Origin: Fimbriimonadaceae bacterium
GTDB taxonomy: Bacteria > Armatimonadota > Fimbriimonadia > Fimbriimonadales > Fimbriimonadaceae
Length of the DNA: 64,000 nucleotides
Reading direction: 5' to 3'
Assembly: GCA_026129685.1 (NCBI GenBank)
Contig: JAHCHO010000007.1
Span: 62,001 to 126,000, forward strand
The notes below the pieces were generated by a model. The model made no database searches and was not told where the DNA came from. It saw nothing but the letters and a program-made list of their open reading frames with translations. Position 1 is the stretch's first letter; every line of letters begins with the position of its first letter. The position numbers were made by a program, and so were the translations under genes. Positions 1 through 64,000 of the stretch are shown piece after piece.

Positions 1-1103
1 TCATCGAAGCGACAAGGGCGTTCTACGAGACGTCGAACGCGAACATCAATCGGGGCGCCTACAAGCTCTGCCAGGAAGCGACCGAGGCGTACGAAGGCGC
101 CCGCGCCACCGTCGCGGCCCACCTGAACGCCGCCCACCCGAACGAAATCGTGTTCGTGCGCGGCACCACCGAAGCGATGAACCTGCTCGCCCACTCGCTC
201 GGTCAGGGACTCGGCCCGGGCGACGAGATTCTCCTCACGCACATGGAGCACCACGCGAACATCGTCCCGTGGCAGCTCGTTGCGGAACGTATCGGGGTGA
301 CGATCCGCGTGGTCCCCGTGACCGAAGACGGACGCCTGAACCTGGAGGCGTACCGCAACATGCTCGGACCTCGGACGCGGATCGTGTCGGTGACCCACGT
401 CTCGAACGCGCTCGGGACCGTCAATCCCGTTTGCGAGATCGCCCGCGACGCTCGGTCGGCGGGCGCGATCGTCGTCGTGGACGGCGCTCAGGCCGCCCCC
501 CATCTCAAGGTCGACGTCCAAGCCCTCGGCGCCGACTTTTACGCCTTTTCCGGGCACAAGACCTACGGACCGACCGGCATCGGCGCGTTTTACGGTCAGC
601 GCGCGCTGCTCGAGGAACTCCCCCCTTACCAAAGTGGCGGCGACATGATCGCCCGGGTCTCGTTCGAAAAGACCACCTTCAAAGCGGCGCCCCAGCGATT
701 CGAGGCGGGCACCCCGAACATCGCGGGAGCGGTCGGGCTCGGCGAAGCCCTTCGCTTCCTCGCCGAAACCGGGATGGACGCGATTTCGGCGCACGAATGC
801 GAACTCGCCGAACTGGCCCGCAAAAAGCTTGCGGTGGTCCCGGGAGTACGGTTCTACGGAACCGCACCGGAACGGGCGGGAATCGTGTCCTTCACCGTCC
901 AGGGCGTCCATCCCCACGACCTGGCGACGATCCTGGACCGGCGCGGGGTCGCCATCCGCGCCGGCCATCACTGTTGCCAGCCGCTCTGGGAACGCTTCGG
1001 CATCCCTGCGACCGCGCGCGCCTCGTTCGGCCTGTACAATACGCACCAAGAGGTCGAGGCCCTGGTCGAAGGGGTGTCGTACGCTCGGGAGCTCTTCACG
1101 TGA
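1..1103 (+). CDS. sufS: Cysteine desulfurase SufS, 5' end outside the window
   Basis: PLP enzyme that removes sulfur from cysteine and hands it to SufU for Fe-S cluster assembly in the cytoplasm. The reading frame is open from base 3, and the first residues already match the middle of the family, so the start lies upstream of the window. The PLP-binding lysine is in SGHKTYGPTG (Lys codon 558-560). The catalytic Cys is in RAGHHCCQP (codon 972-974), the signature of group II (SufS/CsdA) desulfurases. The RASFGLYNT motif near the C-terminus is also typical. The stop TGA overlaps the sufU ATG by one base, so the two are translationally coupled. Identification is firm. sufB, sufC and sufD probably lie just upstream, which cannot be seen here. 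Confidence 0.95.
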   Translation, partial: IEATRAFYETSNANINRGAYKLCQEATEAYEGARATVAAHLNAAHPNEIVFVRGTTEAMNLLAHSLGQGLGPGDEILLTHMEHHANIVPWQLVAERIGVTIRVVPVTEDGRLNLEAYRNMLGPRTRIVSVTHVSNALGTVNPVCEIARDARSAGAIVVVDGAQAAPHLKVDVQALGADFYAFSGHKTYGPTGIGAFYGQRALLEELPPYQSGGDMIARVSFEKTTFKAAPQRFEAGTPNIAGAVGLGEALRFLAETGMDAISAHECELAELARKKLAVVPGVRFYGTAPERAGIVSFTVQGVHPHDLATILDRRGVAIRAGHHCCQPLWERFGIPATARASFGLYNTHQEVEALVEGVSYARELFT

Positions 1104-1540
1104 TGCTCGACGACCTGTACCAAGACGTCATCCTCGACCACAACCGTCGCCCCCGGAACTTCGGGGCGATGGAGCCATCGGACGGGCACGCCGAAGGGCA
1201 CAACCCCCTCTGCGGCGACTGCGTGACCGTCTTCGTCAAAACCGACGGCGAACGCATCGTGGACGTGACCTTCACGGGCAACGGGTGCGCCATTTCGACC
1301 GCCTCCGCCTCGATGATGACGGAAGCGGTGACCGGAAAGACCGTCGCCGAAGCCCTCGCGCTGTTCGACGAGGTCCAGGGGGCGGTCCGCGGCGACGCCG
1401 AACCGGACGACGAGTCGTTGGGCGAAATCGCCGCCCTCTGCGGCGTCAAGGACTATCCGATGCGGGTCAAGTGCGCCACCCTCGCGTGGCACACGTTGAA
1501 AGCCGCCTTGGAGGGAGCCACCGTTGCCGAATCCGATTGA
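1103..1540 (+). CDS. sufU: SufU sulfurtransferase/scaffold
   Basis: A 145-residue IscU-like protein of the SufU type, which receives persulfide from SufS through a zinc site. The expected ligands are visible: Cys37 and Asp39 in NPLCGDC, Cys62 in TGNGCAIS and Cys124 in RVKCATL, matching the Cys/Asp/Cys/Cys set known for SufU. The acidic stretch around residues 95-110 is the SufU-specific insertion that IscU lacks. ATG at 1103 is chosen because it overlaps the sufS stop (TGATG) and fits family length. A GTG one codon earlier is possible. The 3' end overlaps the next gene by 17 bp, supporting one operon. Confidence 0.95.
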   Translation: MLDDLYQDVILDHNRRPRNFGAMEPSDGHAEGHNPLCGDCVTVFVKTDGERIVDVTFTGNGCAISTASASMMTEAVTGKTVAEALALFDEVQGAVRGDAEPDDESLGEIAALCGVKDYPMRVKCATLAWHTLKAALEGATVAESD

Positions 1541-1877
1541 TCCTCCCGCCCGCTCCCTGAACTCGATCGAGCGTTCCATGCTGGAAGCCGAGGCGATCGA
1601 GGCCATCCGAACGGTCTACGACCCCGAAATCCCCGTGAACGTGTACGATCTCGGCCTCATCTACACGATCGACGTCGCCGAAAACGCGGACGTCGCCATC
1701 GAGATGACCCTCACCTCCCCCGCTTGTCCGGTCGCGGGAATCCTGCCCGGGGAGGTCGAATGCGCCGTCCGCAACGTCCCCGGTGTTGGCCGGGTTCGAG
1801 TGGACCTAGTCTGGGACCCACCGTTTACCATCGACCGCATCCCCGACGAGGTTAAACTAGAACTCGGGCTGCTATAG
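1524..1877 (+). CDS. sufT: DUF59/MIP18-family SUF-associated protein (SufT-like)
   Basis: Small DUF59 protein of the SufT/PaaD group, implicated in Fe-S cluster maturation or delivery. The core reads YDPEIPVNVYDLGLIY (about residues 34-49) followed by MTLTSPACPV with the conserved Cys, both diagnostic of the family. The TTG start at 1524 gives 117 residues. It has a GGAGG about 8 bp upstream and overlaps the end of sufU. An ATG at 1578 would give 99 residues, closer to the conserved core, so the true start is uncertain. The position between sufU and the Rrf2 regulator supports a SUF role. No catalytic function is claimed. Confidence 0.88.
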   Translation: MPNPIDPPARSLNSIERSMLEAEAIEAIRTVYDPEIPVNVYDLGLIYTIDVAENADVAIEMTLTSPACPVAGILPGEVECAVRNVPGVGRVRVDLVWDPPFTIDRIPDEVKLELGLL

Positions 1878-1879
1878 CC

Positions 1880-2365
1880 ATGAAATTCAGCGCGCAAGAA
1901 GAATACGGCCTTCGATGCCTGATCACGATCGGGCTCAAGGAGTCGGCCACCATTCCCGAGATCAGCCGCGAGGAGGGCCTGTCGGAACACCACACCGCTA
2001 AACTCCTCAGCATCCTTCGCAAGGCCGGGTTCATCAACTCGACCCGTGGTCACATCGGTGGCTACCGCCTCGCCCGGCCGGCCGAGGAAATCGCCATCTC
2101 CGGCGTGCTCGAGGTCCTCGGCGGAAAACTGTACGACAAGCGGTTCTGCGCCAAGCACTCGGGCCTCCTGACGATGTGCACTCACGTCGGCTCGTGCTCG
2201 ATCCGCTCGGTCTGGCGCCAGATCCAGGACGCCGTGGACACCGTGCTCGACCGGGTGTCGCTCGCCGACCTTTTGGCGGAAGCCGAAGTCTCCATCCTCG
2301 ACCTGCCCAAGGACCGGGCCGGGCTCAAGAACCACGAGCTGCGCCAAGTCACGAATGTCCACTGA
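1880..2365 (+). CDS. Rrf2-family transcriptional regulator, probable Fe-S sensor
   Basis: A 161-residue winged-helix regulator of the Rrf2 family (IscR/SufR-type role). The N-terminus MKFSAQEEYGLRCL and the wing segment GHIGGYRLARP are classic Rrf2 features. Three cysteines at 90, 100 and 106 (C-X9-C-X5-C) sit in the loop that binds a [2Fe-2S] or [4Fe-4S] cluster in IscR-like members, so cluster-dependent control of this operon is likely. The gene lies inside the suf operon, 2 bp after the DUF59 gene and overlapping the next gene by 11 bp. Autoregulation of the operon is an inference, because the operon promoter is outside the window. Confidence 0.9.
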   Translation: MKFSAQEEYGLRCLITIGLKESATIPEISREEGLSEHHTAKLLSILRKAGFINSTRGHIGGYRLARPAEEIAISGVLEVLGGKLYDKRFCAKHSGLLTMCTHVGSCSIRSVWRQIQDAVDTVLDRVSLADLLAEAEVSILDLPKDRAGLKNHELRQVTNVH

Positions 2366-2705
2366 GAACGACTTTCCGGTCCGCCCCTCCGCCGAAGCCC
2401 TCGATCGCCTTCGGCGCATTCTGGCGCGGGCGGAAAACGAAGGAAAAGTCCTCCGCGTCGGGGTCAAAGGTGGCGGTTGCTCGGGTCTCGAGTACGTGAC
2501 GCGCCTTGAGGACGCCCCCCGCGCGAACGATCTGGTCGCCGAGTTCGAAGGCATGCGCCTGGTGTGCGACCCGAAGTCCGCCAGGTTCCTACAGGGCGCG
2601 ACCCTGACCTTCTCCGCCGCTCTCCTCGGCGGCGGCTTCAAGTTCGACAACCCGAACGCCGCCCGTGGATGCGGTTGCGGCACCAGCTTCACCCCGAAGG
2701 CGTGA
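2355..2705 (+). CDS. sufA: A-type iron-sulfur carrier (SufA/ErpA/HesB family)
   Basis: A 116-residue HesB-like protein that carries assembled Fe-S clusters to target enzymes. The three invariant cysteines are present: Cys42 in GGGCSGLEY and Cys106/Cys108 in the C-terminal GCGCGTSF. The size is normal for the family. The ATG overlaps the end of the Rrf2 gene, and it is the last gene of the SUF operon. Sequence alone cannot separate SufA from ErpA, so the symbol rests on genomic context. Confidence 0.9.
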   Translation: MSTENDFPVRPSAEALDRLRRILARAENEGKVLRVGVKGGGCSGLEYVTRLEDAPRANDLVAEFEGMRLVCDPKSARFLQGATLTFSAALLGGGFKFDNPNAARGCGCGTSFTPKA

Positions 2706-2726
2706 ACGAGCGGCGGCCCTTCGTCC

Positions 2727-2756
2727 TTGACACCACTTCGGCCGGCAAGGTACAGT
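2727..2756 (+). promoter_or_regulatory. Sigma70-type promoter for rpsO-pnp
   Basis: A perfect TTGACA -35 hexamer (2727-2732) is followed after 18 bp by TACAGT (2751-2756), which resembles the TATAAT -10 box. It lies in the 165-bp gap between the suf operon and rpsO and points the right way. Transcription would start near 2763 and leave a leader of about 105 nt. Confidence 0.65.
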
Positions 2757-2870
2757 GCGCTGTTGGTCGGGTAGCGTCCTAGGCCGTTGTTTGGAGACTC
2801 CCGAGGGGGTTTGCAGAGAGCGGCTTATCCGCCCCGGCCGCCAGGAAACTGGAGGCACTCAACTCGCAAC
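2757..2870 (+). promoter_or_regulatory. Possible structured 5' leader of rpsO
   Basis: GC-rich untranslated stretch between the predicted promoter and the rpsO ATG. A short hairpin (GCGG/CCGC around 2819-2833) and a G-rich run near 2805-2813 precede GGAGG at 2851-2855, which is about 15 bp from the ATG and farther than usual. S15 represses its own translation by binding its leader in several bacteria, with different structures in different phyla. Such a role here is inference only. Confidence 0.3.
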
Positions 2871-3152
2871 ATGCCTTTGCCCAAGGATAAAAAGACGGCC
2901 TTGCTGGCCGAATACGGTTTGAAAGAAGGCGACACGGGGTCCCCCGAAGCGCAGATCGCGATCTTGCACGCTCGAATCCAACAGATCACCGAGCACCTGC
3001 GCGGCAACAAAAAGGACTTCCACTCGCGGCGCGGCCTCATGATGCTCGTCGGCAAGCGCCGTCGGCTCGAGGGCTATCTCCGCCGCAAGGACATCGACCG
3101 CTATCGAACCCTCATCCAGAGGCTCGGCATTCGCGAAGTGAAGCCTCGGTAA
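2871..3152 (+). CDS. rpsO: 30S ribosomal protein S15
   Basis: A 93-residue S15, which binds 16S rRNA early in small-subunit assembly. The family signature is clear: [10 protein letters not shown], then [20 protein letters not shown], and the end [11 protein letters not shown]. An ORF extends upstream, but the ATG at 2871 gives the normal length and start (MPLPKDKK). It is followed after 10 bp by pnp, the gene order found in very many bacteria. The ribosome-binding site of pnp (AAGGAGG) overlaps the rpsO stop codon. Confidence 0.97.
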
Positions 3153-3162
3153 GGAGGCCACA

Positions 3163-5628
3163 TTGATCCATACACACACCTTCGAGGTTGGGGGCAAGAC
3201 CCTCAGCATCGAAACCGGCCGCGTCGCCAATCAAGCCGGCGGCGCCGTTCTTCTCGGCATGCAAGAGACGGTCGTACTCGGTACGGCCACGATGTCTAAG
3301 GAAGCCCGAGAGAACATCGACTTTCTCCCCCTCGTCTGCGACTACGAAGAGCGCAAGTACGCCGTGGGCAAAATCCCCGGCGGCTTCATGAAGCGCGGCG
3401 GACGTCCCAGCGAAAAGGCGATCCTCGTCAGCCGACTGATCGACCGACCCATCCGACCCCTTTTCCCCAAGGGTATGCGCAACGACATCCAAGTCATCTG
3501 CATGCCGTTCGCCGTCGATAAGGAGTGCCCCCCCGACGTCCTCGCGATCTGTGCAGCGGGAGCCGCGCTGGCCGTTTCCGACGTTCCCTTCGCCGGACCC
3601 ATCGCGGGCGTTCGCGTCGGCCGAGTCAACGGGGAGTTCATCGTCTTCCCGAGTTTGGCCGAGCAGGCCGAGTCCGATCTCGACCTCGTTCTCGCCGGTC
3701 ACAAGAACGCCATTTCGATGGTCGAAGCGGGTGCGTTGCAGGTTTCCGAGGCCGACATGATCGCCGCGATGAAGGTCGGGCACGACGCCATCAAACTGAT
3801 GTGCGTCGAGTTCGAGAAGTTTGCCGCGAAGGCGGGCAAGGCCAAGCGCGAGTTCATCTCCGCCGAGGTCGACCCCGAACTCGTCGATCGCATCAAGAAG
3901 GATTGCGGCAAGGAAGTCGCCGAGGCGATCTTCAACCCGGACAAGGCGTCTCGCGAGTCCGCCCTCAGCGACCTCAACAAGGAGCTGATCGCGCGCTACA
4001 AAGAGGTCTTCGCCGAGGAACCCGCCAAGCTCGCGCAACTCGCCGAAGCGGTCGACAAGGTCGTCAAGGGCACCGTTCGCAAGCTCATCCTCGAAGAGGA
4101 CAAGCGGCCGGACGGACGCAAACTCGACGAGATTCGGTCCCTTTCCGCGACCGCCGGCATCCTGCCGCGCGTGCACGGTTCGGGCCTCTTCACCCGCGGC
4201 CAAACTCAGGTCATGACCGTCGCCACCCTCGGACTCCCGAAGGACGCCCAGATTGTGGACGGCCTCGAAGACGACGAAGACAAGCGCTACATGCACTTCT
4301 ACAACTTCCCCCCGTACAGTGTTGGCGAAGTGCGGATGCTGCGCGGCGCGGGCCGACGCGAAGTGGGCCACGGCGCCCTCGCCGAGCGCGCCCTGAAAGC
4401 GGTCGTGCCGCTCGACGATCCCGATTTCCCCTACACGCTGCTCCTCATCAGCGAGGTGCTCGAATCCAACGGATCGACGTCGATGGCGTCGGTCTGCGGT
4501 TCGACCCTGGCTTTGATGGATGCGGGCGTCGCCATCAAAGCCCCGGTGGCGGGCATCGCGATGGGACTCATGTCCGACGGCAAGACGTACAAGGTCCTGA
4601 CCGACATCCAAGGCATGGAGGACTTCTGCGGCGACATGGACTTCAAGGTCGCCGGAACGCGCGACGGGATCACCGCCCTTCAACTCGACACGAAGCTGGA
4701 CGGCATCCCTGACCACGTCCTCGAGTCGGCCCTCGCCCAAGCCCAGAAGGCACGATTCCAGATCCTCGACGTGATTCAGGATGAGATCTCGGCCCACCGT
4801 TCCGAAATCTCGCGCCACGCCCCGCAGATCGTGACCGTCCAGATCGCCGTCGAAAAGATCGGCGCCCTCATCGGCCCCGGTGGCGCGACGATCAAGAAGA
4901 TCACCGCCGAAAGCGGCGCGGACATCGACATCCAGCAGGATGGTCGCGTGCTCGTCGCCGCCACCGACGGAGAGTCTCGCGACAAGGCGATCGCCGCGAT
5001 CAAGGCTATCACGACCGAAGTCGCCGTCGGCGCGGAGTTCTCGAACTGCAAGGTCAGCCGGCTCATGGGCCGCGGCGCGATGGTCGAGTACCTCCCGGGC
5101 CGCGAGGGTCTGGTCCCGACCGAGCAACTCAGCACCCGCCAGGTGCGCCGTCCGGACGACGTCGTGAGCGTCGGCGACACGATCAATGTCAAGGTCCACG
5201 AAGTGGACGCGATGGGCCGCATCAACCTCACCGCCCTGGGCATCCCGCAGTCCCACCCGAACATGGAAGGGAACGCGGAAGCCGAGGCCCCGCCCCCTGC
5301 TCCGCGCGCCCCGGGAGGTCGCGGATTCGACCGGGATCGAGGTCGCGGCGGCGGTGGTGGCGACCGAGGCGGGCGTGGATTCGACCGCGACCGGGGTCCC
5401 CGCCCCGACCGAGGCGACCGAGGACCGCGCCCGGATCGCGGAGACCGTCCGTACGATCGCGGCGACCGACCCGAACGGACGGAACCGCGCGAGCACGCTC
5501 CCGAACCGCCTGCGGCGGCGCCGCACAGCGAAGGCCCCGCGAACGCGCCGGAAGTTCCCGACGCCTTTCCCAAGCGGAAGCGGGACGACGACGAGGATGT
5601 GAGCGCCCGGTTCCGACCGCGCCGCTGA
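3163..5628 (+). CDS. pnp: Polynucleotide phosphorylase with RG/RD-rich tail
   Basis: Phosphorolytic 3'-5' exoribonuclease of 821 residues. Domain order: first RNase PH fold, helical linker, second catalytic RNase PH fold (EVLESNGSTSMASVCG around 430), KH domain with the GXXG-type loop LIGPGGATIKK (about 568) and S1 domain (about 622-690). The start is TTG at 3163, placed 5 bp after AAGGAGG. About 100 further residues follow the S1 domain. They repeat GGRGFDRDRG, RPDRGDRG and PYDRGD-like units, then end in an acidic/proline stretch with KRKRDDDED. Such Arg-Gly/Asp tails are disordered and may bind RNA or partner proteins. The core is unambiguous; the tail's function is unknown. Confidence 0.97.
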   Translation: MIHTHTFEVGGKTLSIETGRVANQAGGAVLLGMQETVVLGTATMSKEARENIDFLPLVCDYEERKYAVGKIPGGFMKRGGRPSEKAILVSRLIDRPIRPLFPKGMRNDIQVICMPFAVDKECPPDVLAICAAGAALAVSDVPFAGPIAGVRVGRVNGEFIVFPSLAEQAESDLDLVLAGHKNAISMVEAGALQVSEADMIAAMKVGHDAIKLMCVEFEKFAAKAGKAKREFISAEVDPELVDRIKKDCGKEVAEAIFNPDKASRESALSDLNKELIARYKEVFAEEPAKLAQLAEAVDKVVKGTVRKLILEEDKRPDGRKLDEIRSLSATAGILPRVHGSGLFTRGQTQVMTVATLGLPKDAQIVDGLEDDEDKRYMHFYNFPPYSVGEVRMLRGAGRREVGHGALAERALKAVVPLDDPDFPYTLLLISEVLESNGSTSMASVCGSTLALMDAGVAIKAPVAGIAMGLMSDGKTYKVLTDIQGMEDFCGDMDFKVAGTRDGITALQLDTKLDGIPDHVLESALAQAQKARFQILDVIQDEISAHRSEISRHAPQIVTVQIAVEKIGALIGPGGATIKKITAESGADIDIQQDGRVLVAATDGESRDKAIAAIKAITTEVAVGAEFSNCKVSRLMGRGAMVEYLPGREGLVPTEQLSTRQVRRPDDVVSVGDTINVKVHEVDAMGRINLTALGIPQSHPNMEGNAEAEAPPPAPRAPGGRGFDRDRGRGGGGGDRGGRGFDRDRGPRPDRGDRGPRPDRGDRPYDRGDRPERTEPREHAPEPPAAAPHSEGPANAPEVPDAFPKRKRDDDEDVSARFRPRR

Positions 5629-5645
5629 ACCTCGCACCAACGCAA

Positions 5646-5679
5646 AAGGCGGCCCTCCCGGTACCGGGAGGGCCGCCTT
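5646..5679 (+). terminator. Perfect hairpin terminator between convergent genes
   Basis: Perfect 15-bp arms (AAGGCGGCCCTCCCG and its complement) around GTAC, flanked by AAAA on the left and TTCCTTT on the right. It ends the rpsO-pnp operon. Being symmetrical, it can also serve the minus-strand gene that stops at 5695. Confidence 0.85.
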
Positions 5680-5694
5680 CCTTTCGCCTGGCGA

Positions 5695-7545
5695 CTAGGG
5701 CCGAGGCAACTGGAAGGTGAGGGCACGGCGATCGCGCGTCACCTTGAAGACATAGTTGCCCTTGGCGTCCGTCCGCAACTGCAGGCCAAACGGAACGGTG
5801 AAGTTGGCCTTGAGCGACCCGGCCGGAAGTTCGAACGCCAGATCCTGAAGCGTTTCCGGGTTCTCGAGGTTCACGACGATGTTCTTGCCCGTCCCGTCGA
5901 TGAACGTCTCGAATCGGGTCTTGACGTACCGTCGCAGAAACCGGGTGAAGGAGGTCATGCTGTCCAGCTTGAGGGTTCCGCCGTTCTGGAGGTTCTCGCA
6001 ATGGTTGAGGAACTTTCCGAACATGTTCTCGTACCGTTGGTAGATCAGGTCGTACGGGTGGCTGTACATGATCCGGATCGTCTTGTCGTCGGCGCAGAAG
6101 TCGGCCAGGCCCTTCAGCCAGGCGAGCACGTCCGCGTTGCGGACCCGGTTCAGCTTGAACTCGTAGAGCGACGCGTAGTTTTGGTACGTCGAGAGCGGGA
6201 AGGCCCAGGTCGTCTCCGAGACCATCTGGCCGTCCCAATAGGTCCGGGTCGGGGCGCATCCGGTATCGCCGACGTAGTAGTAGCCGTCCACGCCCTGCTG
6301 CTCCAGAATCCGGGTCGTCATCGGTTGCGGATGAACCCCCTGCGGCGCTGCGTAGCTACGCACCGGTTGGCCCGTGACCTCGGTGAGGGCCGCCCCGTTG
6401 AGGGCGATGTAGTAGGCAATGTCCTGCTCCTGGAGCGCCCCGCTCAGAACCGAGAAGGCGAACCAGTCGTGCGCCCAACCCCCGTGCGAGCCGATCGGCC
6501 CGAAGGGGATGAGGCCCTCCAAGAACGGGCGTCCGGTCGTCGTCGCCGCGAACCCCTTCCCGTCGCCCGGTGCCTGGAAGTCGGGGCCGGACGTGACGGT
6601 GAAGTCCTGGGTGAGGCTCGGCCGGAGCAGACCGGCCGACTGAACGCGGGGCAGCGTGTCGTGCTCGATGTCCGAGTCCACGTGCCAATTCATGACCATC
6701 CCGCCCACGCCACCCGGCGAGGCGATGAGCCGGGGCATCTTGCAGACGTCGAAGAAGAACGTATGGAAGGCGCTGGACAGCAGAAGGCCGTCGCCGCGTC
6801 CCTTGAGGTAGCCGATCGGGGCGTTGACGAGCATGGCCTTGCCCGAGCCGATGGCTCGCGTGGCGAAGACCGGACTCGTGCCTTCCGCCGCCGAGACCGT
6901 GACGTCGCCGGACGTCACCGACGCGGTCGTCATCGGGTAGCGCAACTGGCCGTACACGTAGCCGACGATGCTGTTGCTCGAGTCAACCCGACCCGGCTGG
7001 ATGTGCCACGCCCGGGCGGTCGCCGCGTTCGGGAACTGAACGCGCCCAAACTGGAAGGCGAGGACGCCGAGTTCGTCGTAGCGGAAGTAGTCCACCCCGA
7101 GCAGGCTCTTGAACTCCGGGTCCGGCAAAAAGAACCCGTTGGCATCGCGAATGCCCGGGTCGAAGATCGCCAACACGTTGCCCCCGGCCTGCGCGTAGGC
7201 GGTCATCCGCGCGTTCAGTCCACTGGGCAGCGTCTGGGCGAGCGTGTCGGGAAAGACGATCGCTTTGAACTGGTAGACGAGATCGTTGTTCGAGAGCAGG
7301 GCAAGGTCGTTCGTCGACTTCCACACGGGCCGAATGCCGATCTCTTCAAGGGCCGAGTCGTAGGCGCGCCGGATATGCCAGTTGTTCTCCAGCGATCGGC
7401 TATCGTAGACGAAGGCCACCCGATTCGTGGGCCGCAACGTGCCGCCCTGAGCGTGAACCCCGGCGGGCAACGTCAAGGAGACGGCGATCGTCGCTCCCAA
7501 CAGCCACGCCCGGGCTCCGCGGGTTCGATCTCTGGTACACAACAT
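5695..7545 (-). CDS. Secreted NodB-like polysaccharide deacetylase family protein
   Basis: A 616-residue protein with an N-terminal signal peptide (hydrophobic run then VHAQ near residue 30). The N-terminal half resembles a ThuA/gasdermin-like alpha-beta domain: it speaks of a flexible-name fold with segments [12 protein letters not shown] and [10 protein letters not shown], but no family is assigned to it here. From about residue 305 the protein carries NodB-like motifs: HVDSDIEHD (metal-binding Asp pair) and [10 protein letters not shown] (the HxxxH metal site), then a barrel-like C-terminal part. The substrate is unknown. An ORF extends upstream, but the ATG at 7545 places the signal peptide correctly. 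The terminator hairpin lies just downstream. Confidence 0.6.
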
Positions 7546-7798
7546 GCCCGCATTGTGCCGGGGGAACAGCCTCCCAGCCGGTCGCCCTTGTTGGGTCCCT
7601 TTGTCTAGGCCGGTAGCCTTGCCGGCTCCCTGTGTGCGCGCGTGCACCCTCGGCCTTCCAGGCAGTATCCCGAGCTGCCCTTCCCCTTTCCTGACACGCG
7701 GTCGGCCCCGAACGCCGAATGAACCGGCCGAACGCGCCCGTCCCTCTTGGCGTATACTCAAACGACGGGCTCGCACCGCCCGAGGACGTCGCCTCCTC

Positions 7799-8017
7799 AT
7801 GATGAACACGCTCGCATTCGGTCTGCCCAGCGGCACGGAATGGATTTGGATTCTCGTCGTCGTCCTTCTGCTGTTCGGCGGCAAGAAGATTCCCGAACTG
7901 ATGCGCGGCGTCGGAAAGGGCGTGGGCGAACTGCAGAAGGGGCTCGAAGAGGGAAAACGCCAGCTCCAGTCCGCCGTCGAGGAAGAGACGAAAGCGCCGA
8001 CCGGCGCGGACAAGTAA
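7799..8017 (+). CDS. tatA: Twin-arginine translocase subunit TatA
   Basis: A 72-residue TatA/E protein of the Sec-independent export pathway. It has one N-terminal membrane helix (about residues 14-27), then the hallmark [16 protein letters not shown] hinge and amphipathic helix, and a charged tail. The start is ATG 7799 (a second ATG follows at once), with GAGGA about 12 bp upstream. A TATACT box at 7753-7758 could be its -10 element, but no good -35 is seen. tatC is not in the window. A likely substrate is the Rieske protein at 19553, which has an N-terminal SRRGF motif. Confidence 0.93.
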
Positions 8018-8026
8018 CCTCGCCCC

Positions 8027-8827
8027 GTGGCCGAACTCGCCCGCTTCGGTTGGTACGGGTTCGTCGTCGAACACCCGTCCGATTGGGCGCCCGCCTCCCT
8101 GATCGGGTCCCGGGACGCGGGCTACGTGCGCCTCGCCTCCACCGGGAGAATCGCCCTCCAGATTCGATGGACCAAGGCGAAACGCGCCCCCAACCTCTCG
8201 GACCGGCTCGGGGGGTACTTCCGGTCGCTCGCCCGCGATGCGAAGAAGGCGCGAGTCGACTTCCACAAAGAGACCAAGGACGGGGATCGCGGCACCGAGT
8301 ACCGCTGGATCGGCGCCGGCCAGGGAAGGGGAACCGTGTTCCACTGCGCCGAGTCGGCGCGCGTGTTCTTCGTCGAGGTCGCGGGGGGACGCAAGGACAA
8401 CCTTCTTGCCCCGTTGCGTCGTGCGCTGGACTCGTTCCGTTCGACGCCCGAGACGCCCGAGCTCTGGTCGCTGTTCGATCTCGCCGTACTCCTGCCGGGA
8501 AGACCTCGCCTGACGAAAAGGACGTTGCATTCAGGCAAGGTCTGGTTCGCCTGGGAGGATCGCGGCATTCGCATCGAGGCGGGCCGGTGGTCGTTTGCTG
8601 AGCAACTGGTGGCCCGACACGGGTTGGAGCCCTGGGCCCGCGCGGCCCTCGGGTTTCCGAATGGAGAGGCGACGGTCGAGCAGAACCTCGTCCGGTTGCG
8701 CGAAAGCAGCCGGTTCCGTCCGCGCGAGGCCCTTGTCCGCTACGACGTCGCCGCGAACCGGCTGATCACCCTGTCCGTGCGCACCCGCGACCCCCAAAGG
8801 AGGCCAAATTGGGACTGGCTCGCTTGA
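8027..8827 (+). CDS. Uncharacterised protein preceding PqqD/ABC cluster
   Basis: A 266-residue soluble protein with a GTG start, 9 bp after tatA. The N-terminal part (WYGFVVEHPSDWAP) looks like the start of a PsbP/lipid-binding-like beta fold found in many uncharacterised 'YPSDW' proteins, but no firm family can be assigned by eye. There is no signal peptide, membrane helix or catalytic motif. It overlaps the PqqD-like gene by 19 bp, so the two are probably co-translated and may act together with the FtsX/ABC pair downstream. Confidence 0.75.
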   Translation: MAELARFGWYGFVVEHPSDWAPASLIGSRDAGYVRLASTGRIALQIRWTKAKRAPNLSDRLGGYFRSLARDAKKARVDFHKETKDGDRGTEYRWIGAGQGRGTVFHCAESARVFFVEVAGGRKDNLLAPLRRALDSFRSTPETPELWSLFDLAVLLPGRPRLTKRTLHSGKVWFAWEDRGIRIEAGRWSFAEQLVARHGLEPWARAALGFPNGEATVEQNLVRLRESSRFRPREALVRYDVAANRLITLSVRTRDPQRRPNWDWLA

Positions 8828-9225
8828 TGGAGCGCATCTTCCCGGCGCGCAAGCCGATGGACCCCAAGGTGTTCCGTCGAGCTCGACCCGTTCGAAACCC
8901 GATCGTCGTCGCCGAAGCGGGCGAGGACGGCGTGATTCGTCTGCGCGCCAACGTCGCCGAGACCTCGGTCGGGCTCAAAGCCCGCCTCGCCCGGTTTGGC
9001 AGACCGCTGACCAAGACCTTCGAACTCGAGGAAATCGGGGCGTCGATCTGGGCGATGTGCGACGGTGAGCACACGGTAGAAGGAATCGCCCGCTCCCTCC
9101 GCGAACGGTATAAGTTGAACCGCATCGAGGCGGAAACCGCCCTTGGGTCCTTCCTGCACACCCTCGCCCAACGACGGCTGATCACGATGCTGGTTCCCGA
9201 GGTCCATGCGAGCAAGCGACGTTAG
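8809..9225 (+). CDS. PqqD-like peptide-binding protein
   Basis: A 138-residue protein with a PqqD/RRE-type domain in its C-terminal half: a beta hairpin (KTFELEEIGASIWAM) followed by CDGEHTVEGIARSLRERY and an amphipathic helix ending LAQRRLI. PqqD-like domains bind leader peptides for maturases. The start is TTG 8809, preceded by AAAGGAGG with 5-bp spacing inside the end of the previous gene. About 70 extra N-terminal residues are unusual, since PqqD itself is about 90. No radical-SAM enzyme or precursor peptide is visible nearby, so the role may differ from PQQ synthesis. Confidence 0.8.
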   Translation: MGLARLMERIFPARKPMDPKVFRRARPVRNPIVVAEAGEDGVIRLRANVAETSVGLKARLARFGRPLTKTFELEEIGASIWAMCDGEHTVEGIARSLRERYKLNRIEAETALGSFLHTLAQRRLITMLVPEVHASKRR

Positions 9226-9784
9226 GAACACGGATCCCCCGTTCTGGGTCGCTTGGCATCAGGCCCGGGCCAGCATCCGCGTGCGGTTTTGGCGTCAGGC
9301 GATCACCGCCGCCGGCGTCGCCCTCGGCATCGCGTTCTTCTCGAGCATGCAGGTGTTGCAGGCCGCCGAAGGTAAGGGGGCCGACGCGGCCGCCGTCTCC
9401 CGCAACCAGTGGCTCGTCGCCACCTCTCTCGTCATGTGCCTGGTCGGCATCACCAACTCGATGCTGATGTCGGTCACCGAGCGCTTCCGCGAGATCGGTA
9501 CGATGAAGTGTCTGGGCGCGTCCGACACCTTCGTCGTCAAGGTCTACTTCCTCGAATCGCTCCAACTCGGCCTGCTCGGTTCGGTGGTCGGGTCGGTCTT
9601 CGGCGCCGGCCTGATGGCGATGGCCACCCGCGCGATGGGCCAACCCGCTCCTCCGAGCGCGGTCGGGGCCGTGATGGGCTTCGGCACCGTCCTCGGCCTC
9701 GTGCTGACCGTCGTCGCCGCGATCTTCCCGGCGATCCAGGCGGCGCGGATGCCCGCTGCCGCCGCGTTGCGGGTGGAGGTCTAG
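9206..9784 (+). CDS. Minimal FtsX/MacB-type ABC permease
   Basis: A 192-residue membrane protein related to the FtsX domain of MacB/LolC exporters. It has four predicted membrane helices: about 28-50, 66-86, 108-132 and 148-172. The cytoplasmic coupling segment TERFREIGTMKCLGAS, typical of this family, follows helix 2, and the protein ends with the usual AARMPAAAALRVEV. Normal MacB permeases carry some 200 periplasmic residues between helices 1 and 2. Here only about 15 separate them. The ATG lies inside the PqqD-like gene, and the stop abuts the ATPase ATG. Confidence 0.85.
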   Translation: MRASDVRNTDPPFWVAWHQARASIRVRFWRQAITAAGVALGIAFFSSMQVLQAAEGKGADAAAVSRNQWLVATSLVMCLVGITNSMLMSVTERFREIGTMKCLGASDTFVVKVYFLESLQLGLLGSVVGSVFGAGLMAMATRAMGQPAPPSAVGAVMGFGTVLGLVLTVVAAIFPAIQAARMPAAAALRVEV

Positions 9785-10489
9785 ATGGGCGAGGTCGTCG
9801 TTCGCACCACCGACCTCGTTAAGCAATACGGGGAAGGCGAGGCCTCCGTCCGCGCTCTCAACGGCGTCTCGTGCGAGATTTTCGACGGCGAGTACCTCTC
9901 GATCGTCGGTCCGTCCGGATCGGGCAAATCCACGTTCTTCAACATGATCGGGGGCCTCGACCGACCCAGCGAAGGCTCCGTCTTCATCAACTCGGTGGAC
10001 ATCGCCCAACTCACGCCCAAGGAACTGGCCTTCCTGCGTTGCCACACGATCGGTTACATCTTCCAGACCTTCAACCTGATCACCGTGCGCACCGCCTTGG
10101 AGAACGTCACCCTCCCCATGCTCTTCGCGGGAACGTCGCCAGACGAGGCGGACGAGAAGGGCATGAAGCTGCTCGACCTCGTCGGCCTCGGCCACCGCTA
10201 CCATCATCGTCCGAGCGAACTGTCGGGCGGGCAACAGCAACGGGTCGCCATCGCCCGCGCCCTCGCCAACTCGCCCGCGATCATCCTCGCCGACGAACCG
10301 ACCGGGAACCTGGACCTCAAGACGGGCCAGGAGATCATCGACCTGCTCCGAAAACTGAACCAGGAGCAGGGGGTCACCGTGATCGCCGCCACCCATGACC
10401 ACAAGATGCTCGGCGTGTCGGACCGCATCTTCCACATCAGCGACGGCAAGCTCGACCGAGTGGAGACGCAGACACCGGCGACCCACTAG
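9785..10489 (+). CDS. ABC transporter ATPase, LolD/MacB type
   Basis: A 234-residue ATP-binding subunit for the adjacent FtsX-type permease. Walker A is GPSGSGKST (about 42-50), the signature is LSGGQQQR (about 145) and Walker B is IILADEPT (about 166). The family-specific FQTFNLI Q-loop is also present. The ATG follows the permease stop with no spacer. Function is probably mechanotransmission or extrusion of a lipoprotein, peptide or lipid, as in MacB/LolCDE. The substrate cannot be told. Its stop TAG shares three bases with the stop of the convergent gene (CTAG at 10486-10489). Confidence 0.95.
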
Positions 10490-11352
10490 GGTCGGCGCGC
10501 GTCCGGCGGAGGAGGCGGGGGGCCGTCGTTCAAGCGGACCGTCTGGTCGTCGGGCGGGATCGGGGCTGGCGTCGTGAACGTCGAAGCGCGAGCGACGTCC
10601 GGCTCGACCTGGACCGGCGGGTCTAGCGGCGTGCTGAAGTCGAGTTCCTCCAGCGCGTGGTCGATCGCGTGAAGCTGGAGTTTTGCCTCGCTGAGCGCGC
10701 TGAGGAACTCGCGATGCGACATCTCCGGCCCCTTCCCGGCGAACCGGTAGCCAATAAGCTTCATCCGTAGCGTGTCCACCGTGGTGATGAACACGGCGGC
10801 CTGAGCCTCGGTTCGCTGGACCCCCGCCATGACCCCCTGGAAATGCTGGCGGTACTCCGCGATGTTCCGATCGGCGAGTTGGTAGAGTTCCTGGGTCTGC
10901 GAGTCCTTCGATGAGCTGTGCCAGACGGGCGGGCGGGCGTGCAGTTCGCGCTCGGTCGACTGGACGTCCTTGGCGATCAAGTCCGCGCGCCGGAGCGCGG
11001 CGTAGAGACCTTGGCCGACCCGATGCACGGTCTTGGGCATCTCCTGCAGATCGGCGAACTGCTCCTTCCGCATCTTCTGGCGAACCGCGTCGAACAGCCT
11101 CAGCCGGTTCTCGCACTCCTTCCAAAGCCCCTCGAGGCGCTTGGAAGAAAACCGTCGCTTCACCGAGTCTTGGTAAGCCCCGACCGCCCACCAAGCCAGT
11201 AGCGGACCGCCCAACAGGGCGGCAAAGAGAGGATCGTGCGGCGACGCAAAGAACACCAAGGCGGCGAGCGGCCCGCCCAGGAAAAACACGCGCCAAAACT
11301 GGATCGCCTCTTGCAGGAAAAGCCGACGGTCCTGGCGTTCGATGTCGTCCAT
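10486..11352 (-). CDS. Membrane-anchored coiled-coil protein of unknown function
   Basis: A 288-residue protein not assignable to a family. Two membrane helices lie near the N-terminus (about 20-36 and 42-62). A long, charged, mostly helical region follows (about 65-235), then a proline-rich, low-complexity C-terminus ([11 protein letters not shown]) expected to be disordered. The topology places the helical part in the cytoplasm if both helices cross. It lies 12 bp downstream of gatA on the same strand, so it may be co-transcribed with gatC-gatA. Confidence 0.8.
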   Translation of the reverse strand: MDDIERQDRRLFLQEAIQFWRVFFLGGPLAALVFFASPHDPLFAALLGGPLLAWWAVGAYQDSVKRRFSSKRLEGLWKECENRLRLFDAVRQKMRKEQFADLQEMPKTVHRVGQGLYAALRRADLIAKDVQSTERELHARPPVWHSSSKDSQTQELYQLADRNIAEYRQHFQGVMAGVQRTEAQAAVFITTVDTLRMKLIGYRFAGKGPEMSHREFLSALSEAKLQLHAIDHALEELDFSTPLDPPVQVEPDVARASTFTTPAPIPPDDQTVRLNDGPPPPPPDARRP

Positions 11353-11364
11353 ACCCGAGCCTTG

Positions 11365-12816
11365 TTACGGTAGCGGCGGCCGCCCGGTGGCGTCCGGTAG
11401 GGCTCGCTCGACACAATACGCGAGTTGAAGCAACCTCTCGTCGCCCAAAACCGGGCCCATCAGATGCAACCCGATGGGCAGGCCGTCCGCGAACCCGCAG
11501 TTGAGCGACAAAGCGGGGAAGCCACCCATGTTCGCCGGGATGGTGCAGTAGTCGAGCATCTTGAGCGCAAGCGGGTCGCTCGTCAACTCCCCGATCTTGA
11601 ACGCCGGGACCGGGCTGGTGGGTGAAACGAGCAGATCAAAGTCCTGGAAAGCCGCCTCGAGGTCCCGCCGCATCAGCGCCCGCACTTGCTGGGCCCGAAG
11701 GTAGAAGGCGTCGTAGTAGCCCGCCGAAAGGGCGTAGGTGCCGATCATGATGCGCGCCTTGACCTCGTGGCCGAATCCCGCCGCCCGGGTGGCCTCCATC
11801 ATGCCGATGTGCCCCTTGCCCTCCACCCGAAGTCCGTACCGAACCCCGTCGAAACGCGCCAGGTTGCTGGAGGCCTCCGCCGGGGCGATGATGTAGTAGG
11901 TCGTCACGCCGTAGCCGATCGACGGAATCGAAACCTCGTGGACGTCCGCTCCCTCTGCCCGAAGGGCATCGAGCGCCCGCTCCACCCCCTGGGTCACGCG
12001 AGGGTCGGTGCTCTCTCCCAGGGTCTCCTTAAGCACCCCCAGCCGCGCGCCCCTCAAAGTGCCCGATTTCAGCGCCTGGGTCGCGATCGCCGGGTGGTTC
12101 GCCGACGTGCTGTCGCGCCGGTCGTGGCCGGTGATCGCCTCCGCGAGAAGGGCCGCGTCCTCCACGGTTCGCGCAAAGGGACCGATCTGGTCGAGGCTCG
12201 AGCCGAACGCCACCAAGCCGTAACGCGAACACCGTCCGTAGGTCGGCTTGAAGCCGACGATGCCGCACAACGACGCCGGTTGCCGAATGGATCCTCCGGT
12301 GTCCGAACCCAACGCCAAAGGCGCCATCTCCGCCGCGACCGCTGCCGCCGACCCGCCCGAACTCCCCCCGGGCGACCGGTCGAAGTCCCACGGGTTGCGC
12401 GTGACCTGGAACGCGCTGTTCTCGGTGGACGTACCCATCGCGAACTCGTCGAGGTTCGTCTTGCCCACCATCACGCACCCCGCTTCGCGCAAACGCCGCA
12501 CCACCGTGGCGTCGTAGATCGGCACGTGGCTCTCGAGGATTCGCGAGGCGCACGTCGTACGAACCCCGGCGGTACAGAGATTGTCCTTGATCGCGATCGG
12601 GACGCCCGTCAACGGTCCCGCCTCGCCCGCGTCGATCTTTGCCTGGGCGGCGTCCGCCCAGCGCATCGTTTCATCGGGATCGACAGTCAGGAAGGCGCCG
12701 AGGGTCGCGTCGAGCGTGGCGATTCGGTCGAGGTGGGCTTGCGCCACCTCCCGGACCCCCAACTCCTTCGCGGCCAAGCGGGCGGCTAACCGAGTGGCGG
12801 AGAGTCGGGTAGGCAA
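11365..12816 (-). CDS. gatA: Glu-tRNA(Gln)/Asp-tRNA(Asn) amidotransferase subunit A
   Basis: Amidase subunit of GatCAB, which releases ammonia from glutamine to amidate mischarged Glu-tRNA(Gln) or Asp-tRNA(Asn). All three catalytic residues are present: Lys77 (IAIKDNL), cis-Ser152 (PGGSSGGSAA) and nucleophile Ser176 (SDTGGSIRQP). The length of 483 is normal. The start is TTG 12816, 6 bp after the gatC stop, with GAGGA upstream. gatB is not in the window. The presence of GatCAB implies that the organism lacks GlnRS and/or AsnRS activity or uses the indirect route. Confidence 0.96.
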   Translation of the reverse strand: MPTRLSATRLAARLAAKELGVREVAQAHLDRIATLDATLGAFLTVDPDETMRWADAAQAKIDAGEAGPLTGVPIAIKDNLCTAGVRTTCASRILESHVPIYDATVVRRLREAGCVMVGKTNLDEFAMGTSTENSAFQVTRNPWDFDRSPGGSSGGSAAAVAAEMAPLALGSDTGGSIRQPASLCGIVGFKPTYGRCSRYGLVAFGSSLDQIGPFARTVEDAALLAEAITGHDRRDSTSANHPAIATQALKSGTLRGARLGVLKETLGESTDPRVTQGVERALDALRAEGADVHEVSIPSIGYGVTTYYIIAPAEASSNLARFDGVRYGLRVEGKGHIGMMEATRAAGFGHEVKARIMIGTYALSAGYYDAFYLRAQQVRALMRRDLEAAFQDFDLLVSPTSPVPAFKIGELTSDPLALKMLDYCTIPANMGGFPALSLNCGFADGLPIGLHLMGPVLGDERLLQLAYCVERALPDATGRPPLP

Positions 12817-12822
12817 CGCGCG

Positions 12823-13113
12823 TCAATCCTCGATGATGGTCGGCACGACGAACAGGCCCGCCCGACTCATGGGCGCGTTCCGGAGCGCCGAGTCCCGCGC
12901 GAACGGATCATCCGCCTCGTCCTCCGCCCAAACGTTGTTCATGTTGACCGCGTGGGACGTGGGCTCGACCCCGGTCACGTTGACGTTCTGGATGTCGGTG
13001 AAATGTCCGATCAGGGCGTTCAGTTCGCCCTGCAGGGCGAGCATCTCGGCTTCGTCCAGATCGAGGCGCGCCAGTCTTGCGACGTGACGAACTTCGTCGA
13101 GGGAGATCGGCAT
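12823..13113 (-). CDS. gatC: Amidotransferase subunit C
   Basis: A 96-residue GatC, which wraps around GatA and stabilises GatCAB. It starts MPISLDEVRHVARLARLDL, the canonical N-terminus, and contains VEPTSHAVNMNNVW, close to the family's VEPTSHVLPLxNV motif. The ATG at 13113 is preferred over an upstream extension of the ORF because it gives the family length. It is first in the gatC-gatA order. Confidence 0.95.
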   Translation of the reverse strand: MPISLDEVRHVARLARLDLDEAEMLALQGELNALIGHFTDIQNVNVTGVEPTSHAVNMNNVWAEDEADDPFARDSALRNAPMSRAGLFVVPTIIED

Positions 13114-13213
13114 ATGCCGGGATTGTAGCACAGGGGGTCCGGTCGGGCCGTGCGCCCGGGCCCTCGGCCCGCAACGTGGAAGCTCATGGAACGGGTAAGA
13201 CGAGGGGTAGCCG

Positions 13214-15277
13214 ATGATGGCCCAGCGCCCCAGCTTTCGTGTCGTCACCTATGTGTTGGCCACCTTGGTCGTGGTGGGGCTGGTCATGTCGCGCCTGGAA
13301 GCGGGTTCGGGAGGGGACGAGCCCAACGAACTCCGATCGGCGACCGAACCGTACCTTCGGCAAGCCGCCGATCAACGCGTCCATTGGCACCGTCTCTCAC
13401 CCGCGTTGTTCGAGCAAGCCCGCCGCCTCGACCGCATGGTGCTGGTCGTGGTGGGGAACGCTTGGAGCCGAGCCGGCCGTATCGCCGACGACATCGTGTT
13501 CCGGGATCTCGAACTTCGCGTCTACCTGAACCGCAACTACCTGTGCGCTCGGGTGGACATGGCCGAACAGCCCGAGTGGGGGGCCTTCGTCTACCCGCTC
13601 TCCCGCGCCGAAATGCGCTTCCAGTACGACTTACAGATGCTGGTGTTCGAGCCCGACGGAAAGCTCTTTCGGACGATCCTTCGCAAGCACCGCGAAGAGC
13701 CTCTCGAACCGATCCACATCCGGGGACGACTGCAGGAGTTCCGTCGAGAACTCGAGCGCAAGCGTCGCTTGGACCCCGCCATCGTGTCCGCCCACGCCCG
13801 TCAGCAGGACGACCTCGACCGCCTGGAGAGCGCCGTCTCGACGACCGGGACGATCCCGTTCTTCGGCCACACCGAGGCGCTCGTCCGGTCCGCGAACCGA
13901 CGCTTCGGAGGGTTCCCGGTTCGCAACGAGCCGACGGTGATCCCCAGTTTCCAGCCTCTGCTGCCCGCCGCCTGGCGCTTCCTTCTCCTGACCGGACGGT
14001 ACGACGAATTCCGCACGACCCTCGACCCGGCGCTCCGGTCCCACGTCGTGGACTGGGTGGACGGCGGGTTCTTCAAGCAGGCCGCCCTCCTGAACTGGGT
14101 CGGCGTCGAACTGGACAAGCCGGCGGTCGAGAACGCGGAGATGATGGCCATGCTTGCGCAAGCCGCGCGCGTGCTCCGCGAACCCGCCTATGACACCTTC
14201 GCCGAAAGCGCGTGGTTCACGCTGACCCGGCGCTTCTGGACGACCGAGGACCTGGTTCCGGCGGCAAGGGTCGGCGACGAGGGGTACCGGGAGAGAAGCC
14301 GACGATCGAGCTTCGGACCCCGACGCCTCGCGCAAACCCTCGAACCGCCGAAGGAGCGTTGGGCGGTCGCCCACCTGGGAATGGTTGTCGAGAACAACGT
14401 GCAGATGCTCGTGCGCGTTTCCGACTGGGGGATGCTGCGCGCCTCTTCGCCGGAGTTCCGGGAGGTCCTGTCCCAACTTCGGGCGGAAGCCTCCAAGGAG
14501 CCGGAAACCTATGCCGGCTACGGCTACACGGACGTCAACGCCACCGTTGTCGCCAGAATGCTGGACACCGCGCGCCTGTGGGGCCGTCCCGAACCGATGG
14601 ACCAAGCCTGTCGGCTGTACGAGGCCCTGCGGAATCGCCTGGGACCCGACGCCGACGTGCCACACCGGTTCCTCGAGCCCCGGACGCCGGGTCGCCTGAA
14701 CGATCATCTCGCCTGGGCCGATGCTTGCCTCGCCTACTACGTCGCCCGCGGAGACGTCGCGGCGCTGAACGCCGGCCGCCGCGCCCTCGCCCGCGCCATC
14801 GAGCGGTTCCGAACCCGGTCGCCCTTCGTGCTGGGGGTCGCCGTCGGGGAAGCTTCCGCCGCGATCGACCTGAACGTGCCCGAGGTGGCCGACGCCTTCG
14901 GCGAGAGCGGCGCGGCCAAGGCGATCCGCCTCGCCCACGCTTACGGCTTTCTCACCCTCGGCTCGAAGGGCGAGACGCTGGCGGGCGCGGCGCTCATGAC
15001 GTGGGCCTCGACCTCCGCCCACCATCTGACGTCTCTGGGCGTGGGCCTCGCCCCGATGACCACGGCTCTTTTCTGCGCCGCCCTGCAGACCGAGGAGAAC
15101 ACTTACCTCGTCTGGACCGGTCCCCACGCGGTGGCCGAAGCCGGCCGCCTCGCGGCACGCTCGCCGAACCGGTCGGTGTTTCCCATCGTTCCGGGCGTTC
15201 GACCCGACTTGGCCGCCGCACGACCGGGGCCCTACGTCTCCGAGCGGAACCGTGTCCTGCCCCTCGAAAGCCCCTAG
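13214..15277 (+). CDS. YyaL/SSP411-like protein with degenerate thioredoxin domain, membrane anchored
   Basis: A 687-residue protein. Residues 10-27 form an N-terminal signal anchor. Residues 44-130 match the thioredoxin-like DUF255 domain of YyaL/spermatogenesis-associated protein 20: TEPYLRQAADQRVHWHRLS corresponds to the SPYLRQHAxNPVDW motif, then VVVGNAWSRAGRI and VDMAEQPEWGAF follow. Family members carry CHWCH where this protein has AWSRA, so no redox cysteines remain. The remainder resembles the alpha/alpha toroid (glycan epimerase-like) half of the family. Function is unknown. It is divergent from gatC. Confidence 0.75.
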   Translation: MMAQRPSFRVVTYVLATLVVVGLVMSRLEAGSGGDEPNELRSATEPYLRQAADQRVHWHRLSPALFEQARRLDRMVLVVVGNAWSRAGRIADDIVFRDLELRVYLNRNYLCARVDMAEQPEWGAFVYPLSRAEMRFQYDLQMLVFEPDGKLFRTILRKHREEPLEPIHIRGRLQEFRRELERKRRLDPAIVSAHARQQDDLDRLESAVSTTGTIPFFGHTEALVRSANRRFGGFPVRNEPTVIPSFQPLLPAAWRFLLLTGRYDEFRTTLDPALRSHVVDWVDGGFFKQAALLNWVGVELDKPAVENAEMMAMLAQAARVLREPAYDTFAESAWFTLTRRFWTTEDLVPAARVGDEGYRERSRRSSFGPRRLAQTLEPPKERWAVAHLGMVVENNVQMLVRVSDWGMLRASSPEFREVLSQLRAEASKEPETYAGYGYTDVNATVVARMLDTARLWGRPEPMDQACRLYEALRNRLGPDADVPHRFLEPRTPGRLNDHLAWADACLAYYVARGDVAALNAGRRALARAIERFRTRSPFVLGVAVGEASAAIDLNVPEVADAFGESGAAKAIRLAHAYGFLTLGSKGETLAGAALMTWASTSAHHLTSLGVGLAPMTTALFCAALQTEENTYLVWTGPHAVAEAGRLAARSPNRSVFPIVPGVRPDLAAARPGPYVSERNRVLPLESP

Positions 15278-15319
15278 CGCGCGGAGCGGCCATCGGCCAT
15301 AATGGGACTCCCCACGTGC

Positions 15320-15407
15320 GGAGAGGTCGCATAGTGGTCTAGTGCGCCGCACTCGAAATGCGGTGAGGTGAAAGCCTCCGTGGGTTCGAATCCCACCCTC
15401 TCCGCCA
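15320..15407 (+). tRNA. tRNA-Ser (anticodon CGA), CCA encoded
   Basis: A class II tRNA of 88 nt. The 7-bp acceptor GGAGAGG (15320-15326) pairs with CCTCTCC (15397-15403), followed by discriminator G and CCA. The anticodon stem CCGCA/TGCGG holds the loop CTCGAAA, with anticodon CGA at 15354-15356. A long variable arm (GAGG...CCTC) and the T-loop GGTTCGAATCC complete the fold. It reads UCG serine codons. Confidence 0.97.
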
Positions 15408-15446
15408 CCTCGGACCCACGACCGTCCCCGTACCCTAGGCGGCGGC

Positions 15447-16240
15447 TTAGGCGCCAACGACGTTCAGGATGCTGATGCAGCCCATGATGTCGTTCGACTC
15501 GTCCGTCAGGGGAATCGTCCGCAACGTCATGTTGTGGAACTCGCCCGTCAGCCGCACGCTGGTCTCCATCCCCCCAAGCGCCTGCAGGTGCGCGTCGATC
15601 GCGAGGTTGGTCGGGTCCTTCGACTTAAAAATCTCGTAGACCGTCTTCCCGACCTCCCACACCACGCCGCAGTGGACCGCCTTGTCCCCATCGAACCCCG
15701 TGAACTGGGCCTGGGCGTCGCGCGTACCCGCCTGCACGATGCCGTCGATGCGCTTGTTCGTGATGCGCTGTTCTTTCGCGACGATCTCCTCGACGGCCTC
15801 TCGCTGAGAGGAACCGTCGGCATTTCGCCGTTCGCGATCAAGTGAATTCTCAGGTTCCGGTCGGTCGCCCAGACCGTCGAGTGAATCTGGTCCATCGCGA
15901 GTTGCAGGAGAGCCAGCGCCGCCCGCAGTTCGAGCAGGTCGTGCGCCCGATCGGCCAAGTGGTGGGCCAACTCCTTTCGCTCGACGTTCGCCTCGCGCAA
16001 GGCCTTCTCCGCCCGCTCGGTGATGACCTTCGCGACCGTGTCCGTGCGACCAAAGCCCCCGACCTTGAGGCGAATCCGCAACCAATAGGTGTTGACCGTG
16101 CCGACGCTCAAGGAGAGCTTGGCGGCGATGGCGTCGTTCGTCAGCCCCAAGATCGAGAGTTCCACGATCTCTTCTTCGCGGGGGGACAGCGCGCGCGTGG
16201 ACATGGTGGAATCCGCCTTGGAATCGGTTGGGGGCTTCAT
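15447..16240 (-). pseudogene. LuxR-type HTH plus PAS-like regulator, frameshifted
   Basis: The N-terminal frame (from ATG 16240, or 16204) encodes a LuxR/NarL HTH: ALSPREEEIVELSILGLTN and VGTVNTYWLRIRLKVGG, then a helical linker and a PAS start, STVWATDRNLRI. The PAS continuation (VGKTVYEIF, then MGCISILNVVGA at the end) lies in a different frame. The switch is needed between about 15860 and 15810. Joined, the two frames give about 265 residues with the same HTH-first plan as the gene at 17719-18360. Either the gene is broken, the assembly has an indel, or recoding occurs. An extra segment of about 55 residues seems to interrupt the PAS domain. Confidence 0.7.
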
Positions 16241-16288
16241 GGATTGTACACCGGATTCTGGCGCGATCCATGGTCGGGTCGTCGCCAA

Positions 16289-16327
16289 CCGAGCGGGGCT
16301 GCCCCCGGGAGGGGCCGCCCCGCTCGG
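16289..16327 (-). terminator. Hairpin terminator downstream of the copper-amine-oxidase-like gene
   Basis: An 11-bp arm pair (CCGAGCGGGGC / GCCCCGCTCGG) with one mismatch and an inner 5-bp stem (GCCCC/GGGGC). It lies 15 bp past the stop of the minus-strand gene ending at 16343 and before the frameshifted regulator. It is very stable, but there is no clear U-run. Confidence 0.55.
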
Positions 16328-16342
16328 AACGAGTATTGGCCG

Positions 16343-17425
16343 TTAGCTCGGCTGCGCCGTCCGTCCCGCCGTCGGAACCTGGAACGTTAGGTCCCGCGTG
16401 AGTCGGACGCCAAACCCAGTTCCCGACTCGAGGTTCACGTTGCGCGCCTTGGAAGGGTCCTTCTGAATCTCGCCCAGGACGAACCCGAGGGCCGCCCCGA
16501 TCAGGCTGTTGGTCACGACGTTCCCCTTCGTGAGAAGCGCGACGATCGCTCCGCCGCCGGCCCCGATGCCGACATACTTGAGACTGTCGTTCTTGCTGCC
16601 CGGCTTGGCGACCAGCCGCCCGTTTTCATTCGTGATGCTCTTCTCGTCGAGCCCGATGAGGGCGCCGGCGATGGCGTAGGTCTGGCCGTCCGCCATGCGG
16701 ATGCGGTCAAAGGCGAGGCCGAGCACACCCGGCGTGTCCCCGGACTTGGCCCGCGTCACTTCGACGTGGCCCTCGAGGATCGCACCGTTCGTGATGCCCT
16801 GGTAGTTGGAGGAGCCGGCCGTATCGAGGGTCGCCGTGAACTTGTCGCCGACCGAAGACGCGTCCGAGCTGAGTCGTTGGCTCAACTTGAACGGGATGAC
16901 GGTGCCGGAGTCCACCTGCATCAGCGTGTATCCGGCGACGGGGGGCGTCGTGTTCGAGGGGCCGTTGCCGCTCTGGATCTGCACGGTGCGCGACTCCCAA
17001 AGCCACTTGACGCTCGCGCCGAGCGCTTCGCTGAGAAAGCGCAACGGGACCATCGTGCGTCCCTGGTAGTTCGTCGCCGGGGTGCTCATACTGACCTGGC
17101 GCCCGTTGATCGTCGCGGTGTTCGAGTTGACGGGCAGCCGAATGCTGTCGGCGCCGCGTTCGGCGACCACCGTCTGTGAAGCGTTGTCCCAGACGACGGT
17201 CGCGTTCATATGCTCGAACACGCCGCGCACCGGCACCATCACGTGGCCCGTGCTCGTCATTCGGGGTTGCACGTCGGGGAAGTTGACGTAGGTGCCGTCC
17301 ACCGTCGCTCGAATGTCCTGGGCGCTCGCCGCGCCCCCCACCGTCAGGGCGACGAGGAACAGCATCGTGGGCAGGTGTCTCGTCGCAAGCGTCCTCCGTC
17401 CGGTTCTGATTGTCGTTGTGATCAT
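16343..17425 (-). CDS. Secreted protein with copper amine oxidase N-terminal-like domain
   Basis: A 360-residue exported protein with a signal peptide (residues 1-36, ending ASAQ). Residues about 40-150 form a Cu_amine_oxidN-like module, a non-catalytic, surface-associated domain, with repeats of the type VMVPVRGVFEHMNATV and TMVPLRFLSEALGASVKW. The second half (about 165-345) holds VIPFKLSQRLSSDAS, GAILEGHV and a glycine-rich hydrophobic stretch (GIGAGGGAIVALL). Such modules occur in cell-envelope proteins. No enzyme activity is inferred. A terminator hairpin follows the stop. Confidence 0.85.
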   Translation of the reverse strand: MITTTIRTGRRTLATRHLPTMLFLVALTVGGAASAQDIRATVDGTYVNFPDVQPRMTSTGHVMVPVRGVFEHMNATVVWDNASQTVVAERGADSIRLPVNSNTATINGRQVSMSTPATNYQGRTMVPLRFLSEALGASVKWLWESRTVQIQSGNGPSNTTPPVAGYTLMQVDSGTVIPFKLSQRLSSDASSVGDKFTATLDTAGSSNYQGITNGAILEGHVEVTRAKSGDTPGVLGLAFDRIRMADGQTYAIAGALIGLDEKSITNENGRLVAKPGSKNDSLKYVGIGAGGGAIVALLTKGNVVTNSLIGAALGFVLGEIQKDPSKARNVNLESGTGFGVRLTRDLTFQVPTAGRTAQPS

Positions 17426-17547
17426 CGGACTCCAGGCTACCGGTCCAACTCTGTAGACACAAGTCTGCTCTTTGCCTGTCGCAGGAACTGTGGACGCCTA
17501 GAAGCGGACGTGCGCGCGCGCACTGGGACGCGTACCATGAACGCACC

Positions 17548-17697
17548 ATGTTGTGGACCATCGTACTGATCCTCGGAATCATGTGGATTCTGGGAATGGT
17601 GACCGCCAACACGATGGGAGGCCTCCTTCACATCCTCCTGATCCTCGCCGTCATCGTCGTAATCGTGAACCTCCTGCGGGGCCGCCGCGCGCTCTAG
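17548..17697 (+). CDS. Small lmo0937-type membrane protein (49 residues)
   Basis: A 49-residue ORF, MLWTIVLILGIMWILGM followed by TANTMGGLLHILL, a second hydrophobic stretch, and LRGRRAL at the end. This matches the lmo0937 family of tiny two-helix membrane proteins, in which the TMGG(L/F)IHILL motif is conserved. The function is unknown, and some members are stress induced. The start ATG is 17548. No strong ribosome-binding site is seen. It is convergent with the LuxR-PAS gene (21-bp gap). Confidence 0.8.
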   Translation: MLWTIVLILGIMWILGMVTANTMGGLLHILLILAVIVVIVNLLRGRRAL

Positions 17698-17718
17698 CCC
17701 CACCATCGGTCGTCCGAC

Positions 17719-18360
17719 CTATCCGCCGTAAGACGTCAGGAAGCAGACGACCATCCGCCCCTCCGGCGTCTCCGTCGCGTTCAGACTCAGGCGGACCCGA
17801 ATCGGCGACCCGTCGCGTCGCAACGCGACCGCCCCTTCCGAAGGACGAATCTCCAGTCGCCCCGGAGAGGCGCGCAGGTATTCCTCCCGGTAACGGCGGT
17901 GGACGGCGTGGAGCGACTCCGGCATCAGTCGGCCGATCCTTTCGCCGACCAGGGTCCCGTCCTCCCAGCCGAACAGCGTGGCCGCCGCCGGATTCGCGCG
18001 TCGTATCACGCCTTCCACGTCCACGACGATCACCGCCTCGGGGGCGCCGTCGAGCAACGCCTCGTAGGTCGCCACCGACCGAACCAACGTGTCGCGCCCG
18101 GCAACCTCTTCCGCGAGTCGGTCACACGTCTCCCGGAGAACGCGCAGTTCCTCGTCGCTCTTCTCGCGAACGTACCCGGCGACCAGTTCGGCGCGATTGT
18201 GGTGGCCCACCTTGCTGCGGACCCTCGCCCAATAGGTGTTGACCGTCGGCATCCGGATGCCGAGTTCCTTGGCGATCGCCAGGTCGGTCAAACCCAACGC
18301 CGCCAAGGCCATCACCTGACGTTCGCGCCGGGACAGGGCGGACCACTCCACGGTGCTCAT
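17719..18360 (-). CDS. LuxR-type HTH transcription regulator with C-terminal PAS domain
   Basis: A 213-residue regulator with unusual order. The HTH is at the N-terminus (ALSRRERQVMALAALGLTD, then MPTVNTYWARVRSKVGHHNRA). A coiled-coil linker follows (about 78-110), then a PAS domain (about 113-210: LLDGAPEAVIVVDVEGVIRRANPAAATLFGW). Classical LuxR/NarL proteins carry the HTH last. The ATG at 18360 is preferred over an upstream extension because it lies just before the HTH and leaves the palindrome 22 bp upstream. It is divergent from the respiratory operon at 18441, which it may control. Confidence 0.85.
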   Translation of the reverse strand: MSTVEWSALSRRERQVMALAALGLTDLAIAKELGIRMPTVNTYWARVRSKVGHHNRAELVAGYVREKSDEELRVLRETCDRLAEEVAGRDTLVRSVATYEALLDGAPEAVIVVDVEGVIRRANPAAATLFGWEDGTLVGERIGRLMPESLHAVHRRYREEYLRASPGRLEIRPSEGAVALRRDGSPIRVRLSLNATETPEGRMVVCFLTSYGG

Positions 18361-18381
18361 TATGCGCCTGCCCGAGACCCC

Positions 18382-18405
18382 TCTGTCGTGAGAACTCACG
18401 ACAGA
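18382..18405. promoter_or_regulatory. 24-bp perfect palindrome, candidate operator
   Basis: Two 11-bp arms, TCTGTCGTGAG and CTCACGACAGA, are separated by AA with no mismatch. The palindrome lies between the divergent LuxR-PAS gene (start 18360) and the respiratory operon (start 18441), 22 and 35 bp from the two ATGs. It has no T-run, and its size and symmetry fit a binding site for a dimeric HTH protein, probably the adjacent regulator. Confidence 0.6.
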
Positions 18406-18440
18406 CACGCCGACGCGCCTTGCCGTACCCTCTATCATCC

Positions 18441-19556
18441 ATGGCGCCCTTCCCGCATCTCGATCCGATCCCCATTCCGGCGCCCGTGTGGCTGATGAAG
18501 GCGCTGAGTCTGATCACGCTCGCCCTCCACTTCTCCGCCGTCATGATCGTCGTCGGGTCCCTCTTGCTGGTCTTGTGCCTCAACGCGACCGGCCGGCGCC
18601 GGCGGAGCGAAGCCCACCTGTCCGCCTCCTACACGCTGGCAAAGCGGCTCCCCGTGATCATGACGTGGGTGATCAACCTCGGCGTCCCGCCGCTCCTCTT
18701 CGCGCAGGTGCTGTACGGTCCCGCGATCTACTCGAGCAGCGTCCTGATCGGGGTTCTTTGGTTCTCGGTGATCCCCCTGCTCATGCTGGCCTACTGGCTC
18801 ATGTACCGCACCGTCGCCGCGTTCGACGCCAAGCGTTCGCCCGCGTGGCAGGCGTTCTTCGCGCTCTTGGTGGTCCTCGGCATTGGCCAGATCTACGCCA
18901 TGAACATGACCCTCATGCTCCGGCCCGAAGCGTGGCAGGCGATGTACAAAGCCAGCCCTCTGGGTCTCAAGGCGCCGACGGGGGATCCCACGACGACCCT
19001 TCGGTGGCTGTTCGTGATGGCGGGCGGCCCGCTCTTCGGCGGCGTCTGGGCTCTCCTCCTCTCGAACATGGCCTATCTGACCCCTGGCGTCCAAGCGGCG
19101 CTGAGGCGGGTTGGCGGGTGGTCGGCCCTCCTGGGGGCGGCGCTTCAAGGCGTGCTCGCCCTGCGTATCGTCCACGCCCAGCCTAAGGTCGTGGGCGAGG
19201 CGCTGGCGGGCAACACGCTCTTTACGGTCGGCGGGTACGCGTTCCTTGTCACCGCCGCCCTTGTCGCTCTCCTCGGTGCGTTCCAGGCGCTCCGCGGAAG
19301 GGGCAACGTCGTCATCGGGACCGCCGGTCTCTTGCTCGCCTTCGTCGCGAACGCCGGGTCGGTCGTCGCCCGCGACGCGATCCGCGACGCGACCCTCAAG
19401 GCCAAGGGCTTCGACGTGTGGAATCGCGTCGAATCGAGCAACTGGTCGGTCGTCGACCTCTTTCTGTTGCTGTTCGTCGTGATGCTGGGCACCGTCTACT
19501 GGTTGCTGAGCGTGATGCGAAAGGCCACCCCCCCCTCCGAGCAGGTGACGCTGTGA
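18441..19556 (+). CDS. Polytopic membrane protein, CydA-like, first gene of Rieske/cytochrome b operon
   Basis: A 371-residue protein with about eight to nine hydrophobic helices. The N-terminal part (ITLALHFSAVMIVVGSLLL, with His30, followed by LPVIMTWVINLGVPPLLF) resembles the first helices of CydA-like proteins and of the gene at 21114, where a histidine in the first helix binds haem. No c-type haem motif is present. The ATG at 18441 is chosen; an upstream TTG extension is less likely. It overlaps the Rieske gene by 4 bp (GTGA). Its role in the complex is inferred from position and helix pattern. Confidence 0.75.
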   Translation: MAPFPHLDPIPIPAPVWLMKALSLITLALHFSAVMIVVGSLLLVLCLNATGRRRRSEAHLSASYTLAKRLPVIMTWVINLGVPPLLFAQVLYGPAIYSSSVLIGVLWFSVIPLLMLAYWLMYRTVAAFDAKRSPAWQAFFALLVVLGIGQIYAMNMTLMLRPEAWQAMYKASPLGLKAPTGDPTTTLRWLFVMAGGPLFGGVWALLLSNMAYLTPGVQAALRRVGGWSALLGAALQGVLALRIVHAQPKVVGEALAGNTLFTVGGYAFLVTAALVALLGAFQALRGRGNVVIGTAGLLLAFVANAGSVVARDAIRDATLKAKGFDVWNRVESSNWSVVDLFLLLFVVMLGTVYWLLSVMRKATPPSEQVTL

Positions 19557-20041
19557 ACCAAAACCCCCCATCCTCCCCGTCGTCCGAGGACGAGGCTTTT
19601 TCCCGACGCGGTTTCATCCGGGTCGCGATGGGCGGCGTCGGACTCGCCTACGCGGCCGCAATCGGATACCCGATCTACCGCTACCTGAACTCGCCCGTCG
19701 AGGCGTCCATCCAAATGGCCGCCGTCAAGGACGTGACCCTGCCCGACGCCGACAAACTGCCCAAAGGCTCCGCCTTGATGTTCAAGTTCGGCATCCGGCC
19801 CGCGATCCTGATCCACCACCAGGACGACTCCTGGGTCAGCCTCGACGCGATCTGCACCCATATGGGCTGCACCGTCGCCTACGACCCGAAGAAGGACCAC
19901 ATCCACTGCGCCTGCCACGGCGGAACCTACGACGCCAAAACGGGCGAGAACATCTCCGGGCCGCCGCCTCGGCCCCTCACGAAATACGTGGTCGCCGTGA
20001 CCCCTGGCTCGGTCTTGATCACGAGAGCGCAACATGGCTAA
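19553..20041 (+). CDS. Rieske iron-sulfur protein
   Basis: A 162-residue [2Fe-2S] subunit of a bc-type complex. The N-terminus has an SRRGF twin-arginine-like motif (17-21) and one membrane anchor (about 22-45). Box 1 is CTHMGC (Cys101, His103, Cys106) and box 2 is CACHGG (Cys119, Cys121, His122), so all four cluster ligands and the disulfide pair are present. The start is GTG 19553, overlapping the previous stop. It overlaps cytochrome b by 8 bp. It passes electrons from quinol to a c-type haem. Confidence 0.95.
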   Translation: MNQNPPSSPSSEDEAFSRRGFIRVAMGGVGLAYAAAIGYPIYRYLNSPVEASIQMAAVKDVTLPDADKLPKGSALMFKFGIRPAILIHHQDDSWVSLDAICTHMGCTVAYDPKKDHIHCACHGGTYDAKTGENISGPPPRPLTKYVVAVTPGSVLITRAQHG

Positions 20042-21104
20042 GACGACCTCCTATCTGGTCGAGCGGATGGGCCTGGAAGGGGTCCTCGCCGCCGCGAAGG
20101 AAAAGACCGTTCCCCTACACCGTCACAGCGCCTGGTACTACTGGGGCGGCATCGCCCTGGTGTGCTTCATCGTCCAAGCGCTGACGGGCATTCTCCTTAT
20201 GGTCTACTACCGGCCCGGCCCCGAGGCCTACGAGTCGGTCCGCCAGATCACCTACCAAATCCACTTCGGTTGGCTGATTCGATCGGCCCACAACTGGTCG
20301 GCGACGATCTTCCTACTGTCGGTCTTCGTGCACATGTTCTCCGTGTTCTTCATGAAGGCCTACCGGCGACCGCGCGAGATCGGTTGGTTCAGCGGCATGT
20401 TGCTGTTGCTCCTGGGGCTGACCTTCGGCTTCAGCGGCTACTTGCTTCCCATGGACGACCTTGCTTACTTCGCGACCAAGGTCGGGCTCGAGATGCCGAA
20501 CGCGATTCCGCTCATCGGCCCGCCGATCGCGAACCTGCTTCGCGGCTCCCTTGAGGTCGGCGAGCACACCGTCCAGCGCTTCTTCGCCCTCCATGCGGTG
20601 ATCTTGCCGATGCTGTACCTGCCGCTGCTGGGACTGCACCTCTGGCTGGTCCAGAAGCACGGCAACGCGCTGCCGCCCTCCGAGGAAACGAAACCCGAGT
20701 CGGAGCGCAAGACGATCCCGTTCTTCCCCAACTTCTTGGTCAAGGACTTCGCCATCTGGCTGGTAACGCTGAACGCGATCGCGATCTGCGCGGCGCTCTT
20801 CCCCTGGCAACTGGGTCCGATGGCCGATCCGCTCATGCCCGCCCCGGAAGGCATCCACCCCGAGTGGTACTTCATGAGCCAGTTTCAAACCCTCAAGATC
20901 CTTGGGGGGATCTTCCCCGGGATGGCGGGCGAAGCCATCGGCATGGTCCTCTTCACGCTCGGACTCGTGCTTTGGTTTCTCGTTCCCGTCTTCGACACCG
21001 AGCGGCCCGTTGGCAAACGCGGCCGCCAGACCACCAACTTCGGCCTGTTCGTCGTCCTCGTTCTGATCGTGACGACGATCTGGGGCTACCTGGGGGTCCG
21101 TTAG
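20034..21104 (+). CDS. Cytochrome b of a bc-type quinol oxidoreductase
   Basis: A 356-residue membrane protein, in one chain rather than a split b6/IV pair. Two haem-binding His pairs are visible: SAHNW...VFVHMF (helix B) and LHAVILP...LGLHLW (helix D). The Qo-site PEWY-type motif is HPEWYF (about 283-288), and the polypeptide ends with further helices (LVLWFLVPVFD, IWGYLG). It works with the Rieske protein to oxidise quinol and move protons. No cytochrome c1 is encoded nearby, so the c-type domain in the next gene is the likely electron acceptor. Confidence 0.95.
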   Translation: MAKTTSYLVERMGLEGVLAAAKEKTVPLHRHSAWYYWGGIALVCFIVQALTGILLMVYYRPGPEAYESVRQITYQIHFGWLIRSAHNWSATIFLLSVFVHMFSVFFMKAYRRPREIGWFSGMLLLLLGLTFGFSGYLLPMDDLAYFATKVGLEMPNAIPLIGPPIANLLRGSLEVGEHTVQRFFALHAVILPMLYLPLLGLHLWLVQKHGNALPPSEETKPESERKTIPFFPNFLVKDFAIWLVTLNAIAICAALFPWQLGPMADPLMPAPEGIHPEWYFMSQFQTLKILGGIFPGMAGEAIGMVLFTLGLVLWFLVPVFDTERPVGKRGRQTTNFGLFVVLVLIVTTIWGYLGVR

Positions 21105-21113
21105 GAATCCGCC

Positions 21114-22499
21114 ATGAACTATCCGTTTTGGGACGTCCCTGGTATCGGCGGGCCGTGGGTCATCGGCATCGTCTCGATCTTCCACGTGCTGATCGCGTGG
21201 TTCGCGGTTGGTGGCGGGCTGTACCTGCCCGTCGCCGAAGCGAAGCTCTATCGCGAGGGCAAGGAAGCCTGGTTGCCGGTGCTCCAGCGCCACTCCAGGC
21301 TCTTCCTCGTGATCACGAGCGTGTTCGGCGCCGTGTCCGGCGTCGGGATTTGGTTCTCGATCGGCCTGGTCCACCCCGAAGCCACCTCGGCCCTCATCCA
21401 CAACTTCGTCTTCGGTTGGGCGATCGAGTGGGTGTTCTTCGTGATCGAACTCGCGGCGGCGGCGGTGTACTACTACACGTGGAACCGAATTCCCCGGGAG
21501 CTGCACCTGAAGGTCGGCTGCCTTTATGCGGTCTCCTCGTTCCTTACCCTCGTCATCATCAACGGCATTCTCTCCTTCATGTTGACGCCCGGCTCGGCAT
21601 GGCTCGAGGTCGCGGGCACCGGCAACGAAGCGAGCCGGTTCTGGTACGCCTTCTTCAACCCCACCTACTTCCCGTCGCTGATCATGCGGAGCCTGGCTTG
21701 CCTGTCGCTCGCCGGCATCTACGCCCTCATCTCCTACTCCCTGGTGGACGACGAGGCGCTCGCCGACATTCGCGCGGCGATGGTGCGGTGGAGCGCGCGT
21801 TGGCTGGGCCCGATGGTCCTCGGTCTGCCCATCGCGCTGGCCTGGTTTCTTCTCGCCATGCCTGCCAACAGCCGAGACCTGCTTGAACTCGGCATGACGA
21901 CCATCGGCTCCGGAGCCTTCACCCAGGTGACGCGCATCGCGATGCTGACGATCATCACGACCGTCACCATCGCCGGCATCGCCTACTACCTGGCGTACCG
22001 GGCGCCCCGCGAGTTCTCCCTCGCCCACGCCGTTTGCCTCCTCGCCCTCGGCGCCGTCGCCACCGCCTCGACCGAGTATGCCCGCGAGACCGTGCGCAAA
22101 CCCTACGTGATCGGGGGCCACATGTACTCCAACGGCGTCCGGGTGCGAGACGTGGAAAGGCTCAACCAGGAGGGCTACCTGAGCCAATCCATGTGGACGC
22201 CCGACACGACCCGGCTGGCCCGGGGCGAAGCGATGTTCCGCGGCCAGTGCATGAGTTGCCACACCCGGGACGGCTACCGCTCCATCACCCGGCTCCTTCA
22301 GAACCGAGACGAGAAGAACATCGTCAAGCTCCTCGATCTGCTCCACAAGCCGACGAAGGATTCCACCTACGTCCGCTACATGCCGCCGTTGGTCGGTACC
22401 GACGAGGAACGCGACGCTCTCGCCGGCTATTTGGCAACGCTTTCCAAGCCGCTCGCCGCCCCGACCACGACGACCGCCAAAGTCGCCAAAGCGCCTTAG
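21114..22499 (+). CDS. CydA-like membrane cytochrome fused to a C-terminal c-type haem domain
   Basis: A 461-residue protein. Residues 1-340 contain about nine helices homologous to subunit I of cytochrome bd: the first helix carries FHVLIAWFAVGGGLYL (His24 is where CydA binds haem b), then VSGVGIWFSIGL and FFNPTYFPSLIMRS. The GRQPW motif and quinol loop of real bd oxidases are absent; VRKPYVIGGHMYS lies at that place. Residues about 365-450 form a cytochrome c domain with CMSCH (379-383). It follows cytochrome b by 9 bp. It probably replaces cytochrome c1 or feeds another acceptor. Terminal oxidase activity is doubtful. Confidence 0.85.
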   Translation: MNYPFWDVPGIGGPWVIGIVSIFHVLIAWFAVGGGLYLPVAEAKLYREGKEAWLPVLQRHSRLFLVITSVFGAVSGVGIWFSIGLVHPEATSALIHNFVFGWAIEWVFFVIELAAAAVYYYTWNRIPRELHLKVGCLYAVSSFLTLVIINGILSFMLTPGSAWLEVAGTGNEASRFWYAFFNPTYFPSLIMRSLACLSLAGIYALISYSLVDDEALADIRAAMVRWSARWLGPMVLGLPIALAWFLLAMPANSRDLLELGMTTIGSGAFTQVTRIAMLTIITTVTIAGIAYYLAYRAPREFSLAHAVCLLALGAVATASTEYARETVRKPYVIGGHMYSNGVRVRDVERLNQEGYLSQSMWTPDTTRLARGEAMFRGQCMSCHTRDGYRSITRLLQNRDEKNIVKLLDLLHKPTKDSTYVRYMPPLVGTDEERDALAGYLATLSKPLAAPTTTTAKVAKAP

Positions 22500-22518
22500 C
22501 GTTCGAGCCGCTCGACCG

Positions 22519-24828
22519 CTACTTCAAAACCCGGAACCGAAAGGCGCTCGGCTTCGCTCCGCCGTACCGGATCGTCTGCGTCGCGGGAACCATGCGCGTC
22601 CCCGTCGCGACCGGTTCGCCGGTGTTCAGGTTGCGCGCGTAACCCGGGAACATCTCGCTTCGCAACATGATCGCGATCCGATGGCCCTTGTCGAAGCGGT
22701 GGGCGATGTCCCAGGGCTCGAGGGTGATCGTGTAGGTCTTCCCCGGTTTCAGCGGGACCCGCTTGTCCATTCCCTCCCGGTACATCGCCCGCAACTTACC
22801 GGGCAAGCCGACGACTCGCCGCACGCCCTTCGCGTCCACGTCCAGCACCACCGCGAAGAAATCGGTGTCGACGACGTTGGTCGAGAAGGTGACGTCCACC
22901 GCCAACGGGCCGACGACCGTTTTGGGAGCGGTCAACGGTGCGCTCTGGTAGAACAAGTGGCCCTTGTCGTTCTTGTCGGGCGCCATGACGGTCGTGCCCT
23001 GCCCAGGTCCGATCTCCATCGTAGTCTTTTCGATCTTCTTCGTCGAAGGGTCGTAGACGTACGCCTCGGTGCCGGGCCGGGGCTTGGCGCCGGCGAGCGT
23101 CCCCCCCTTTGCCAAGAATAGAGTCTGGTTCACCGACTTGTCCGGGGGCCAATCGTCGAGCGAGCGCCAGACGTTCTCGCCCGTCACAAAAACCTGCACC
23201 CTCGGCAGGGCCGCGAGCACCGCCTTCCCCTTGAGCCAGGTGTCGAACCAGCGTAGGTAGACCGAATTCAGTTCCTTGATCGCCGATGGGCCAAAGTCCA
23301 CGTCGCCAAGGCGCGTCGTCGTGTTGAAGAGGTGCGTCCAAGGACCGTAGACGAGATAGCGGTTCTTCTTGCCCAGTTCGCGAAGACGCGCATAGACGAG
23401 TTTGGTGCCGATCCCGTCGCCGTCGAACCAGCCGCTGATCAGGAGCGCCGGGATGTCCACGCGGTCCAGGTCGCCCATGTAGTTCGCCGAGGCGAACGCC
23501 CGGTTCGTGTCCCGCTTCCACCAGTCGTCGATGAACGGCACGTTGTAGCCCAGCACCGCGTTCTCGATGACGGGAAGCGGCAACTTCAGGAATCCTTCCA
23601 TGCGCTCGATCGGGTTGAACGCGGCCTGCATCCCCGCCTTGTCCAGGACCACTCGCCCCCACCAGACGGCGGACGCCAGCATGGGAATGCCGTGGTCGTA
23701 GGGGAAGTTGTAGAACAGATCCGGGGGCGCGACCTGCGGCACGATGCACTTGAGCGCGGGCGGACGTTCGACGGCCGCCTGCCACTGGACCATCCCGAGG
23801 TAGCTGCCGCCGATCATGCCGACTTTGCCGTTGCACCACGGTTGCTTGGCCACCCAGGCGATCGTGTCCACCCCGTCTTTCCGCTCGTTGAGAAAGGGCG
23901 TGAAGACGCCCTTGCTGTCCCCACGACCCCGCACGTCTTGCGAGACGAACGCATAGCCACGCTTGGCCCACCACTCCCCTTCGATGAAGGAGGCGTCCCG
24001 CCCGTAAGGCGTGCGAACCAGGATCGCCGGGTACTTGCCCGCGCCCGCCGGACGCGCCACGTCCGCCGCCAGCGACACCTTGTCCCGCATCGGGATTGTG
24101 ACGCCCTTCTCGATCGTCGCCGCCATCGTCGGCTGGCTGAGTTCCTTGTACGCCGTCGTCGGGTCCACCACCAGGTTCTCGAACCCCTTGGCGATGACCT
24201 CGAGCCGTTGCGACGGCACGAGCCAACCCACCACCGCCCCCGTAGGGTCGAGGAACACATCCACGTCCACCCCCGGCAACCGGAGCCGAAAGACGGCGAC
24301 GACGACCGACCCGGCGGCCACCTTCACCGTTCGGCTCGCCAACTTGACCGTTTCAAGGTTCAGGGCGCGCGAGCCCTCCACCGCGTAGACCGGCAACTTC
24401 TGGGACGCCTGTCCCTTCGGGTCGAACGCGGCGCAAATCGAACCCGTCGCCGAGGGATGGTAGTTGGAAAAGTAGGCGCTCAGAGCCTCGAACTTGCCGT
24501 GATCCACCTCTTTGCCGTCCACGACCACCGTGTAGGCGCCGTCCTTACCCTCGAACGTTCCGGTCTGTTTGCCCGGCGTCCCCTGCACGAGCTTGTAGGC
24601 GACGAGTTTGCCGCCCTCGATGCGTCCGGTCAGCTCGCTCTGCACTTGGATCGTCGCAACGGACAGACGGGTATCGGACCGGAAGCTCCCGTCGACCTCC
24701 GTCGTGACCGTCGTCTTGCCGACCTCCGACCCGGCGATCTTCCAGGTGTATTCGCGGGCCGTTTGGGCTCGGCCCATCCCGACGGACGCGAACAGGAGGG
24801 CGACGACGAACGCTTTGAAGGGGGCCAT
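22519..24828 (-). CDS. Secreted CocE/NonD family hydrolase (X-Pro dipeptidyl-peptidase-like)
   Basis: A 769-residue alpha/beta hydrolase. It has a signal peptide (residues 1-21) and an N-terminal beta-rich domain of about 200 residues (DUF-like, with VVDGKEVDHGKFEALS). The catalytic core follows: nucleophile Ser in GGSYLGMVQW (about 340), Asp in SGWFDGDGIG (about 466) and His in GPWTHLFN (about 499). A jelly-roll C-terminal domain ends with IMLRSEMFPGYARNLNTG. Such enzymes cleave X-Pro peptides, cocaine-like esters or acyl groups. The substrate is unknown. It is convergent with the cytochrome operon with only 19 bp between stops. Confidence 0.85.
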   Translation of the reverse strand: MAPFKAFVVALLFASVGMGRAQTAREYTWKIAGSEVGKTTVTTEVDGSFRSDTRLSVATIQVQSELTGRIEGGKLVAYKLVQGTPGKQTGTFEGKDGAYTVVVDGKEVDHGKFEALSAYFSNYHPSATGSICAAFDPKGQASQKLPVYAVEGSRALNLETVKLASRTVKVAAGSVVVAVFRLRLPGVDVDVFLDPTGAVVGWLVPSQRLEVIAKGFENLVVDPTTAYKELSQPTMAATIEKGVTIPMRDKVSLAADVARPAGAGKYPAILVRTPYGRDASFIEGEWWAKRGYAFVSQDVRGRGDSKGVFTPFLNERKDGVDTIAWVAKQPWCNGKVGMIGGSYLGMVQWQAAVERPPALKCIVPQVAPPDLFYNFPYDHGIPMLASAVWWGRVVLDKAGMQAAFNPIERMEGFLKLPLPVIENAVLGYNVPFIDDWWKRDTNRAFASANYMGDLDRVDIPALLISGWFDGDGIGTKLVYARLRELGKKNRYLVYGPWTHLFNTTTRLGDVDFGPSAIKELNSVYLRWFDTWLKGKAVLAALPRVQVFVTGENVWRSLDDWPPDKSVNQTLFLAKGGTLAGAKPRPGTEAYVYDPSTKKIEKTTMEIGPGQGTTVMAPDKNDKGHLFYQSAPLTAPKTVVGPLAVDVTFSTNVVDTDFFAVVLDVDAKGVRRVVGLPGKLRAMYREGMDKRVPLKPGKTYTITLEPWDIAHRFDKGHRIAIMLRSEMFPGYARNLNTGEPVATGTRMVPATQTIRYGGAKPSAFRFRVLK

Positions 24829-24892
24829 GGGGTCGCTCCAGGAGACGAGTCCATTCTAGCGGGGTTTCCCCGAGGCACAAGGCCCAAACGGG

Positions 24893-24925
24893 ACCGGGGT
24901 TCCGACCTACAGTCGGAACCCCGGT
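24893..24925 (-). terminator. Hairpin terminator after the M28 peptidase gene
   Basis: A perfect 14-bp stem (ACCGGGGTTCCGAC / GTCGGAACCCCGGT) with the 5-nt loop CTACA. It lies 21 bp past the stop of the minus-strand peptidase gene and before the next gene's start. A short GTTTG follows on the transcribed side. Confidence 0.75.
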
Positions 24926-24946
24926 GCCAAGCGAGGCGACCGAAGG

Positions 24947-26485
24947 TCAGCCCTTGCGAACGGCTCGCGTCTTCTTGGGCACGAAAGGCTCGTGCATGTC
25001 GTGGTCGTGGTCTAGGTCGTCGTGATCGTGCTTGGAGCCGATCGTCGGCGCTTTCACGAAGATCTGCGCCTGGGCGGGCGTCTGGCGCGGTAGCAGCGTT
25101 TCCGCGCAAGCGATGTTGTACGCCACGACCGCACTGTTCGTCGAGCTCTGCACCAGGTACTCCGGGATCGCCTGATCGAGCCGGTCGTTTTGGGTGTGCC
25201 ACGCATAGCGGTAATCCGCCCGCCCCGTCTCGTACCAGAAGAAACCGGGCACGCCCACCGCGTTGAAGCTGGCGTGGTCGCTTCCACCGCCTCGAGGCAT
25301 TGCCGGAAGCACGTCGATCTTCTGCGGGAACTGCGGGAACGCCGCCGCCATCGGAGCCATCGCCGCTTCCAGCATCGGCTTCATCTGCTCGACGCAAGGC
25401 ACGCCGCCCTGGTAGTTCGTGCCTCCATCGTCCACGAATACCGCCGAAATCTTGTCCAAATCGGCCTTGTACTTCTCGACGTACTTCCGAGATCCGTGCA
25501 GCCCCTGCTCCTCGCCCGTCCACAGCACGAAACGAATCGTCCGCTTCGGCTTCGCGCCCGCCTTCATCAGAATGCGAGCGGCCTCCAGCGTGACGCACGA
25601 GCCCGTGCCGTTGTCGACCGCCCCTTGGGAGCCGGGTCCGTTCCAGCTGTCCAGGTGGCCGGAAATGATCACATACTCGTCCGGCTTCTCCGTGCCGGGG
25701 ATGTCCGCGATCACGTTATAGACCTTGACCGGGTGGAGGATGATCGTGTTTTCGATGTTGGCCTCCACTTTCACCTCACGGCCCTGACCGATGTTCCACC
25801 GCATCTGCTCCGCGTCGCTTTTGCGGACGTAGATCACGACGTCCTGGGGCGGGTTCTTGAGGTCGAACGTCCAACGGCCGCTCGTGTGCACCAGTTCGGA
25901 CGACGTGCCGTAAATGCGGCCCGCGATGTCGATCGCCGCAATCTTCTCCTGAATCTGCTTCGCCTCGTCGGAAACTCCCGCCGTCGCGCCGCGCATCCCG
26001 ATCGGTTGCTCCATCAGAATCCAACTGCCTTTCAGGCTCTGCTCGACCTTCGCGAAGTCGGCGAGCGTCTTCGGCTCGGGAATGACCTTCCCCGTGACCT
26101 TGCCCTTCGTGCCCGGATACCAAGCGGGGGTCGTGAACTGGAAATCGTAGGTGTAGGGGGCCACCATGCGGACCGACTGCTGCCGGCCGCGCGAGAATCC
26201 CGCTGGGACTTCGCCCCACTCGTCCGCGTGGGCGTTCTGAAGCCCGAAAGCCTTGAAGCGAGAGACGGCCCAGTCGACCGCGTGCTGGAGTTGCGGCGAA
26301 CCCGTCAGCCGAGGCCCGATCTTGGTCGTAAGGTGGGTCAGGTGATTCATCACCTGGTTGCGGTTCTTCCCCTCGTCGAGAATGCGCGTCACCGTTTCCG
26401 GATCACCCTGCGCCTGGGCGGCAATGGAAACGGCGGCGGCGACGAGAGCGAGGAACGTCCGGTGTGCAGAGGTCCGAGTGCCCAT
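24947..26485 (-). CDS. Secreted M28 family zinc aminopeptidase/carboxypeptidase Q-like
   Basis: A 512-residue exported peptidase with a signal peptide (residues 1-25, AAQAQ). The two-zinc site of M28 is complete: His in SGHLDSW (about 282), bridging Asp in GAVDNGTG, Glu pair in WTGEEQG, Asp in FVDDGG and His in WHTQND. The region before it (about 135-225) is a PA-like insertion domain. The order and HLDSW spacing recall carboxypeptidase Q. An unusual His/Asp-rich tail (KHDHDDLDHDHDMH) near the C-terminus may bind metal. A strong terminator follows. Confidence 0.92.
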   Translation of the reverse strand: MGTRTSAHRTFLALVAAAVSIAAQAQGDPETVTRILDEGKNRNQVMNHLTHLTTKIGPRLTGSPQLQHAVDWAVSRFKAFGLQNAHADEWGEVPAGFSRGRQQSVRMVAPYTYDFQFTTPAWYPGTKGKVTGKVIPEPKTLADFAKVEQSLKGSWILMEQPIGMRGATAGVSDEAKQIQEKIAAIDIAGRIYGTSSELVHTSGRWTFDLKNPPQDVVIYVRKSDAEQMRWNIGQGREVKVEANIENTIILHPVKVYNVIADIPGTEKPDEYVIISGHLDSWNGPGSQGAVDNGTGSCVTLEAARILMKAGAKPKRTIRFVLWTGEEQGLHGSRKYVEKYKADLDKISAVFVDDGGTNYQGGVPCVEQMKPMLEAAMAPMAAAFPQFPQKIDVLPAMPRGGGSDHASFNAVGVPGFFWYETGRADYRYAWHTQNDRLDQAIPEYLVQSSTNSAVVAYNIACAETLLPRQTPAQAQIFVKAPTIGSKHDHDDLDHDHDMHEPFVPKKTRAVRKG

Positions 26486-26581
26486 AGACGCCTAGGATAC
26501 AGCGATTCACCCCCGATTCGGTACAGATTCTTGAGCGCGTTTCCCCGAATCCTCCCGAGGCGGCCGCGCCTCTATGGGAGC

Positions 26582-26929
26582 ATGAACACCGTTCAGGAAG
26601 CCACCGTCCGCCACCTCACGACCGCCTCGTTCGAGACCGAAGTCCTCCAGAGTTCGACGCCCGTCCTCATCGACTTCTGGGCCGCGTGGTGCATGCCGTG
26701 CAAGATGATGAGTCCCGTCCTCGACGAGACCGCCCGGCGCCTCGCGGGACGCGTCAAGGTGATGAAGGTCAACGTGGACCAAGAACCCGCGCTCGCCGAG
26801 GCGTTCGGAATCCGAGGCATTCCCACGATCACCCTCATGCTGGGCAACCAAGTTCTGGACGCCACGTCCGGATACCTGCCTGCCGACGCCCTGGTCAAGC
26901 GGGTGGAGGCCAAACTGCCCGCCGCCTAG
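26582..26929 (+). CDS. Thioredoxin with WCMPC active site
   Basis: A 115-residue thioredoxin. The fold markers are VLIDFWAAWCMPCKMMSPVLDE, VKVNVDQEPALAEAFGIRGIPTI (with the cis-Pro) and the C-terminal helix. The active site is WCMPC instead of the usual WCGPC. That changes the residue after the first Cys and probably the redox potential. The start is ATG 26582, with GGGAG just upstream. Its stop TAG overlaps the nuoG stop (CTAG at 26926-26929). Confidence 0.93.
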   Translation: MNTVQEATVRHLTTASFETEVLQSSTPVLIDFWAAWCMPCKMMSPVLDETARRLAGRVKVMKVNVDQEPALAEAFGIRGIPTITLMLGNQVLDATSGYLPADALVKRVEAKLPAA

Positions 26930-29001
26930 TCGGGAGACGCCGTTCCCAACACCACGCCCTCACCGTCCAGTTCGGCGTAGCGGGCGGCGGCGAACTCCGG
27001 AGCGGTCGCCGCGATCTCGTCCATCACTTCGCGGGCGCTGAACAGGGGGGTCCGTGGGGAAAGTCGCAGGGTCAACTCCTCAAGGGCGCGCCACACCGGC
27101 TTCGATTCGCCCTTGGGGGGAAGGATCGGGGCGATGCGCTGGACCCGCCTTTCCGCGCTCGTATACGTACCGTCCTGCTCGGCGGGCGCGGTCATCGGTA
27201 GGACAACGCTCGCGTAGTGGGTCGCCTCCGTCGGCAACACGTCCTGCACCACGAGGAACGGCACCTTCTCGAGGGCTCTCCGTACCAGGTCCCTGTCGGC
27301 GAACGTCCCGAACGGATCGCACCCGAACAGCCAGAGCGCGTCGAGATTCCCTTGCGCGGCCGCTTCGAGAATCCCGCGCGTCCCCAGTCCGGGGACGGCC
27401 CCGTCCGGCAAGGGTGAGTTCCCGGGGCCTCGGTCGGGCAGGACGCCGAGTTCGGCCGCCCCTTGCTCGTTCGCGCCGAGCGCGAGCACGCTGACCGGTC
27501 CGCCCAAGCCCTGGAGCGCGGCGATCGCCCCAGACCCGCCATCGGCGTTCAGAATCGAGCGTGTCATCAGGATCGGGGCACTGACTTCGGTTAGCATCGC
27601 GCGCGCCGCCGAGATCCGGTCGGCGGAAACGCCCGTCGCTCGTTCCGCCTCTTCAGGGCTCGTCCGACCCCCTAGCGCCTCCGCCATCGCGAGTTCCGAC
27701 CCGGGCCGATAGCGAAGCACGAGATGCGCAAAGCTGTCCGCGTCGGTGTCGGCGCTGTGGGCGACGACCAGCTTCAAGCCGTTCCGGAACCACCCCTTTC
27801 GGACGCGCAGGTGGTACATCGGCGCCTCCGACGCAAGGTCGGTGCCGAAAACAAGGATCGCCTTCTCGTGCTCCAACTCGGCGATGGTCGAACCGATGGG
27901 CAACGGGTCGCCGGACGACTCCCGCGCAAAACGGTGGTCCAGATTGTGGCTGCCAAAGTGCGTTCGGAACAGCTTCTGAACGGCGTACAGGTCCTCGTTC
28001 GAAAGCGTCGGACCCACGAGCGCCGCCACCCGATTGCCGCCCGATGCGAAAGCCTGAACCAACGGCTCGTAGACCGCCGTCCAGCCGGAACGCTCCAGAG
28101 CGTCCCCCTTGCGCACCAGCACGTTCGTCAGACGGTCCGGATCGTTGTAGTAATCGTGGCCGAACTTGCCCTTATCGCACGTCCATTCTTCGTTCACCGC
28201 CTCGTTCGTCCGCCCGTTGATCCGCACCATCTTCTGCACACGGTAGTCGAACCAGACGTTGCAGCCGTTCGAGCAAAGCGTGCAGACCGAGGGACGCGTC
28301 TCCAAGTCCCACGGGCGGGCGCGGAAGCGGTACTTCGCGCTCGTCAGGGCGCCGACCGGGCAGATCTCGATCACGTTGCCGCTGAACTTTGAGGTGAAAC
28401 GGCGCAGTTCGAAGGTGGACGGCGTCATCGCCGCCCCTCGGAAGCGGAAAGCCAACTCCGCGTCGCCCGAAATCTCCTCGGTGAAACGGACGCAACGACC
28501 GCACTGGATACACCGCTCCAAATCGAGCGTGACGTACTCGCTAAGCGGGAACGCCTTCGGCTGGTGGCGCTTCATCTCGACGAAGCGGCTGGTCGACGGA
28601 CCGTAGAACAGCGTGTTGTTCTGAAGCGGGCACTCGCCTCCCCGGTCGCAGATGGGGCAGTCCAGCGGGTGGTTGATGAGCAGGAACTCGAGGACGCCCT
28701 TCCGGTCTCGGTGGACCATCTCGGAGTCGGTATAGACCACCATCCCCTCGGACGCGGGCAGCGTGCAACCCGCCTGGGGCTTCGGCATCTTGCGCACCGA
28801 ACCGTCCGGTTGCTTGAATCCGACCTCGACCAGGCACATCCGGCACATGCCGACCGGCTTCATCCGCGGGTGGTAGCAGAAGATCGGAATCTCAAGCCCG
28901 AGCCGCTTCACCGACTCGACGATCAATTCGCCCTTGGGTACCTGAAGGTCGCGATCGTTGATCGTGATGGTAACGAGATTCGTGTTGGCAACCGCCGCCA
29001 T
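26926..29001 (-). CDS. nuoG: NADH-quinone oxidoreductase subunit G
   Basis: A 691-residue subunit of complex I, in the peripheral arm. The N-terminal [2Fe-2S] ferredoxin domain carries FCYHPRMKPVGMCRMCLV and the following Cys. Next come the His/Cys cluster region (DRGGECPLQ), the two [4Fe-4S] motifs CIQCGRC and the ICPVGAL segment, and the molybdopterin-like domain beginning VCTLCSNGCNVWFD. The ATG 29001, with AGGAG 6 bp upstream, is preferred over the longer ORF. No other nuo gene is in the window, which is unusual because nuoG generally sits between nuoF and nuoH. Confidence 0.93.
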   Translation of the reverse strand: MAAVANTNLVTITINDRDLQVPKGELIVESVKRLGLEIPIFCYHPRMKPVGMCRMCLVEVGFKQPDGSVRKMPKPQAGCTLPASEGMVVYTDSEMVHRDRKGVLEFLLINHPLDCPICDRGGECPLQNNTLFYGPSTSRFVEMKRHQPKAFPLSEYVTLDLERCIQCGRCVRFTEEISGDAELAFRFRGAAMTPSTFELRRFTSKFSGNVIEICPVGALTSAKYRFRARPWDLETRPSVCTLCSNGCNVWFDYRVQKMVRINGRTNEAVNEEWTCDKGKFGHDYYNDPDRLTNVLVRKGDALERSGWTAVYEPLVQAFASGGNRVAALVGPTLSNEDLYAVQKLFRTHFGSHNLDHRFARESSGDPLPIGSTIAELEHEKAILVFGTDLASEAPMYHLRVRKGWFRNGLKLVVAHSADTDADSFAHLVLRYRPGSELAMAEALGGRTSPEEAERATGVSADRISAARAMLTEVSAPILMTRSILNADGGSGAIAALQGLGGPVSVLALGANEQGAAELGVLPDRGPGNSPLPDGAVPGLGTRGILEAAAQGNLDALWLFGCDPFGTFADRDLVRRALEKVPFLVVQDVLPTEATHYASVVLPMTAPAEQDGTYTSAERRVQRIAPILPPKGESKPVWRALEELTLRLSPRTPLFSAREVMDEIAATAPEFAAARYAELDGEGVVLGTASPD

Positions 29002-29419
29002 AGTGCTCCTGGACCCGAAAACGGGCGCGCGGCCGATTGCCGCTTCGCCGCGCAAAGGTGTACCCCAACCGGGCCGACCACGGCACGGGAACGCCTCGTG
29101 AAGCGGGGCGCGTTGGTTCGGTGAGGGTCAGGTCGGGAGCCCCGACCCCCATTCCGGGCCGCTCTCGGCGACCGGGGCCCGATCCCGACCCCGGCCATCA
29201 CGCTTCGCCGATTCCTCAAAGGTGGGCACCGACGGAAGAGCGCCTTCTCTCTTTCGCTCGGTTGACTCTCCAGTCTCCAGACCACGATTGTGTTGTGGAC
29301 GGTTTCCAGGGAAGCCGCGAAAAACGCGCGCGCCCGAACGATCATTGCGTGATCTTATGAGCTTTTGAGCGCACAACCATAACACATCCCGTCCGGATGT
29401 TCGTCACCGGTCGTGATCA
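29002..29419. other. 418-bp gene-free interval
   Basis: I see no gene here. The ORFs crossing it are shadows with atypical composition. AT-richer DNA near 29341-29400 (for example TTATGAGCTTTTGAGC) could hold the promoter of nuoG on the minus strand, but no -35/-10 pair with proper spacing is convincing. No repeat or terminator is evident. Confidence 0.6.
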
Positions 29420-30796
29420 TCATGGATCGGTTGTGCTTCGCGCGTACCCCTTCCGTCGTGCCGAGGCGCTTTCCAGCAACCGGATGTACTCCTCCCGCCG
29501 CTTCTCGAAAGAGTCGCGGAATTGGAGCGGGGGGGCCGCCGTAGGATGTCCGCCCGGAGCGACCGGCATGCCGGCCCCCGCCGTCGGGAATCCGCCCGTC
29601 GGGCTCGGCTTGCCCTCGTCCCGCTGCGCCAGGGCAACGTCGAGGGCCGTTCGACCCGCCGCGTCGCGAACCTTCGGGTCGGCGCCTGCCTTCAAGAGGA
29701 TGAAAGCCGTGGAGGGCAGAAGGAGTCGGGACAACTTGTGGAGCGGCGTTTCACCGGCATGGTCCCGAGCGTTCACGTCCGCCCCCGCCGCGATCAGTGC
29801 AGGCATCGCGAACCGGTTGCCGCCCCGCGCCGCGACGTGGAGAGGCGTCTCTCCCGCCTTGTTCCTGGCATCGACCGAGCGACAGAGCTCCACCAGTCTC
29901 GCCATCCCTTCGACCGAATACCAGCGAAGGCAGGCCGCGTGAAGCAAGGTGTTGCCCTCTTCGTCGGTCGCCGACGCGTCGGCCCCCGCCTCGAGCAACG
30001 GGATGAGCAGCGTGCACGAACCCCGCGAGTTCTGGATCAGCGGCGTCGTTCCCAGGAACATCGCCGCCGTCGGGGAATCTGCCACCGACTTCCTCACGAC
30101 CAGGTTCGGGTTCGCCCCCAGTTCGAGAAGCGCTTCTCCCGCCTCCGTACTGCCCGTGATGCAGGCCATCATGAGCGGGGTGAGGCCGTTCAGGTCGGTC
30201 GCGTCCACCTTGGCTCCATGCTTGGCCAGAAGCCCGATGGTCCGAGGGTTGTTTCGAACCGCCGCCAGATGGAGAGCCGTCCCGTTCTGGTTCGCGGTGG
30301 AGGCCAACGAGGCGCCCGCCGCAATCAGGGGCTCGATCACGTCGGTCGCGTTCCGGTCCGCCGCGATCAACAACGGCGCCATGCCCTGCTCGTCGGTGCC
30401 GTCCGGGTCCGCGCCGAGGGCCAGCAGCGATTCGACGATCGTCACGCGGTTCAGCATCACCGCCCGGTGCAGGGGTCCCGTCCTACCCGGCGCCGACTTG
30501 GCGGTCGCTCCGTGATCGAGAAGCATCCGCGCGATCGGACCCTTCCCACGGACGATCGCGAGGTCGAGAGGCGTCATGCCGCCGGTCAGTTCGGCGTTGG
30601 GGTTCGCTCCAAGACCAAGCATACGGCCCACTTCGGCGGCGTCCCCCCTGTCGATCGCTTCGTAAAGGGCTTCCGGAGATCGAGCCTGTTGCACCTTCCC
30701 GAAGCCGACCAACCCCAGCACCAGGGTGGCCACGACGGCCCCCGCCGTGATCTGGGCTTTGGTCTCCGGTCGCAACGGACGTCGGGATTTCGGCAT
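29420..30796 (-). CDS. Membrane-anchored ankyrin-repeat protein
   Basis: A 458-residue protein. A short basic N-terminus is followed by one hydrophobic helix (about 15-34) that acts as a signal anchor or uncleaved signal. About eleven ankyrin-like repeats follow, of the type GMTPLDLAIVRGKGPIARMLL, NGTALHLAAVRNN and GETPLHVAARGGN, ending near residue 400. The tail is Gly/Pro-rich and probably disordered. Ankyrin repeats mediate protein-protein contacts and carry no catalysis. It is divergent from a glycosyltransferase gene with only 48 bp between starts. Confidence 0.9.
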   Translation of the reverse strand: MPKSRRPLRPETKAQITAGAVVATLVLGLVGFGKVQQARSPEALYEAIDRGDAAEVGRMLGLGANPNAELTGGMTPLDLAIVRGKGPIARMLLDHGATAKSAPGRTGPLHRAVMLNRVTIVESLLALGADPDGTDEQGMAPLLIAADRNATDVIEPLIAAGASLASTANQNGTALHLAAVRNNPRTIGLLAKHGAKVDATDLNGLTPLMMACITGSTEAGEALLELGANPNLVVRKSVADSPTAAMFLGTTPLIQNSRGSCTLLIPLLEAGADASATDEEGNTLLHAACLRWYSVEGMARLVELCRSVDARNKAGETPLHVAARGGNRFAMPALIAAGADVNARDHAGETPLHKLSRLLLPSTAFILLKAGADPKVRDAAGRTALDVALAQRDEGKPSPTGGFPTAGAGMPVAPGGHPTAAPPLQFRDSFEKRREEYIRLLESASARRKGYARSTTDP

Positions 30797-30844
30797 CGCT
30801 CGGTCATCATAAGGGACGCCGATGCCGATAGCCTGGATACACGC

Positions 30845-32092
30845 GTGAAGATCGCCCTCGTCAGCGAATACTGCCCACCCGACTTCAGCGGCGGCCTCGA
30901 ACTCAGTGCCCTCTCCGTCGCGCACGGCCTTCGTCGCGCCGGACACGATCTGGAGCTGCTCACCAGCCGATTCCGCCCCGGCTTTTCGAGCGACGAGACG
31001 GACCCCGCATGGGTGGTTCGGCTTTTCGAACCGGCGCCCGAGATTCGCGCCGCAAGGACCCGTGCCGAACACTACCGTGAGATCTTTCGCGGGTTCGGGG
31101 GCGAGATGCGGGCGGGCAAGCGGAACCTCTGCCGGCTCCGCGAGCGGCTCCGTTCCGAGTCCTACGACGTGGCCTACACCTTCGGGCTTCGCCACCTTGG
31201 CCTGGCGACCGTGGCCGCGTTCGAAGAGGCGGGCGTCCCGATTCTGTGGGGCATCGGCGACCGCTTCTTGCTGGACTACCGCCGTCCGCATTGGCAATGG
31301 CGCACGGCCTACCTTCTGGGAGGGGAGGGATTTTACCGCCGAGGACTGCGGCTAAGGTTCAACCATGCCGCCTTTGTGAGCGCCTACATGCGCGCGCAGT
31401 TCGAGCGCGAGGGCTTCCCCCTGCGCCAGACCTGCGTCGTGCCGCGGGGCGTGGACTGGGAATACGAGGAGGCGCCTTACGACCCCCGAACGCGCGACCG
31501 GGAGTTCCTGATCGCCTGCCGCGTCGCCCCCGCGAAGGGCTTCGAGGTCTTGGTCGAAGCGGCGAGGATCGTCGACGACCGAATGGGCGAAGCCGCGTGG
31601 ACGATCGCGATCGCGGGCGGAGGCGACGACTTGTACTCGGCGTTCCTGGACGACCTGGTGGCCAAGTCGGGCGTCGCCCACCGGATCCGGCGCCTCGGCA
31701 AGTTGCCGCAACGATCCGTGCTAGACCGAGCGAGCCGGGCGCTGGGCTGGCTGAACACGACGACGGGCGGCGACTCCTTCGGCCGAACCAGCATCGAGGC
31801 CCTCTCGATGGGCGCCCCCCTTATCGCGAGCGACGATGGCGCGACCACCGAAGTCGTGGAAGCCGGCGTCTCCGCCCTTCTGTACGACAAGCACGACGCC
31901 TCCGCCCTCGCCGCCCACATGATCACCCTCCTCACCGAGCCGGAACGGGCGGCCTCCCTCGTCGCGGAGGGCTACCGTCTCCTTCGCGCGCGCTACCGGA
32001 TGGACGTGGTGATCGAGCGCACCGTCCGAGCTCTGGAAGCCACCCGAGGGACGACGCAGGTTGAACGACTAGCGAACGCCCCATTCCCATAG
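30845..32092 (+). CDS. GT4-family glycosyltransferase
   Basis: A 415-residue GT-B fold enzyme. The N-terminal half begins KIALVSEYCPPDFSGGLELS, the acceptor-side pattern seen in GT4 enzymes that transfer sugars to lipids or glycans. The donor half has ACRVAPAKGFEVLVEAA and the EX7E-type motif SFGRTSIEALSMGAPLIAS, which binds the nucleotide sugar. GTG at 30845 is chosen because an upstream extension would run into the divergent gene. The 3' end overlaps the DinB gene on the other strand by 24 bp. The substrate is unknown; cell-envelope glycans are a reasonable guess. Confidence 0.88.
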   Translation: MKIALVSEYCPPDFSGGLELSALSVAHGLRRAGHDLELLTSRFRPGFSSDETDPAWVVRLFEPAPEIRAARTRAEHYREIFRGFGGEMRAGKRNLCRLRERLRSESYDVAYTFGLRHLGLATVAAFEEAGVPILWGIGDRFLLDYRRPHWQWRTAYLLGGEGFYRRGLRLRFNHAAFVSAYMRAQFEREGFPLRQTCVVPRGVDWEYEEAPYDPRTRDREFLIACRVAPAKGFEVLVEAARIVDDRMGEAAWTIAIAGGGDDLYSAFLDDLVAKSGVAHRIRRLGKLPQRSVLDRASRALGWLNTTTGGDSFGRTSIEALSMGAPLIASDDGATTEVVEAGVSALLYDKHDASALAAHMITLLTEPERAASLVAEGYRLLRARYRMDVVIERTVRALEATRGTTQVERLANAPFP

Positions 32093-32527
32093 CCCGTAAG
32101 CGACGCGGTCGTCGAGTGGCAAGCCCGCTTGCCGAAGCGCCAACTCGGCCTGCGCGCGGTGGAACGCCTCGTGCGCGACAAGGTAGCCAAGGAACGCGGC
32201 GGGGTGCGGCTTGAAACCCTTGACGCGACCCTCGGCGATTCCCCGCACCAGCAGGATAGCGATGGCCTCGCCGGACGCGGTCAGCGCGGCGGCAAGGGCC
32301 TCCCGGTCCCCGTCGCCCTCCACCTTTGAGAGTCCTTCGTGGAGGTCCGGGGCCGCCGCCTTGAGCCACATCAGGCGCACGTTGTGGGTGTGACCCAGAT
32401 GCCCGGCGACCGACTTGGACTTCTGGACCTTCGTCGCCAGCGCGCCGTCCGGAACGGCTTCGAGCAAGTAGAGCGCGAGGCGGGCGTTGATGCGCCAGGC
32501 GTCCACGAGTTGTTCGGCTAATTCCAT
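32069..32527 (-). CDS. DinB/YfiT-family protein
   Basis: A 152-residue four-helix bundle protein. The DinB metal-site histidines are in SVAGHLGHTHNVRL (about 46-52) and YLVAHEAFHRAQ (about 122-129). Members are thiol-dependent transferases or damage-induced proteins. The ATG 32527 is preferred over a longer ORF because it gives the family's normal N-terminus (MELAEQLV). It overlaps the GT4 gene's 3' end by 24 bp. It is divergent from araB. Confidence 0.8.
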   Translation of the reverse strand: MELAEQLVDAWRINARLALYLLEAVPDGALATKVQKSKSVAGHLGHTHNVRLMWLKAAAPDLHEGLSKVEGDGDREALAAALTASGEAIAILLVRGIAEGRVKGFKPHPAAFLGYLVAHEAFHRAQAELALRQAGLPLDDRVAYGLWEWGVR

Positions 32528-32616
32528 GTTCGGAGTCAATACGCCTTGCGCCCCGGAGCTGGTTGCGCGATGCCCAAGGAATCGCCACCCCGGCGTGGAA
32601 TCATGGCGTTGCATCC

Positions 32617-34284
32617 ATGAAACGCTACGCCCTTGGTCTGGACTTCGGCACCAATACCGCCCGCGCCTTGATCGTCGATTGCGGGGACGGGCGGGAGATC
32701 GGGACGAACGTGGCGGATTATCCGAGTGGGGACCAAGGGGTCTTGCTCGACCCCGCCGACGCGAACTTGGCGCGGCAACACCCCGGTGACTACTTCGCGG
32801 CCACCGTCACCGCAGTGCGAGGAGCCCTGGCCCAGGCAAAGGACGCAGAGCCGGGCTTTGATCCGACCCAAATCGTAGGCATCGGGGTGGACACCACCGG
32901 GTCCTCTCCCCTCCCCCTCGCCGCAGACGGCGAACCCCTCGGGTGCAAGCCCCGGTTTCGAGAGCGAACTGCCGCCCAGTGCTGGCTATGGAAGGACCAC
33001 ACGTCTTACGCCGAAGCCGCAGAGATCACCGAGAAAGCGAAGAGTCAAGATCGCCCATACCTGGACAAGTGCGGTGGTACGTACTCGAGCGAGTGGTTCT
33101 GGGCAAAGATTCTTCACTGCGCCCGGACCGACCCTGAGTCCTTCGAGGCCGCCCACTCGTGGACAGAGTTGCAGGACCTGATCCCCGCCTACCTGACCGG
33201 TAACACCAAGCCCGAAACCATGCCGCGCGGGGTGTGCGCGGCGGGGCACAAGGCGATGTACCACCCTCAGTGGGGCGGCCTACCCGACGAGTCCTTTCTC
33301 ACAAGCCTCGACCCGAGACTGGCCGACCTTCGCCGCCGGCTGTACGCCGAGGCGGTCCCGGCCGATCGCCTCGCCGGGCGCCTCTCGGACGAGCGAGCCC
33401 GCGACCTTGGGCTCCCTTCCGGGACGGCCGTCGCCGTCGGGGCGATGGACGCGCATATGGGCGCTCTCGGAAGCGGTATCAAGGCGGGCACGCTGGTGAA
33501 GATCATGGGGACCAGCACCTGCGACATTATGGTCGGCGACGAGCGCACCCCCGACATCCCCGGCGTGTGCGGCATCGTCCCCGGTTCCGTGATTCCCGGC
33601 ATGTTGGGGATCGAGGCGGGCCAGAGCGCCGTCGGCGATCTGTTCAACTGGTGCGCCCAGAAGTTGACCACATACGGTCCAACCGCACACGCCCGCCTGA
33701 ACGAGGACGCCTCCAAACTTCGACCGGGGCAGAGCGGCCTCCTCGCGCTCGACTGGAACAACGGCAACCGCACGATCCTTGTCGATCCCCTCCTGTCCGG
33801 GCTTCTCGTCGGCCAGACCCTTCACACGGGCGTCGCCGAAATCTACCGGGCCCTCGTCGAAGCGACGGCTTTCGGCGCCCGCCGCATCATCGAGAGGATC
33901 GTCGAGTACGGGGTTCCAGTGCGCGAGATCGTCACGGGCGGAGGTATCGCGGAGAAGAGCCCGTTGACGATGCAGATCTACGCGGACGTCTGCAACCGGC
34001 CCATTCGGATCAGCCGATCCTCCCAGACCTGCGCCCTCGGGGCGGCGATCTGCGGCGCCGTCGCGGCGGGCGCGCATCCCTCGGTTCCCGACGCGATCGT
34101 TGCGATGACGGGGGTCAAGGACACCGTCTACTACCCCGACCCAGCGGCGGTCGCCGTGTATGAGCGGCTGTACCGGCTCTACCTTGACCTCCACGATGCT
34201 TTCGGAAAGACCGGGAGGTCCCCGGCCATCGACCATGTCATGAAAGATCTCATTGCGCTTAGGCGAGAGGCGGGACGTGCTTAG
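32617..34284 (+). CDS. araB: Ribulokinase
   Basis: A 555-residue FGGY kinase that phosphorylates L-ribulose in L-arabinose breakdown. Diagnostic motifs: GLDFGTNTARALIVD at the N-terminus (phosphate loop), GIGVDTTGSSPLPL, the substrate segment GAMDAHMGALG, MGTSTCDIMV, and TGGGIAEKSPLTMQIYADV in the C-terminal ATPase half. The length fits the AraB type. The ATG at 32617 is chosen over an upstream in-frame codon. It overlaps the epimerase gene by 8 bp. An isomerase (araA) is not in the window. Confidence 0.95.
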   Translation: MKRYALGLDFGTNTARALIVDCGDGREIGTNVADYPSGDQGVLLDPADANLARQHPGDYFAATVTAVRGALAQAKDAEPGFDPTQIVGIGVDTTGSSPLPLAADGEPLGCKPRFRERTAAQCWLWKDHTSYAEAAEITEKAKSQDRPYLDKCGGTYSSEWFWAKILHCARTDPESFEAAHSWTELQDLIPAYLTGNTKPETMPRGVCAAGHKAMYHPQWGGLPDESFLTSLDPRLADLRRRLYAEAVPADRLAGRLSDERARDLGLPSGTAVAVGAMDAHMGALGSGIKAGTLVKIMGTSTCDIMVGDERTPDIPGVCGIVPGSVIPGMLGIEAGQSAVGDLFNWCAQKLTTYGPTAHARLNEDASKLRPGQSGLLALDWNNGNRTILVDPLLSGLLVGQTLHTGVAEIYRALVEATAFGARRIIERIVEYGVPVREIVTGGGIAEKSPLTMQIYADVCNRPIRISRSSQTCALGAAICGAVAAGAHPSVPDAIVAMTGVKDTVYYPDPAAVAVYERLYRLYLDLHDAFGKTGRSPAIDHVMKDLIALRREAGRA

Positions 34285-34924
34285 GCGGCTCCGCGACGAA
34301 GTGTGCTTCGCCAACCAGAACCTGCCTCGAGCAGGGCTCGTGACGATGCACTCGGGCAACGCAAGCGGCTACGATCCCGAGACCGGCCTTATGGTCATTA
34401 AGCCCAGCGGAATGGACTACGACCGGCTCACGCCGGAGGCGCTCGTCGCCGTCGACGTCACGAGCGGCACCGTGCTCGAAGGGCAACTCAAGCCAAGCGT
34501 GGACCTTCCGCACCACCTGTTCCTGTACCAGAACCTGCCGAACGTGTTCGGCATCGTCCACACCCACAGCAACCACGCCACCGCTTTCGCGGCGGTCGAA
34601 GAACCGATCCCGGCAGCCCTGACGGCAATCGCCGACGAGTTCGGGGGTCCGATCCCTTGTGCGCCCTATGTGGACAACGAGGGCGACCACATCGGGCGCT
34701 CGATTCTCGCCCATCGGAGAGAGCGCTGTCCGGCGATTCTCCTCGGGCACCACGGAGTGTTCGCCTGGGGCGGTTCGCCACGCGAGGCCCTTAAGGCGGC
34801 GGTGATGGTCGAGGACGTCGCCAAGACGGTTTGGCTCGCCCGCCAACTCGGCCGTCCCGCCGATCTTCCGGACAAGGAGATCGAGAAATGGTGGGATCGG
34901 TACCAGCACCGGTACGGGCAATAG
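34277..34924 (+). CDS. araD: L-ribulose-5-phosphate 4-epimerase
   Basis: A 215-residue class II aldolase-fold enzyme that converts L-ribulose 5-phosphate to D-xylulose 5-phosphate. The motifs SGNASGYD and KPSGMDYDRL (phosphate and metal site) and the zinc-binding HTHSNHAT with later LGHHGVFAWG are all present. The GTG at 34277, inside the araB stop region, gives the canonical N-terminus (LRRLRDEV). A TTG at 34253 would add eight residues. With araB this gives the last two steps of arabinose catabolism. Confidence 0.94.
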   Translation: MLRRLRDEVCFANQNLPRAGLVTMHSGNASGYDPETGLMVIKPSGMDYDRLTPEALVAVDVTSGTVLEGQLKPSVDLPHHLFLYQNLPNVFGIVHTHSNHATAFAAVEEPIPAALTAIADEFGGPIPCAPYVDNEGDHIGRSILAHRRERCPAILLGHHGVFAWGGSPREALKAAVMVEDVAKTVWLARQLGRPADLPDKEIEKWWDRYQHRYGQ

Positions 34925-34950
34925 AGGTCCAAAGGGGGGCGAGGGGTCGG

Positions 34951-36549
34951 TTATCGGTCGCCGGTTCGCCCGAAGTTCATCCTCAAGACGAGGAAGTCGG
35001 CGATATCCACCGTGCCGTCGCCGTTCAGGTCGGCGTTGGGGTTCCAGTTACCATTCGCCGGGGTGGATCCGAACGCGGGGCGGAAGGTCAGGAAGTCGCC
35101 GATGTTGACCGTGTTGTCGTCGTTCACGTCCCCGTTTCGTAGGCTCAGTTCCACGCCGAATGTCCCCGTTGCCCCGATCGTCACGCCGCCCAACGTCGTC
35201 CGCAACCAGTGACTGGCCTTGATCGCGACGTCGTAGGTGCCCACACGGGTCGAAGGAATCAGGAAGTACCCGCCCGCCCCCAGCGTCACCGTGTGCGTCT
35301 CGAGGACAACCAACGTGCCCGGAACACGAATCTGGCAGACGGCGGTCCTTCCCGATGCAAAGGCCGCATGGTCGGCGAGCGTCACGATGCCGCAGACCGG
35401 GTAGTTCGCCTCGCCCTCCAGGGCCAAGGAGTGGAACTGCCCGCCGGCGACGGATATCGCCTGGTTCACTGCGCCAGCGGAAATCGGAAGGTCCCGGTCT
35501 TCCGTGGTTCCGTCCCCCAACTGGCCCATCGCGTTGCGGCCCCATGCCCAGACAGCGCCTCCCCCTCGGATCGCGAGGGAGTGGTCATATCCGGCTGCGA
35601 TCGCCATCGTGTGATTCAGGTTCGGGACCATAGTCGGCACATAACGGTCGTCCCTCGTGCCGTCTCCCAACTGCCCATCGAGGTTACGACCCCAAGCCCA
35701 GACCGTACCGTCGCTTCGGAGCGCGAGGCTGTGGTACTCGCCGCAAGCGACGGCGACAACGCCGAACAGACCCGGGATCCGGGCCGGAGTCCAGCGTTCG
35801 ACCGTGGTGCCGTCTCCCAATTGGCCGTAAAGGTTGCGACCCCAAGCCCATACGGTGCCGTCCGCCCGTAACGCCAGACTATGGTGCGAGGCGGCGATCG
35901 CAACGACGCCCTCGAGGCCCGAGACGGTCACGGGCGTCCAGCGATCCGCATTGGTGCCATCGCCGAGCTGGCCGTATTGGTTTCGCCCGTAAGCCTGCAC
36001 CGACCCATCTGAGAGGAGGACCAGGGTATGGACGATCCCGCCTGTGATCGCCACGGCCCCGGCAATGCCGCTCGCCGTCACGGGAATGGTTCGCGGTCCC
36101 GAATTGGTGCCGTCCCCCAGCTGGCCGACCTCGTTGTCGCCCCAACCCCAAGCGGTTCCCCCGGTGCGGACGGCAAGGCTGTGCGCAACGCCGGCCGCCA
36201 ACGCACGAACGTCCGCGAGGCCCTGGGTCGCGATCGGGGTGGGGGCGTCCTGACCCTGGGTCCCGTCGCCCAGTTGTCCCTGGGCGTTCGCGCCCCAGGC
36301 CCAGACCGAACCGTCGGACCTCAGGACCAAGCTGTGACTGCCTCCCGCCGACAGCCCGATCACCGACGCAAGACCGGGAACACGAACCGGAGTCGGACGG
36401 CTGCTGTTCGTTCCGTCCCCCAACTGCCCGTTCGCGTTGCCTCCCCAGGCCCATACGGTCCTGGGTTGGGCACCCGCGATCCCGGCTAGGACGACAAGCG
36501 AGGCAACCGTGGCTCGCCTCAGGGTCAGGATTCGGACGTCCGGCGACAT
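34951..36549 (-). CDS. Secreted RCC1-repeat protein with dockerin-like C-terminus (copy 1)
   Basis: A 532-residue exported protein (signal residues 1-28, AGAQ). About seven RCC1-type beta-propeller repeats of some 50 residues follow, each with WAWGxNxxGQLGDGT and HSLALRSDG. Residues about 395-470 form a beta domain (YDVAIKASHWLRTTLGG). The C-terminus has two dockerin-like calcium loops, NGDVNDDNTVNIGDF and ADLNGDGTVDIADF. It is a tandem paralogue of the next gene, 64 bp away. Propellers of this kind bind partners; enzymatic activity is not expected. Confidence 0.93.
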   Translation of the reverse strand: MSPDVRILTLRRATVASLVVLAGIAGAQPRTVWAWGGNANGQLGDGTNSSRPTPVRVPGLASVIGLSAGGSHSLVLRSDGSVWAWGANAQGQLGDGTQGQDAPTPIATQGLADVRALAAGVAHSLAVRTGGTAWGWGDNEVGQLGDGTNSGPRTIPVTASGIAGAVAITGGIVHTLVLLSDGSVQAYGRNQYGQLGDGTNADRWTPVTVSGLEGVVAIAASHHSLALRADGTVWAWGRNLYGQLGDGTTVERWTPARIPGLFGVVAVACGEYHSLALRSDGTVWAWGRNLDGQLGDGTRDDRYVPTMVPNLNHTMAIAAGYDHSLAIRGGGAVWAWGRNAMGQLGDGTTEDRDLPISAGAVNQAISVAGGQFHSLALEGEANYPVCGIVTLADHAAFASGRTAVCQIRVPGTLVVLETHTVTLGAGGYFLIPSTRVGTYDVAIKASHWLRTTLGGVTIGATGTFGVELSLRNGDVNDDNTVNIGDFLTFRPAFGSTPANGNWNPNADLNGDGTVDIADFLVLRMNFGRTGDR

Positions 36550-36613
36550 CGTCCCACTCTATCACAGCATCGGACCGAGGCCACGGCATTCCCGCCGAAG
36601 CGAGCGACACTCC

Positions 36614-38239
36614 CTATGCGCCCGTCTGACCAAAGCTCTGCCGCAGGATCAGGAAGTCGGAGACGTTGATGCTTTCATCGCCGTTGAGGTCGGCGTTCGG
36701 ATTCCAGTTGCCGCTTCCTGGCGAGGATCCAAAGGCCGCCCGTAGGGCGAGGAAGTCGGCGATGTTAACCGTGTTGTCCCCGTTCACGTCGCCGTTGCGA
36801 AGGCTCGGGTCTACCCCCGTTGCGCCGGACGTACCGATCGTCAAGTTCGCGACCTTCGCGCGCAACCAATGGCTCGACTTGATCGCAATGTCGTAGGTAC
36901 CGGTGAGGGTCGAGAAAAAGGTGAAGGCGCCGTTCGTGCCCAAGAGAACGTTGTGTGTTTGGAGGACGGTGTTCGTCCCGGCGGTGCGAATCTGGCAGTT
37001 AGCGGTAAGGCCCGCCGTGGGACCACTATAGTTCAGCAACGTCACCGCCCCCGAAACCGGATATATCCGGTCAACAATGGCAAGGCTGTGGTACGTGCCG
37101 GCGGCGACCTGAAAGGCGTCGGTCAGGTCGAGGGTCTGGACCGGAGTCCATCGCGTCATGAGGGTGCCATCACCAAGTTGGCCCAAGGCGTTGTCCCCCC
37201 ACGCCCAGACCGTCCCGTCCGCCTTGGCCGCAAGGCCGTGGAAATGGCCCGCGGCGATCGCGACGACGTTGGAGAGAGTGCCGCACGGGGTGGGAACAAG
37301 TCGGTCCACGTTTGTGCCGTCGGCGAGTTCCCCGTGGCCGTTCGATCCCCATGCGCGCACAGTCCCATCGTTGCGTCGGGCGAGGCTGAAGGCGAAGCCG
37401 GCCTCGATCGCGACCACGTTCGTCAGTCCCGACACGGGGACGGGCGTCGGACGGGGTGTTGTCGAGCCGTCGCCAAGTTGGCCCCAGTTGTTGTCGCCCC
37501 AAGCCCACACCGTGCCGTCGCTCCGCAACGCGAGGCTGTGGCGGTTGCCGGCGGCGACCTTCGCAACGCCAGTCAGCCCCGATGCGGACACGGGCGACCA
37601 TCGGTCGGTGGCCGAACCATCGCCCAACTGCCCGTAGTCGTTCCGGCCCCAGCCCCATACCGTGCCGTCCGAGCGTACCGCGAGGCTGGAGTTAGGCCCA
37701 CACGCGATGGCCACGATGTTGGCAAGTCCGACGACCTGGACGGGCACGTTACGGTGGACGTTCGTTCCGTCACCCAACTGGCCGAAGAAGTTGTAGCCCC
37801 ATCCCCACACGGTGCCGTTGCCCTTCAGGGCGAGGCAGAAATCCTGCCCGGCGGCGATCGCCACCACATCGGCGCTCATCGTCGTCCCCACCGGAACGAG
37901 ACTCTCGTCCCAAGTGCCGTCGCCCAGTTGACCCCAGGTATTGCGACCCCATGCCCAGACGGCTCCGTTCTCGCGCAGGGCGACACTGTGCGACTCGCCG
38001 CCCGCAACGGCGATGGCGCGCCCCAGCGAGACGATCTGCACCGGTGCCGTGCGGTTGATGGTGGTGCCATCGCCGAGCCTGCCGTTCCCGTTGTGGCCCC
38101 AAGCCCAGACGGTGCCCGTCTGACCGCGCGCGCCGGCAACGAGGCAGAGAACGGCGAGACCCAGCGCCGACCCGATGGCCGGAGCCGCTGATCGAATCGC
38201 CCGGATGGGTCCGACGGACCCCGAAAGCGGTGTGTCCAT
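36614..38239 (-). CDS. Secreted RCC1-repeat protein with dockerin-like C-terminus (copy 2)
   Basis: A 541-residue paralogue of the neighbouring gene. It has an exported N-terminus and repeats such as WAWGHNGNGRLGDGT and WGWGRNDYGQLGDGS, eight or so in all. A YDIAIKSSHWLRAKVANL beta module follows, then two calcium-type loops, NGDVNGDNTVNIADF and ADLNGDESINVSDF, and the same RQSFGQTG ending. The ATG 38239 has GGGGAG upstream. The order and spacing of modules match copy 1, so a tandem duplication is likely. No PEP-CTERM or LPXTG signal is seen. Confidence 0.93.
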   Translation of the reverse strand: MDTPLSGSVGPIRAIRSAAPAIGSALGLAVLCLVAGARGQTGTVWAWGHNGNGRLGDGTTINRTAPVQIVSLGRAIAVAGGESHSVALRENGAVWAWGRNTWGQLGDGTWDESLVPVGTTMSADVVAIAAGQDFCLALKGNGTVWGWGYNFFGQLGDGTNVHRNVPVQVVGLANIVAIACGPNSSLAVRSDGTVWGWGRNDYGQLGDGSATDRWSPVSASGLTGVAKVAAGNRHSLALRSDGTVWAWGDNNWGQLGDGSTTPRPTPVPVSGLTNVVAIEAGFAFSLARRNDGTVRAWGSNGHGELADGTNVDRLVPTPCGTLSNVVAIAAGHFHGLAAKADGTVWAWGDNALGQLGDGTLMTRWTPVQTLDLTDAFQVAAGTYHSLAIVDRIYPVSGAVTLLNYSGPTAGLTANCQIRTAGTNTVLQTHNVLLGTNGAFTFFSTLTGTYDIAIKSSHWLRAKVANLTIGTSGATGVDPSLRNGDVNGDNTVNIADFLALRAAFGSSPGSGNWNPNADLNGDESINVSDFLILRQSFGQTGA

Positions 38240-38406
38240 GGTCGCTCCGCTCCCCTCGGATTGCAGGGTAAGCGAATCGGCGAGTGGCCACTCTTCCCGA
38301 GCACCGATCCGGGACCAAAGGCCCGGACGAGGTGGGTCGTGGCAACGGGCCGGCTAGCACGCATCAATGCTTCACGCGCGGCGGAGGGACCCGACCCGTG
38401 GGACGC

Positions 38407-38976
38407 CTACTTCGGAAAGCGCCAGACGGTGAGACCGACGCGCGCTGCCATCGCATCGAGATCGAACTTGATCGGATCGGTTTTGCGTTTCGGGGAGACT
38501 TCGAAATGGGCAGTCAGGTGGACGAGCGACGGGAACTGGACCTTGAGCAACGGAATCAGCTCGGCGCAGGCTTCGACCTGGGCGGTGGTGTACTTGTCCA
38601 CCCCGTCGTTGAGGTTCACGAACGAGATCCCGATCGTGTAGGCGTTCACCGAACAGCCGGCCACGAACTTGGCGACGCGACCGAGTTGGACGTTCTTCTG
38701 GCTGTACGCGTATTGCAGGCGCGAGACTCCGGCCGCTGCCTCGTGGGGTCCGTAGGAGCTGCCCGCGTGAAAGGTCTCCATCGCCGCCGGGCAACCCTTG
38801 TGAACGACGCCCTTCTTGTCGATCAGGTAGTGGTAGCCCAACCCCTTGTCGCGGAGGGCCTTGACGGCACCCGCCAGGGTCCCGCCCGCCGTCGCGTGCA
38901 GCACGATGGTGTCGACGACGGTACCCGCCGGTCGCGTGCGGTGGGCCAAGTTCGGGGTGATCGGTTGGGTTTCCAT
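38407..38976 (-). CDS. N-acetylmuramoyl-L-alanine amidase (AmpD/PGRP-type)
   Basis: A 189-residue zinc amidase of the Amidase_2 family that cuts the bond between N-acetylmuramic acid and the peptide in peptidoglycan. The first zinc His is in IVLHATAGG (about 32), followed by YHYLIDKKGVV and the segment ETFHAGSS. The later zinc ligand is in HLTAHFEVSPKRKTDP, with the Lys/Asp pair expected nearby. There is no signal peptide when the ATG 38976 is used, so it may be cytoplasmic like AmpD. The longer ORF upstream looks like noise. Confidence 0.88.
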   Translation of the reverse strand: METQPITPNLAHRTRPAGTVVDTIVLHATAGGTLAGAVKALRDKGLGYHYLIDKKGVVHKGCPAAMETFHAGSSYGPHEAAAGVSRLQYAYSQKNVQLGRVAKFVAGCSVNAYTIGISFVNLNDGVDKYTTAQVEACAELIPLLKVQFPSLVHLTAHFEVSPKRKTDPIKFDLDAMAARVGLTVWRFPK

Positions 38977-39047
38977 CTTGATGACACCGTTGGTTCGCCA
39001 AGGCGCCACTTGCCTCCTGCGAGGCAACGCCCTATACTGAGCAAGAC

Positions 39048-39914
39048 GTGAGCGCACCGACGGTTTCCGGCTTCTTTGATTACGAATACGACGACTCCTA
39101 CCCGGAGGATTTGTACGACTTCGAGGGGGTCCTGCCCACCATCCAAGGGTTCGAGTCCTTCGACGACGCAGCGATGGCGCAGTACCGAGAGTGGGGTGTC
39201 GTGGCCATCGAGGGAGCCTTTCCGCCTTCAATGTGCGAGGCGACCTTGGCGGCCCTTCAGGACCTCGTCGCGCGCGACGATCTCCCGAAGGGGGTGCAAC
39301 TGCAATTCGAGCACCGGGCGAAGGACGTGATTGCCTCGGTGCCCGCCGAGGAACGGCTCGACTACGTCCGCAAGTTCATGCTGTTCATGCACTTGGACAG
39401 CCGACTCGAAGCGATGGCGCGATTTGAACCCATGATGGCGGTGATGCGCCGGATTCTGGGCGACGAGCCCGACATGTTCCAGGACATGGCGCTTCTCAAG
39501 CCGCCCCGCATGGGCCGGGAGAAGCCGTGGCACCAAGACAACGCCTACTTCAACGTTGCCCCCGGAACGCCCGTGGTCGGGTTCTGGCTCGCCCTCGACG
39601 AGGCGACGCCCGAGAACGGCTGCATGTTCTTCCAGCCCGGTCGACACAAGGACGGTCCGATCCCGCACTTCAACCGTCGCGACTGGCAGATTTGCGACAC
39701 GGACGTGAAAGGACGCGGCGTCCTCGCGGCCCCGCTGAAGCCGGGCGGGTGCCTCGTTTTCGACGGAATGGTGCCCCACGGAACCCCTTCCAACCGCTCC
39801 GGAATGCGCCGACGCGCGCTCCAATGCCATTACAAGCCCAAGTCGGTGCCAATGGCGACCGCAGAGGATCGGCTCGCGCAGTTCGGATCGGAAGGAACGG
39901 ACGCGACTTGCTGA
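39048..39914 (+). CDS. Phytanoyl-CoA dioxygenase family (PhyH) oxygenase
   Basis: A 288-residue Fe(II)/2-oxoglutarate-dependent oxygenase. The iron ligands are His and Asp in PWHQDNAYF (about 164-166) and His in VPHGTPSNRS (about 243), followed by Arg for 2-oxoglutarate binding. The helical N-terminus has the acidic run YEYDDSYPEDLYDFEG, which is not typical. PhyH enzymes hydroxylate many small molecules. The substrate here cannot be stated. The start is GTG 39048. Confidence 0.88.
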   Translation: MSAPTVSGFFDYEYDDSYPEDLYDFEGVLPTIQGFESFDDAAMAQYREWGVVAIEGAFPPSMCEATLAALQDLVARDDLPKGVQLQFEHRAKDVIASVPAEERLDYVRKFMLFMHLDSRLEAMARFEPMMAVMRRILGDEPDMFQDMALLKPPRMGREKPWHQDNAYFNVAPGTPVVGFWLALDEATPENGCMFFQPGRHKDGPIPHFNRRDWQICDTDVKGRGVLAAPLKPGGCLVFDGMVPHGTPSNRSGMRRRALQCHYKPKSVPMATAEDRLAQFGSEGTDATC

Positions 39915-39993
39915 CGGTTGGCAACCGTTGGCGCCGAAGGGTACGATTTGTCTCCGTTCGCCCGGGAAGAACTCCCGCCGATAACAAGGAACA

Positions 39994-40314
39994 ATGAAGT
40001 TTCGAAAATTGTATTGGGTCACCGAGCAACTCGGGACCAACGGTCACTCGGAGGTTACCGGGGTGTACACGTCGATTCCGGACCTCATCGACCATGGACT
40101 CCGCTGGATCGGAGAACAGGCTCAGCGCGAGGGGCTTCGGCTTTCGCTCGTCCAACTCGATTCGCCGAATCGACCGCTCGGGTGTTGGCGTTCGCCCGAC
40201 TTCGCCGGCCTCCGCGAGGACCTTCGTCCTTACCAAACGAACGATGAGATCTCGGCGGAACACTGCGAGGCGCTGATCGAGGCCCTTCCCAGCTTTGTCG
40301 CGGTTGCTTCCTGA
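39994..40314 (+). CDS. Small protein of unknown function
   Basis: A 106-residue soluble protein (MKFRKLYWVTEQLGTNG...). It is acidic to neutral, with no signal peptide, membrane helix or motif I can identify. It lies between the PhyH gene and a secreted protein on the same strand, with gaps of about 80-90 bp on each side. Codon use fits its neighbours, so it is likely real. Confidence 0.6.
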   Translation: MKFRKLYWVTEQLGTNGHSEVTGVYTSIPDLIDHGLRWIGEQAQREGLRLSLVQLDSPNRPLGCWRSPDFAGLREDLRPYQTNDEISAEHCEALIEALPSFVAVAS

Positions 40315-40405
40315 GCCGGCGGTGTAAACTCCGTTTCGGACCCGCGAGTTCGCCTCGTAGACGACCGACAATGTACGTCGGACGCTCGGTCCAACGAGTT
40401 TCACG

Positions 40406-41086
40406 ATGCGCAAAGCGATTATCTGCGGCATTCTCGGTCTGGCCGCGCTCACAGCGTTCGCCCAGAACGAACCTCGGACCCTTCGCAAGTCGGCGAACGT
40501 CGGGGACACGGTCGCCTATCGGTTCGACCTAAAGGTCACGACGCCCGGCAAGACCCTTGCCTACGCAGGCAAGCTCACCCAAACCGTGCTGCGGATCGAG
40601 GCGGACAATTCGTTGGTGATCGAGAGTGCAGCGGAGGGTGCCGTCGGCGGCAATGCCGCCCCCAAGTCGGTCAGCACCGCCGTGTTACTTCCGAACGGCG
40701 TCGTGAAGGAACTCCTGGGCGACGATGTGACGGTGGACGACTACCGCGTCTCGTTCATGGGGATGTTCCAAGCGCCCCCCGCCCCGGTCGGGCCAAGCGA
40801 CTTCTGGGTTTTCGAGAGCCGACCGAACCCGGTCACAGGCGCCCGGGCCGTGCGGGTGGTGTACAACGTCGAGGCGGCGGAGTCCTTCTCCGGGTACGAC
40901 ACGTTCCGCATCAAGGTTTCGATGAGCGAGACCTCGGGCGCGAACCCGGCCACCGCCGACGGCACGATTCACGTGGACGTGAAAACTGGGTGGATCGTCA
41001 AGTCCCAGATGATCTGGCGCAACGCGCCCGCAGGCCCGAACGGCGAAACGATCGACGCCACGGTCAGCCTGACGCGCGAGGGCTAG
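40406..41086 (+). CDS. Secreted protein sharing a domain with the downstream caspase-like protein
   Basis: A 226-residue exported protein with a signal peptide (residues 1-19, AFAQ). The mature part begins RTLRKSANVGDTVAYRF and contains VLLPNGVVKELL, FMGMFQAPP and DVKTGWIVKS. These match the C-terminal 230 residues of the gene at 41208 (VGDTYAFNYR, FAPNGVVQSV, MTMFVAPG, TDGWLLKS) in the same order. The shared domain is of unknown function. A TAAACT box at about 40325 may be its -10 element. Confidence 0.82.
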   Translation: MRKAIICGILGLAALTAFAQNEPRTLRKSANVGDTVAYRFDLKVTTPGKTLAYAGKLTQTVLRIEADNSLVIESAAEGAVGGNAAPKSVSTAVLLPNGVVKELLGDDVTVDDYRVSFMGMFQAPPAPVGPSDFWVFESRPNPVTGARAVRVVYNVEAAESFSGYDTFRIKVSMSETSGANPATADGTIHVDVKTGWIVKSQMIWRNAPAGPNGETIDATVSLTREG

Positions 41087-41207
41087 TCGGGAAAAGCCCG
41101 GTCGGAGTCCGGTCGGGATGTGCCATTATTCAGGACTGGATCGCTTCTCGCGCGAGGCTCGTCTCAAGCGCGCGACGTCTCCTGTGTCAAGGTTCAGGCA
41201 AGTGACG

Positions 41208-43076
41208 ATGAGTCGGGCAATTCGCGGACGTTTCGAAATCGCCCTGGGGCGCGTCGCCGTCGCCTTGGTCCTGACCTTCCTTTCCGCGATCGGTTCGGCC
41301 CAACTGGGGCGCTCATGGGCGCTCGTCATCGGGGTCGAGTCCTTTGAGTCGGACGCGGTGAGCCCGGTTCCCAACGCCGTGGCGGACGCGCGCGTCGTCG
41401 CCGAAACGCTGGTCCGAAACGGCTTTGCGCCCGATCACGTCATCACGATGACCTCCGACGGCGGCGATAGCCTTCGCCCGACCAACGTGAACGTGATCGA
41501 GCAGATCGAGAAACTCGCGACGGTGGTCCAACCCGAAGACGCGTTCTTCTTTTACTATGTCGGTCACGGCATCACCCGAGAGGGCCGGCATTTCCTCGCG
41601 ACCACCAACACCCGTCTTTCGACCCCCGGGACGGTCGAGATCAGCGCTCTTAGCCTCGATTCGCTCGGCGCCGCCCTGAAGAACGTGATCGCGCAGCGAG
41701 CGGTCTATTGCATCGACGCCTTCAAGGGCTCGCCGGACAAGAACCGGGAACTCCTCGACAACCCGCTCACGCCTTCCTTCCTGCAAGCGATCATGGGGAT
41801 GGCGCGCGGCACGGCCCTCGGCAATGCCGGAGTCGGGGTCCTGCTGGCAAACTCGATCAACGAACGCTCGTACAACGCGCCCTTGCGCGGGCACAGCGCG
41901 TTCGCCTGGTTCGTGGCGGAGGCCCTTGGCGGCAAAGCGTTCGCCCAGGGAGAATCGATGGACTTCGCCGCGTTCGCCGCCTGGGTACAGGCGGGCGTCC
42001 GCACTTGGAGCGACGAAAACCTGACGGTACGCAGCCGAACCCAAGTGCCCTTGTTCCAGATCGTGGGAACCGGACGCGTGACCTTCGGAACCAGCACGGG
42101 CGGTGGCGGTCCGATCACTCCCCTCAACCCCGATCCGGGCCGGACGAACCCGCCGACCAACAACCTGGTCCGCGTCAGCTTCAGCACAACGCCGCCCGGC
42201 GCACGCATCACCGTCAACGACGTCGAGATCGGCGGCAAGACGACCCCCTTCGAGTTCGACCTGAACCTCGGTACCGACCTAACCCAGGACATCACCGTGG
42301 TGGCGACTCTTGAAGGTTACGAACGGGTCGAGCAGGTCCTCACAGTGCGCCGTGGCCAACCCGCCGAGGTTGCCCTCACCCTCCGTAAGGCGGGGACCAA
42401 CCCGCCGGCCAATCCGAACCCCAACCCCAACGTCGGTGCCTCCGCGTTCTTGGCGCGGAAAGTCAACGTCGGAGACACCTACGCCTTCAACTACCGGTCC
42501 GACTCGAAAGCCCAGGGCGTCACCATCCAGGTTCAAGCGACCGACACTCACAAGGTCACGCGCGTCGCTCCGGATGGCTCGTTCACCGTGGAGAGCACGA
42601 TCACCGACGCCAAACTAAGGCTGAACAACCAGGAGATCGCCCAGGAGAGTCAACCGCCCACGACCGTCACCTTTGCGCCGAACGGGGTGGTGCAGAGCGT
42701 TCAATCGGCCCAGATCACCGGGACGGCCCTCCGGTTCGCGATGATGACGATGTTCGTCGCCCCCGGCAAAGAGGTCAAGCGCGGCGACAAATGGGAGCAT
42801 TCGATCGCCGCCGACGCGCAACGCGGCCTGGTGGACGCCACGATCCAGTACCAGGTGGACCGATTGGAGAAGGTGAACGGGGTCGAGGCCTACAAGATTC
42901 GGTTCAACTACCGGGAAAAGGTCGGCGCGAAGCCCACCCAGGTCACCGGCTTCGTCTGGATTTCAGCGACCGACGGCTGGTTGCTCAAGTCGGACTTGGA
43001 CATCAAGGGCGCCCCTTCGGACGCAGGTTCCGGCTCAATCGACATCTCCCTACTGATCGAGCGCAAACTCCCTTAA
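41208..43076 (+). CDS. Caspase-fold (C14-like) secreted protein with PEGA domain and degenerate active site
   Basis: A 622-residue exported protein (signal residues 1-31, GSAQ). Residues about 35-295 form a peptidase C14/caspase-like domain: WALVIGVESF at the start and the catalytic His120 in FYYVGHG. The expected Cys of a DAC(R/H) motif is replaced by Phe172 in YCIDAFKGSP, so catalysis is unlikely. A Pro/Gly-rich linker and a PEGA domain follow (about 320-400: FSTTPPGARITVNDVEIG). The C-terminal domain is shared with the gene at 40406. The ATG at 41208 is chosen over an upstream M. Its stop overlaps that of the convergent kinase-like gene (TTAA). Confidence 0.85.
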   Translation: MSRAIRGRFEIALGRVAVALVLTFLSAIGSAQLGRSWALVIGVESFESDAVSPVPNAVADARVVAETLVRNGFAPDHVITMTSDGGDSLRPTNVNVIEQIEKLATVVQPEDAFFFYYVGHGITREGRHFLATTNTRLSTPGTVEISALSLDSLGAALKNVIAQRAVYCIDAFKGSPDKNRELLDNPLTPSFLQAIMGMARGTALGNAGVGVLLANSINERSYNAPLRGHSAFAWFVAEALGGKAFAQGESMDFAAFAAWVQAGVRTWSDENLTVRSRTQVPLFQIVGTGRVTFGTSTGGGGPITPLNPDPGRTNPPTNNLVRVSFSTTPPGARITVNDVEIGGKTTPFEFDLNLGTDLTQDITVVATLEGYERVEQVLTVRRGQPAEVALTLRKAGTNPPANPNPNPNVGASAFLARKVNVGDTYAFNYRSDSKAQGVTIQVQATDTHKVTRVAPDGSFTVESTITDAKLRLNNQEIAQESQPPTTVTFAPNGVVQSVQSAQITGTALRFAMMTMFVAPGKEVKRGDKWEHSIAADAQRGLVDATIQYQVDRLEKVNGVEAYKIRFNYREKVGAKPTQVTGFVWISATDGWLLKSDLDIKGAPSDAGSGSIDISLLIERKLP

Positions 43077-44272
43077 GCGATGACGCGCTTGGCCTCGACG
43101 AAAAGCCGCCACTGCACGAGCGCGCGCGTCCGGTTCAGGTCGGGCGGATCGGTCAGACCAAGGCGGTAGTAGGTGTCGCCCCGCAGGTAATCGGCAAGGA
43201 ACCGGACGCACTGCTCCAGTATCTGCGCAAGAGCGGCTCTCGGCATGGCGGCAACCTCGAGTTCCGGCAGTTCGGGACTTGATGAGAGGAATCCTTCGAG
43301 GAGCCCGTCGTACGCTTCCCGGTCAAACCTTATCTTGCGCAAGTCGGACTCCTTCTCCCCCGCCGGATTTGCGAGCGAACGGACGGCGTCACCCCAGTCG
43401 GCCAGCCAGTTGAGGGGCATCACGGTATCGAGGTCGACCGCCGCCTTGATCCGACCTGTGCCCGTGTCGAAGAGGAAGTTCTCGAGTTTCGGGTCGCCGT
43501 GAATCGGAGTTGGGCGCAGCGTGCCTTGGTCGAGGCCAATGCGAATCGTGAGGGCGAGGGGTTCGTCGGACAAGACGTCCTCGATCGCCTTCGCGATCGC
43601 CGGGTCCCGCCGTCGTCGCCGCGTTTCCTCGAGTGGGCACCCCAAGAGGTACAGGGAACCGGTCGCGGCGCGCAGTTCCTCGGCAATGGGGACGCGGTGC
43701 GCACGGGCTTCCTCTTCCGTCACGGATTCGGCGAGAACGGACCGTAGTTGGGCGAAGTAACCGACCCCGTCCCGATAGCCCGGGAGCGAGGGGCGCATCG
43801 TCGAGACGTCGGCGAACCGACCCATCGAGGCGAACAGCGCGATGGCTCGGCCGACGTCGCGAACGGACTCCCTGCGCCGATCCTCGGGAACGGCCAAAAG
43901 GTGCTTGTAGGCGACGGCGTCGGGGACGCGGGTCATCAGTCGCCAAGCCCTACCGTCGTCGTCGCGGTGAAGCAGGCCACCGGTCCAGGTCGGTACGAAC
44001 TCGAAGCGCGTCCATGGCGCGTCGCGGGGGGCGAGTCCGGCCCGAATCGCCGCGTCCTGCGCTTTCAACCATAGGACCGCCCCCGCCATCACCCGGTCAG
44101 GGTAGGGGAAGACGTCGGTGTTGAGGCGTTGGAGGATGAACTCACCGGACTCGCCACGCCACCGTCCGACGACGTCGAAGGCGTCGGTGTTGATGTTCCC
44201 GAGGTCGCGCATCGGGCGAACGTCCCCGACGAAGTCGAGGGCAAAAGCTTCAAGCAGGGAGCGTGGTGTCAT
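43073..44272 (-). CDS. APH-family sugar kinase, NahK-like
   Basis: A 399-residue phosphotransferase. The catalytic loop is PIHGDPKLENFLFD (Asp in HGDxxxxN), the metal motif is VDLDTVMPLNWLADWGD (VDLDT as in N-acetylhexosamine 1-kinases) and the N-terminal lobe contains NINTDAFDV and FILQRLN. NahK-type enzymes phosphorylate GlcNAc or GalNAc at C1. Aminoglycoside or choline kinases are less likely given the TVMP motif. It may act with the GH20-like enzyme at 59890. It lies upstream of infA on the same strand. Confidence 0.78.
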   Translation of the reverse strand: MTPRSLLEAFALDFVGDVRPMRDLGNINTDAFDVVGRWRGESGEFILQRLNTDVFPYPDRVMAGAVLWLKAQDAAIRAGLAPRDAPWTRFEFVPTWTGGLLHRDDDGRAWRLMTRVPDAVAYKHLLAVPEDRRRESVRDVGRAIALFASMGRFADVSTMRPSLPGYRDGVGYFAQLRSVLAESVTEEEARAHRVPIAEELRAATGSLYLLGCPLEETRRRRRDPAIAKAIEDVLSDEPLALTIRIGLDQGTLRPTPIHGDPKLENFLFDTGTGRIKAAVDLDTVMPLNWLADWGDAVRSLANPAGEKESDLRKIRFDREAYDGLLEGFLSSSPELPELEVAAMPRAALAQILEQCVRFLADYLRGDTYYRLGLTDPPDLNRTRALVQWRLFVEAKRVIA

Positions 44273-44336
44273 CCGGGTCCGCGCATCAAGAAAGGCGGGG
44301 CCTCAACCCGGACCGCATGGCGTCGGGATGACGGGC

Positions 44337-44600
44337 CTATTTGTAGCGGTACACGATCCGACCACGGGTGAGATCGTAGGGGGAGAGCTCGACCTTCACA
44401 CGGTCGCCGGGCAGAATGCGGATGTAGTGCATGCGCATCTTGCCGCTGACATGGGCGAGCATCTCGTGCTCCATGCCGTCGAGCGATACGCGGAAGCGGG
44501 CGTTGGGAAGATTCTCGAGGACGGTGCCCTCGACTTCGATGCCTTTCTCGCTGTCTTCTCTCGGCTCGTGCCGATCTCTATTGAATCTTCTTCGGGCCAT
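44337..44600 (-). CDS. infA: Translation initiation factor IF-1
   Basis: An 87-residue OB-fold factor that occupies the A site during initiation. The core [56 protein letters not shown] is near-canonical. About 15 extra N-terminal residues rich in Arg ([16 protein letters not shown]) are present, since the usual length is 72. GGAG lies about 6 bp upstream of the ATG. Confidence 0.97.
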
Positions 44601-44672
44601 TCATTCTCCAGACGGGATTGCGCCCATAGTTTACTTGGGTCGCCCGGACGGGTGCCGCCCACCTTTCGCCGG

Positions 44673-45566
44673 CTACTTGATGCTGCCGATCATGACGCCC
44701 CGCGTGAAGTACCGCTGGGTGAAGAGAAAGGCGATCAGCAGAGGGGCCATCACGATCACCGCCGCCGTCATCTGCAACGGCCAGTTCGTCGCGCCGTAGC
44801 TGTTGCGGAACACCGACAGGCCCACTTCGAGCGTCCTCATTTCCATCGAATTGGTGGCGAGAAGGGGCCAGAAGAAGTCGGTCCAGACGGCGAAGAACGA
44901 GAACGCGCCCGCCGTCGCGAGGGCGGCTTTGCTCAGGGGCAGCATGACCCGCCAATAGATGCGCAGGTCGCCCGCGCCGTCGATCCGGGCGGCTTCCTCC
45001 AGCTCCTTCGGGATCGAGGCGAAGAACTGGCGGAACAGGAACACGTTGAACGCGCTCGATAGTCCGGGGACGATGAGGGCCGCGTAAGTGTTCAGCCAGC
45101 CGAAAGACCGGACGATGAGATACACCGGAATCTGGGTGACCGGTCCGGCGAACATCATGCTGAGCAGGAACAGCACGAAGATGGGGTCGCGCCCCTTGAA
45201 CTCAAGCCTCGCGAACGCGTAGGCGGCGAGCGAACTCACGAGCAACTGGCCCGTGACCACCACCAGCGTCACGAAAACCGAGTTCAGGAAGAAGCGGAAG
45301 ACCGGGATGTCCGGCATGAAGAGGACGAATCGGTAGTTGTCCCAGTGCCAGACATTCGGCACGACCTCGGGAAGCACCCAAGCGTACTCGCGCCCGAGAA
45401 ACCCGAACGTCCCCCGCTGCGTCCACACGTTCATGGAAGGGATGGGGCTCTTGCTCTCGTGGAGCGAGACGAACAGCATCCACACGAACGGGGCCATCAG
45501 GAAGACCGCCAGCAGGATCAGCCCCGTGTAAGTGGCGGCGTTCTTGATAGTGCGGGTGGCTTTCAA
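44673..45566 (-). CDS. Sugar ABC transporter permease, MalG type
   Basis: A 297-residue inner-membrane permease with six helices. The EAA loop EEAARIDGAGDLRIYWRVMLPLSK (about 200-224, cut here to its key residues EAARIDGAG) couples to the ATPase. The start MKATRTIKNAATYTG begins helix 1, and the end is YFTRGVMIGSIK. It is downstream of the MalF-like partner with a 33-bp gap. Together with the binding lipoprotein it imports a carbohydrate; the ATPase is not encoded here. Confidence 0.94.
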   Translation of the reverse strand: MKATRTIKNAATYTGLILLAVFLMAPFVWMLFVSLHESKSPIPSMNVWTQRGTFGFLGREYAWVLPEVVPNVWHWDNYRFVLFMPDIPVFRFFLNSVFVTLVVVTGQLLVSSLAAYAFARLEFKGRDPIFVLFLLSMMFAGPVTQIPVYLIVRSFGWLNTYAALIVPGLSSAFNVFLFRQFFASIPKELEEAARIDGAGDLRIYWRVMLPLSKAALATAGAFSFFAVWTDFFWPLLATNSMEMRTLEVGLSVFRNSYGATNWPLQMTAAVIVMAPLLIAFLFTQRYFTRGVMIGSIK

Positions 45567-45599
45567 CGGCCCCCCTCACCGACGCCAATGCGCAGGCGC

Positions 45600-46481
45600 C
45601 TAGGACGCATCGTACTCCCGCAGTTGGTCGCGCATGGCGCGATACTGAAAATAGGCCACCCCCAGAATCGCGACGAGCAGCACGAACGATTTGGCGCTTG
45701 CCAGGCCGACGTGGAACTTCTCCCACGCCTCGCTGTAGATGTGGTAGCCGACCACGTCCGTCGTGCGGTCCGGCTCGCCCTTCGTCATCATGTAGACTGG
45801 GGTAAAGATTTGGAACGCCGAGATCGTCGAGGTCACCAGCACGAAGAACGTCGTCGGCACGAGCATCGGAAGCGTGATCTTCCAGAAGGTGCGCCACCGG
45901 GTCGAGCCGTCCAGGTCGGCCGCTTCATAGAGCGAGTTCGGGATCGCCACCAGTCCCGCGAGGAACAACACCATCCGCGGTCCCAGCCCCGTCCAGACGG
46001 ACATGAACACCAACGCCCACATCGCCCACGCGCTCTCGTTCAGGAAGTTCAGATCTCCCGGGTGTCCAAACAGCTTGAGCGTCGCGTTGATCAGCCCTTG
46101 CTCGGGAAGGTACACGTAGGTCCAGAGCATTGCGACCGCGACCCCGGAACTGATCGCCGGGATGTAGTAGAGGGTACGGAACAGGGTGACGCCCCGGATT
46201 TTTTGGTGGACGAGCAAGGCCACCAGAAGCGCGACCGCCATCCCGACGGGCACGCTCACCAAGGTGTACCGCGTCGAGTTCCACATCGCGTTCCAGAAGA
46301 ACTTGTCCTGGAAGGTCGTCAGGTAGTTCGCGAACGCGACGAACGGCTTGTCGTCCTTCAGGATGTCCCACTTGAACAGACTCAGGTAGAGCGCGTAGAC
46401 GATCGGAACCAGGGCGAAGAGGACCAAGTGCAACGTCGCGGGCGCGATAAACCAATAGCCCACGCCATGGCGACGTCTCAT
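45600..46481 (-). CDS. Sugar ABC transporter permease, MalF type
   Basis: A 293-residue permease with six helices, starting MRRRHGVGYWFIAPAT. The EAA motif is YEAADLDGSTRWRTFWKITLP. It pairs with the MalG-like permease downstream. The ATG 46481 overlaps the stop of the binding-protein gene by 4 bp (ATGA), which supports this start over the longer ORF. Confidence 0.94.
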   Translation of the reverse strand: MRRRHGVGYWFIAPATLHLVLFALVPIVYALYLSLFKWDILKDDKPFVAFANYLTTFQDKFFWNAMWNSTRYTLVSVPVGMAVALLVALLVHQKIRGVTLFRTLYYIPAISSGVAVAMLWTYVYLPEQGLINATLKLFGHPGDLNFLNESAWAMWALVFMSVWTGLGPRMVLFLAGLVAIPNSLYEAADLDGSTRWRTFWKITLPMLVPTTFFVLVTSTISAFQIFTPVYMMTKGEPDRTTDVVGYHIYSEAWEKFHVGLASAKSFVLLVAILGVAYFQYRAMRDQLREYDAS

Positions 46482-47767
46482 TGCTTCCCGAACTCCTCGT
46501 CGATCTCGGAAGCGGCGTCCTTGAGGGCCTGATCGATCGTCTTCGACCCGGTCAGCACGCTGTTCATCATGTTCTGGCCGATCGCTTCGACCGGATTGTA
46601 CGCCCCAACCTTGGCGCCCCAGGGGGGCCGGGCGGAGGGAACGATCGCCACAAAGGTCGCCTCGCGGGAGTCCTTGGCGAGTTCGTTGGCCACGTCCTTC
46701 CGCGCGGAGATGGCGAGACCGGATCGAGCGTAGCGCTCCTGAACGGTGGGCCCCGTCATGTACTTGACGAACCGCCACGCGGCCTCGGGGTGGCGGCAGT
46801 GTCGGCCGATCGCCCAGCCTGCCTCGTACATCACGGTGACCGACTTGCCCACGTTCGTCGGGAGGGAGACGACCCCGACGTCCTCCATCGCCAGCTTCGG
46901 ACGTCCCTGAGCGTCCTTCGGCGCCGAGCGGTAGCCGACCATCGCCCAGTGGCCATTGATCTCCATCGCCGCCTGGCCGTTGGTGAACAGGTCCACCCCC
47001 ATCGAGGCGGTCTGCGAAAGGTCTGGGGCGACCTTCTCCTCCTTGATCATCCGCTTGAGGAAGGCGAGGGTCTCCGCGTTCTCGGCGCGATCAAGGGTGC
47101 CCGTCGCGCGCGCGCCGTCCGGCGAAAGCACGTCGCCCCCGTTGTTCCAGAACCACATGATCCAGCCGGGCATCCAGTTGGCAAACTTGAACCCGTACTG
47201 CCCCTTCGCGGGGTCGGTCAGACGGCGCGCGGTGGTCAGGAACTCCTCAAAGGTCCACCCCTCCTTCGGGTAGGGAACGCTCTTCTCGTCGAAGAGGCGC
47301 TTGTTGAAGTACATCACCATCGGGGTGAAGTCTTTGGGAATGGCGTACAGCTTTTCACCCCTCCGCGCGATGTCCACGACGTTGGGCCAGTAGTCGTCAA
47401 GGCGGAACTCCGGGTCCTTCGCGATGAGGGGGGCGAGGTCCATCAGTACGTCGTTCTCGATGAACACCGCCGCGCTCGAGGCGTCGAGCAGACACAGGTC
47501 CGGTTCGGCCTTGGCGATCGTGTTGAGGAGCATCTTGCGGACGTACTCCTGCGACCCCGGGATGTACTCCATGCGCAGGTCGATGTCCGGGTTCTGCCGT
47601 TCGAACTCGTCCAGGATTTCCCGCTCGATCTTGGCGAATTCGTCGTCCGCCCCCGCCCCGCCCCAGGAGGCGATCCTCAGGACGGTCCGGCCGTCGCCGA
47701 CGATCTCCGCGCAACCGCAGAGTCCGATCAGCGTCGACAGGATCACGAGGCGAACGAGGGTTCTCAC
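46478..47767 (-). CDS. Sugar ABC transporter substrate-binding lipoprotein
   Basis: A 429-residue extracytoplasmic solute-binding protein of the sugar (MalE/UgpB) family. It has a lipoprotein signal with lipobox LCGC (Cys about residue 19). Features: VLRIASWGGAGADDE near the N-terminus, PKEGWTFEEFLTTARRLTDP, MEINGHWAMVGYR and MYEAGWAIGRHCRHPEAAWRFVKYM. It is the first gene of the transporter operon. The sugar is unknown. Genes for arabinose and hexosamine use elsewhere in the window are suggestive only. Confidence 0.94.
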   Translation of the reverse strand: MRTLVRLVILSTLIGLCGCAEIVGDGRTVLRIASWGGAGADDEFAKIEREILDEFERQNPDIDLRMEYIPGSQEYVRKMLLNTIAKAEPDLCLLDASSAAVFIENDVLMDLAPLIAKDPEFRLDDYWPNVVDIARRGEKLYAIPKDFTPMVMYFNKRLFDEKSVPYPKEGWTFEEFLTTARRLTDPAKGQYGFKFANWMPGWIMWFWNNGGDVLSPDGARATGTLDRAENAETLAFLKRMIKEEKVAPDLSQTASMGVDLFTNGQAAMEINGHWAMVGYRSAPKDAQGRPKLAMEDVGVVSLPTNVGKSVTVMYEAGWAIGRHCRHPEAAWRFVKYMTGPTVQERYARSGLAISARKDVANELAKDSREATFVAIVPSARPPWGAKVGAYNPVEAIGQNMMNSVLTGSKTIDQALKDAASEIDEEFGKQ

Positions 47768-47834
47768 GCCATCCGGGTTCTACCTGTTTTGGGCTCGCGG
47801 TCATCGAACCGTGCCCACCATGACAGGGCGGCGC

Positions 47835-47858
47835 TGTCATCCTGAGGAACGAAGGATC
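47835..47858. repeat. Single copy of a TGTCATCCTGAG...GAAGGATC-type intergenic element
   Basis: The string resembles a short dispersed element (TGTCATCCTGAG, then GAAGGATC) found in intergenic DNA of many bacteria. It lies in the 239-bp gap between the sugar-binding lipoprotein and the dockerin-like gene. Only one copy is visible here, so this is recognition by resemblance. Confidence 0.4.
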
Positions 47859-48006
47859 CCGGTCGAAACGATGCTGGCCGGACGGGCGCCTCCTTCGCCT
47901 TGGGACCAAAGACGCATCGGTCGCGAAGGTGCGGGTTGGCGTTCGCCGAGACGTGTCGTAAGATGAAGGCGCCGACCCGCCCACGGATTGGCAAGGAGGC
48001 ACGCTC

Positions 48007-49239
48007 ATGTTCCTTAGCGTCATGGCCTCGGCGTTCGCCCTGTCCCTCGCGGGGGGGGGGGGACCGCTGACCGGTTCGTACTCGATCGCCTACCTCGGCG
48101 GATCGGGCTCGATCACCGCCCGCATGGACCGGTTCGTCGGGGAGACCCAGACGACGAAGACGAATGAGCCCTGGTTCGACAGCCCCTACTGGTCGGTCTC
48201 GACCCCGCAGGGCAAGATCGTCTCGTACAAGGTGAAGGAGGAGCACACCCGAAAGTGGAACCAGCCGGGCACTCTGGAGACGCAGATGTGCGCGACGTTC
48301 CAGTCGAGTCCAGGAATCGCCTTCGCCTTCCGTTCTTGGATTACGGCCAGTGGAGGCGAGCCGCCGGAGAACGGCCTCATCGTCCGACTTAACTACACGC
48401 CATACCTTCAGGCCCACATCCTCTCCCAGGACATCGAGGCGCAGGGCGTCGCCAGCGCCCGCGTCTCGACAGGAAAGAAGCCCGACGTCTTCTCCGGTAA
48501 CGTCTCGCGCCCGCCCGCCGGTCAGGATGAGGGAGGTAGCTTCGAGGACACTCTGCCCACGAGTCAGTTCCCTTCGTTCTCGGTCCCGTATCCGGTCCCT
48601 AACGGCGAGTGGGAGCAAGCGGGTTCGAACTACACGAAGGACGTGTTCCTGCCCATGATTCCCGTCCTCGCCCGGGCGAAGTACGATGTGAACAACACGG
48701 GGGGCAACTCCACCGTGCTCAACATCTTTGGTGAGGCCCAAGTGACGTTGGACTCGGCAACCTTCGAGCAAGGACCCAACAAGATAGCCGCGAGTGCCAA
48801 CGTGTTCCCACGCGAACCTGCCTTTGTCGAGGTGCGCAACACCGGCGGGTCGCTCCTCGACTCGTTCCATGTGATCCTCGACGAGTCGGGCGGCTTCACC
48901 GTGCCGATGGGATCTCTCGCGGACGGAACGTACCGCATCTACCTGTCCTCCATCGGGACGTTGCGCAAGCGCACCGACGTCGTCTACACCTCCGCCGGGG
49001 TGACCGGCGTCTCGATCACCCTCGTCCGGGGCGATCTGGACGGGGACAACGACGTGGACGGCGACGATCTCGAGACGATCACGGCTTGGGACGGTAAGAC
49101 GAGTTCGTCGCCCGGCTGGCGCACACCCAACGCGCTGGGGTACGCCCCTTATGACGCGGACCTCGATCGCGACGGCGATGTGGACGACGACGATTACGAC
49201 ATCGCCTACGTCAACAACGGCGTGGACGGAGACGCCTAG
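48007..49239 (+). CDS. Secreted protein with dockerin-like calcium repeats, polyG near start
   Basis: A 410-residue exported protein. The N-terminus MFLSVMASAFALSLAGGGG is a signal peptide whose Gly run is encoded by 12 consecutive Gs. The body has no recognised family. The C-terminus has two EF-hand-like loops, GDLDGDNDVDGDDLE and ADLDRDGDVDDDDYD, as in type I dockerin-like modules of this genome's other secreted proteins. It is followed after 15 bp by another such gene, so both probably share one transcript. Confidence 0.85.
   Translation: MFLSVMASAFALSLAGGGGPLTGSYSIAYLGGSGSITARMDRFVGETQTTKTNEPWFDSPYWSVSTPQGKIVSYKVKEEHTRKWNQPGTLETQMCATFQSSPGIAFAFRSWITASGGEPPENGLIVRLNYTPYLQAHILSQDIEAQGVASARVSTGKKPDVFSGNVSRPPAGQDEGGSFEDTLPTSQFPSFSVPYPVPNGEWEQAGSNYTKDVFLPMIPVLARAKYDVNNTGGNSTVLNIFGEAQVTLDSATFEQGPNKIAASANVFPREPAFVEVRNTGGSLLDSFHVILDESGGFTVPMGSLADGTYRIYLSSIGTLRKRTDVVYTSAGVTGVSITLVRGDLDGDNDVDGDDLETITAWDGKTSSSPGWRTPNALGYAPYDADLDRDGDVDDDDYDIAYVNNGVDGDA
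48051..48062 (+). repeat. Homopolymeric tract of 12 G within coding sequence
   Basis: Twelve consecutive Gs cover the end of codon 15 and codons 16-19 of the gene at 48007. They encode a Gly run at the end of the signal peptide. Tracts of this length slip during replication, and a one-base change would shift the frame right after the signal peptide. Confidence 0.9.
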
Positions 49240-49254
49240 GCCGGAGGAACCACC

Positions 49255-49980
49255 ATGATTGCCGCCTTCTTACTCGCCACGAGCGCGCTCGCTCAATCTC
49301 AATCCGTGTCCTGGGACACCCTGATCTTTCCCGTCACGCCCCTGTTCGGCTACGACCTTCCTTTTACATCCAGCTGTCATGACGTCTCCGGTCGCCTCCT
49401 GAGTGCGCCGGACGATCCGCTAACCGCCAAACAAGACCGCCAAGGACACGATTGGCTGAAAGCGACGATCATTCGGACAAAGGAGGACGGGGACCGAGCA
49501 ATCACCCGTCTCATCCGCATCGAGACGTACCCCGCCCTCACGACGATCGTGGCCGTAAAGGGCCTTCGCCCGGGCGTCAACTACCTAACGACCCCGGTCC
49601 CGATAGTCTACGGAGACGTATTCACGGAGACTGGGCCGAACCGTAAGCACCTGCCGCCCGACGACAAGATAGACGAACGCGACGTCAAGATGGTAGACGA
49701 TCTCGTGCGAGTTGGCGGACGTAACGGGGCCAAGTACACCGATTGGCAAATAACCTACAATTCGTCGTGGATCCTGGTAGACGTGAACGGCGATCGTGCG
49801 GTAGACGAGAGGGACGTCGCCATCGTGCGCGCCAACCTCGGCAAGATGGCCCCCAAGCTGGAGCTCGTGCCGCCGTCTCGGGGCGGCCCCAAGCTCTACG
49901 GCGCGACGCAGAAGCGTCCGAATGACGAGCCATTTGGCGGTAGAGCCATAGGGAGTTTCGCCGGAGTCCGCGAGAGGTGA
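49255..49980 (+). CDS. Secreted protein with dockerin-like loops
   Basis: A 241-residue protein with a short signal peptide (MIAAFLLATSALAQ). The middle has no recognised family. Two calcium-type segments, DDKIDERDVKMVDDL and VDVNGDRAVDERDVAIV, lie near residues 135-150 and 175-195. It is 15 bp downstream of the gene at 48007, and its composition is slightly less GC-rich. It ends 3 bp before the recG stop on the other strand. Confidence 0.8.
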   Translation: MIAAFLLATSALAQSQSVSWDTLIFPVTPLFGYDLPFTSSCHDVSGRLLSAPDDPLTAKQDRQGHDWLKATIIRTKEDGDRAITRLIRIETYPALTTIVAVKGLRPGVNYLTTPVPIVYGDVFTETGPNRKHLPPDDKIDERDVKMVDDLVRVGGRNGAKYTDWQITYNSSWILVDVNGDRAVDERDVAIVRANLGKMAPKLELVPPSRGGPKLYGATQKRPNDEPFGGRAIGSFAGVRER

Positions 49981-49983
49981 CCC

Positions 49984-52170
49984 CTAGGATATCGGGATGT
50001 TCGCCATGATCCCCCGGCGCGCCGTCACCTTGGGAAGCATCCGGGCGTGCTCGGGGCGGGAGAGGGCGGGGTCGTCGCTCACGAGGCGGATCGCCGCTTG
50101 GCGCGCCACTTCGAGCATCTCGCCGTCGGTCGTCAGGTCGGCGATCTTGAAGTCGAGGTTTCCGCTCTGCTTCGTCCCCGCCAGTTCGCCCGGACCGCGC
50201 AGCTGAAGGTCCTCCTCCGCGATCCGAAAGCCGTCGGTGGTCTCCGTCATCACTTGCATGCGCACCCGGGCGTCGTCGGTCGTCGCGTCCGCGATCAGCA
50301 CGCAGTAGCTCTGGGCGTCGCCCCGGCCCACCCGCCCCCGCAGCTGGTGCAGTTGGGCGAGGCCGAACCGGTTCGCGTCCTCGATCACCATCACCGTCGC
50401 GTTCGGCACGTCCACCCCGACCTCGATGACCGTCGTGCTGACGAGCACGTCCAGATCGCCCCGCCGGAACGTTTCCATCGCCTCCTCCTTCTCCTTTGTC
50501 TTCATCTGGCCATGCAACAGCCCCACCCGCAGGTCCGGGTAGACGAGCTTGCCCAGCCGGTAGTAGAGGTCCTCGGCGGCTTGGACGGTCAGCTTTTCCG
50601 ACTCGCCGACGAGCGGGCACACGAAGTACGCCTGCCGCCCGTTCTCGATCAACTTGCGAACCGCGTCGTACACCTCCGCCCGCTCATGGGGCGGCCGCCA
50701 ATGAGTCTTGATCGGCTTGCGGCCGGGGGGCATCTCCCGGATGATGGAAAGGTCGAGGTCCCCGTACAGCGTCATCGTCAACGTGCGCGGGATCGGCGTC
50801 GCGGTCATGACGAGCGTGTCCGGGTTGCCCAGCCCCTTCTCCCTTAGGGCGGCGCGCTGGAGAACGCCGAACCGATGCTGTTCGTCCACGATCACCAAGC
50901 CCAGCTTCGCGAATCCGACGCCTTCTTGAATCAGGGCATGGGTGCCGACGGCGATCCGGGCCTCCCCGGAGGCGGTCCGATCCCGTTGCTTCCGCTTCAG
51001 CGCCGCCGTCTGTTTGCCGACCAGGAGCGCCACCTCGATCCCGAGCGGATCGAACAGCCGCCGCAGATTGGTCGCGTGCTGTTCGGCGAGAATCTCGGTC
51101 GGGGCCATCATCGCCGCCTGATACCCGCACCGAACCGCCGCGAGCATCGCACACGCGGCGACCGCCGTCTTGCCCGAGCCCACGTCTCCCTGGACGAGCC
51201 GGTTCATCGGGTGCGGGCTCTCCATATCCCGCCAGACTTCGCCGATCACCCGCCGTTGGTCGCCCGTCAGGGTGAAGGGCAACATACGGTGCACCTCCGC
51301 CCAAAGCGGCCCTTCGTCGTCCGCCGTCGTCTCTACGGGCGCGTCCTCGTCCTCGAACAGCGTTCCCGAGGTGCCGTGGGTGTGGGTCAGGGACGAAATG
51401 GGGAAGGCGATGCCGATCTCCTGGTGCGTCTCCGCCCGCCGCATCGCCAGGGCCAGTTGAAGGTAAAGGAACTCCTCGAACACCAGGCGTCGCCGCGCCT
51501 TGTCCCAGTGGGTCTCGCTCTCCGGACGGTGAATATTCCGAAGCGCCCAGGCGAGCGGCGGGAGGCGGGCCAGCTCGAAAACCTCGCGCGGGAGGGGGTC
51601 CACGACATACTTCAGGTACTGCTCGACCGCGCTCTGGGCGGCCCGCCGCACCAGCTTTTGCGGCACGCCTTCGCTGAGCGGGTACACGGGAATGAGCCGC
51701 GCGAACTCCTCCGCGTCTTCGCCCTCCTCGATCGTCTCCCATTCCGGCGAGTGAATCTCGAACCCCCAGTTCGCCTGCTTGACGTGGCCATAGGCGACGA
51801 CTTCGCCCTCGACTCTCGCGAGCTTCTGGCGCATCCACGGTTGGTTGAACCAGAGGAGGGTCACGCTCCCGCTCGAGTCCCAAAGCTGGGCGGTCACGAT
51901 GGACATTCCGCCGCGCGTCGGGCGCGCCCCGACCTCGCCAAGTCGACCTCGAACGGTGGCGTGGGTACCGGGTTGAAGCAGGGCGATCGGCGGTAGATGA
52001 CGCCGGTCCTCGTGGCGGCGGGGCAGATAGTAGAGGACGTCGCCCACCGTGAGCAACCCCAACTTCGCGAGCACCCCGGCGGACCGGGGACCCACCCCCT
52101 TGAGGAACTGCACTTCGGTTTCGAGCGAGGGAGGTTGCCGGGTGCCGGTCGCCGAGGGATCGTTCGCCAT
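49984..52170 (-). CDS. recG: ATP-dependent DNA helicase RecG
   Basis: A 728-residue helicase that remodels stalled replication forks. It has an N-terminal wedge/OB domain (about 15-230: VQFLKGVGPRSAGVLAKLG), helicase motif I GDVGSGKT (about 330), the DEQHRFG motif II, TATPIPRT (motif III) and VGVDVPNATVMVIEDANRFG (the late motifs), with the C-terminal LQLRGPGELAGTKQSG. The ATG 52170 is chosen. It is divergent from the atp cluster, with 25 bp between the starts. Confidence 0.96.
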   Translation of the reverse strand: MANDPSATGTRQPPSLETEVQFLKGVGPRSAGVLAKLGLLTVGDVLYYLPRRHEDRRHLPPIALLQPGTHATVRGRLGEVGARPTRGGMSIVTAQLWDSSGSVTLLWFNQPWMRQKLARVEGEVVAYGHVKQANWGFEIHSPEWETIEEGEDAEEFARLIPVYPLSEGVPQKLVRRAAQSAVEQYLKYVVDPLPREVFELARLPPLAWALRNIHRPESETHWDKARRRLVFEEFLYLQLALAMRRAETHQEIGIAFPISSLTHTHGTSGTLFEDEDAPVETTADDEGPLWAEVHRMLPFTLTGDQRRVIGEVWRDMESPHPMNRLVQGDVGSGKTAVAACAMLAAVRCGYQAAMMAPTEILAEQHATNLRRLFDPLGIEVALLVGKQTAALKRKQRDRTASGEARIAVGTHALIQEGVGFAKLGLVIVDEQHRFGVLQRAALREKGLGNPDTLVMTATPIPRTLTMTLYGDLDLSIIREMPPGRKPIKTHWRPPHERAEVYDAVRKLIENGRQAYFVCPLVGESEKLTVQAAEDLYYRLGKLVYPDLRVGLLHGQMKTKEKEEAMETFRRGDLDVLVSTTVIEVGVDVPNATVMVIEDANRFGLAQLHQLRGRVGRGDAQSYCVLIADATTDDARVRMQVMTETTDGFRIAEEDLQLRGPGELAGTKQSGNLDFKIADLTTDGEMLEVARQAAIRLVSDDPALSRPEHARMLPKVTARRGIMANIPIS

Positions 52171-52195
52171 CTTGAATAAGGGTACGTTTCCCAGT

Positions 52196-52654
52196 ATGCC
52201 GGACGAATCGCGTCGGAACCAAGAACCGGATCAGCCGCCTCCCTCGGGCGCGACCGACAACGACGCGTTCGACGCCGCCGTCCGCTCCATGGAGCACCAG
52301 AAGGAGGCGGTGGGCTCCCATATGCCGGAGAACCCCGACTACGAAGCGGAGATGGAGGAGCGTCTGCGCCGATTCGAACACCGGGTCAAGAAGGCCAAAT
52401 CAAACGAGGCGGGCCGGGCCCTCCGCACCGAGGAGGCGACCAAACCGGACGTGGAGTCAAGCCGCCAACTCGGGGTCGGACTTTCCATCGCCTACGCCAT
52501 CATCGGGATGCCGGTCGTGGGGTACGGCCTGGGTTACGTGCTCGACAAGGGCAACGAGGTCAAGGTTTGGACGAGCTGGACCGCCCTTGGGGGGTGCGTC
52601 CTCGGGCTGGTGTACGCGGTGTTCGTGCTGAACCGCGAGAGCAAGCGCCGGTGA
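52196..52654 (+). CDS. AtpZ-like ATP synthase accessory protein
   Basis: A 152-residue protein of the ATPase_gene1 family. Residues 1-95 form a charged, helical N-terminal extension that is rare in AtpZ (usual length about 90). Two membrane helices follow (LGVGLSIAYAIIGMPVVGYGL and TSWTALGGCVLGLVYAVFVL) with the family's GYxLD segment. The start is ATG 52196. It overlaps the next gene by 4 bp (GTGA) and sits at the head of the atp cluster. AtpZ/AtpI proteins aid Mg2+ or c-ring assembly. Confidence 0.82.
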   Translation: MPDESRRNQEPDQPPPSGATDNDAFDAAVRSMEHQKEAVGSHMPENPDYEAEMEERLRRFEHRVKKAKSNEAGRALRTEEATKPDVESSRQLGVGLSIAYAIIGMPVVGYGLGYVLDKGNEVKVWTSWTALGGCVLGLVYAVFVLNRESKRR

Positions 52655-53019
52655 CCCTTCGTGGCCTCGCCCGCTGGCCCGCGAGTTATGCCGGCGCCGC
52701 CCTGTTGTCGGTGGGGATCGGCGGGCTCTCGCACGGCCCCAAGGGCGCGGCGGGCGTGGCGATCGGGATCGCCGCGACCGGCTTCGGACTCTTCGCCCTA
52801 TGGCGAGTCATGAGGCTCCTGGGCGATACATGCGGGGACCGAAAGACACCCCCACGGGAGGCCCTCGGGGCGATCGCCGCCCTCCTCCTCAAGTTCCCGG
52901 TGCTCTTCGGCGGGTTCGCGGCGGCACGGGCGCTCGGCGACGGGGCGCCGCCTTGCTTTCTCGGGGGTTTGGGTTTGGTATACTCCGCCTTGATCGTGTG
53001 GGCCCTAGCCGCGAGCTAG
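52651..53019 (+). CDS. AtpI-like ATP synthase accessory membrane protein
   Basis: A 122-residue protein with four helices (about 12-28, 36-55, 75-95, 100-120), similar to AtpI (ATP synthase I): LLLKFPVLFGGFAAARALG and GGLGLVYSALIVWAL. The start GTG 52651 overlaps the AtpZ-like stop. It lies 19 bp before atpB. Its assignment rests on position and topology, because AtpI sequences diverge quickly. Confidence 0.72.
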   Translation: MTLRGLARWPASYAGAALLSVGIGGLSHGPKGAAGVAIGIAATGFGLFALWRVMRLLGDTCGDRKTPPREALGAIAALLLKFPVLFGGFAAARALGDGAPPCFLGGLGLVYSALIVWALAAS

Positions 53020-53038
53020 GCCCACGTTTTCGCGATAG

Positions 53039-53851
53039 ATGGACGTTTTTCTGATCCGAACGACGACGAGCCTGCTTGCCTCCTCGGAAGGGGCGGCGCA
53101 GGCGGGCGAGCACGCCGGGCCGCACATGCTGTCCTGGGTCGCCCTGTTCGTCTACGTCGGCCTTGTCCTGGCGATCCTGTTCGGGTTTCTCGCCTACGCG
53201 AAGAAGGGGCTGCAGACTCGCGTCTTCAAGAACCCGATCACCCAGGCGACCGAACAGGTCTACCTGTTCATCGAACAGATGTGCGTCGGGACGATCGGGC
53301 CGCACGGTCGGAAGTACATCCCGTACATCATGACCCTCTGGTTGGTCATCTTCGTCGGCAACATGGTCGCGCTCTTCATGCCCGCCGCGCCGACCGCCGA
53401 CCTCAGCTTCAACCTCGGCCTCGCCCTCGTTTCGATCATGTACGTCCAGTACGAGGGAATGCGGTCGAACGGCGTTCTCGGCCACTTCCGCCACTTCGCG
53501 GGTCCCAAACTGGGGATCGCCCTGATCCTCATCAGCGGGATCATCTTCGTCATCGAGATCATCTCGGAGCTGATGAAGAACGTGTCCCTCTCGCTTCGTC
53601 TCTTCGGAAACATCGAGGGGGGCCACCAGGCCGTCGAGGCGATGAACCACCTCGGCGAGGGGATCATGATCGGCCCGTTGCCCTTCCCGATCCCCTTCGG
53701 GTTCTTCTTGCTTCCGATCAAGCTGCTGACCGTCGTCGTCCAGGCGATGATCTTCACCTTGCTCACCTGCGTGTATCTCTCCCTCGTCACCCATCACGAG
53801 GAGGAACACGACGGGCACTCTCACGGCGCGGAGGTCTCAGCCGCCCACTAA
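53039..53851 (+). CDS. atpB: ATP synthase subunit a
   Basis: A 270-residue F0 stator subunit with five to six helices. The essential Arg lies in NVSLSLRLFGN (about 186), followed by GGHQAVEAMNHL. It provides the proton half-channels next to the c-ring. The C-terminus is His-rich (THHEEEHDGHSHG). No ribosome-binding site is obvious upstream. It precedes atpE by 68 bp. Confidence 0.95.
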   Translation: MDVFLIRTTTSLLASSEGAAQAGEHAGPHMLSWVALFVYVGLVLAILFGFLAYAKKGLQTRVFKNPITQATEQVYLFIEQMCVGTIGPHGRKYIPYIMTLWLVIFVGNMVALFMPAAPTADLSFNLGLALVSIMYVQYEGMRSNGVLGHFRHFAGPKLGIALILISGIIFVIEIISELMKNVSLSLRLFGNIEGGHQAVEAMNHLGEGIMIGPLPFPIPFGFFLLPIKLLTVVVQAMIFTLLTCVYLSLVTHHEEEHDGHSHGAEVSAAH

Positions 53852-53919
53852 AGACGCTTTGCATCGAAGGACGGGAAGTCCATCGGTCTCGATCCATCAG
53901 GAGGAAACGAAACAACAAC

Positions 53920-54129
53920 ATGACAGGCAACGTTCTGGGTCTCGGTATCGGTCTCGCCGCGCTTGGCGTGGCCATCGGCCTTGGCCTCATCGGCTATTCC
54001 GCAATGCAGGGGATGTCCCGCCAGCCCGAGGCGATCGGCAAACTCCAGGTGCAGATGTTGATCGCGCTCGCGTTCGTCGAGCTGGTCTTCCTTCTCACCG
54101 TCTTCGTCGTCCCCGGCACCCTGAAGTAA
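53920..54129 (+). CDS. atpE: ATP synthase subunit c
   Basis: A 69-residue hairpin of two membrane helices. Helix 1 is glycine-rich (GLGIGLAALGVAIGLG), then the polar loop RQPEA. Helix 2 carries the ion-binding Glu54 in IALAFVELVFLL. No Ser/Thr follows the Glu and no Gln is placed for sodium, so protons are the expected ion. AGGAGG lies at 53899-53904, about 15 bp from the ATG. The start is ATG 53920. Confidence 0.95.
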   Translation: MTGNVLGLGIGLAALGVAIGLGLIGYSAMQGMSRQPEAIGKLQVQMLIALAFVELVFLLTVFVVPGTLK

Positions 54130-54187
54130 GTCGGCTTTCTGGCCGCGCCGCTCGTTCCGGGCGGTGCGGTCGCGGTCTTGCGCTTCT

Positions 54188-54808
54188 ATGAGCACCGAAC
54201 ACAAGTCATCGTCGGCCTCGACCTGGATCGGCATCGTCCTCGGACTCGTGCTGATGCCGGCGGGCTTCTACGTGTCCACGAAAGTCGACATCGCCTTTCA
54301 GAACACGTTGCGCGAAGGCGGCATCCCGCTCGATCTCGGCAAAACCGTGTCCGCGATCGGTGTGTTGCTGATCCTGTTCCCGGTCATCCGGTCGTTCTTC
54401 ATCAACGCCCTCGCCGACGCGATCAACGGTCGAACCCAGGACCTCGAGCGCACCTTCGCCGAAGCCGAGGACCTTCGGGCCGAAATGACCCAGATGCGGA
54501 CGGACTACGAGCGGCGACTGGTGCAGACCGAGGCGGAGGCGCGCGAACAAATCCAGCACGAGATTCGGCGAGCGCAAGAGCTTCGCCAGGAACTCGAGCA
54601 GAAAGCGCGCGAACAGGCCGACCAGTTCCTCACGCGCGCCAAAGAGGACATCGAGGTCCAGCGTCACCAAGCCATCGCGGACATCCGTACGCAAGTGGTC
54701 GAACTGACGCTGCAGGCGACCGAAAAGCTCATCGAGGCGAACGTGGACGACGAGCGCAACCGCAAACTGCTCGACGAGTTCCTCGTCAGCGTGGAGGTTC
54801 CGCGCTAG
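54188..54808 (+). CDS. atpF: ATP synthase subunit b
   Basis: A 206-residue peripheral stalk subunit. One hydrophobic anchor near residues 14-33 is followed by a second hydrophobic stretch (about 58-74) and a long coiled-coil rich in Glu/Arg (about 88-190, LRAEMTQMRTDYERRLVQ). It is longer than the usual 160. The ATG 54188 is preferred; an upstream M would add eight residues. It is 2 bp before atpH. Confidence 0.92.
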   Translation: MSTEHKSSSASTWIGIVLGLVLMPAGFYVSTKVDIAFQNTLREGGIPLDLGKTVSAIGVLLILFPVIRSFFINALADAINGRTQDLERTFAEAEDLRAEMTQMRTDYERRLVQTEAEAREQIQHEIRRAQELRQELEQKAREQADQFLTRAKEDIEVQRHQAIADIRTQVVELTLQATEKLIEANVDDERNRKLLDEFLVSVEVPR

Positions 54809-54810
54809 CG

Positions 54811-55362
54811 ATGGAGTCTCGGGTCGCGATCCGGTACGCCCGCGCGCTTTTCGGAGCCGCCGACAAGGTCGGGGCAATCCACGACGTCGAGGCGGACCTT
54901 CGATCGCTCATCGACGCGATGAGGGCCGAGCCTCGCCTTCGCGTGTTCCTCGCGAGCCCGATCACCGACCGGGAACGGAAGCTCGACGTCCTCCGCCAGG
55001 CGTTCGGAGGAAGGGCTCACGTCCTCACCTTGAAGGCGCTCGAACTCATGGTCCGAAAGGGCCGCGAGGCCGAGATCGCCCTCATGACCGAACGGTACAC
55101 CGACCTGCGGCGCGCGCACGACAACGTGCTATACGTCAAGGTGACCTCGCGCGGCGAACTTCCGGACGACTATCGAGTCCGGTTGCTCGAGAAGCTGCGC
55201 TCCGTCACGGGCAAGTCGGTCGAACCGGAGTTCGTCTCCGACGCATCGATGATCGGCGGCATCAAGGTCGCCTACGACAACTACGTTTTGGACGGAACCG
55301 TCCGCGGACGCTTCGCCCGCTTGCGCGAAACCCTGCGCCACCAGGCTCAGCGTCACAGCTAA
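54811..55362 (+). CDS. atpH: ATP synthase subunit delta
   Basis: A 183-residue stator subunit linking b to the alpha subunits. The N-terminal six-helix domain (RVAIRYARALFGAA) and the C-terminal SDASMIGGIKVAYDNYVLDGTV segment match the delta/OSCP family. The ATG 54811 follows the atpF stop after 2 bp. Confidence 0.94.
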   Translation: MESRVAIRYARALFGAADKVGAIHDVEADLRSLIDAMRAEPRLRVFLASPITDRERKLDVLRQAFGGRAHVLTLKALELMVRKGREAEIALMTERYTDLRRAHDNVLYVKVTSRGELPDDYRVRLLEKLRSVTGKSVEPEFVSDASMIGGIKVAYDNYVLDGTVRGRFARLRETLRHQAQRHS

Positions 55363-55377
55363 ACCACGATCGGCACC

Positions 55378-56904
55378 ATGGCCATTCGACCCGAAGAAAT
55401 CACCGCTATCCTCGAGAAGGAAATCGCCGGATTCGATTCCGGCGCGACCGTCGAGCACGTTGGAACCGTCCTCCAGGTCGGAGACGGCATCGCGCGCGTC
55501 TACGGTCTTCCGGACTGTCAAATGGGCGAACTGCTCGAGTTTCCCGAAGGGATCATGGGCGTCGCCCTGAACCTGGAAGAAGACTCGATCGGCGCCGTCC
55601 TGTTCGGCGACGACACGAAGATCAAGGAGGGCGACCCCGTCCGCGAGACGGGCCGCATCCTTGAGATTCCGGTCGGTCGAGGCATCGTCGGGCGCGTCGT
55701 CACCCCCCTCGGCCAACCCATCGACGGGCGGGGACCGATCGCTTCGGAAACCACCCAACGCCTCGAGACGATTGCCCCTGGCGTCGTCCAGCGTCAGCCC
55801 GTCAAGGAGCCTCTCCAGACGGGCATCAAGGCGGTGGACGCCATGATTCCCATCGGTCGCGGCCAGCGCGAACTCGTTATCGGCGACCGCCAAACCGGTA
55901 AGACCGCGATCTGCGTGGACACGATCATCAACCAGAAGTCCACCCACGAGCCCGGCGGAAGCCCGGTGTACTGCATCTACGTCGCGATCGGCCAGAAGAT
56001 GGCCAACGTGGCCCGCGTCGTCGAGACTCTTCGCCAACATGGCGCGATGGAGTACACCACCGTCGTGGTCGCGTCGGCGTCGGACTCGAACGCCCTCCAG
56101 TACGTCGCTCCCTTCGCCGGATGCACCATCGGCGAGTACTTCCGCGACAACGGCCAGCACGCCCTCGTCATCTACGACGACCTTTCCAAGCACGCCCAGG
56201 CTTACCGCGCAGTGTCGCTCCTCCTTCGTCGCCCGCCGGGACGCGAGGCCTATCCGGGTGACGTGTTCTACCTGCACTCCCGCCTTCTGGAGCGGGCCGC
56301 GAAGCTGAGTGCCGAGTTGGGAGGCGGCTCGCTCACCGCTTTGCCCATCATTGAGACCCAGTCGGGCGACGTGTCGGCCTACATTCCCACGAACGTCATT
56401 TCGATCACCGACGGTCAGATCTATCTGGAGCCCGACCTGTTCTTCGCGGGCGTTCGCCCGGCGATCAACGTGGGCATTTCGGTCAGCCGCGTCGGAGGCA
56501 ACGCCCAGATCAAGGCGATGAAGCAGGTCGCGGGCAAACTCAAGCTGGAGATGGCGGGCTACCGCGACGTCGCCGCGTTCGCCCAGTTTGCGAGCGATCT
56601 CGACCGCGCCACGCAGATGCAGTTGATCCGCGGCCAGCGCCTCACCGAGTTGCTCAAGCAGGGCCTCGCCGCGCCGATTCCCGTCGAGGATCAGATCATC
56701 GCCATCTACGCCGGTACCAATGCGTTTCTTGACGACCTGCGGAACGACCAGGTGAAAGCGTTCGAGGAGGGCCTCGTCCGATTCGTCCACTCAAGCTACC
56801 CGGACGTCGTCGAGAACATTCGCGCGAGCAAGGAACTCACCAAAGAAACCGAGGCGACCCTTCGCAAGGCGGTCGAGGAGTTCGCCGCGTCGTTCAAGAA
56901 GTAA
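55378..56904 (+). CDS. atpA: ATP synthase subunit alpha
   Basis: A 508-residue F1 subunit. Walker A is GDRQTGKT (about 170-177). The region [17 protein letters not shown] is the typical alpha signature and distinguishes it from beta. The N-terminus [16 protein letters not shown] is normal. It forms the non-catalytic nucleotide sites. It is 15 bp from atpH and 3 bp from atpG. Confidence 0.97.
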
Positions 56905-56907
56905 GGC

Positions 56908-57768
56908 ATGGCTTCGCTCAAGCAGATTCGTCAGCGCATCCGAAGCGCGAAGAACATCCAGCAGATCACGAAAGCGATGAAGCTGGTGGCGGCGGCCCGC
57001 CTCAAGAAGGCTACCGACCGGGTCCTCGAAGCGCGCCCCTACAGCGAGCGCCTGTACGGTCTGATGAGTTCGCTCTCGCGGGCCGGCGAATTGCCCGCTC
57101 ACCCGCTGATGTACCAGCGGCCCATCCACAAATACGCCGTCGTGCTCATCACCGCCGACCGAGGTCTGGCCGGCTCCTACAACACCAACATCATCCGCAA
57201 GGCGGGCGACTTCCTCAAGCAGACGGAGGGTTCCTCGTCGCTCGTGACCGTCGGCAAGAAGGGTTCCCAGTTCTTTGCCCGGCGTGGCTACAACGTCGTT
57301 CATTCCCATAGTGTGCCGACCGCAGGCGCGCGCCTCGACGACGCCATCGCGATCACCAACCTCGTGCGAGACATGTTCGTCTCCGGCGAAGTGGATGCCG
57401 TGTACGTCGCCTACAGCAAGTTCTACTCCGCCATTCGGCAAGCGCCGCAGGTCGTGCAGGTGCTTCCGATCACGCCGCCCGCCGAGGACGGGGTCGCCGC
57501 CGACTCCGTCGAGTACAAGTTCGAACCGGATCCCGTTTCGATTCTCGGGGCGCTCTTGCCGCGCTATCTGCTGACGATCGTTTGGCAGGCGATGCTCGAA
57601 GCGACCGCCTCCGAGCACGGATCTCGTATGACCGCGATGACAAGCGCCACCGACAACGCCGGCGAGATGATCCAAGAACTCACCCTCAAGGCCAACCGCG
57701 AGCGCCAAGCCTCGATCACGAAGGAGATTCTCGAAGTGGTCGGCGGCGCGGAAGCCCTGAAGGGCTAA
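56908..57768 (+). CDS. atpG: ATP synthase subunit gamma
   Basis: A 286-residue central shaft of F1. The N-terminal helix is IRQRIRSAKNIQQITKAMKLVAAARL and the C-terminal helix ends ALKG, with AMLEATASEHGSRMTAMTSATDNA before it. Last atp gene here: atpD (beta) and atpC (epsilon) do not follow. The stop TAA overlaps the stop of the vapC-like gene (CTAA). Confidence 0.97.
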   Translation: MASLKQIRQRIRSAKNIQQITKAMKLVAAARLKKATDRVLEARPYSERLYGLMSSLSRAGELPAHPLMYQRPIHKYAVVLITADRGLAGSYNTNIIRKAGDFLKQTEGSSSLVTVGKKGSQFFARRGYNVVHSHSVPTAGARLDDAIAITNLVRDMFVSGEVDAVYVAYSKFYSAIRQAPQVVQVLPITPPAEDGVAADSVEYKFEPDPVSILGALLPRYLLTIVWQAMLEATASEHGSRMTAMTSATDNAGEMIQELTLKANRERQASITKEILEVVGGAEALKG

Positions 57769-58151
57769 GCCCAGAGCGTCCGGATCGGGTAGCGGAGCAC
57801 CTCGGCGGCGTCGGTCACCAAAATGCACCCGTGCTCGATCGCTTGGCAGATCAGCATCCGGTCGAACGGGTCGCGGTGCAGAAGCGGCAACGTCGCCAGC
57901 CGATGGGCGGATTCGCGGTCGAAGTCCAGGATCTCGGCTCCTTCGGCGAGCAAGGCGTCCACCGTTCCACGAACGGAAACGCGCATCCGGAGTTTGCCGA
58001 TCGCCGTCTTGAGCTCCAACTCGTAGACGGAGACCGGGCTGACGAACGCCCTGCTTTCCGGGTGATCGAGCGCTCGCCGAACACGCTCGGACATGTGGTG
58101 GCCACCAGCAAGCCGCACGAGGCACGACGAGTCGAGTAAGTAGCGGTCCAC
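57765..58151 (-). CDS. VapC-type PIN-domain toxin
   Basis: A 128-residue PIN RNase toxin. The acidic active-site residues are present: Asp in YLLDSS (5-6), Glu in SVYELELK (about 44), Asp in RDPFDRML (about 98) and Asp in LVTDAAEVL (about 115). The GTG 58151 is one base past the antitoxin stop, the usual coupling. Its partner at 58153-58397 is frameshifted, yet the toxin appears intact. Confidence 0.85.
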   Translation of the reverse strand: MDRYLLDSSCLVRLAGGHHMSERVRRALDHPESRAFVSPVSVYELELKTAIGKLRMRVSVRGTVDALLAEGAEILDFDRESAHRLATLPLLHRDPFDRMLICQAIEHGCILVTDAAEVLRYPIRTLWA

Positions 58152-58152
58152 G

Positions 58153-58397
58153 CTAGAGTGCTCTCTCCCAGTCGCCGAGTTCCTCTTCGGTCCAAGGCTC
58201 GTTGAGCGTCTCAAGTCCGCTGAGCACGAGGTCGGGGAGCACCCCGTACAATCGTCGGCGCTCCTTGACCTCTTGGACCGGCGCAAGTTCCGCGATCGGC
58301 TTGTTCCGGCGACAGATGACGACCCGCTGGCCCTTTTCCGCCTGCCGAGGTACTTCGAGAGATTCGCCTTCGCTTCCGCGACGTTGATTGTGACCAT
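58153..58397 (-). pseudogene. Phd/YefM-type antitoxin, frameshifted
   Basis: The N-terminal frame reads MVTINVAEAKANLSKYL, the usual antitoxin start. The continuation RQAEKGQRVVICRRNKPIA, ending in WTEEELGDWERAL, lies in the next frame. A single missing base near 58347 accounts for it: CTC followed by CGG needs one more C. Rejoined, it gives an 82-residue Phd-like protein. If the deletion is real, no full antitoxin is made beside an intact toxin. A sequencing or assembly error is the simplest alternative. Confidence 0.75.
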
Positions 58398-58536
58398 CTA
58401 CTAGGTCAGGGCGCTCTCGACATGACCATGTTACACGCGGCTGCCTACCCGCGCCGGCAAACCGGTTTGGCGACGAAGGTCCCGCACCCGCCCGCTCCGG
58501 ACAGGACCCGCCGGACCCGGTGCGAACAAGGAGGGC

Positions 58537-59880
58537 GTGCGCCACCTCCGCGTTCACGACGACCGACGCCACCTCGCCCACGCCGACGGAACGCCATACT
58601 TCTACCTTGCCGATACCGCCTGGGAGCTGTTTCACCGCCTCACCGAGGAGGAAGCCGACGCCTACTTCGAGGACCGCGCGCGAAAGGGCTTCACCGCCAT
58701 CCAGGCCGTCCTTCTCGCCGAGATCGACGGCCTGAAGACCCCAAACCGGAACGGCGAAGTCCCCTTGCACGACCTCGACCCCCGCCGACCGAACGAGGCG
58801 TACTTCGCGACGGCCGACCGCATGGTGCGCGCGGCCAACGCGCGCGGCCTGACGATGGCCCTCCTACCCACCTGGGGCGACAAGGTGAACCTCGCGTGGG
58901 GCACTGGCCCCGTGGTCTTCGACGCGAGCAACGCTCGGACGTACGGGCGCTTCCTCGGCGAGCGCTACCGCGACGCCCTCGTAATCTGGGTGCTCGGCGG
59001 CGACCGCCCGATCGAGAACCCCGATCATCTGGCGATCTGGCGCGCGATGGCCCAGGGCCTCCATGATGGCGATAGCGGCCACCACCTGATCACCTTCCAT
59101 CCGGTGGGCGGCCGATCCTCCAGCGAGTGGCTTCACGAGGAGCCGTGGCTCGACTTCAACATGTGCCAGTCCGGACACGGTGAGCGACACTTGGCCAACG
59201 ACCGCTTTGTCGCCCACGACCGAGCCCTGACGCCGACCAAGCCCTGCCTCGACGGCGAACCCCGCTACGAGGACATCCCGGTGCGGTTCTGGGAAATGCA
59301 GGTGGATCAGGGTTGGGATCGGGTTCAAGGCGACCTTGAGGAATGGCGGCACGGGTTCTTCGACGACGCCGACGCGCGCGAGGCCCTCTACACCGCCGTC
59401 CTCGCCGGCACCTGCGGCCATACCTACGGCACGAACAGCGTCTGGCAGATGTGGACTCCGGGCGCACGACCCAACGTCCCCTGCCGACGTACCTGGCGCG
59501 AAGCCCTCGATCTGCCCGGGGCGGCTCAGGTCGGTATTGCCCGCAGGCTTTTCGAGTCGCGCCCGTGGGAACGGCTGGAACCCGCCCAAGAACGACTGAC
59601 GAGCGGCGAGGGCGAGGGCGCCGTCCGAACCCTTTGCGCCGCCGCCTACGACGGGTCGTTCCTGGTCGCGTACACCACCGGCGGCCGGTCGTTCGAGTTG
59701 GACCTGTCCGACTTGGGGTGTGGGCTGACCCGGTCCTGGTGGTTCGACCCCCGTTCCGGCGAGTTGGCCGAAGCGGGTTCCGCGCCGACCGGTCGGCCCT
59801 GGTGGTTCGAGTGCCCGACCGGGGAGGACTGGGTCCTGGTCCTGGACAACGCCTCGCGTGCGTTCCCGCCACCGGGGTAA
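58537..59880 (+). CDS. GH140/DUF4038-family glycoside hydrolase (apiosidase-like)
   Basis: A 447-residue TIM-barrel hydrolase. The DUF4038 signature is clear: DGTPYFYLADTAWELFHRLTEEEAD, KGFTAIQAVLLAEIDGL and TMALLPTWGDKVNLAWG. Family members remove apiose or related sugars from plant glycans. The C-terminal part (about 360-447) is a beta domain (FELDLSDLGCG, RSWWFDPRSGEL). There is no signal peptide, so it may act in the cytoplasm. The GTG 58537 is preceded by AAGGAGGG. It lies 9 bp before a GH20-like gene. Confidence 0.82.
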   Translation: MRHLRVHDDRRHLAHADGTPYFYLADTAWELFHRLTEEEADAYFEDRARKGFTAIQAVLLAEIDGLKTPNRNGEVPLHDLDPRRPNEAYFATADRMVRAANARGLTMALLPTWGDKVNLAWGTGPVVFDASNARTYGRFLGERYRDALVIWVLGGDRPIENPDHLAIWRAMAQGLHDGDSGHHLITFHPVGGRSSSEWLHEEPWLDFNMCQSGHGERHLANDRFVAHDRALTPTKPCLDGEPRYEDIPVRFWEMQVDQGWDRVQGDLEEWRHGFFDDADAREALYTAVLAGTCGHTYGTNSVWQMWTPGARPNVPCRRTWREALDLPGAAQVGIARRLFESRPWERLEPAQERLTSGEGEGAVRTLCAAAYDGSFLVAYTTGGRSFELDLSDLGCGLTRSWWFDPRSGELAEAGSAPTGRPWWFECPTGEDWVLVLDNASRAFPPPG

Positions 59881-59889
59881 ACCGACGGC

Positions 59890-61419
59890 ATGCAACTGCG
59901 CATGTGGATGCTCGACATCGCCCGCGAGCAATCGCCGACCCTCGACCATCTCCGAACTTACTGCCGCCTCACGCAGGAGTCGGGGTTCGACGCGATCGGG
60001 CTGTACCTTGAGCATCGCTTCGCTTACCCCTCGACCCCTTGGGCGCACGGAGTCGGATGTGTGACCCCGGAGACGATCCGCACCCTCGAGCGGGACTTTC
60101 CAAGCCTGCGGATCGTGCCGTTTGTGAACCTCCTCGGCCACTTCGAGGGGATGCTCTACACCGAATACGGCAAGCGCTTTGCCGAGGAACGTTTCCAGGG
60201 GATGCAGGCCTGCCCTGTCGATCGCGATTTTGTGGACCTGTCCGAAAAGTTGGTGGACGACACGATCGCTTGCTTCCGCAGCGAACTGATCCACATTGGC
60301 GGTGACGAAACCTGGCAACTCGGCAAGGGAGAGGCGAGTGCCGCCAAGGTCGCCGAGTACGAGGTCGGCGAAGGCGTGGACGGTAAGGCCGAGCTCTACG
60401 GCGCGCACTTTGGGCCCCTCGCCGAGCGGGTCGTGAAGGCGGGGCGTCGTCCGGCGGTCTGGGGCGACATGTTCCTCGATCACCCTGCGGCCCTTCGACA
60501 CATGCCGAAGGAGACCCTGATTTTCGATTGGCAGTACTTCCGAGGGTTGAGAGAGACGTCGCCCAGGTTCGCTCAGGCGGGTTTTGACGTGGTGGGTTGC
60601 CCCGCCCTCCACACCTACAACGCCACCTGGCTCCACCTCCCACAATCGGAGCAGAACGTAAGGGAAGTCGCGAACGACGCCCGGGAACTCGGACTCCACG
60701 GGGTCTGCGTCACGACTTGGGAGTGCGGCCTCTTCGGGGCCTACGACACCCTCTTCCCGGCGATCCGGGCGTCAGGCGCCATCCTTCGTGGCGAAGACAC
60801 CTCCTTCCTCCGCCACTACCTCAAGGCGTCCGAAAGGCACGAGGAGTGGGCGCGACTGATGGGGGAGGAGCTACAAACCTGCGGCGGCACCTTCGCCTTT
60901 GGAGGCATCCGTAGCTCGCTCAAAGTCCGCTTGCTGCTGAACGCCAACCCGTTCCTGGCGTGGTTGCACCACGCCGACGAGTTGACGGGCGAAGTGGGCG
61001 ACCGGGCGCTCTCCGTTATCGATCGGGCGATCGCCGTCGCCCCTTCCGAGGCCGAAAAGGGGGTCTGCTTCTTCGCGCGTGGCGCGATCGAGTTCGTTCG
61101 GATGGCGGAGACGGCGCGCCGCGCCTATGCCGACGGCAAACCCGGCCAAGCCGCTTCGGCCCTCGCCCCGACCCGGCAGATTTTCGACGATCTGGAAAAG
61201 GTAGCCAGGCGTAGCCTTGAGAGAATCGGTGGATCCCGGGCGGATATCGAGCGCTGCCGGGCCGCGAAGCGGAGCGTCGAAACGGCGATCCAGCGCATCA
61301 AGGAGTTCGGCGACGGTTCTCTCGGCTACCTGCCCGCCTTCGAGTACCTGACCCACCCAAAGTTCATGCCGCACGACCAAGCCGCCTGGTGGCTGATCAA
61401 CCGTTGGGCTAACCAGTAA
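59890..61419 (+). CDS. GH20-like beta-N-acetylhexosaminidase
   Basis: A 509-residue TIM-barrel hydrolase lacking the usual N-terminal beta domain of GH20. The catalytic pair is Asp139-Glu140 in HIGGDETWQLG; the Asp orients the substrate acetamido group and the Glu is the acid. Other family segments: LYLEHRFAYP, VPFVNLLGHFEG and DMFLDHPAAL. The C-terminal part (about 320-509) is mostly helical. No signal peptide is seen. It is an operon partner of the GH140-like gene. Confidence 0.82.
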   Translation: MQLRMWMLDIAREQSPTLDHLRTYCRLTQESGFDAIGLYLEHRFAYPSTPWAHGVGCVTPETIRTLERDFPSLRIVPFVNLLGHFEGMLYTEYGKRFAEERFQGMQACPVDRDFVDLSEKLVDDTIACFRSELIHIGGDETWQLGKGEASAAKVAEYEVGEGVDGKAELYGAHFGPLAERVVKAGRRPAVWGDMFLDHPAALRHMPKETLIFDWQYFRGLRETSPRFAQAGFDVVGCPALHTYNATWLHLPQSEQNVREVANDARELGLHGVCVTTWECGLFGAYDTLFPAIRASGAILRGEDTSFLRHYLKASERHEEWARLMGEELQTCGGTFAFGGIRSSLKVRLLLNANPFLAWLHHADELTGEVGDRALSVIDRAIAVAPSEAEKGVCFFARGAIEFVRMAETARRAYADGKPGQAASALAPTRQIFDDLEKVARRSLERIGGSRADIERCRAAKRSVETAIQRIKEFGDGSLGYLPAFEYLTHPKFMPHDQAAWWLINRWANQ

Positions 61420-61423
61420 GCGC

Positions 61424-62686
61424 TTAGTGCCGAATCTTGCCCCAGTACTTCGCGTAGTCGAAGCCGGGGGAGTGGTCGGGGACGTGACACGGCGCACAGG
61501 CACGGGGGCCGCGCTTGGGCATCTTCACTTTGGTCGGCGACTTGGCGTGCGCCAGACCGGGACCGTGGCAACTCTCGCAACCCACGTCGGTCAGTTGCGG
61601 GGTCTTGGCCCGGGAGCGAAAGCCCGACGCGGAGTGAAGACCCACCACATGGCAACCCACGCAGTCCGGGTCCGCGTCGTGTCGCTCACGCTCCAAGGTG
61701 CGAAGCGCTCCTGCGTGTGCCGACTTACGCCACACCCGGTCAGCGTTGGAATGACACGACGCGCACACCTTGTTCCCCGCGAATAGGGGCGTCCGCTCGC
61801 GCGGGATCACCGCCATGAGTTTCTCCCGCCGAACCCGGTCGAGGTAGGTTTCGAAGCGGCGGCTTGCATCGGGATCGTCCTTTACCTCCGAACCCAGCGA
61901 GACGACTGCGTACCGTGAGAACGCGCCGTCAAACCGCAGTCGGACGAGGTGCTTGCCCTTCTCACCCGGCGTGACCAGCCAAACGTTGCCAACCATTATC
62001 GGGGCCGGCGGCGGGTCGGCGGTCAAGCGGTAGACCACCAACGCGAAAGTCGGAAAGGCCCGGGCGAGGCGTTGCGCCTCCGCCAACGGTCCGTCCAGCA
62101 TCAGCACCGGCCGCAGCCCCGCTTGCTCGGCTTCGGCAACCAAGGCGCGCACCGCGCCGTCGGTCGGAACCGTCCGCTCCCGCAGGGCTGGGGCCATCCG
62201 AGAGGCGGCGACGCTCACCCCGCCGACCAGAAACGGCCCGACGGCGCGATTCGACGGAAGTGGGTTCGTGGGGGACTCGCGCAACGACCCGGAGATCAAC
62301 CGCCCACCGGAGAGCCGCGCGATCGAGGCGACCGCCCCCGGCCCGAGGCTCGCGTCCTCGTGCGCCAGGTTGATGGCTCCGGCCTTCAGATCCGCCAGAA
62401 TCTCCGCCATTGTCTCCGCTTTCATCTCCGCCTGGCGGCCGAGCCCGTCCGAAAGAGGGCCATTCTCCAAGTATACGGTTCGGTTTGGGACGGTCAGCGA
62501 GCGCACCGCCGTCGCCTTGCGGCGGATGCCCCCCGTCATCGGCAGGCTGCACCCGCAAGGCGCCAGATTCCCCCTCGTGTCCCCACCGACGATCACCGTC
62601 CACGCCTCGTCCGGAGCGGGCGCGAAGGCCAGCGAAAGGCCAATCGCGACGAGACCGACCGACAGCCCGACCCAACCGACCCTCAT
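61424..62686 (-). CDS. Tetrahaem cytochrome c with 5'-nucleotidase-like N-terminal domain
   Basis: A 420-residue exported protein (hydrophobic N-terminus to about residue 22). Residues 30-230 resemble the UshA-type metallophosphatase/5'-nucleotidase fold: VGGDTRGNLAPCGC and MTGGIRRKATAV. Residues about 300-410 hold four c-type haem sites: CASCH (308-312), CVGCH (342-346), CESCH (370-374) and CAPCH (397-401), in the pattern of cytochrome c554-like domains. It overlaps the next gene by 4 bp. The combination suggests a periplasmic electron carrier. Confidence 0.85.
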   Translation of the reverse strand: MRVGWVGLSVGLVAIGLSLAFAPAPDEAWTVIVGGDTRGNLAPCGCSLPMTGGIRRKATAVRSLTVPNRTVYLENGPLSDGLGRQAEMKAETMAEILADLKAGAINLAHEDASLGPGAVASIARLSGGRLISGSLRESPTNPLPSNRAVGPFLVGGVSVAASRMAPALRERTVPTDGAVRALVAEAEQAGLRPVLMLDGPLAEAQRLARAFPTFALVVYRLTADPPPAPIMVGNVWLVTPGEKGKHLVRLRFDGAFSRYAVVSLGSEVKDDPDASRRFETYLDRVRREKLMAVIPRERTPLFAGNKVCASCHSNADRVWRKSAHAGALRTLERERHDADPDCVGCHVVGLHSASGFRSRAKTPQLTDVGCESCHGPGLAHAKSPTKVKMPKRGPRACAPCHVPDHSPGFDYAKYWGKIRH

Positions 62687-64000
62687 CGCACGATCGCCTG
62701 AACCGGGACGCGGATCGTCGGCTGGCGAGGATCGTCCGTCTTGATCACCACGATGGCCTCGAAGCGCCCGGTCAGAAGCCCACTTGCCACTTTGCCATCG
62801 ATCCGATACTCGGAACCGTTGCGGTGGGGGGTCAGCCGAAGCGAAAGACTCTTATTCATACAAGTTAGGGACGTAATCTTGAACGGTTGTCCAGGACGGC
62901 TGACCAGAAACCAGAAGTCGGTGGGGGCTTTGCCCACTTCGCCCAGGTAGACCGTCTCCGGCAAGGCGACGATGCCCTTCTGGACGGTGAACCCATACTG
63001 CATCCGCTTGAAGATCGGGTGGTCCGTGTCAAGCACGATCGCGGCCGTCGGCCGTCCGGGAGGAATCAGGGACCCGATCTTGACGTGCAACCGATAGCCG
63101 CGCCGGGGCTTGGCCGCCTCGTTGGACTCGGGGTCCGCCAAGGTACCCACCCACGGCGTCACCATAACCGACCCGGCGATCCCGTCGATGCGCGGGTTCG
63201 AGGGCTTCAAGCGAACGCTCTCTTCCATCACCAGGTAGGCGTCGAATTCGGTCGTTCCGTCGGGCTTGGCGACGAATCCCGGTCCGCTTGGCGCGATGAT
63301 CCGGTACAAAGGCTCCACGCGGAGGCGGAAGTCGAACGTTCGCGTCGGGAAGTCCACATCGTTCGTCAGTATCTCCATCCGCTTCTGAAGGTCGCCGAGG
63401 AAGTCGATCGTGTCCACCCTTACGGTGGACATCGCGGATTCACCGGGTGGCACCGGGTTGACCTGCTTGGGCGTCAGGCAAGAGCAGTCAGGAAGAATGA
63501 GTACGCTGAGCGGTGCGTTCCCCTGGTTGTCGATCTGGACACTGAAGCTCACGTCGTCCCCTTGGCGAACAGGTTTGCCCGTCCATCGGAGCGGGTCGAT
63601 TCGGGCGCGCGGACGGGCGGGTTCGACCGACGTCTTGGACTCAACCAAGCGACGGTGCTCTTCCGCGCACTCCAGGAGGCGGCGGGCGATCCCGCCCTCG
63701 ATCGGAAGCACCGTGGCCCTCCCCAGTCCGGCCAGGTCGGTGCGGCCCATCGAAGAGCCCTTGAGAGGAAGCCAGGCGACCCCGAAGTAAGCGCCAAGGG
63801 CGTACTGCATCTCCGCTTGAATCTCCACGGCCGAGGCGACCGCCTTGTTGGGCCCGCGCTTCAGGGCGATGACCGTTTCGAGGCGCGGGTCCTGCGGGGC
63901 CTCGGAGAAGAGGTGGGCCGCCCCGCCCGGGTCGCCGCCGGGCACGGCAGGTGGGAGCGTCTCCGCAAAGGAGAGCACGAGGTCGGCGCGGCCCGTCCGG
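62683..64000 (-). CDS. DUF1573-domain protein, 5' end outside the window
   Basis: The frame is open to the window edge, so the start lies beyond 64000; the GTG at 63978 is probably internal. A DUF1573 domain is seen at about residues 120-230 (counting from the GTG): VSFSVQIDNQGNAPLSVLILPDCSCL, then VRVDTIDFLGDLQKRMEILTNDV. A second, degenerate copy may follow (VYLGEVGKAPTDFWFLV, ending IKTDDPRQPTIRVPVQAIVR). Such proteins are usually exported and of unknown function. It overlaps the cytochrome gene by 4 bp (ATGA). Confidence 0.8.
   Translation of the reverse strand, partial: RTGRADLVLSFAETLPPAVPGGDPGGAAHLFSEAPQDPRLETVIALKRGPNKAVASAVEIQAEMQYALGAYFGVAWLPLKGSSMGRTDLAGLGRATVLPIEGGIARRLLECAEEHRRLVESKTSVEPARPRARIDPLRWTGKPVRQGDDVSFSVQIDNQGNAPLSVLILPDCSCLTPKQVNPVPPGESAMSTVRVDTIDFLGDLQKRMEILTNDVDFPTRTFDFRLRVEPLYRIIAPSGPGFVAKPDGTTEFDAYLVMEESVRLKPSNPRIDGIAGSVMVTPWVGTLADPESNEAAKPRRGYRLHVKIGSLIPPGRPTAAIVLDTDHPIFKRMQYGFTVQKGIVALPETVYLGEVGKAPTDFWFLVSRPGQPFKITSLTCMNKSLSLRLTPHRNGSEYRIDGKVASGLLTGRFEAIVVIKTDDPRQPTIRVPVQAIVR

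Follow-up and report, generated by a model that had tools for sequence, protein, structure and literature searches.

A conserved operon of Rieske, cytochrome b and two CydA-fold proteins as a candidate quinol:O2 oxidoreductase in Fimbriimonadaceae and other bacteria

Canonical bd enzymes are quinol oxidases of a simple kind, working with no bc complex, and they also react with nitric oxide and peroxide. The bd-like oxygen reductases of the OR-C and OR-N groups reportedly have their reference classification in Murali et al. 2021. In the published accounts, quinol-independent bd-like oxidases (OR-N CydAA') are clustered with complex III genes in Nitrospira and Ca. Manganitrophus (PMC10839748, PMC6606698, PMC9040806), and the OR-C/OR-N CydAA' proteins are described as CydA paralogues found together, with the quinol site absent and cytochrome c as the proposed electron donor (PMC10839748, PMC12342949). 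These clusters include the CIII_1/bd-like cluster of Nitrospira, for which a III-IV supercomplex has been proposed, and TO_3/TO_4 of Ca. Manganitrophus (PMC6606698, PMC9040806). Proteins of a related kind in Nitrospira and Nitrospina have been proposed to carry electrons in the reverse direction (PMC6606698, PMC3578206).

The operon described here consists of four touching genes, in the order A-Rieske-cytochrome b-D, all on the plus strand at positions 18441-22499 of the window, that is, the whole stretch of 64,000 nucleotides that was analysed from a Fimbriimonadaceae bacterium (contig JAHCHO010000007.1, assembly GCA_026129685.1). The original prediction had placed a Rieske/cytochrome b core and two CydA-like proteins, one of them with a haem c, at these positions, and both the coordinates and the composition are correct, the set being kept as a unit across relatives. 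The features, by window position, are as follows.

18441..19556, plus strand: gene A, a membrane protein of modelled CydA fold, 371 aa, with nine long helices and no Pfam family
19553..20041, plus strand: Rieske [2Fe-2S] protein (Pfam PF00355), with a putative GTG start that overlaps the stop codon of A
19853..19918, plus strand: Rieske cluster-binding boxes, CTHMGC...CACH
20034..21104, plus strand: cytochrome b, a single chain of 356 aa (Pfam PF00033, PF00032)
21114..22499, plus strand: gene D, a membrane domain of the bd-oxidase subunit I type (PF01654) with a C-terminal monohaem cytochrome c domain
21183..21185, plus strand: His24 of D, counterpart of E. coli CydA His19 (96/96 rows)
22074..22103, plus strand: motif E-x-x-R-E-x-x-R-K-P of D, counterpart by alignment of the E-x-GRQPW stretch
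22248..22262, plus strand: CMSCH, the haem c attachment site of D

Gene D matches PF01654 with an E of 8e-21 (best stretch, residues 16-210), and its structure model aligns with solved CydA at VIA-align Z values of up to 30.5. The residues H24, E105, E325 and R328, which correspond to H19, E99, E445 and R448 of E. coli CydA, are found in all 96 aligned rows, and E112, the equivalent of E107, in 95; the E. coli residues H19, E99, E107 and E445 are presumably those of the active-site haems. The haem-ligand conservation sought in the CydA-like helices is thus present in D for the active-site set. The exact GRQPW motif is absent, as originally noted, but D does have this stretch, in the form E-x-x-R-K-P-Y, and the residues corresponding to E445, R448 and P450 do not vary. 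The ligands of haem b558 (H186 and M393 of E. coli) are lost, the first aligning with R192, which is found in 96/96 rows, in the profile alignment or with M191 in MAFFT, and the second with A276 or T279. Residues K252/E257 of the quinol loop fall in a gap of the MAFFT alignment, and the model has 22 residues at the place of the Q-loop, between helices 214-248 and 271-295.

The predicted haem c site at CMSCH is conserved, with C379, C382, H383 and M423 in 96/96 rows and Met423 the likely distal ligand, and it lies in a Cytochrome_CBB3-like c domain, matched at an E of 1.2e-4 and at 22.7 bits, below the cut-off of 27. In the model, eight long helices lead into this domain, which lies on the side of the N-terminus and adjoins E325; the charge bias of the loops weakly favours the assumed membrane orientation in D and leaves it undecided in A. 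In comparison with CydAB, therefore, D keeps the equivalents of the five active-site residues and differs in having no quinol loop, no K252/E257 and no haem b558 ligands, its last helix being replaced by the haem c domain, while the operon differs in having no CydB, with electrons presumably arriving through the Rieske protein and cytochrome b.

For gene A, the profile search proposed with the original prediction, which identified D as a CydA protein, gave no Pfam match above the cut-off (best E among 43 family members, 0.009), and its assignment as CydA-like rests on structure. The model of A (pLDDT 94.4) aligns with the ten listed CydA entries at VIA-align Z values of 27.8-30.8, against 14.8-17.9 for subunits of alternative complex III, 13.8 for polysulfide reductase, and at most 7.6 for the remaining rows, so that A and D share the CydA fold at a Z of approximately 28-31. 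Profile comparison joins A to D with a P of 96.5 and an E of 1e-9, a match that becomes weak, at P 33 (local) or P 0.2 (global), if the comparison is confined to quartet sequences. The direct profile match of A to canonical CydA is also weak (P 0-40, depending on the sequence set), and searching the sequences of the PDB with the A profile gave zero matches up to an E of 10. The first haem-ligand histidine is retained in A (H30), and helix 3 bears no acidic residue. The fold comparison and the profile match to D ruled out that A is a transporter of an ordinary type or a membrane protein unrelated to CydA. In Armatimonadota, Acidobacteriota, Verrucomicrobiota and Planctomycetota, Pfam detects the Rieske protein, cytochrome b and part of D, and misses A entirely.

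The Rieske protein matches PF00355 (E 8e-14), and its cluster ligands are intact in 71/71 aligned rows. Cytochrome b, with matches to PF00033 (E 1.7e-45) and PF00032 (E 3.7e-9), conserves H86, H100, H187 and H202, which we take to be the haem ligands, together with the Qo motif PEWY, in 70/70 rows. These cluster, haem and Qo residues are shared with cytochrome bc1/b6f; the operon differs from those complexes in that c1 or cytochrome f was not found, with no Pfam match to either in any of the four proteins at E up to 1, and two CydA-fold subunits are in its place. The Rieske box, C-A-C-H-G-G, is without the potential-raising serine of bc1, which fits the forward oxidation of menaquinol. The operon contains no gene for c1, CydB or a haem-copper protein, in agreement with the original prediction for c1 and CydB; its further statement that no oxidase subunits lie here holds for haem-copper genes, and is doubtful for D, because D retains the oxygen-reduction ligands of bd oxidases.

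The operon would encode a single membrane complex, in which a quinol-oxidising module of Rieske protein and cytochrome b is joined to a bd-type oxygen reductase fed by haem c, a reading to which a probability of roughly 0.6 is given. We infer from sequence the assembly into one complex, the electron path, O2 as the acceptor, the side of the membrane and the proton stoichiometry, and the choice of O2 over NO or another acceptor goes beyond what sequence can tell. Quinol, probably menaquinol, would give up its two electrons at the cytochrome b Qo site, one passing to the Rieske cluster while its partner is recycled through the b haems in a Q-cycle. From the Rieske head the electron may then reach the haem c domain of D, which would lie in the periplasm, occupy the place of the last CydA helix and feed a high-spin haem pair at the b595/d position (H24, E105, E112, E325, R328), where O2 would be reduced to water with cytoplasmic protons. 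Gene A may encode a degenerate CydA paralogue that stands in for CydB structurally, and the Rieske protein probably docks onto it.

The survey of gene order suggested at the outset, based on the 80 closest loci, shows that the quartet recurs in several bacterial phyla. The full set is found in 65 loci, with the order A-Rieske-cytochrome b-D on one strand in 65/65, while seven loci hold only a D-A pair, with no bc genes beside it, and six are cut. In the remaining two, from Verrucomicrobia, the Rieske protein is fused onto the C-terminus of A and cytochrome b is absent, with no cytochrome b match in either genome. The pairs show that D-A is a module in its own right, because they occur with no bc genes beside them, and the fusions suggest that A and the Rieske protein lie together. 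Of the 205 genomes of the phylum, 47 have A, and exactly these 47 also have D. In a quick, unrooted tree of D, quartets and pairs separate, with an SH-aLRT of 94 for a pair-plus-fusion group of 19 rows; one pair row (L107), on a very long branch, falls outside this group.

A haem-copper oxidase is present in 59 of the 61 host and nearest genomes, and an NrfD-type subunit, which in the host clearly belongs to an alternative complex III, in 55/61. The multihaem ActA, ActB and NrfD-type genes of that complex are not in the operon described here; the host carries them on the same contig at a distance of approximately 80-90 kb, beside the haem-copper oxidase (ActA/ActB identified by eye). The complex is not the sole route to O2 in the host and nearly all its close relatives, because a haem-copper oxidase is also present. 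The host genome has no PF02322 (CydB) match, and among the 61 nearest genomes, eight have D-type matches and 11 have CydB above the cut-off, with zero overlap, two of the eight (G005, G018) having weak CydB matches below it. Mutual exclusion with CydAB was dropped as functional evidence, given that CydB and the module occur together in seven of the 205 genomes (47 with the module, 53 with CydB; 12.2 expected). Of 50 genomes that carry the module, 10 gave no match when searched for COX1 and CydB (six quartets, two fusions and two pairs); the one completeness figure among the ten is 98%, for G194, on whose contig locus L066 lies.

The idea of the original prediction, that D merely replaces c1 and adds haem, corresponds to a quinol:cytochrome c reductase, in which the membrane part of D would be an anchor and its haem c would pass electrons, as c1 does, to a soluble cytochrome c and on to a haem-copper oxidase whose genes lie outside the operon. 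D has a single haem c, as c1 does, a haem-copper oxidase is present in the host, and the 65 complete loci show no c1-like insertion. This reading would give no account of why the bd active-site ligands are conserved (96/96 rows, 95 for E112), why D-A pairs occur with no adjoining bc genes, or why ten genomes have no COX1 or CydB match. It is improbable, albeit the best of the alternatives, and it is more economical to read D-A as a module for oxygen reduction, joined to Rieske-cytochrome b as the module that oxidises quinol.

The D-A pairs, and the lack of a cytochrome b match in both A-Rieske fusion genomes, would also be expected if D-A were a free-standing cytochrome c oxidase and the Rieske protein and cytochrome b a separate, co-transcribed bc unit, with electrons moving by a diffusible carrier or by encounter. 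However, a separate cytochrome c gene was not seen inside the operons: inserted ORFs of at least 90 aa, in gaps of more than 90 bases, have no CxxCH on inspection by eye in the 65 complete loci, and the only products identified by eye in the gapped loci are S23-like, short-chain dehydrogenase-like, and one unnamed protein. The A-Rieske fusion in two loci, the constant four-gene order and the overlapping frames in the window (A/Rieske and Rieske/cytochrome b, by coordinates) also speak against separate units, which are considered more doubtful still. Least probable is the action of the D haem pair on another substrate, such as nitric oxide or peroxide, as the reactivity of canonical bd enzymes would allow, or a reversed flow from a high-potential periplasmic donor to quinone, as proposed for the related Nitrospira and Nitrospina proteins, given that the hosts are not known to be nitrifiers, that in ten of the 50 genomes the search for oxidase families left no candidate but the module, and that the Rieske box, with no potential-raising serine, fits the forward direction.

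The combined complex shares with the OR-C/OR-N enzymes the retention of the active-site haem ligands in D and the missing quinol site, and A and D, which share a fold and co-occur in genomes, may form a pair of the CydAA' type. By the published descriptions, it would differ in the fusion of haem c to the ligand-keeping subunit, and in the joining of the pair with Rieske and cytochrome b genes in a four-gene operon. The Nitrospira CIII_1/bd-like cluster, as described, differs in having several separate cytochromes c in the region, in contrast with a compact four-gene unit in other phyla. The suggestion of a possibly new architecture was too strong, and the four-gene unit is a variant rather than a new kind, because bd-like oxidases that do not depend on quinol, in some cases forming gene clusters with complex III, have already been published for Nitrospirota (PMC10839748, PMC6606698, PMC9040806). 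A description of the four-gene unit itself was not found in the titles and abstract openings of open-licence papers, among the matches listed, nor in the available parts of PMC9723581, PMC11707229 and PMC12569097.

A broader proposal, held tentatively and at rather less than even odds, is that the unit represents an undescribed class of compact, four-subunit quinol:O2 oxidoreductases with a Q-cycle core, a fused haem c and a bd-type site, which would unite complex III and a terminal oxidase, yield more protons than canonical bd, serve as the sole oxidase of some bacteria, and have a further A-Rieske fusion form with no cytochrome b. If the proposed complex is real, aerobic respiration would have one more design, a Q-cycle module linked to a bd-type site by a fused haem c, alongside the bc1-haem-copper supercomplexes and stand-alone bd, and predictions of energy yield and oxygen affinity would have to be altered for many uncultured Armatimonadota, Acidobacteriota, Verrucomicrobiota and Planctomycetota.

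The window occupies positions 62001-126000 of contig C16 of its own genome (G000; 3.94 Mb, 99.18% complete), and contains an operon of four genes, which encode a Rieske protein, a cytochrome b, and two CydA-like proteins, one of them with haem c, confirming this observation of the original prediction. These genes are arranged as follows:

18441-19556, + strand: A, a membrane protein with the CydA fold (gene 1 of 4)
19553 (GTG) to 20041, + strand: Rieske protein (gene 2 of 4)
20034-21104, + strand: cytochrome b (gene 3 of 4)
21114-22499, + strand: D, a CydA-type membrane domain with a C-terminal haem c site, CMSCH (gene 4 of 4)

A and the Rieske gene overlap by 4 bases, provided that the GTG is the Rieske start, the Rieske and cytochrome b genes overlap by 8 bases, and 9 bases separate cytochrome b from D. 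By eye, the 5' neighbor of the operon is a divergent HTH-PAS-like gene, and the 3' neighbor is a convergent hydrolase-like gene. The - strand encodes, at 17719-18438 and 15548-16288, two short proteins that resemble each other, each combining a LuxR-type HTH with a PAS-like region (by eye). The first is divergent from the operon, with its longest frame beginning 2 bases from it, and might regulate the operon.

The Rieske protein and the cytochrome b of the window have unambiguous Pfam matches, and the top NCBIfam match of the latter is a cytochrome b6 model, under that model's cut-off. D matches PF01654, most strongly over residues 1-210, and its end gives a weak match to a Cytochrome_CBB3-like domain; no Pfam family was matched above the cut-off by A (best E = 0.009 over 43 family members). 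For both predicted structures (pLDDT 83.5 for D, 94.4 for A), Foldseek ranked the CydA subunits of bd oxidases with solved structures first, with best E values of 6.5e-7 (D) and 4.1e-6 (A). In VIA-align, the Z scores against the ten listed CydA entries were 28.1-30.5 (D) and 27.8-30.8 (A), followed by those against alternative complex III subunits (17.6-18.8 and 14.8-17.9, respectively) and polysulfide reductase (16.3 and 13.8); every remaining row scored at most 10.2 and 7.6. The proposal that both proteins are CydA-like is borne out, given that the CydA entries rank first in these fold comparisons. Profile comparison of A with canonical CydA was weak, and that with D gave P 96.5, or P 33 with the quartet sequences alone, that is, those from A-Rieske-cytochrome b-D loci. 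The likeness of A to CydA is thus visible from its predicted fold, not from its sequence alone.

When D was mapped onto the Escherichia coli CydA, profile alignment and MAFFT agreed in placing H24, E105, E112, E325, R328, and P330 opposite H19, E99, E107, E445, R448, and P450, which are ligands and neighbors of the two oxygen-reducing haems of bd oxidases. The alignment of D comprised 96 rows, of which 18 were labelled as pairs (D and A only), 2 as fusions (A and Rieske joined), and 76 as quartets. Counted among the quartets are the window itself, four loci truncated by a contig end, and three duplicate contigs (L108, L109, and L110, repeating L042, L057, and L066). The D residues that match those around the oxygen-reducing haems are conserved, with H24, E105, and E325 being found in 96/96 rows, together with E321, R324, R328, K329, P330, C379, C382, H383, and M423, and E112 in 95/96. 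Haem b558 is gone from D, with R192 or M191 lying opposite H186 of CydA, and A276 or T279 opposite M393. K252 and E257 of CydA have no counterpart in D, being aligned to a gap. In A, H30, aligned with the haem histidine of D, is present in all 75 rows with a letter at the site, the places of D E105 and E112 hold hydrophobic residues (A-D alignment; A positions 103-114), and that of E325 holds the acidic D316 (D in 68/75, E in 4/75). A looks like a degenerate partner standing where CydB would be.

The model of D has eight long helices, versus nine in that of A, so that its C-terminal haem c domain would share one side of the membrane with the N-terminus and be adjacent to E325. In CydA, the N-terminus side is the periplasm, and the haem c domain is thus predicted to be periplasmic, as haem c needs. 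Loop charges weakly favor the assumed orientation in D, and are indecisive in A.

The Rieske cluster ligands are present in 71/71 rows, including the two fusions, and the four conserved histidines and the P-E-W-Y motif of cytochrome b in 70/70, so both proteins are whole. In the window, box 2 of the Rieske protein is C-A-C-H-G-G, its final glycine being found in 71/71 rows. The bc1 Rieske has a serine at this place, which would raise the potential, and its lack here is therefore compatible with menaquinol.

The species-genome collection yielded 372 pattern matches, of which 337 encode a relative, and the locus counts describe the closest relatives, because the best 80 of these 337 were kept. 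All four genes occur in 65 of the 80 loci, invariably as A-Rieske-cytochrome b-D on one strand, in the Armatimonadota, Verrucomicrobiota, Acidobacteriota, Planctomycetota, Omnitrophota, Hydrogenedentota, and Sumerlaeota. A is split in two frames in one of these loci (L036), and three have a computed gene overlap of >80 bases, which in L005 and L006 stems from the start codon picked by the script. Six further loci are cut by a contig end (L002, L017, L026, L029, L068, and L071). The seven loci L075-L081 are D-A or D-D-A, with no Rieske or cytochrome b match within the stretch around the locus. Small S23-like four-helix proteins (by eye) adjoin cytochrome b inside the operon in three Acidobacteria/Verrucomicrobia loci (L051:7924-8319 and 9503-9913; L033:9373-9918; L061:9499-9933). 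In two Ignavibacteriae/Bacteroidota loci (L077:10001-13722; L078:5378-9090), a tandem pair of D paralogues precedes A, 3' of apparent haem-copper oxidase genes and, in L077, also alternative complex III genes (by eye).

Fifteen additional Armatimonadota stretches included six quartets, eight with A beside D without Rieske or cytochrome b, and one (L102) in which the contig stops after D. Across 205 Armatimonadota genomes, D (E <=1e-20) and A (E <=1e-10) were each found in 47, with identical genome lists, the best places of the two being on separate contigs in G099, G147, and G160. On a quick unrooted tree of D with one very long branch, quartets and pairs required 2 changes each, against shuffled means of 18.4 and 16.8, and the joining or splitting of D-A with Rieske/cytochrome b was therefore rare.

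In the two remaining loci, of Verrucomicrobia, A and Rieske share a single frame of 554-569 aa (L069:6808-8472; L072:8282-9991). D comes next, and no cytochrome b lies near the locus. A search of 13 genomes for PF00033 gave no match in either fusion genome (which may be incomplete), nor in two pair genomes (L076, L080). The fusions thus appear to represent a Rieske/bd-like form lacking cytochrome b, which suggests that the Rieske protein can also take electrons from another donor.

The operon's own genome also encodes an alternative complex III next to a haem-copper oxidase, approximately 80-90 kb away on the contig that carries the operon. Adjacent to a molybdopterin-type oxidoreductase, it has a second Rieske/cytochrome b set, in which a cytochrome c with one haem is encoded by a gene of its own (names partly by eye). 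This second set (L115; contig C13, ~5069-11105), which also adjoins ferredoxin-type genes (by eye), is a different bc-type unit. Among 61 near genomes, COX1 was found in 59, NrfD in 55, and CydB above the cut-off in 11. In 50 of the 74 genomes carrying the 80 loci, COX1 and CydB (the only two sought, at E <=1e-10) were found in 39 and 14, respectively, and both were unmatched in 10, whose assemblies may be incomplete (quartets L009, L037, L060, L062, L064, and L066; fusions L069 and L072; pairs L080 and L081). L066 shares a 182,915-base contig with G194 (98% complete, 2% contamination), where the 205-genome search also found no CydB. CydB and D occur together in 7 of the 205 genomes, versus 12.2 expected by chance, and these seven count against their being mutually exclusive.

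Among the quinol-independent bd-like oxygen reductases, Murali et al. reportedly named in 2021 a family linked to haem c, OR-C, of which D may be a member. The exact four-gene unit is not described among the open-licence literature matches listed. Most Nitrospinota have a conserved OR-N-type CydAA', with cytochrome c as the probable electron donor (PMC10839748). Such proteins also occur in most Nitrospirales, one type being located directly 3' of alternative complex III genes (PMC12342949). In Nitrospira, complex III, bd-like proteins, and cytochromes c share a gene region that may specify a III-IV supercomplex (PMC6606698). In the bd-like proteins of Nitrospina, the N-terminal haem ligands are retained and the residues for quinol are missing (PMC3578206).

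The original interpretation, in which a CydA-derived protein replaces cytochrome c1 in a possibly new architecture, is supported in part, and a bc module combined with a haem-c-fed bd-type module is preferred. Quinol would be oxidized at the Qo site of cytochrome b, the Rieske protein would bring one electron to the haem c of D, and the high-spin haems of D would then reduce O2. A would keep D and the Rieske protein together, which fits the fusion of Rieske to the C-terminus of A, where the Rieske anchor, following nine A helices, would cross back and leave the head on the haem c side. The operon thus probably encodes, with a likelihood of around 60%, a compact quinol:O2 oxidase of this modular type.
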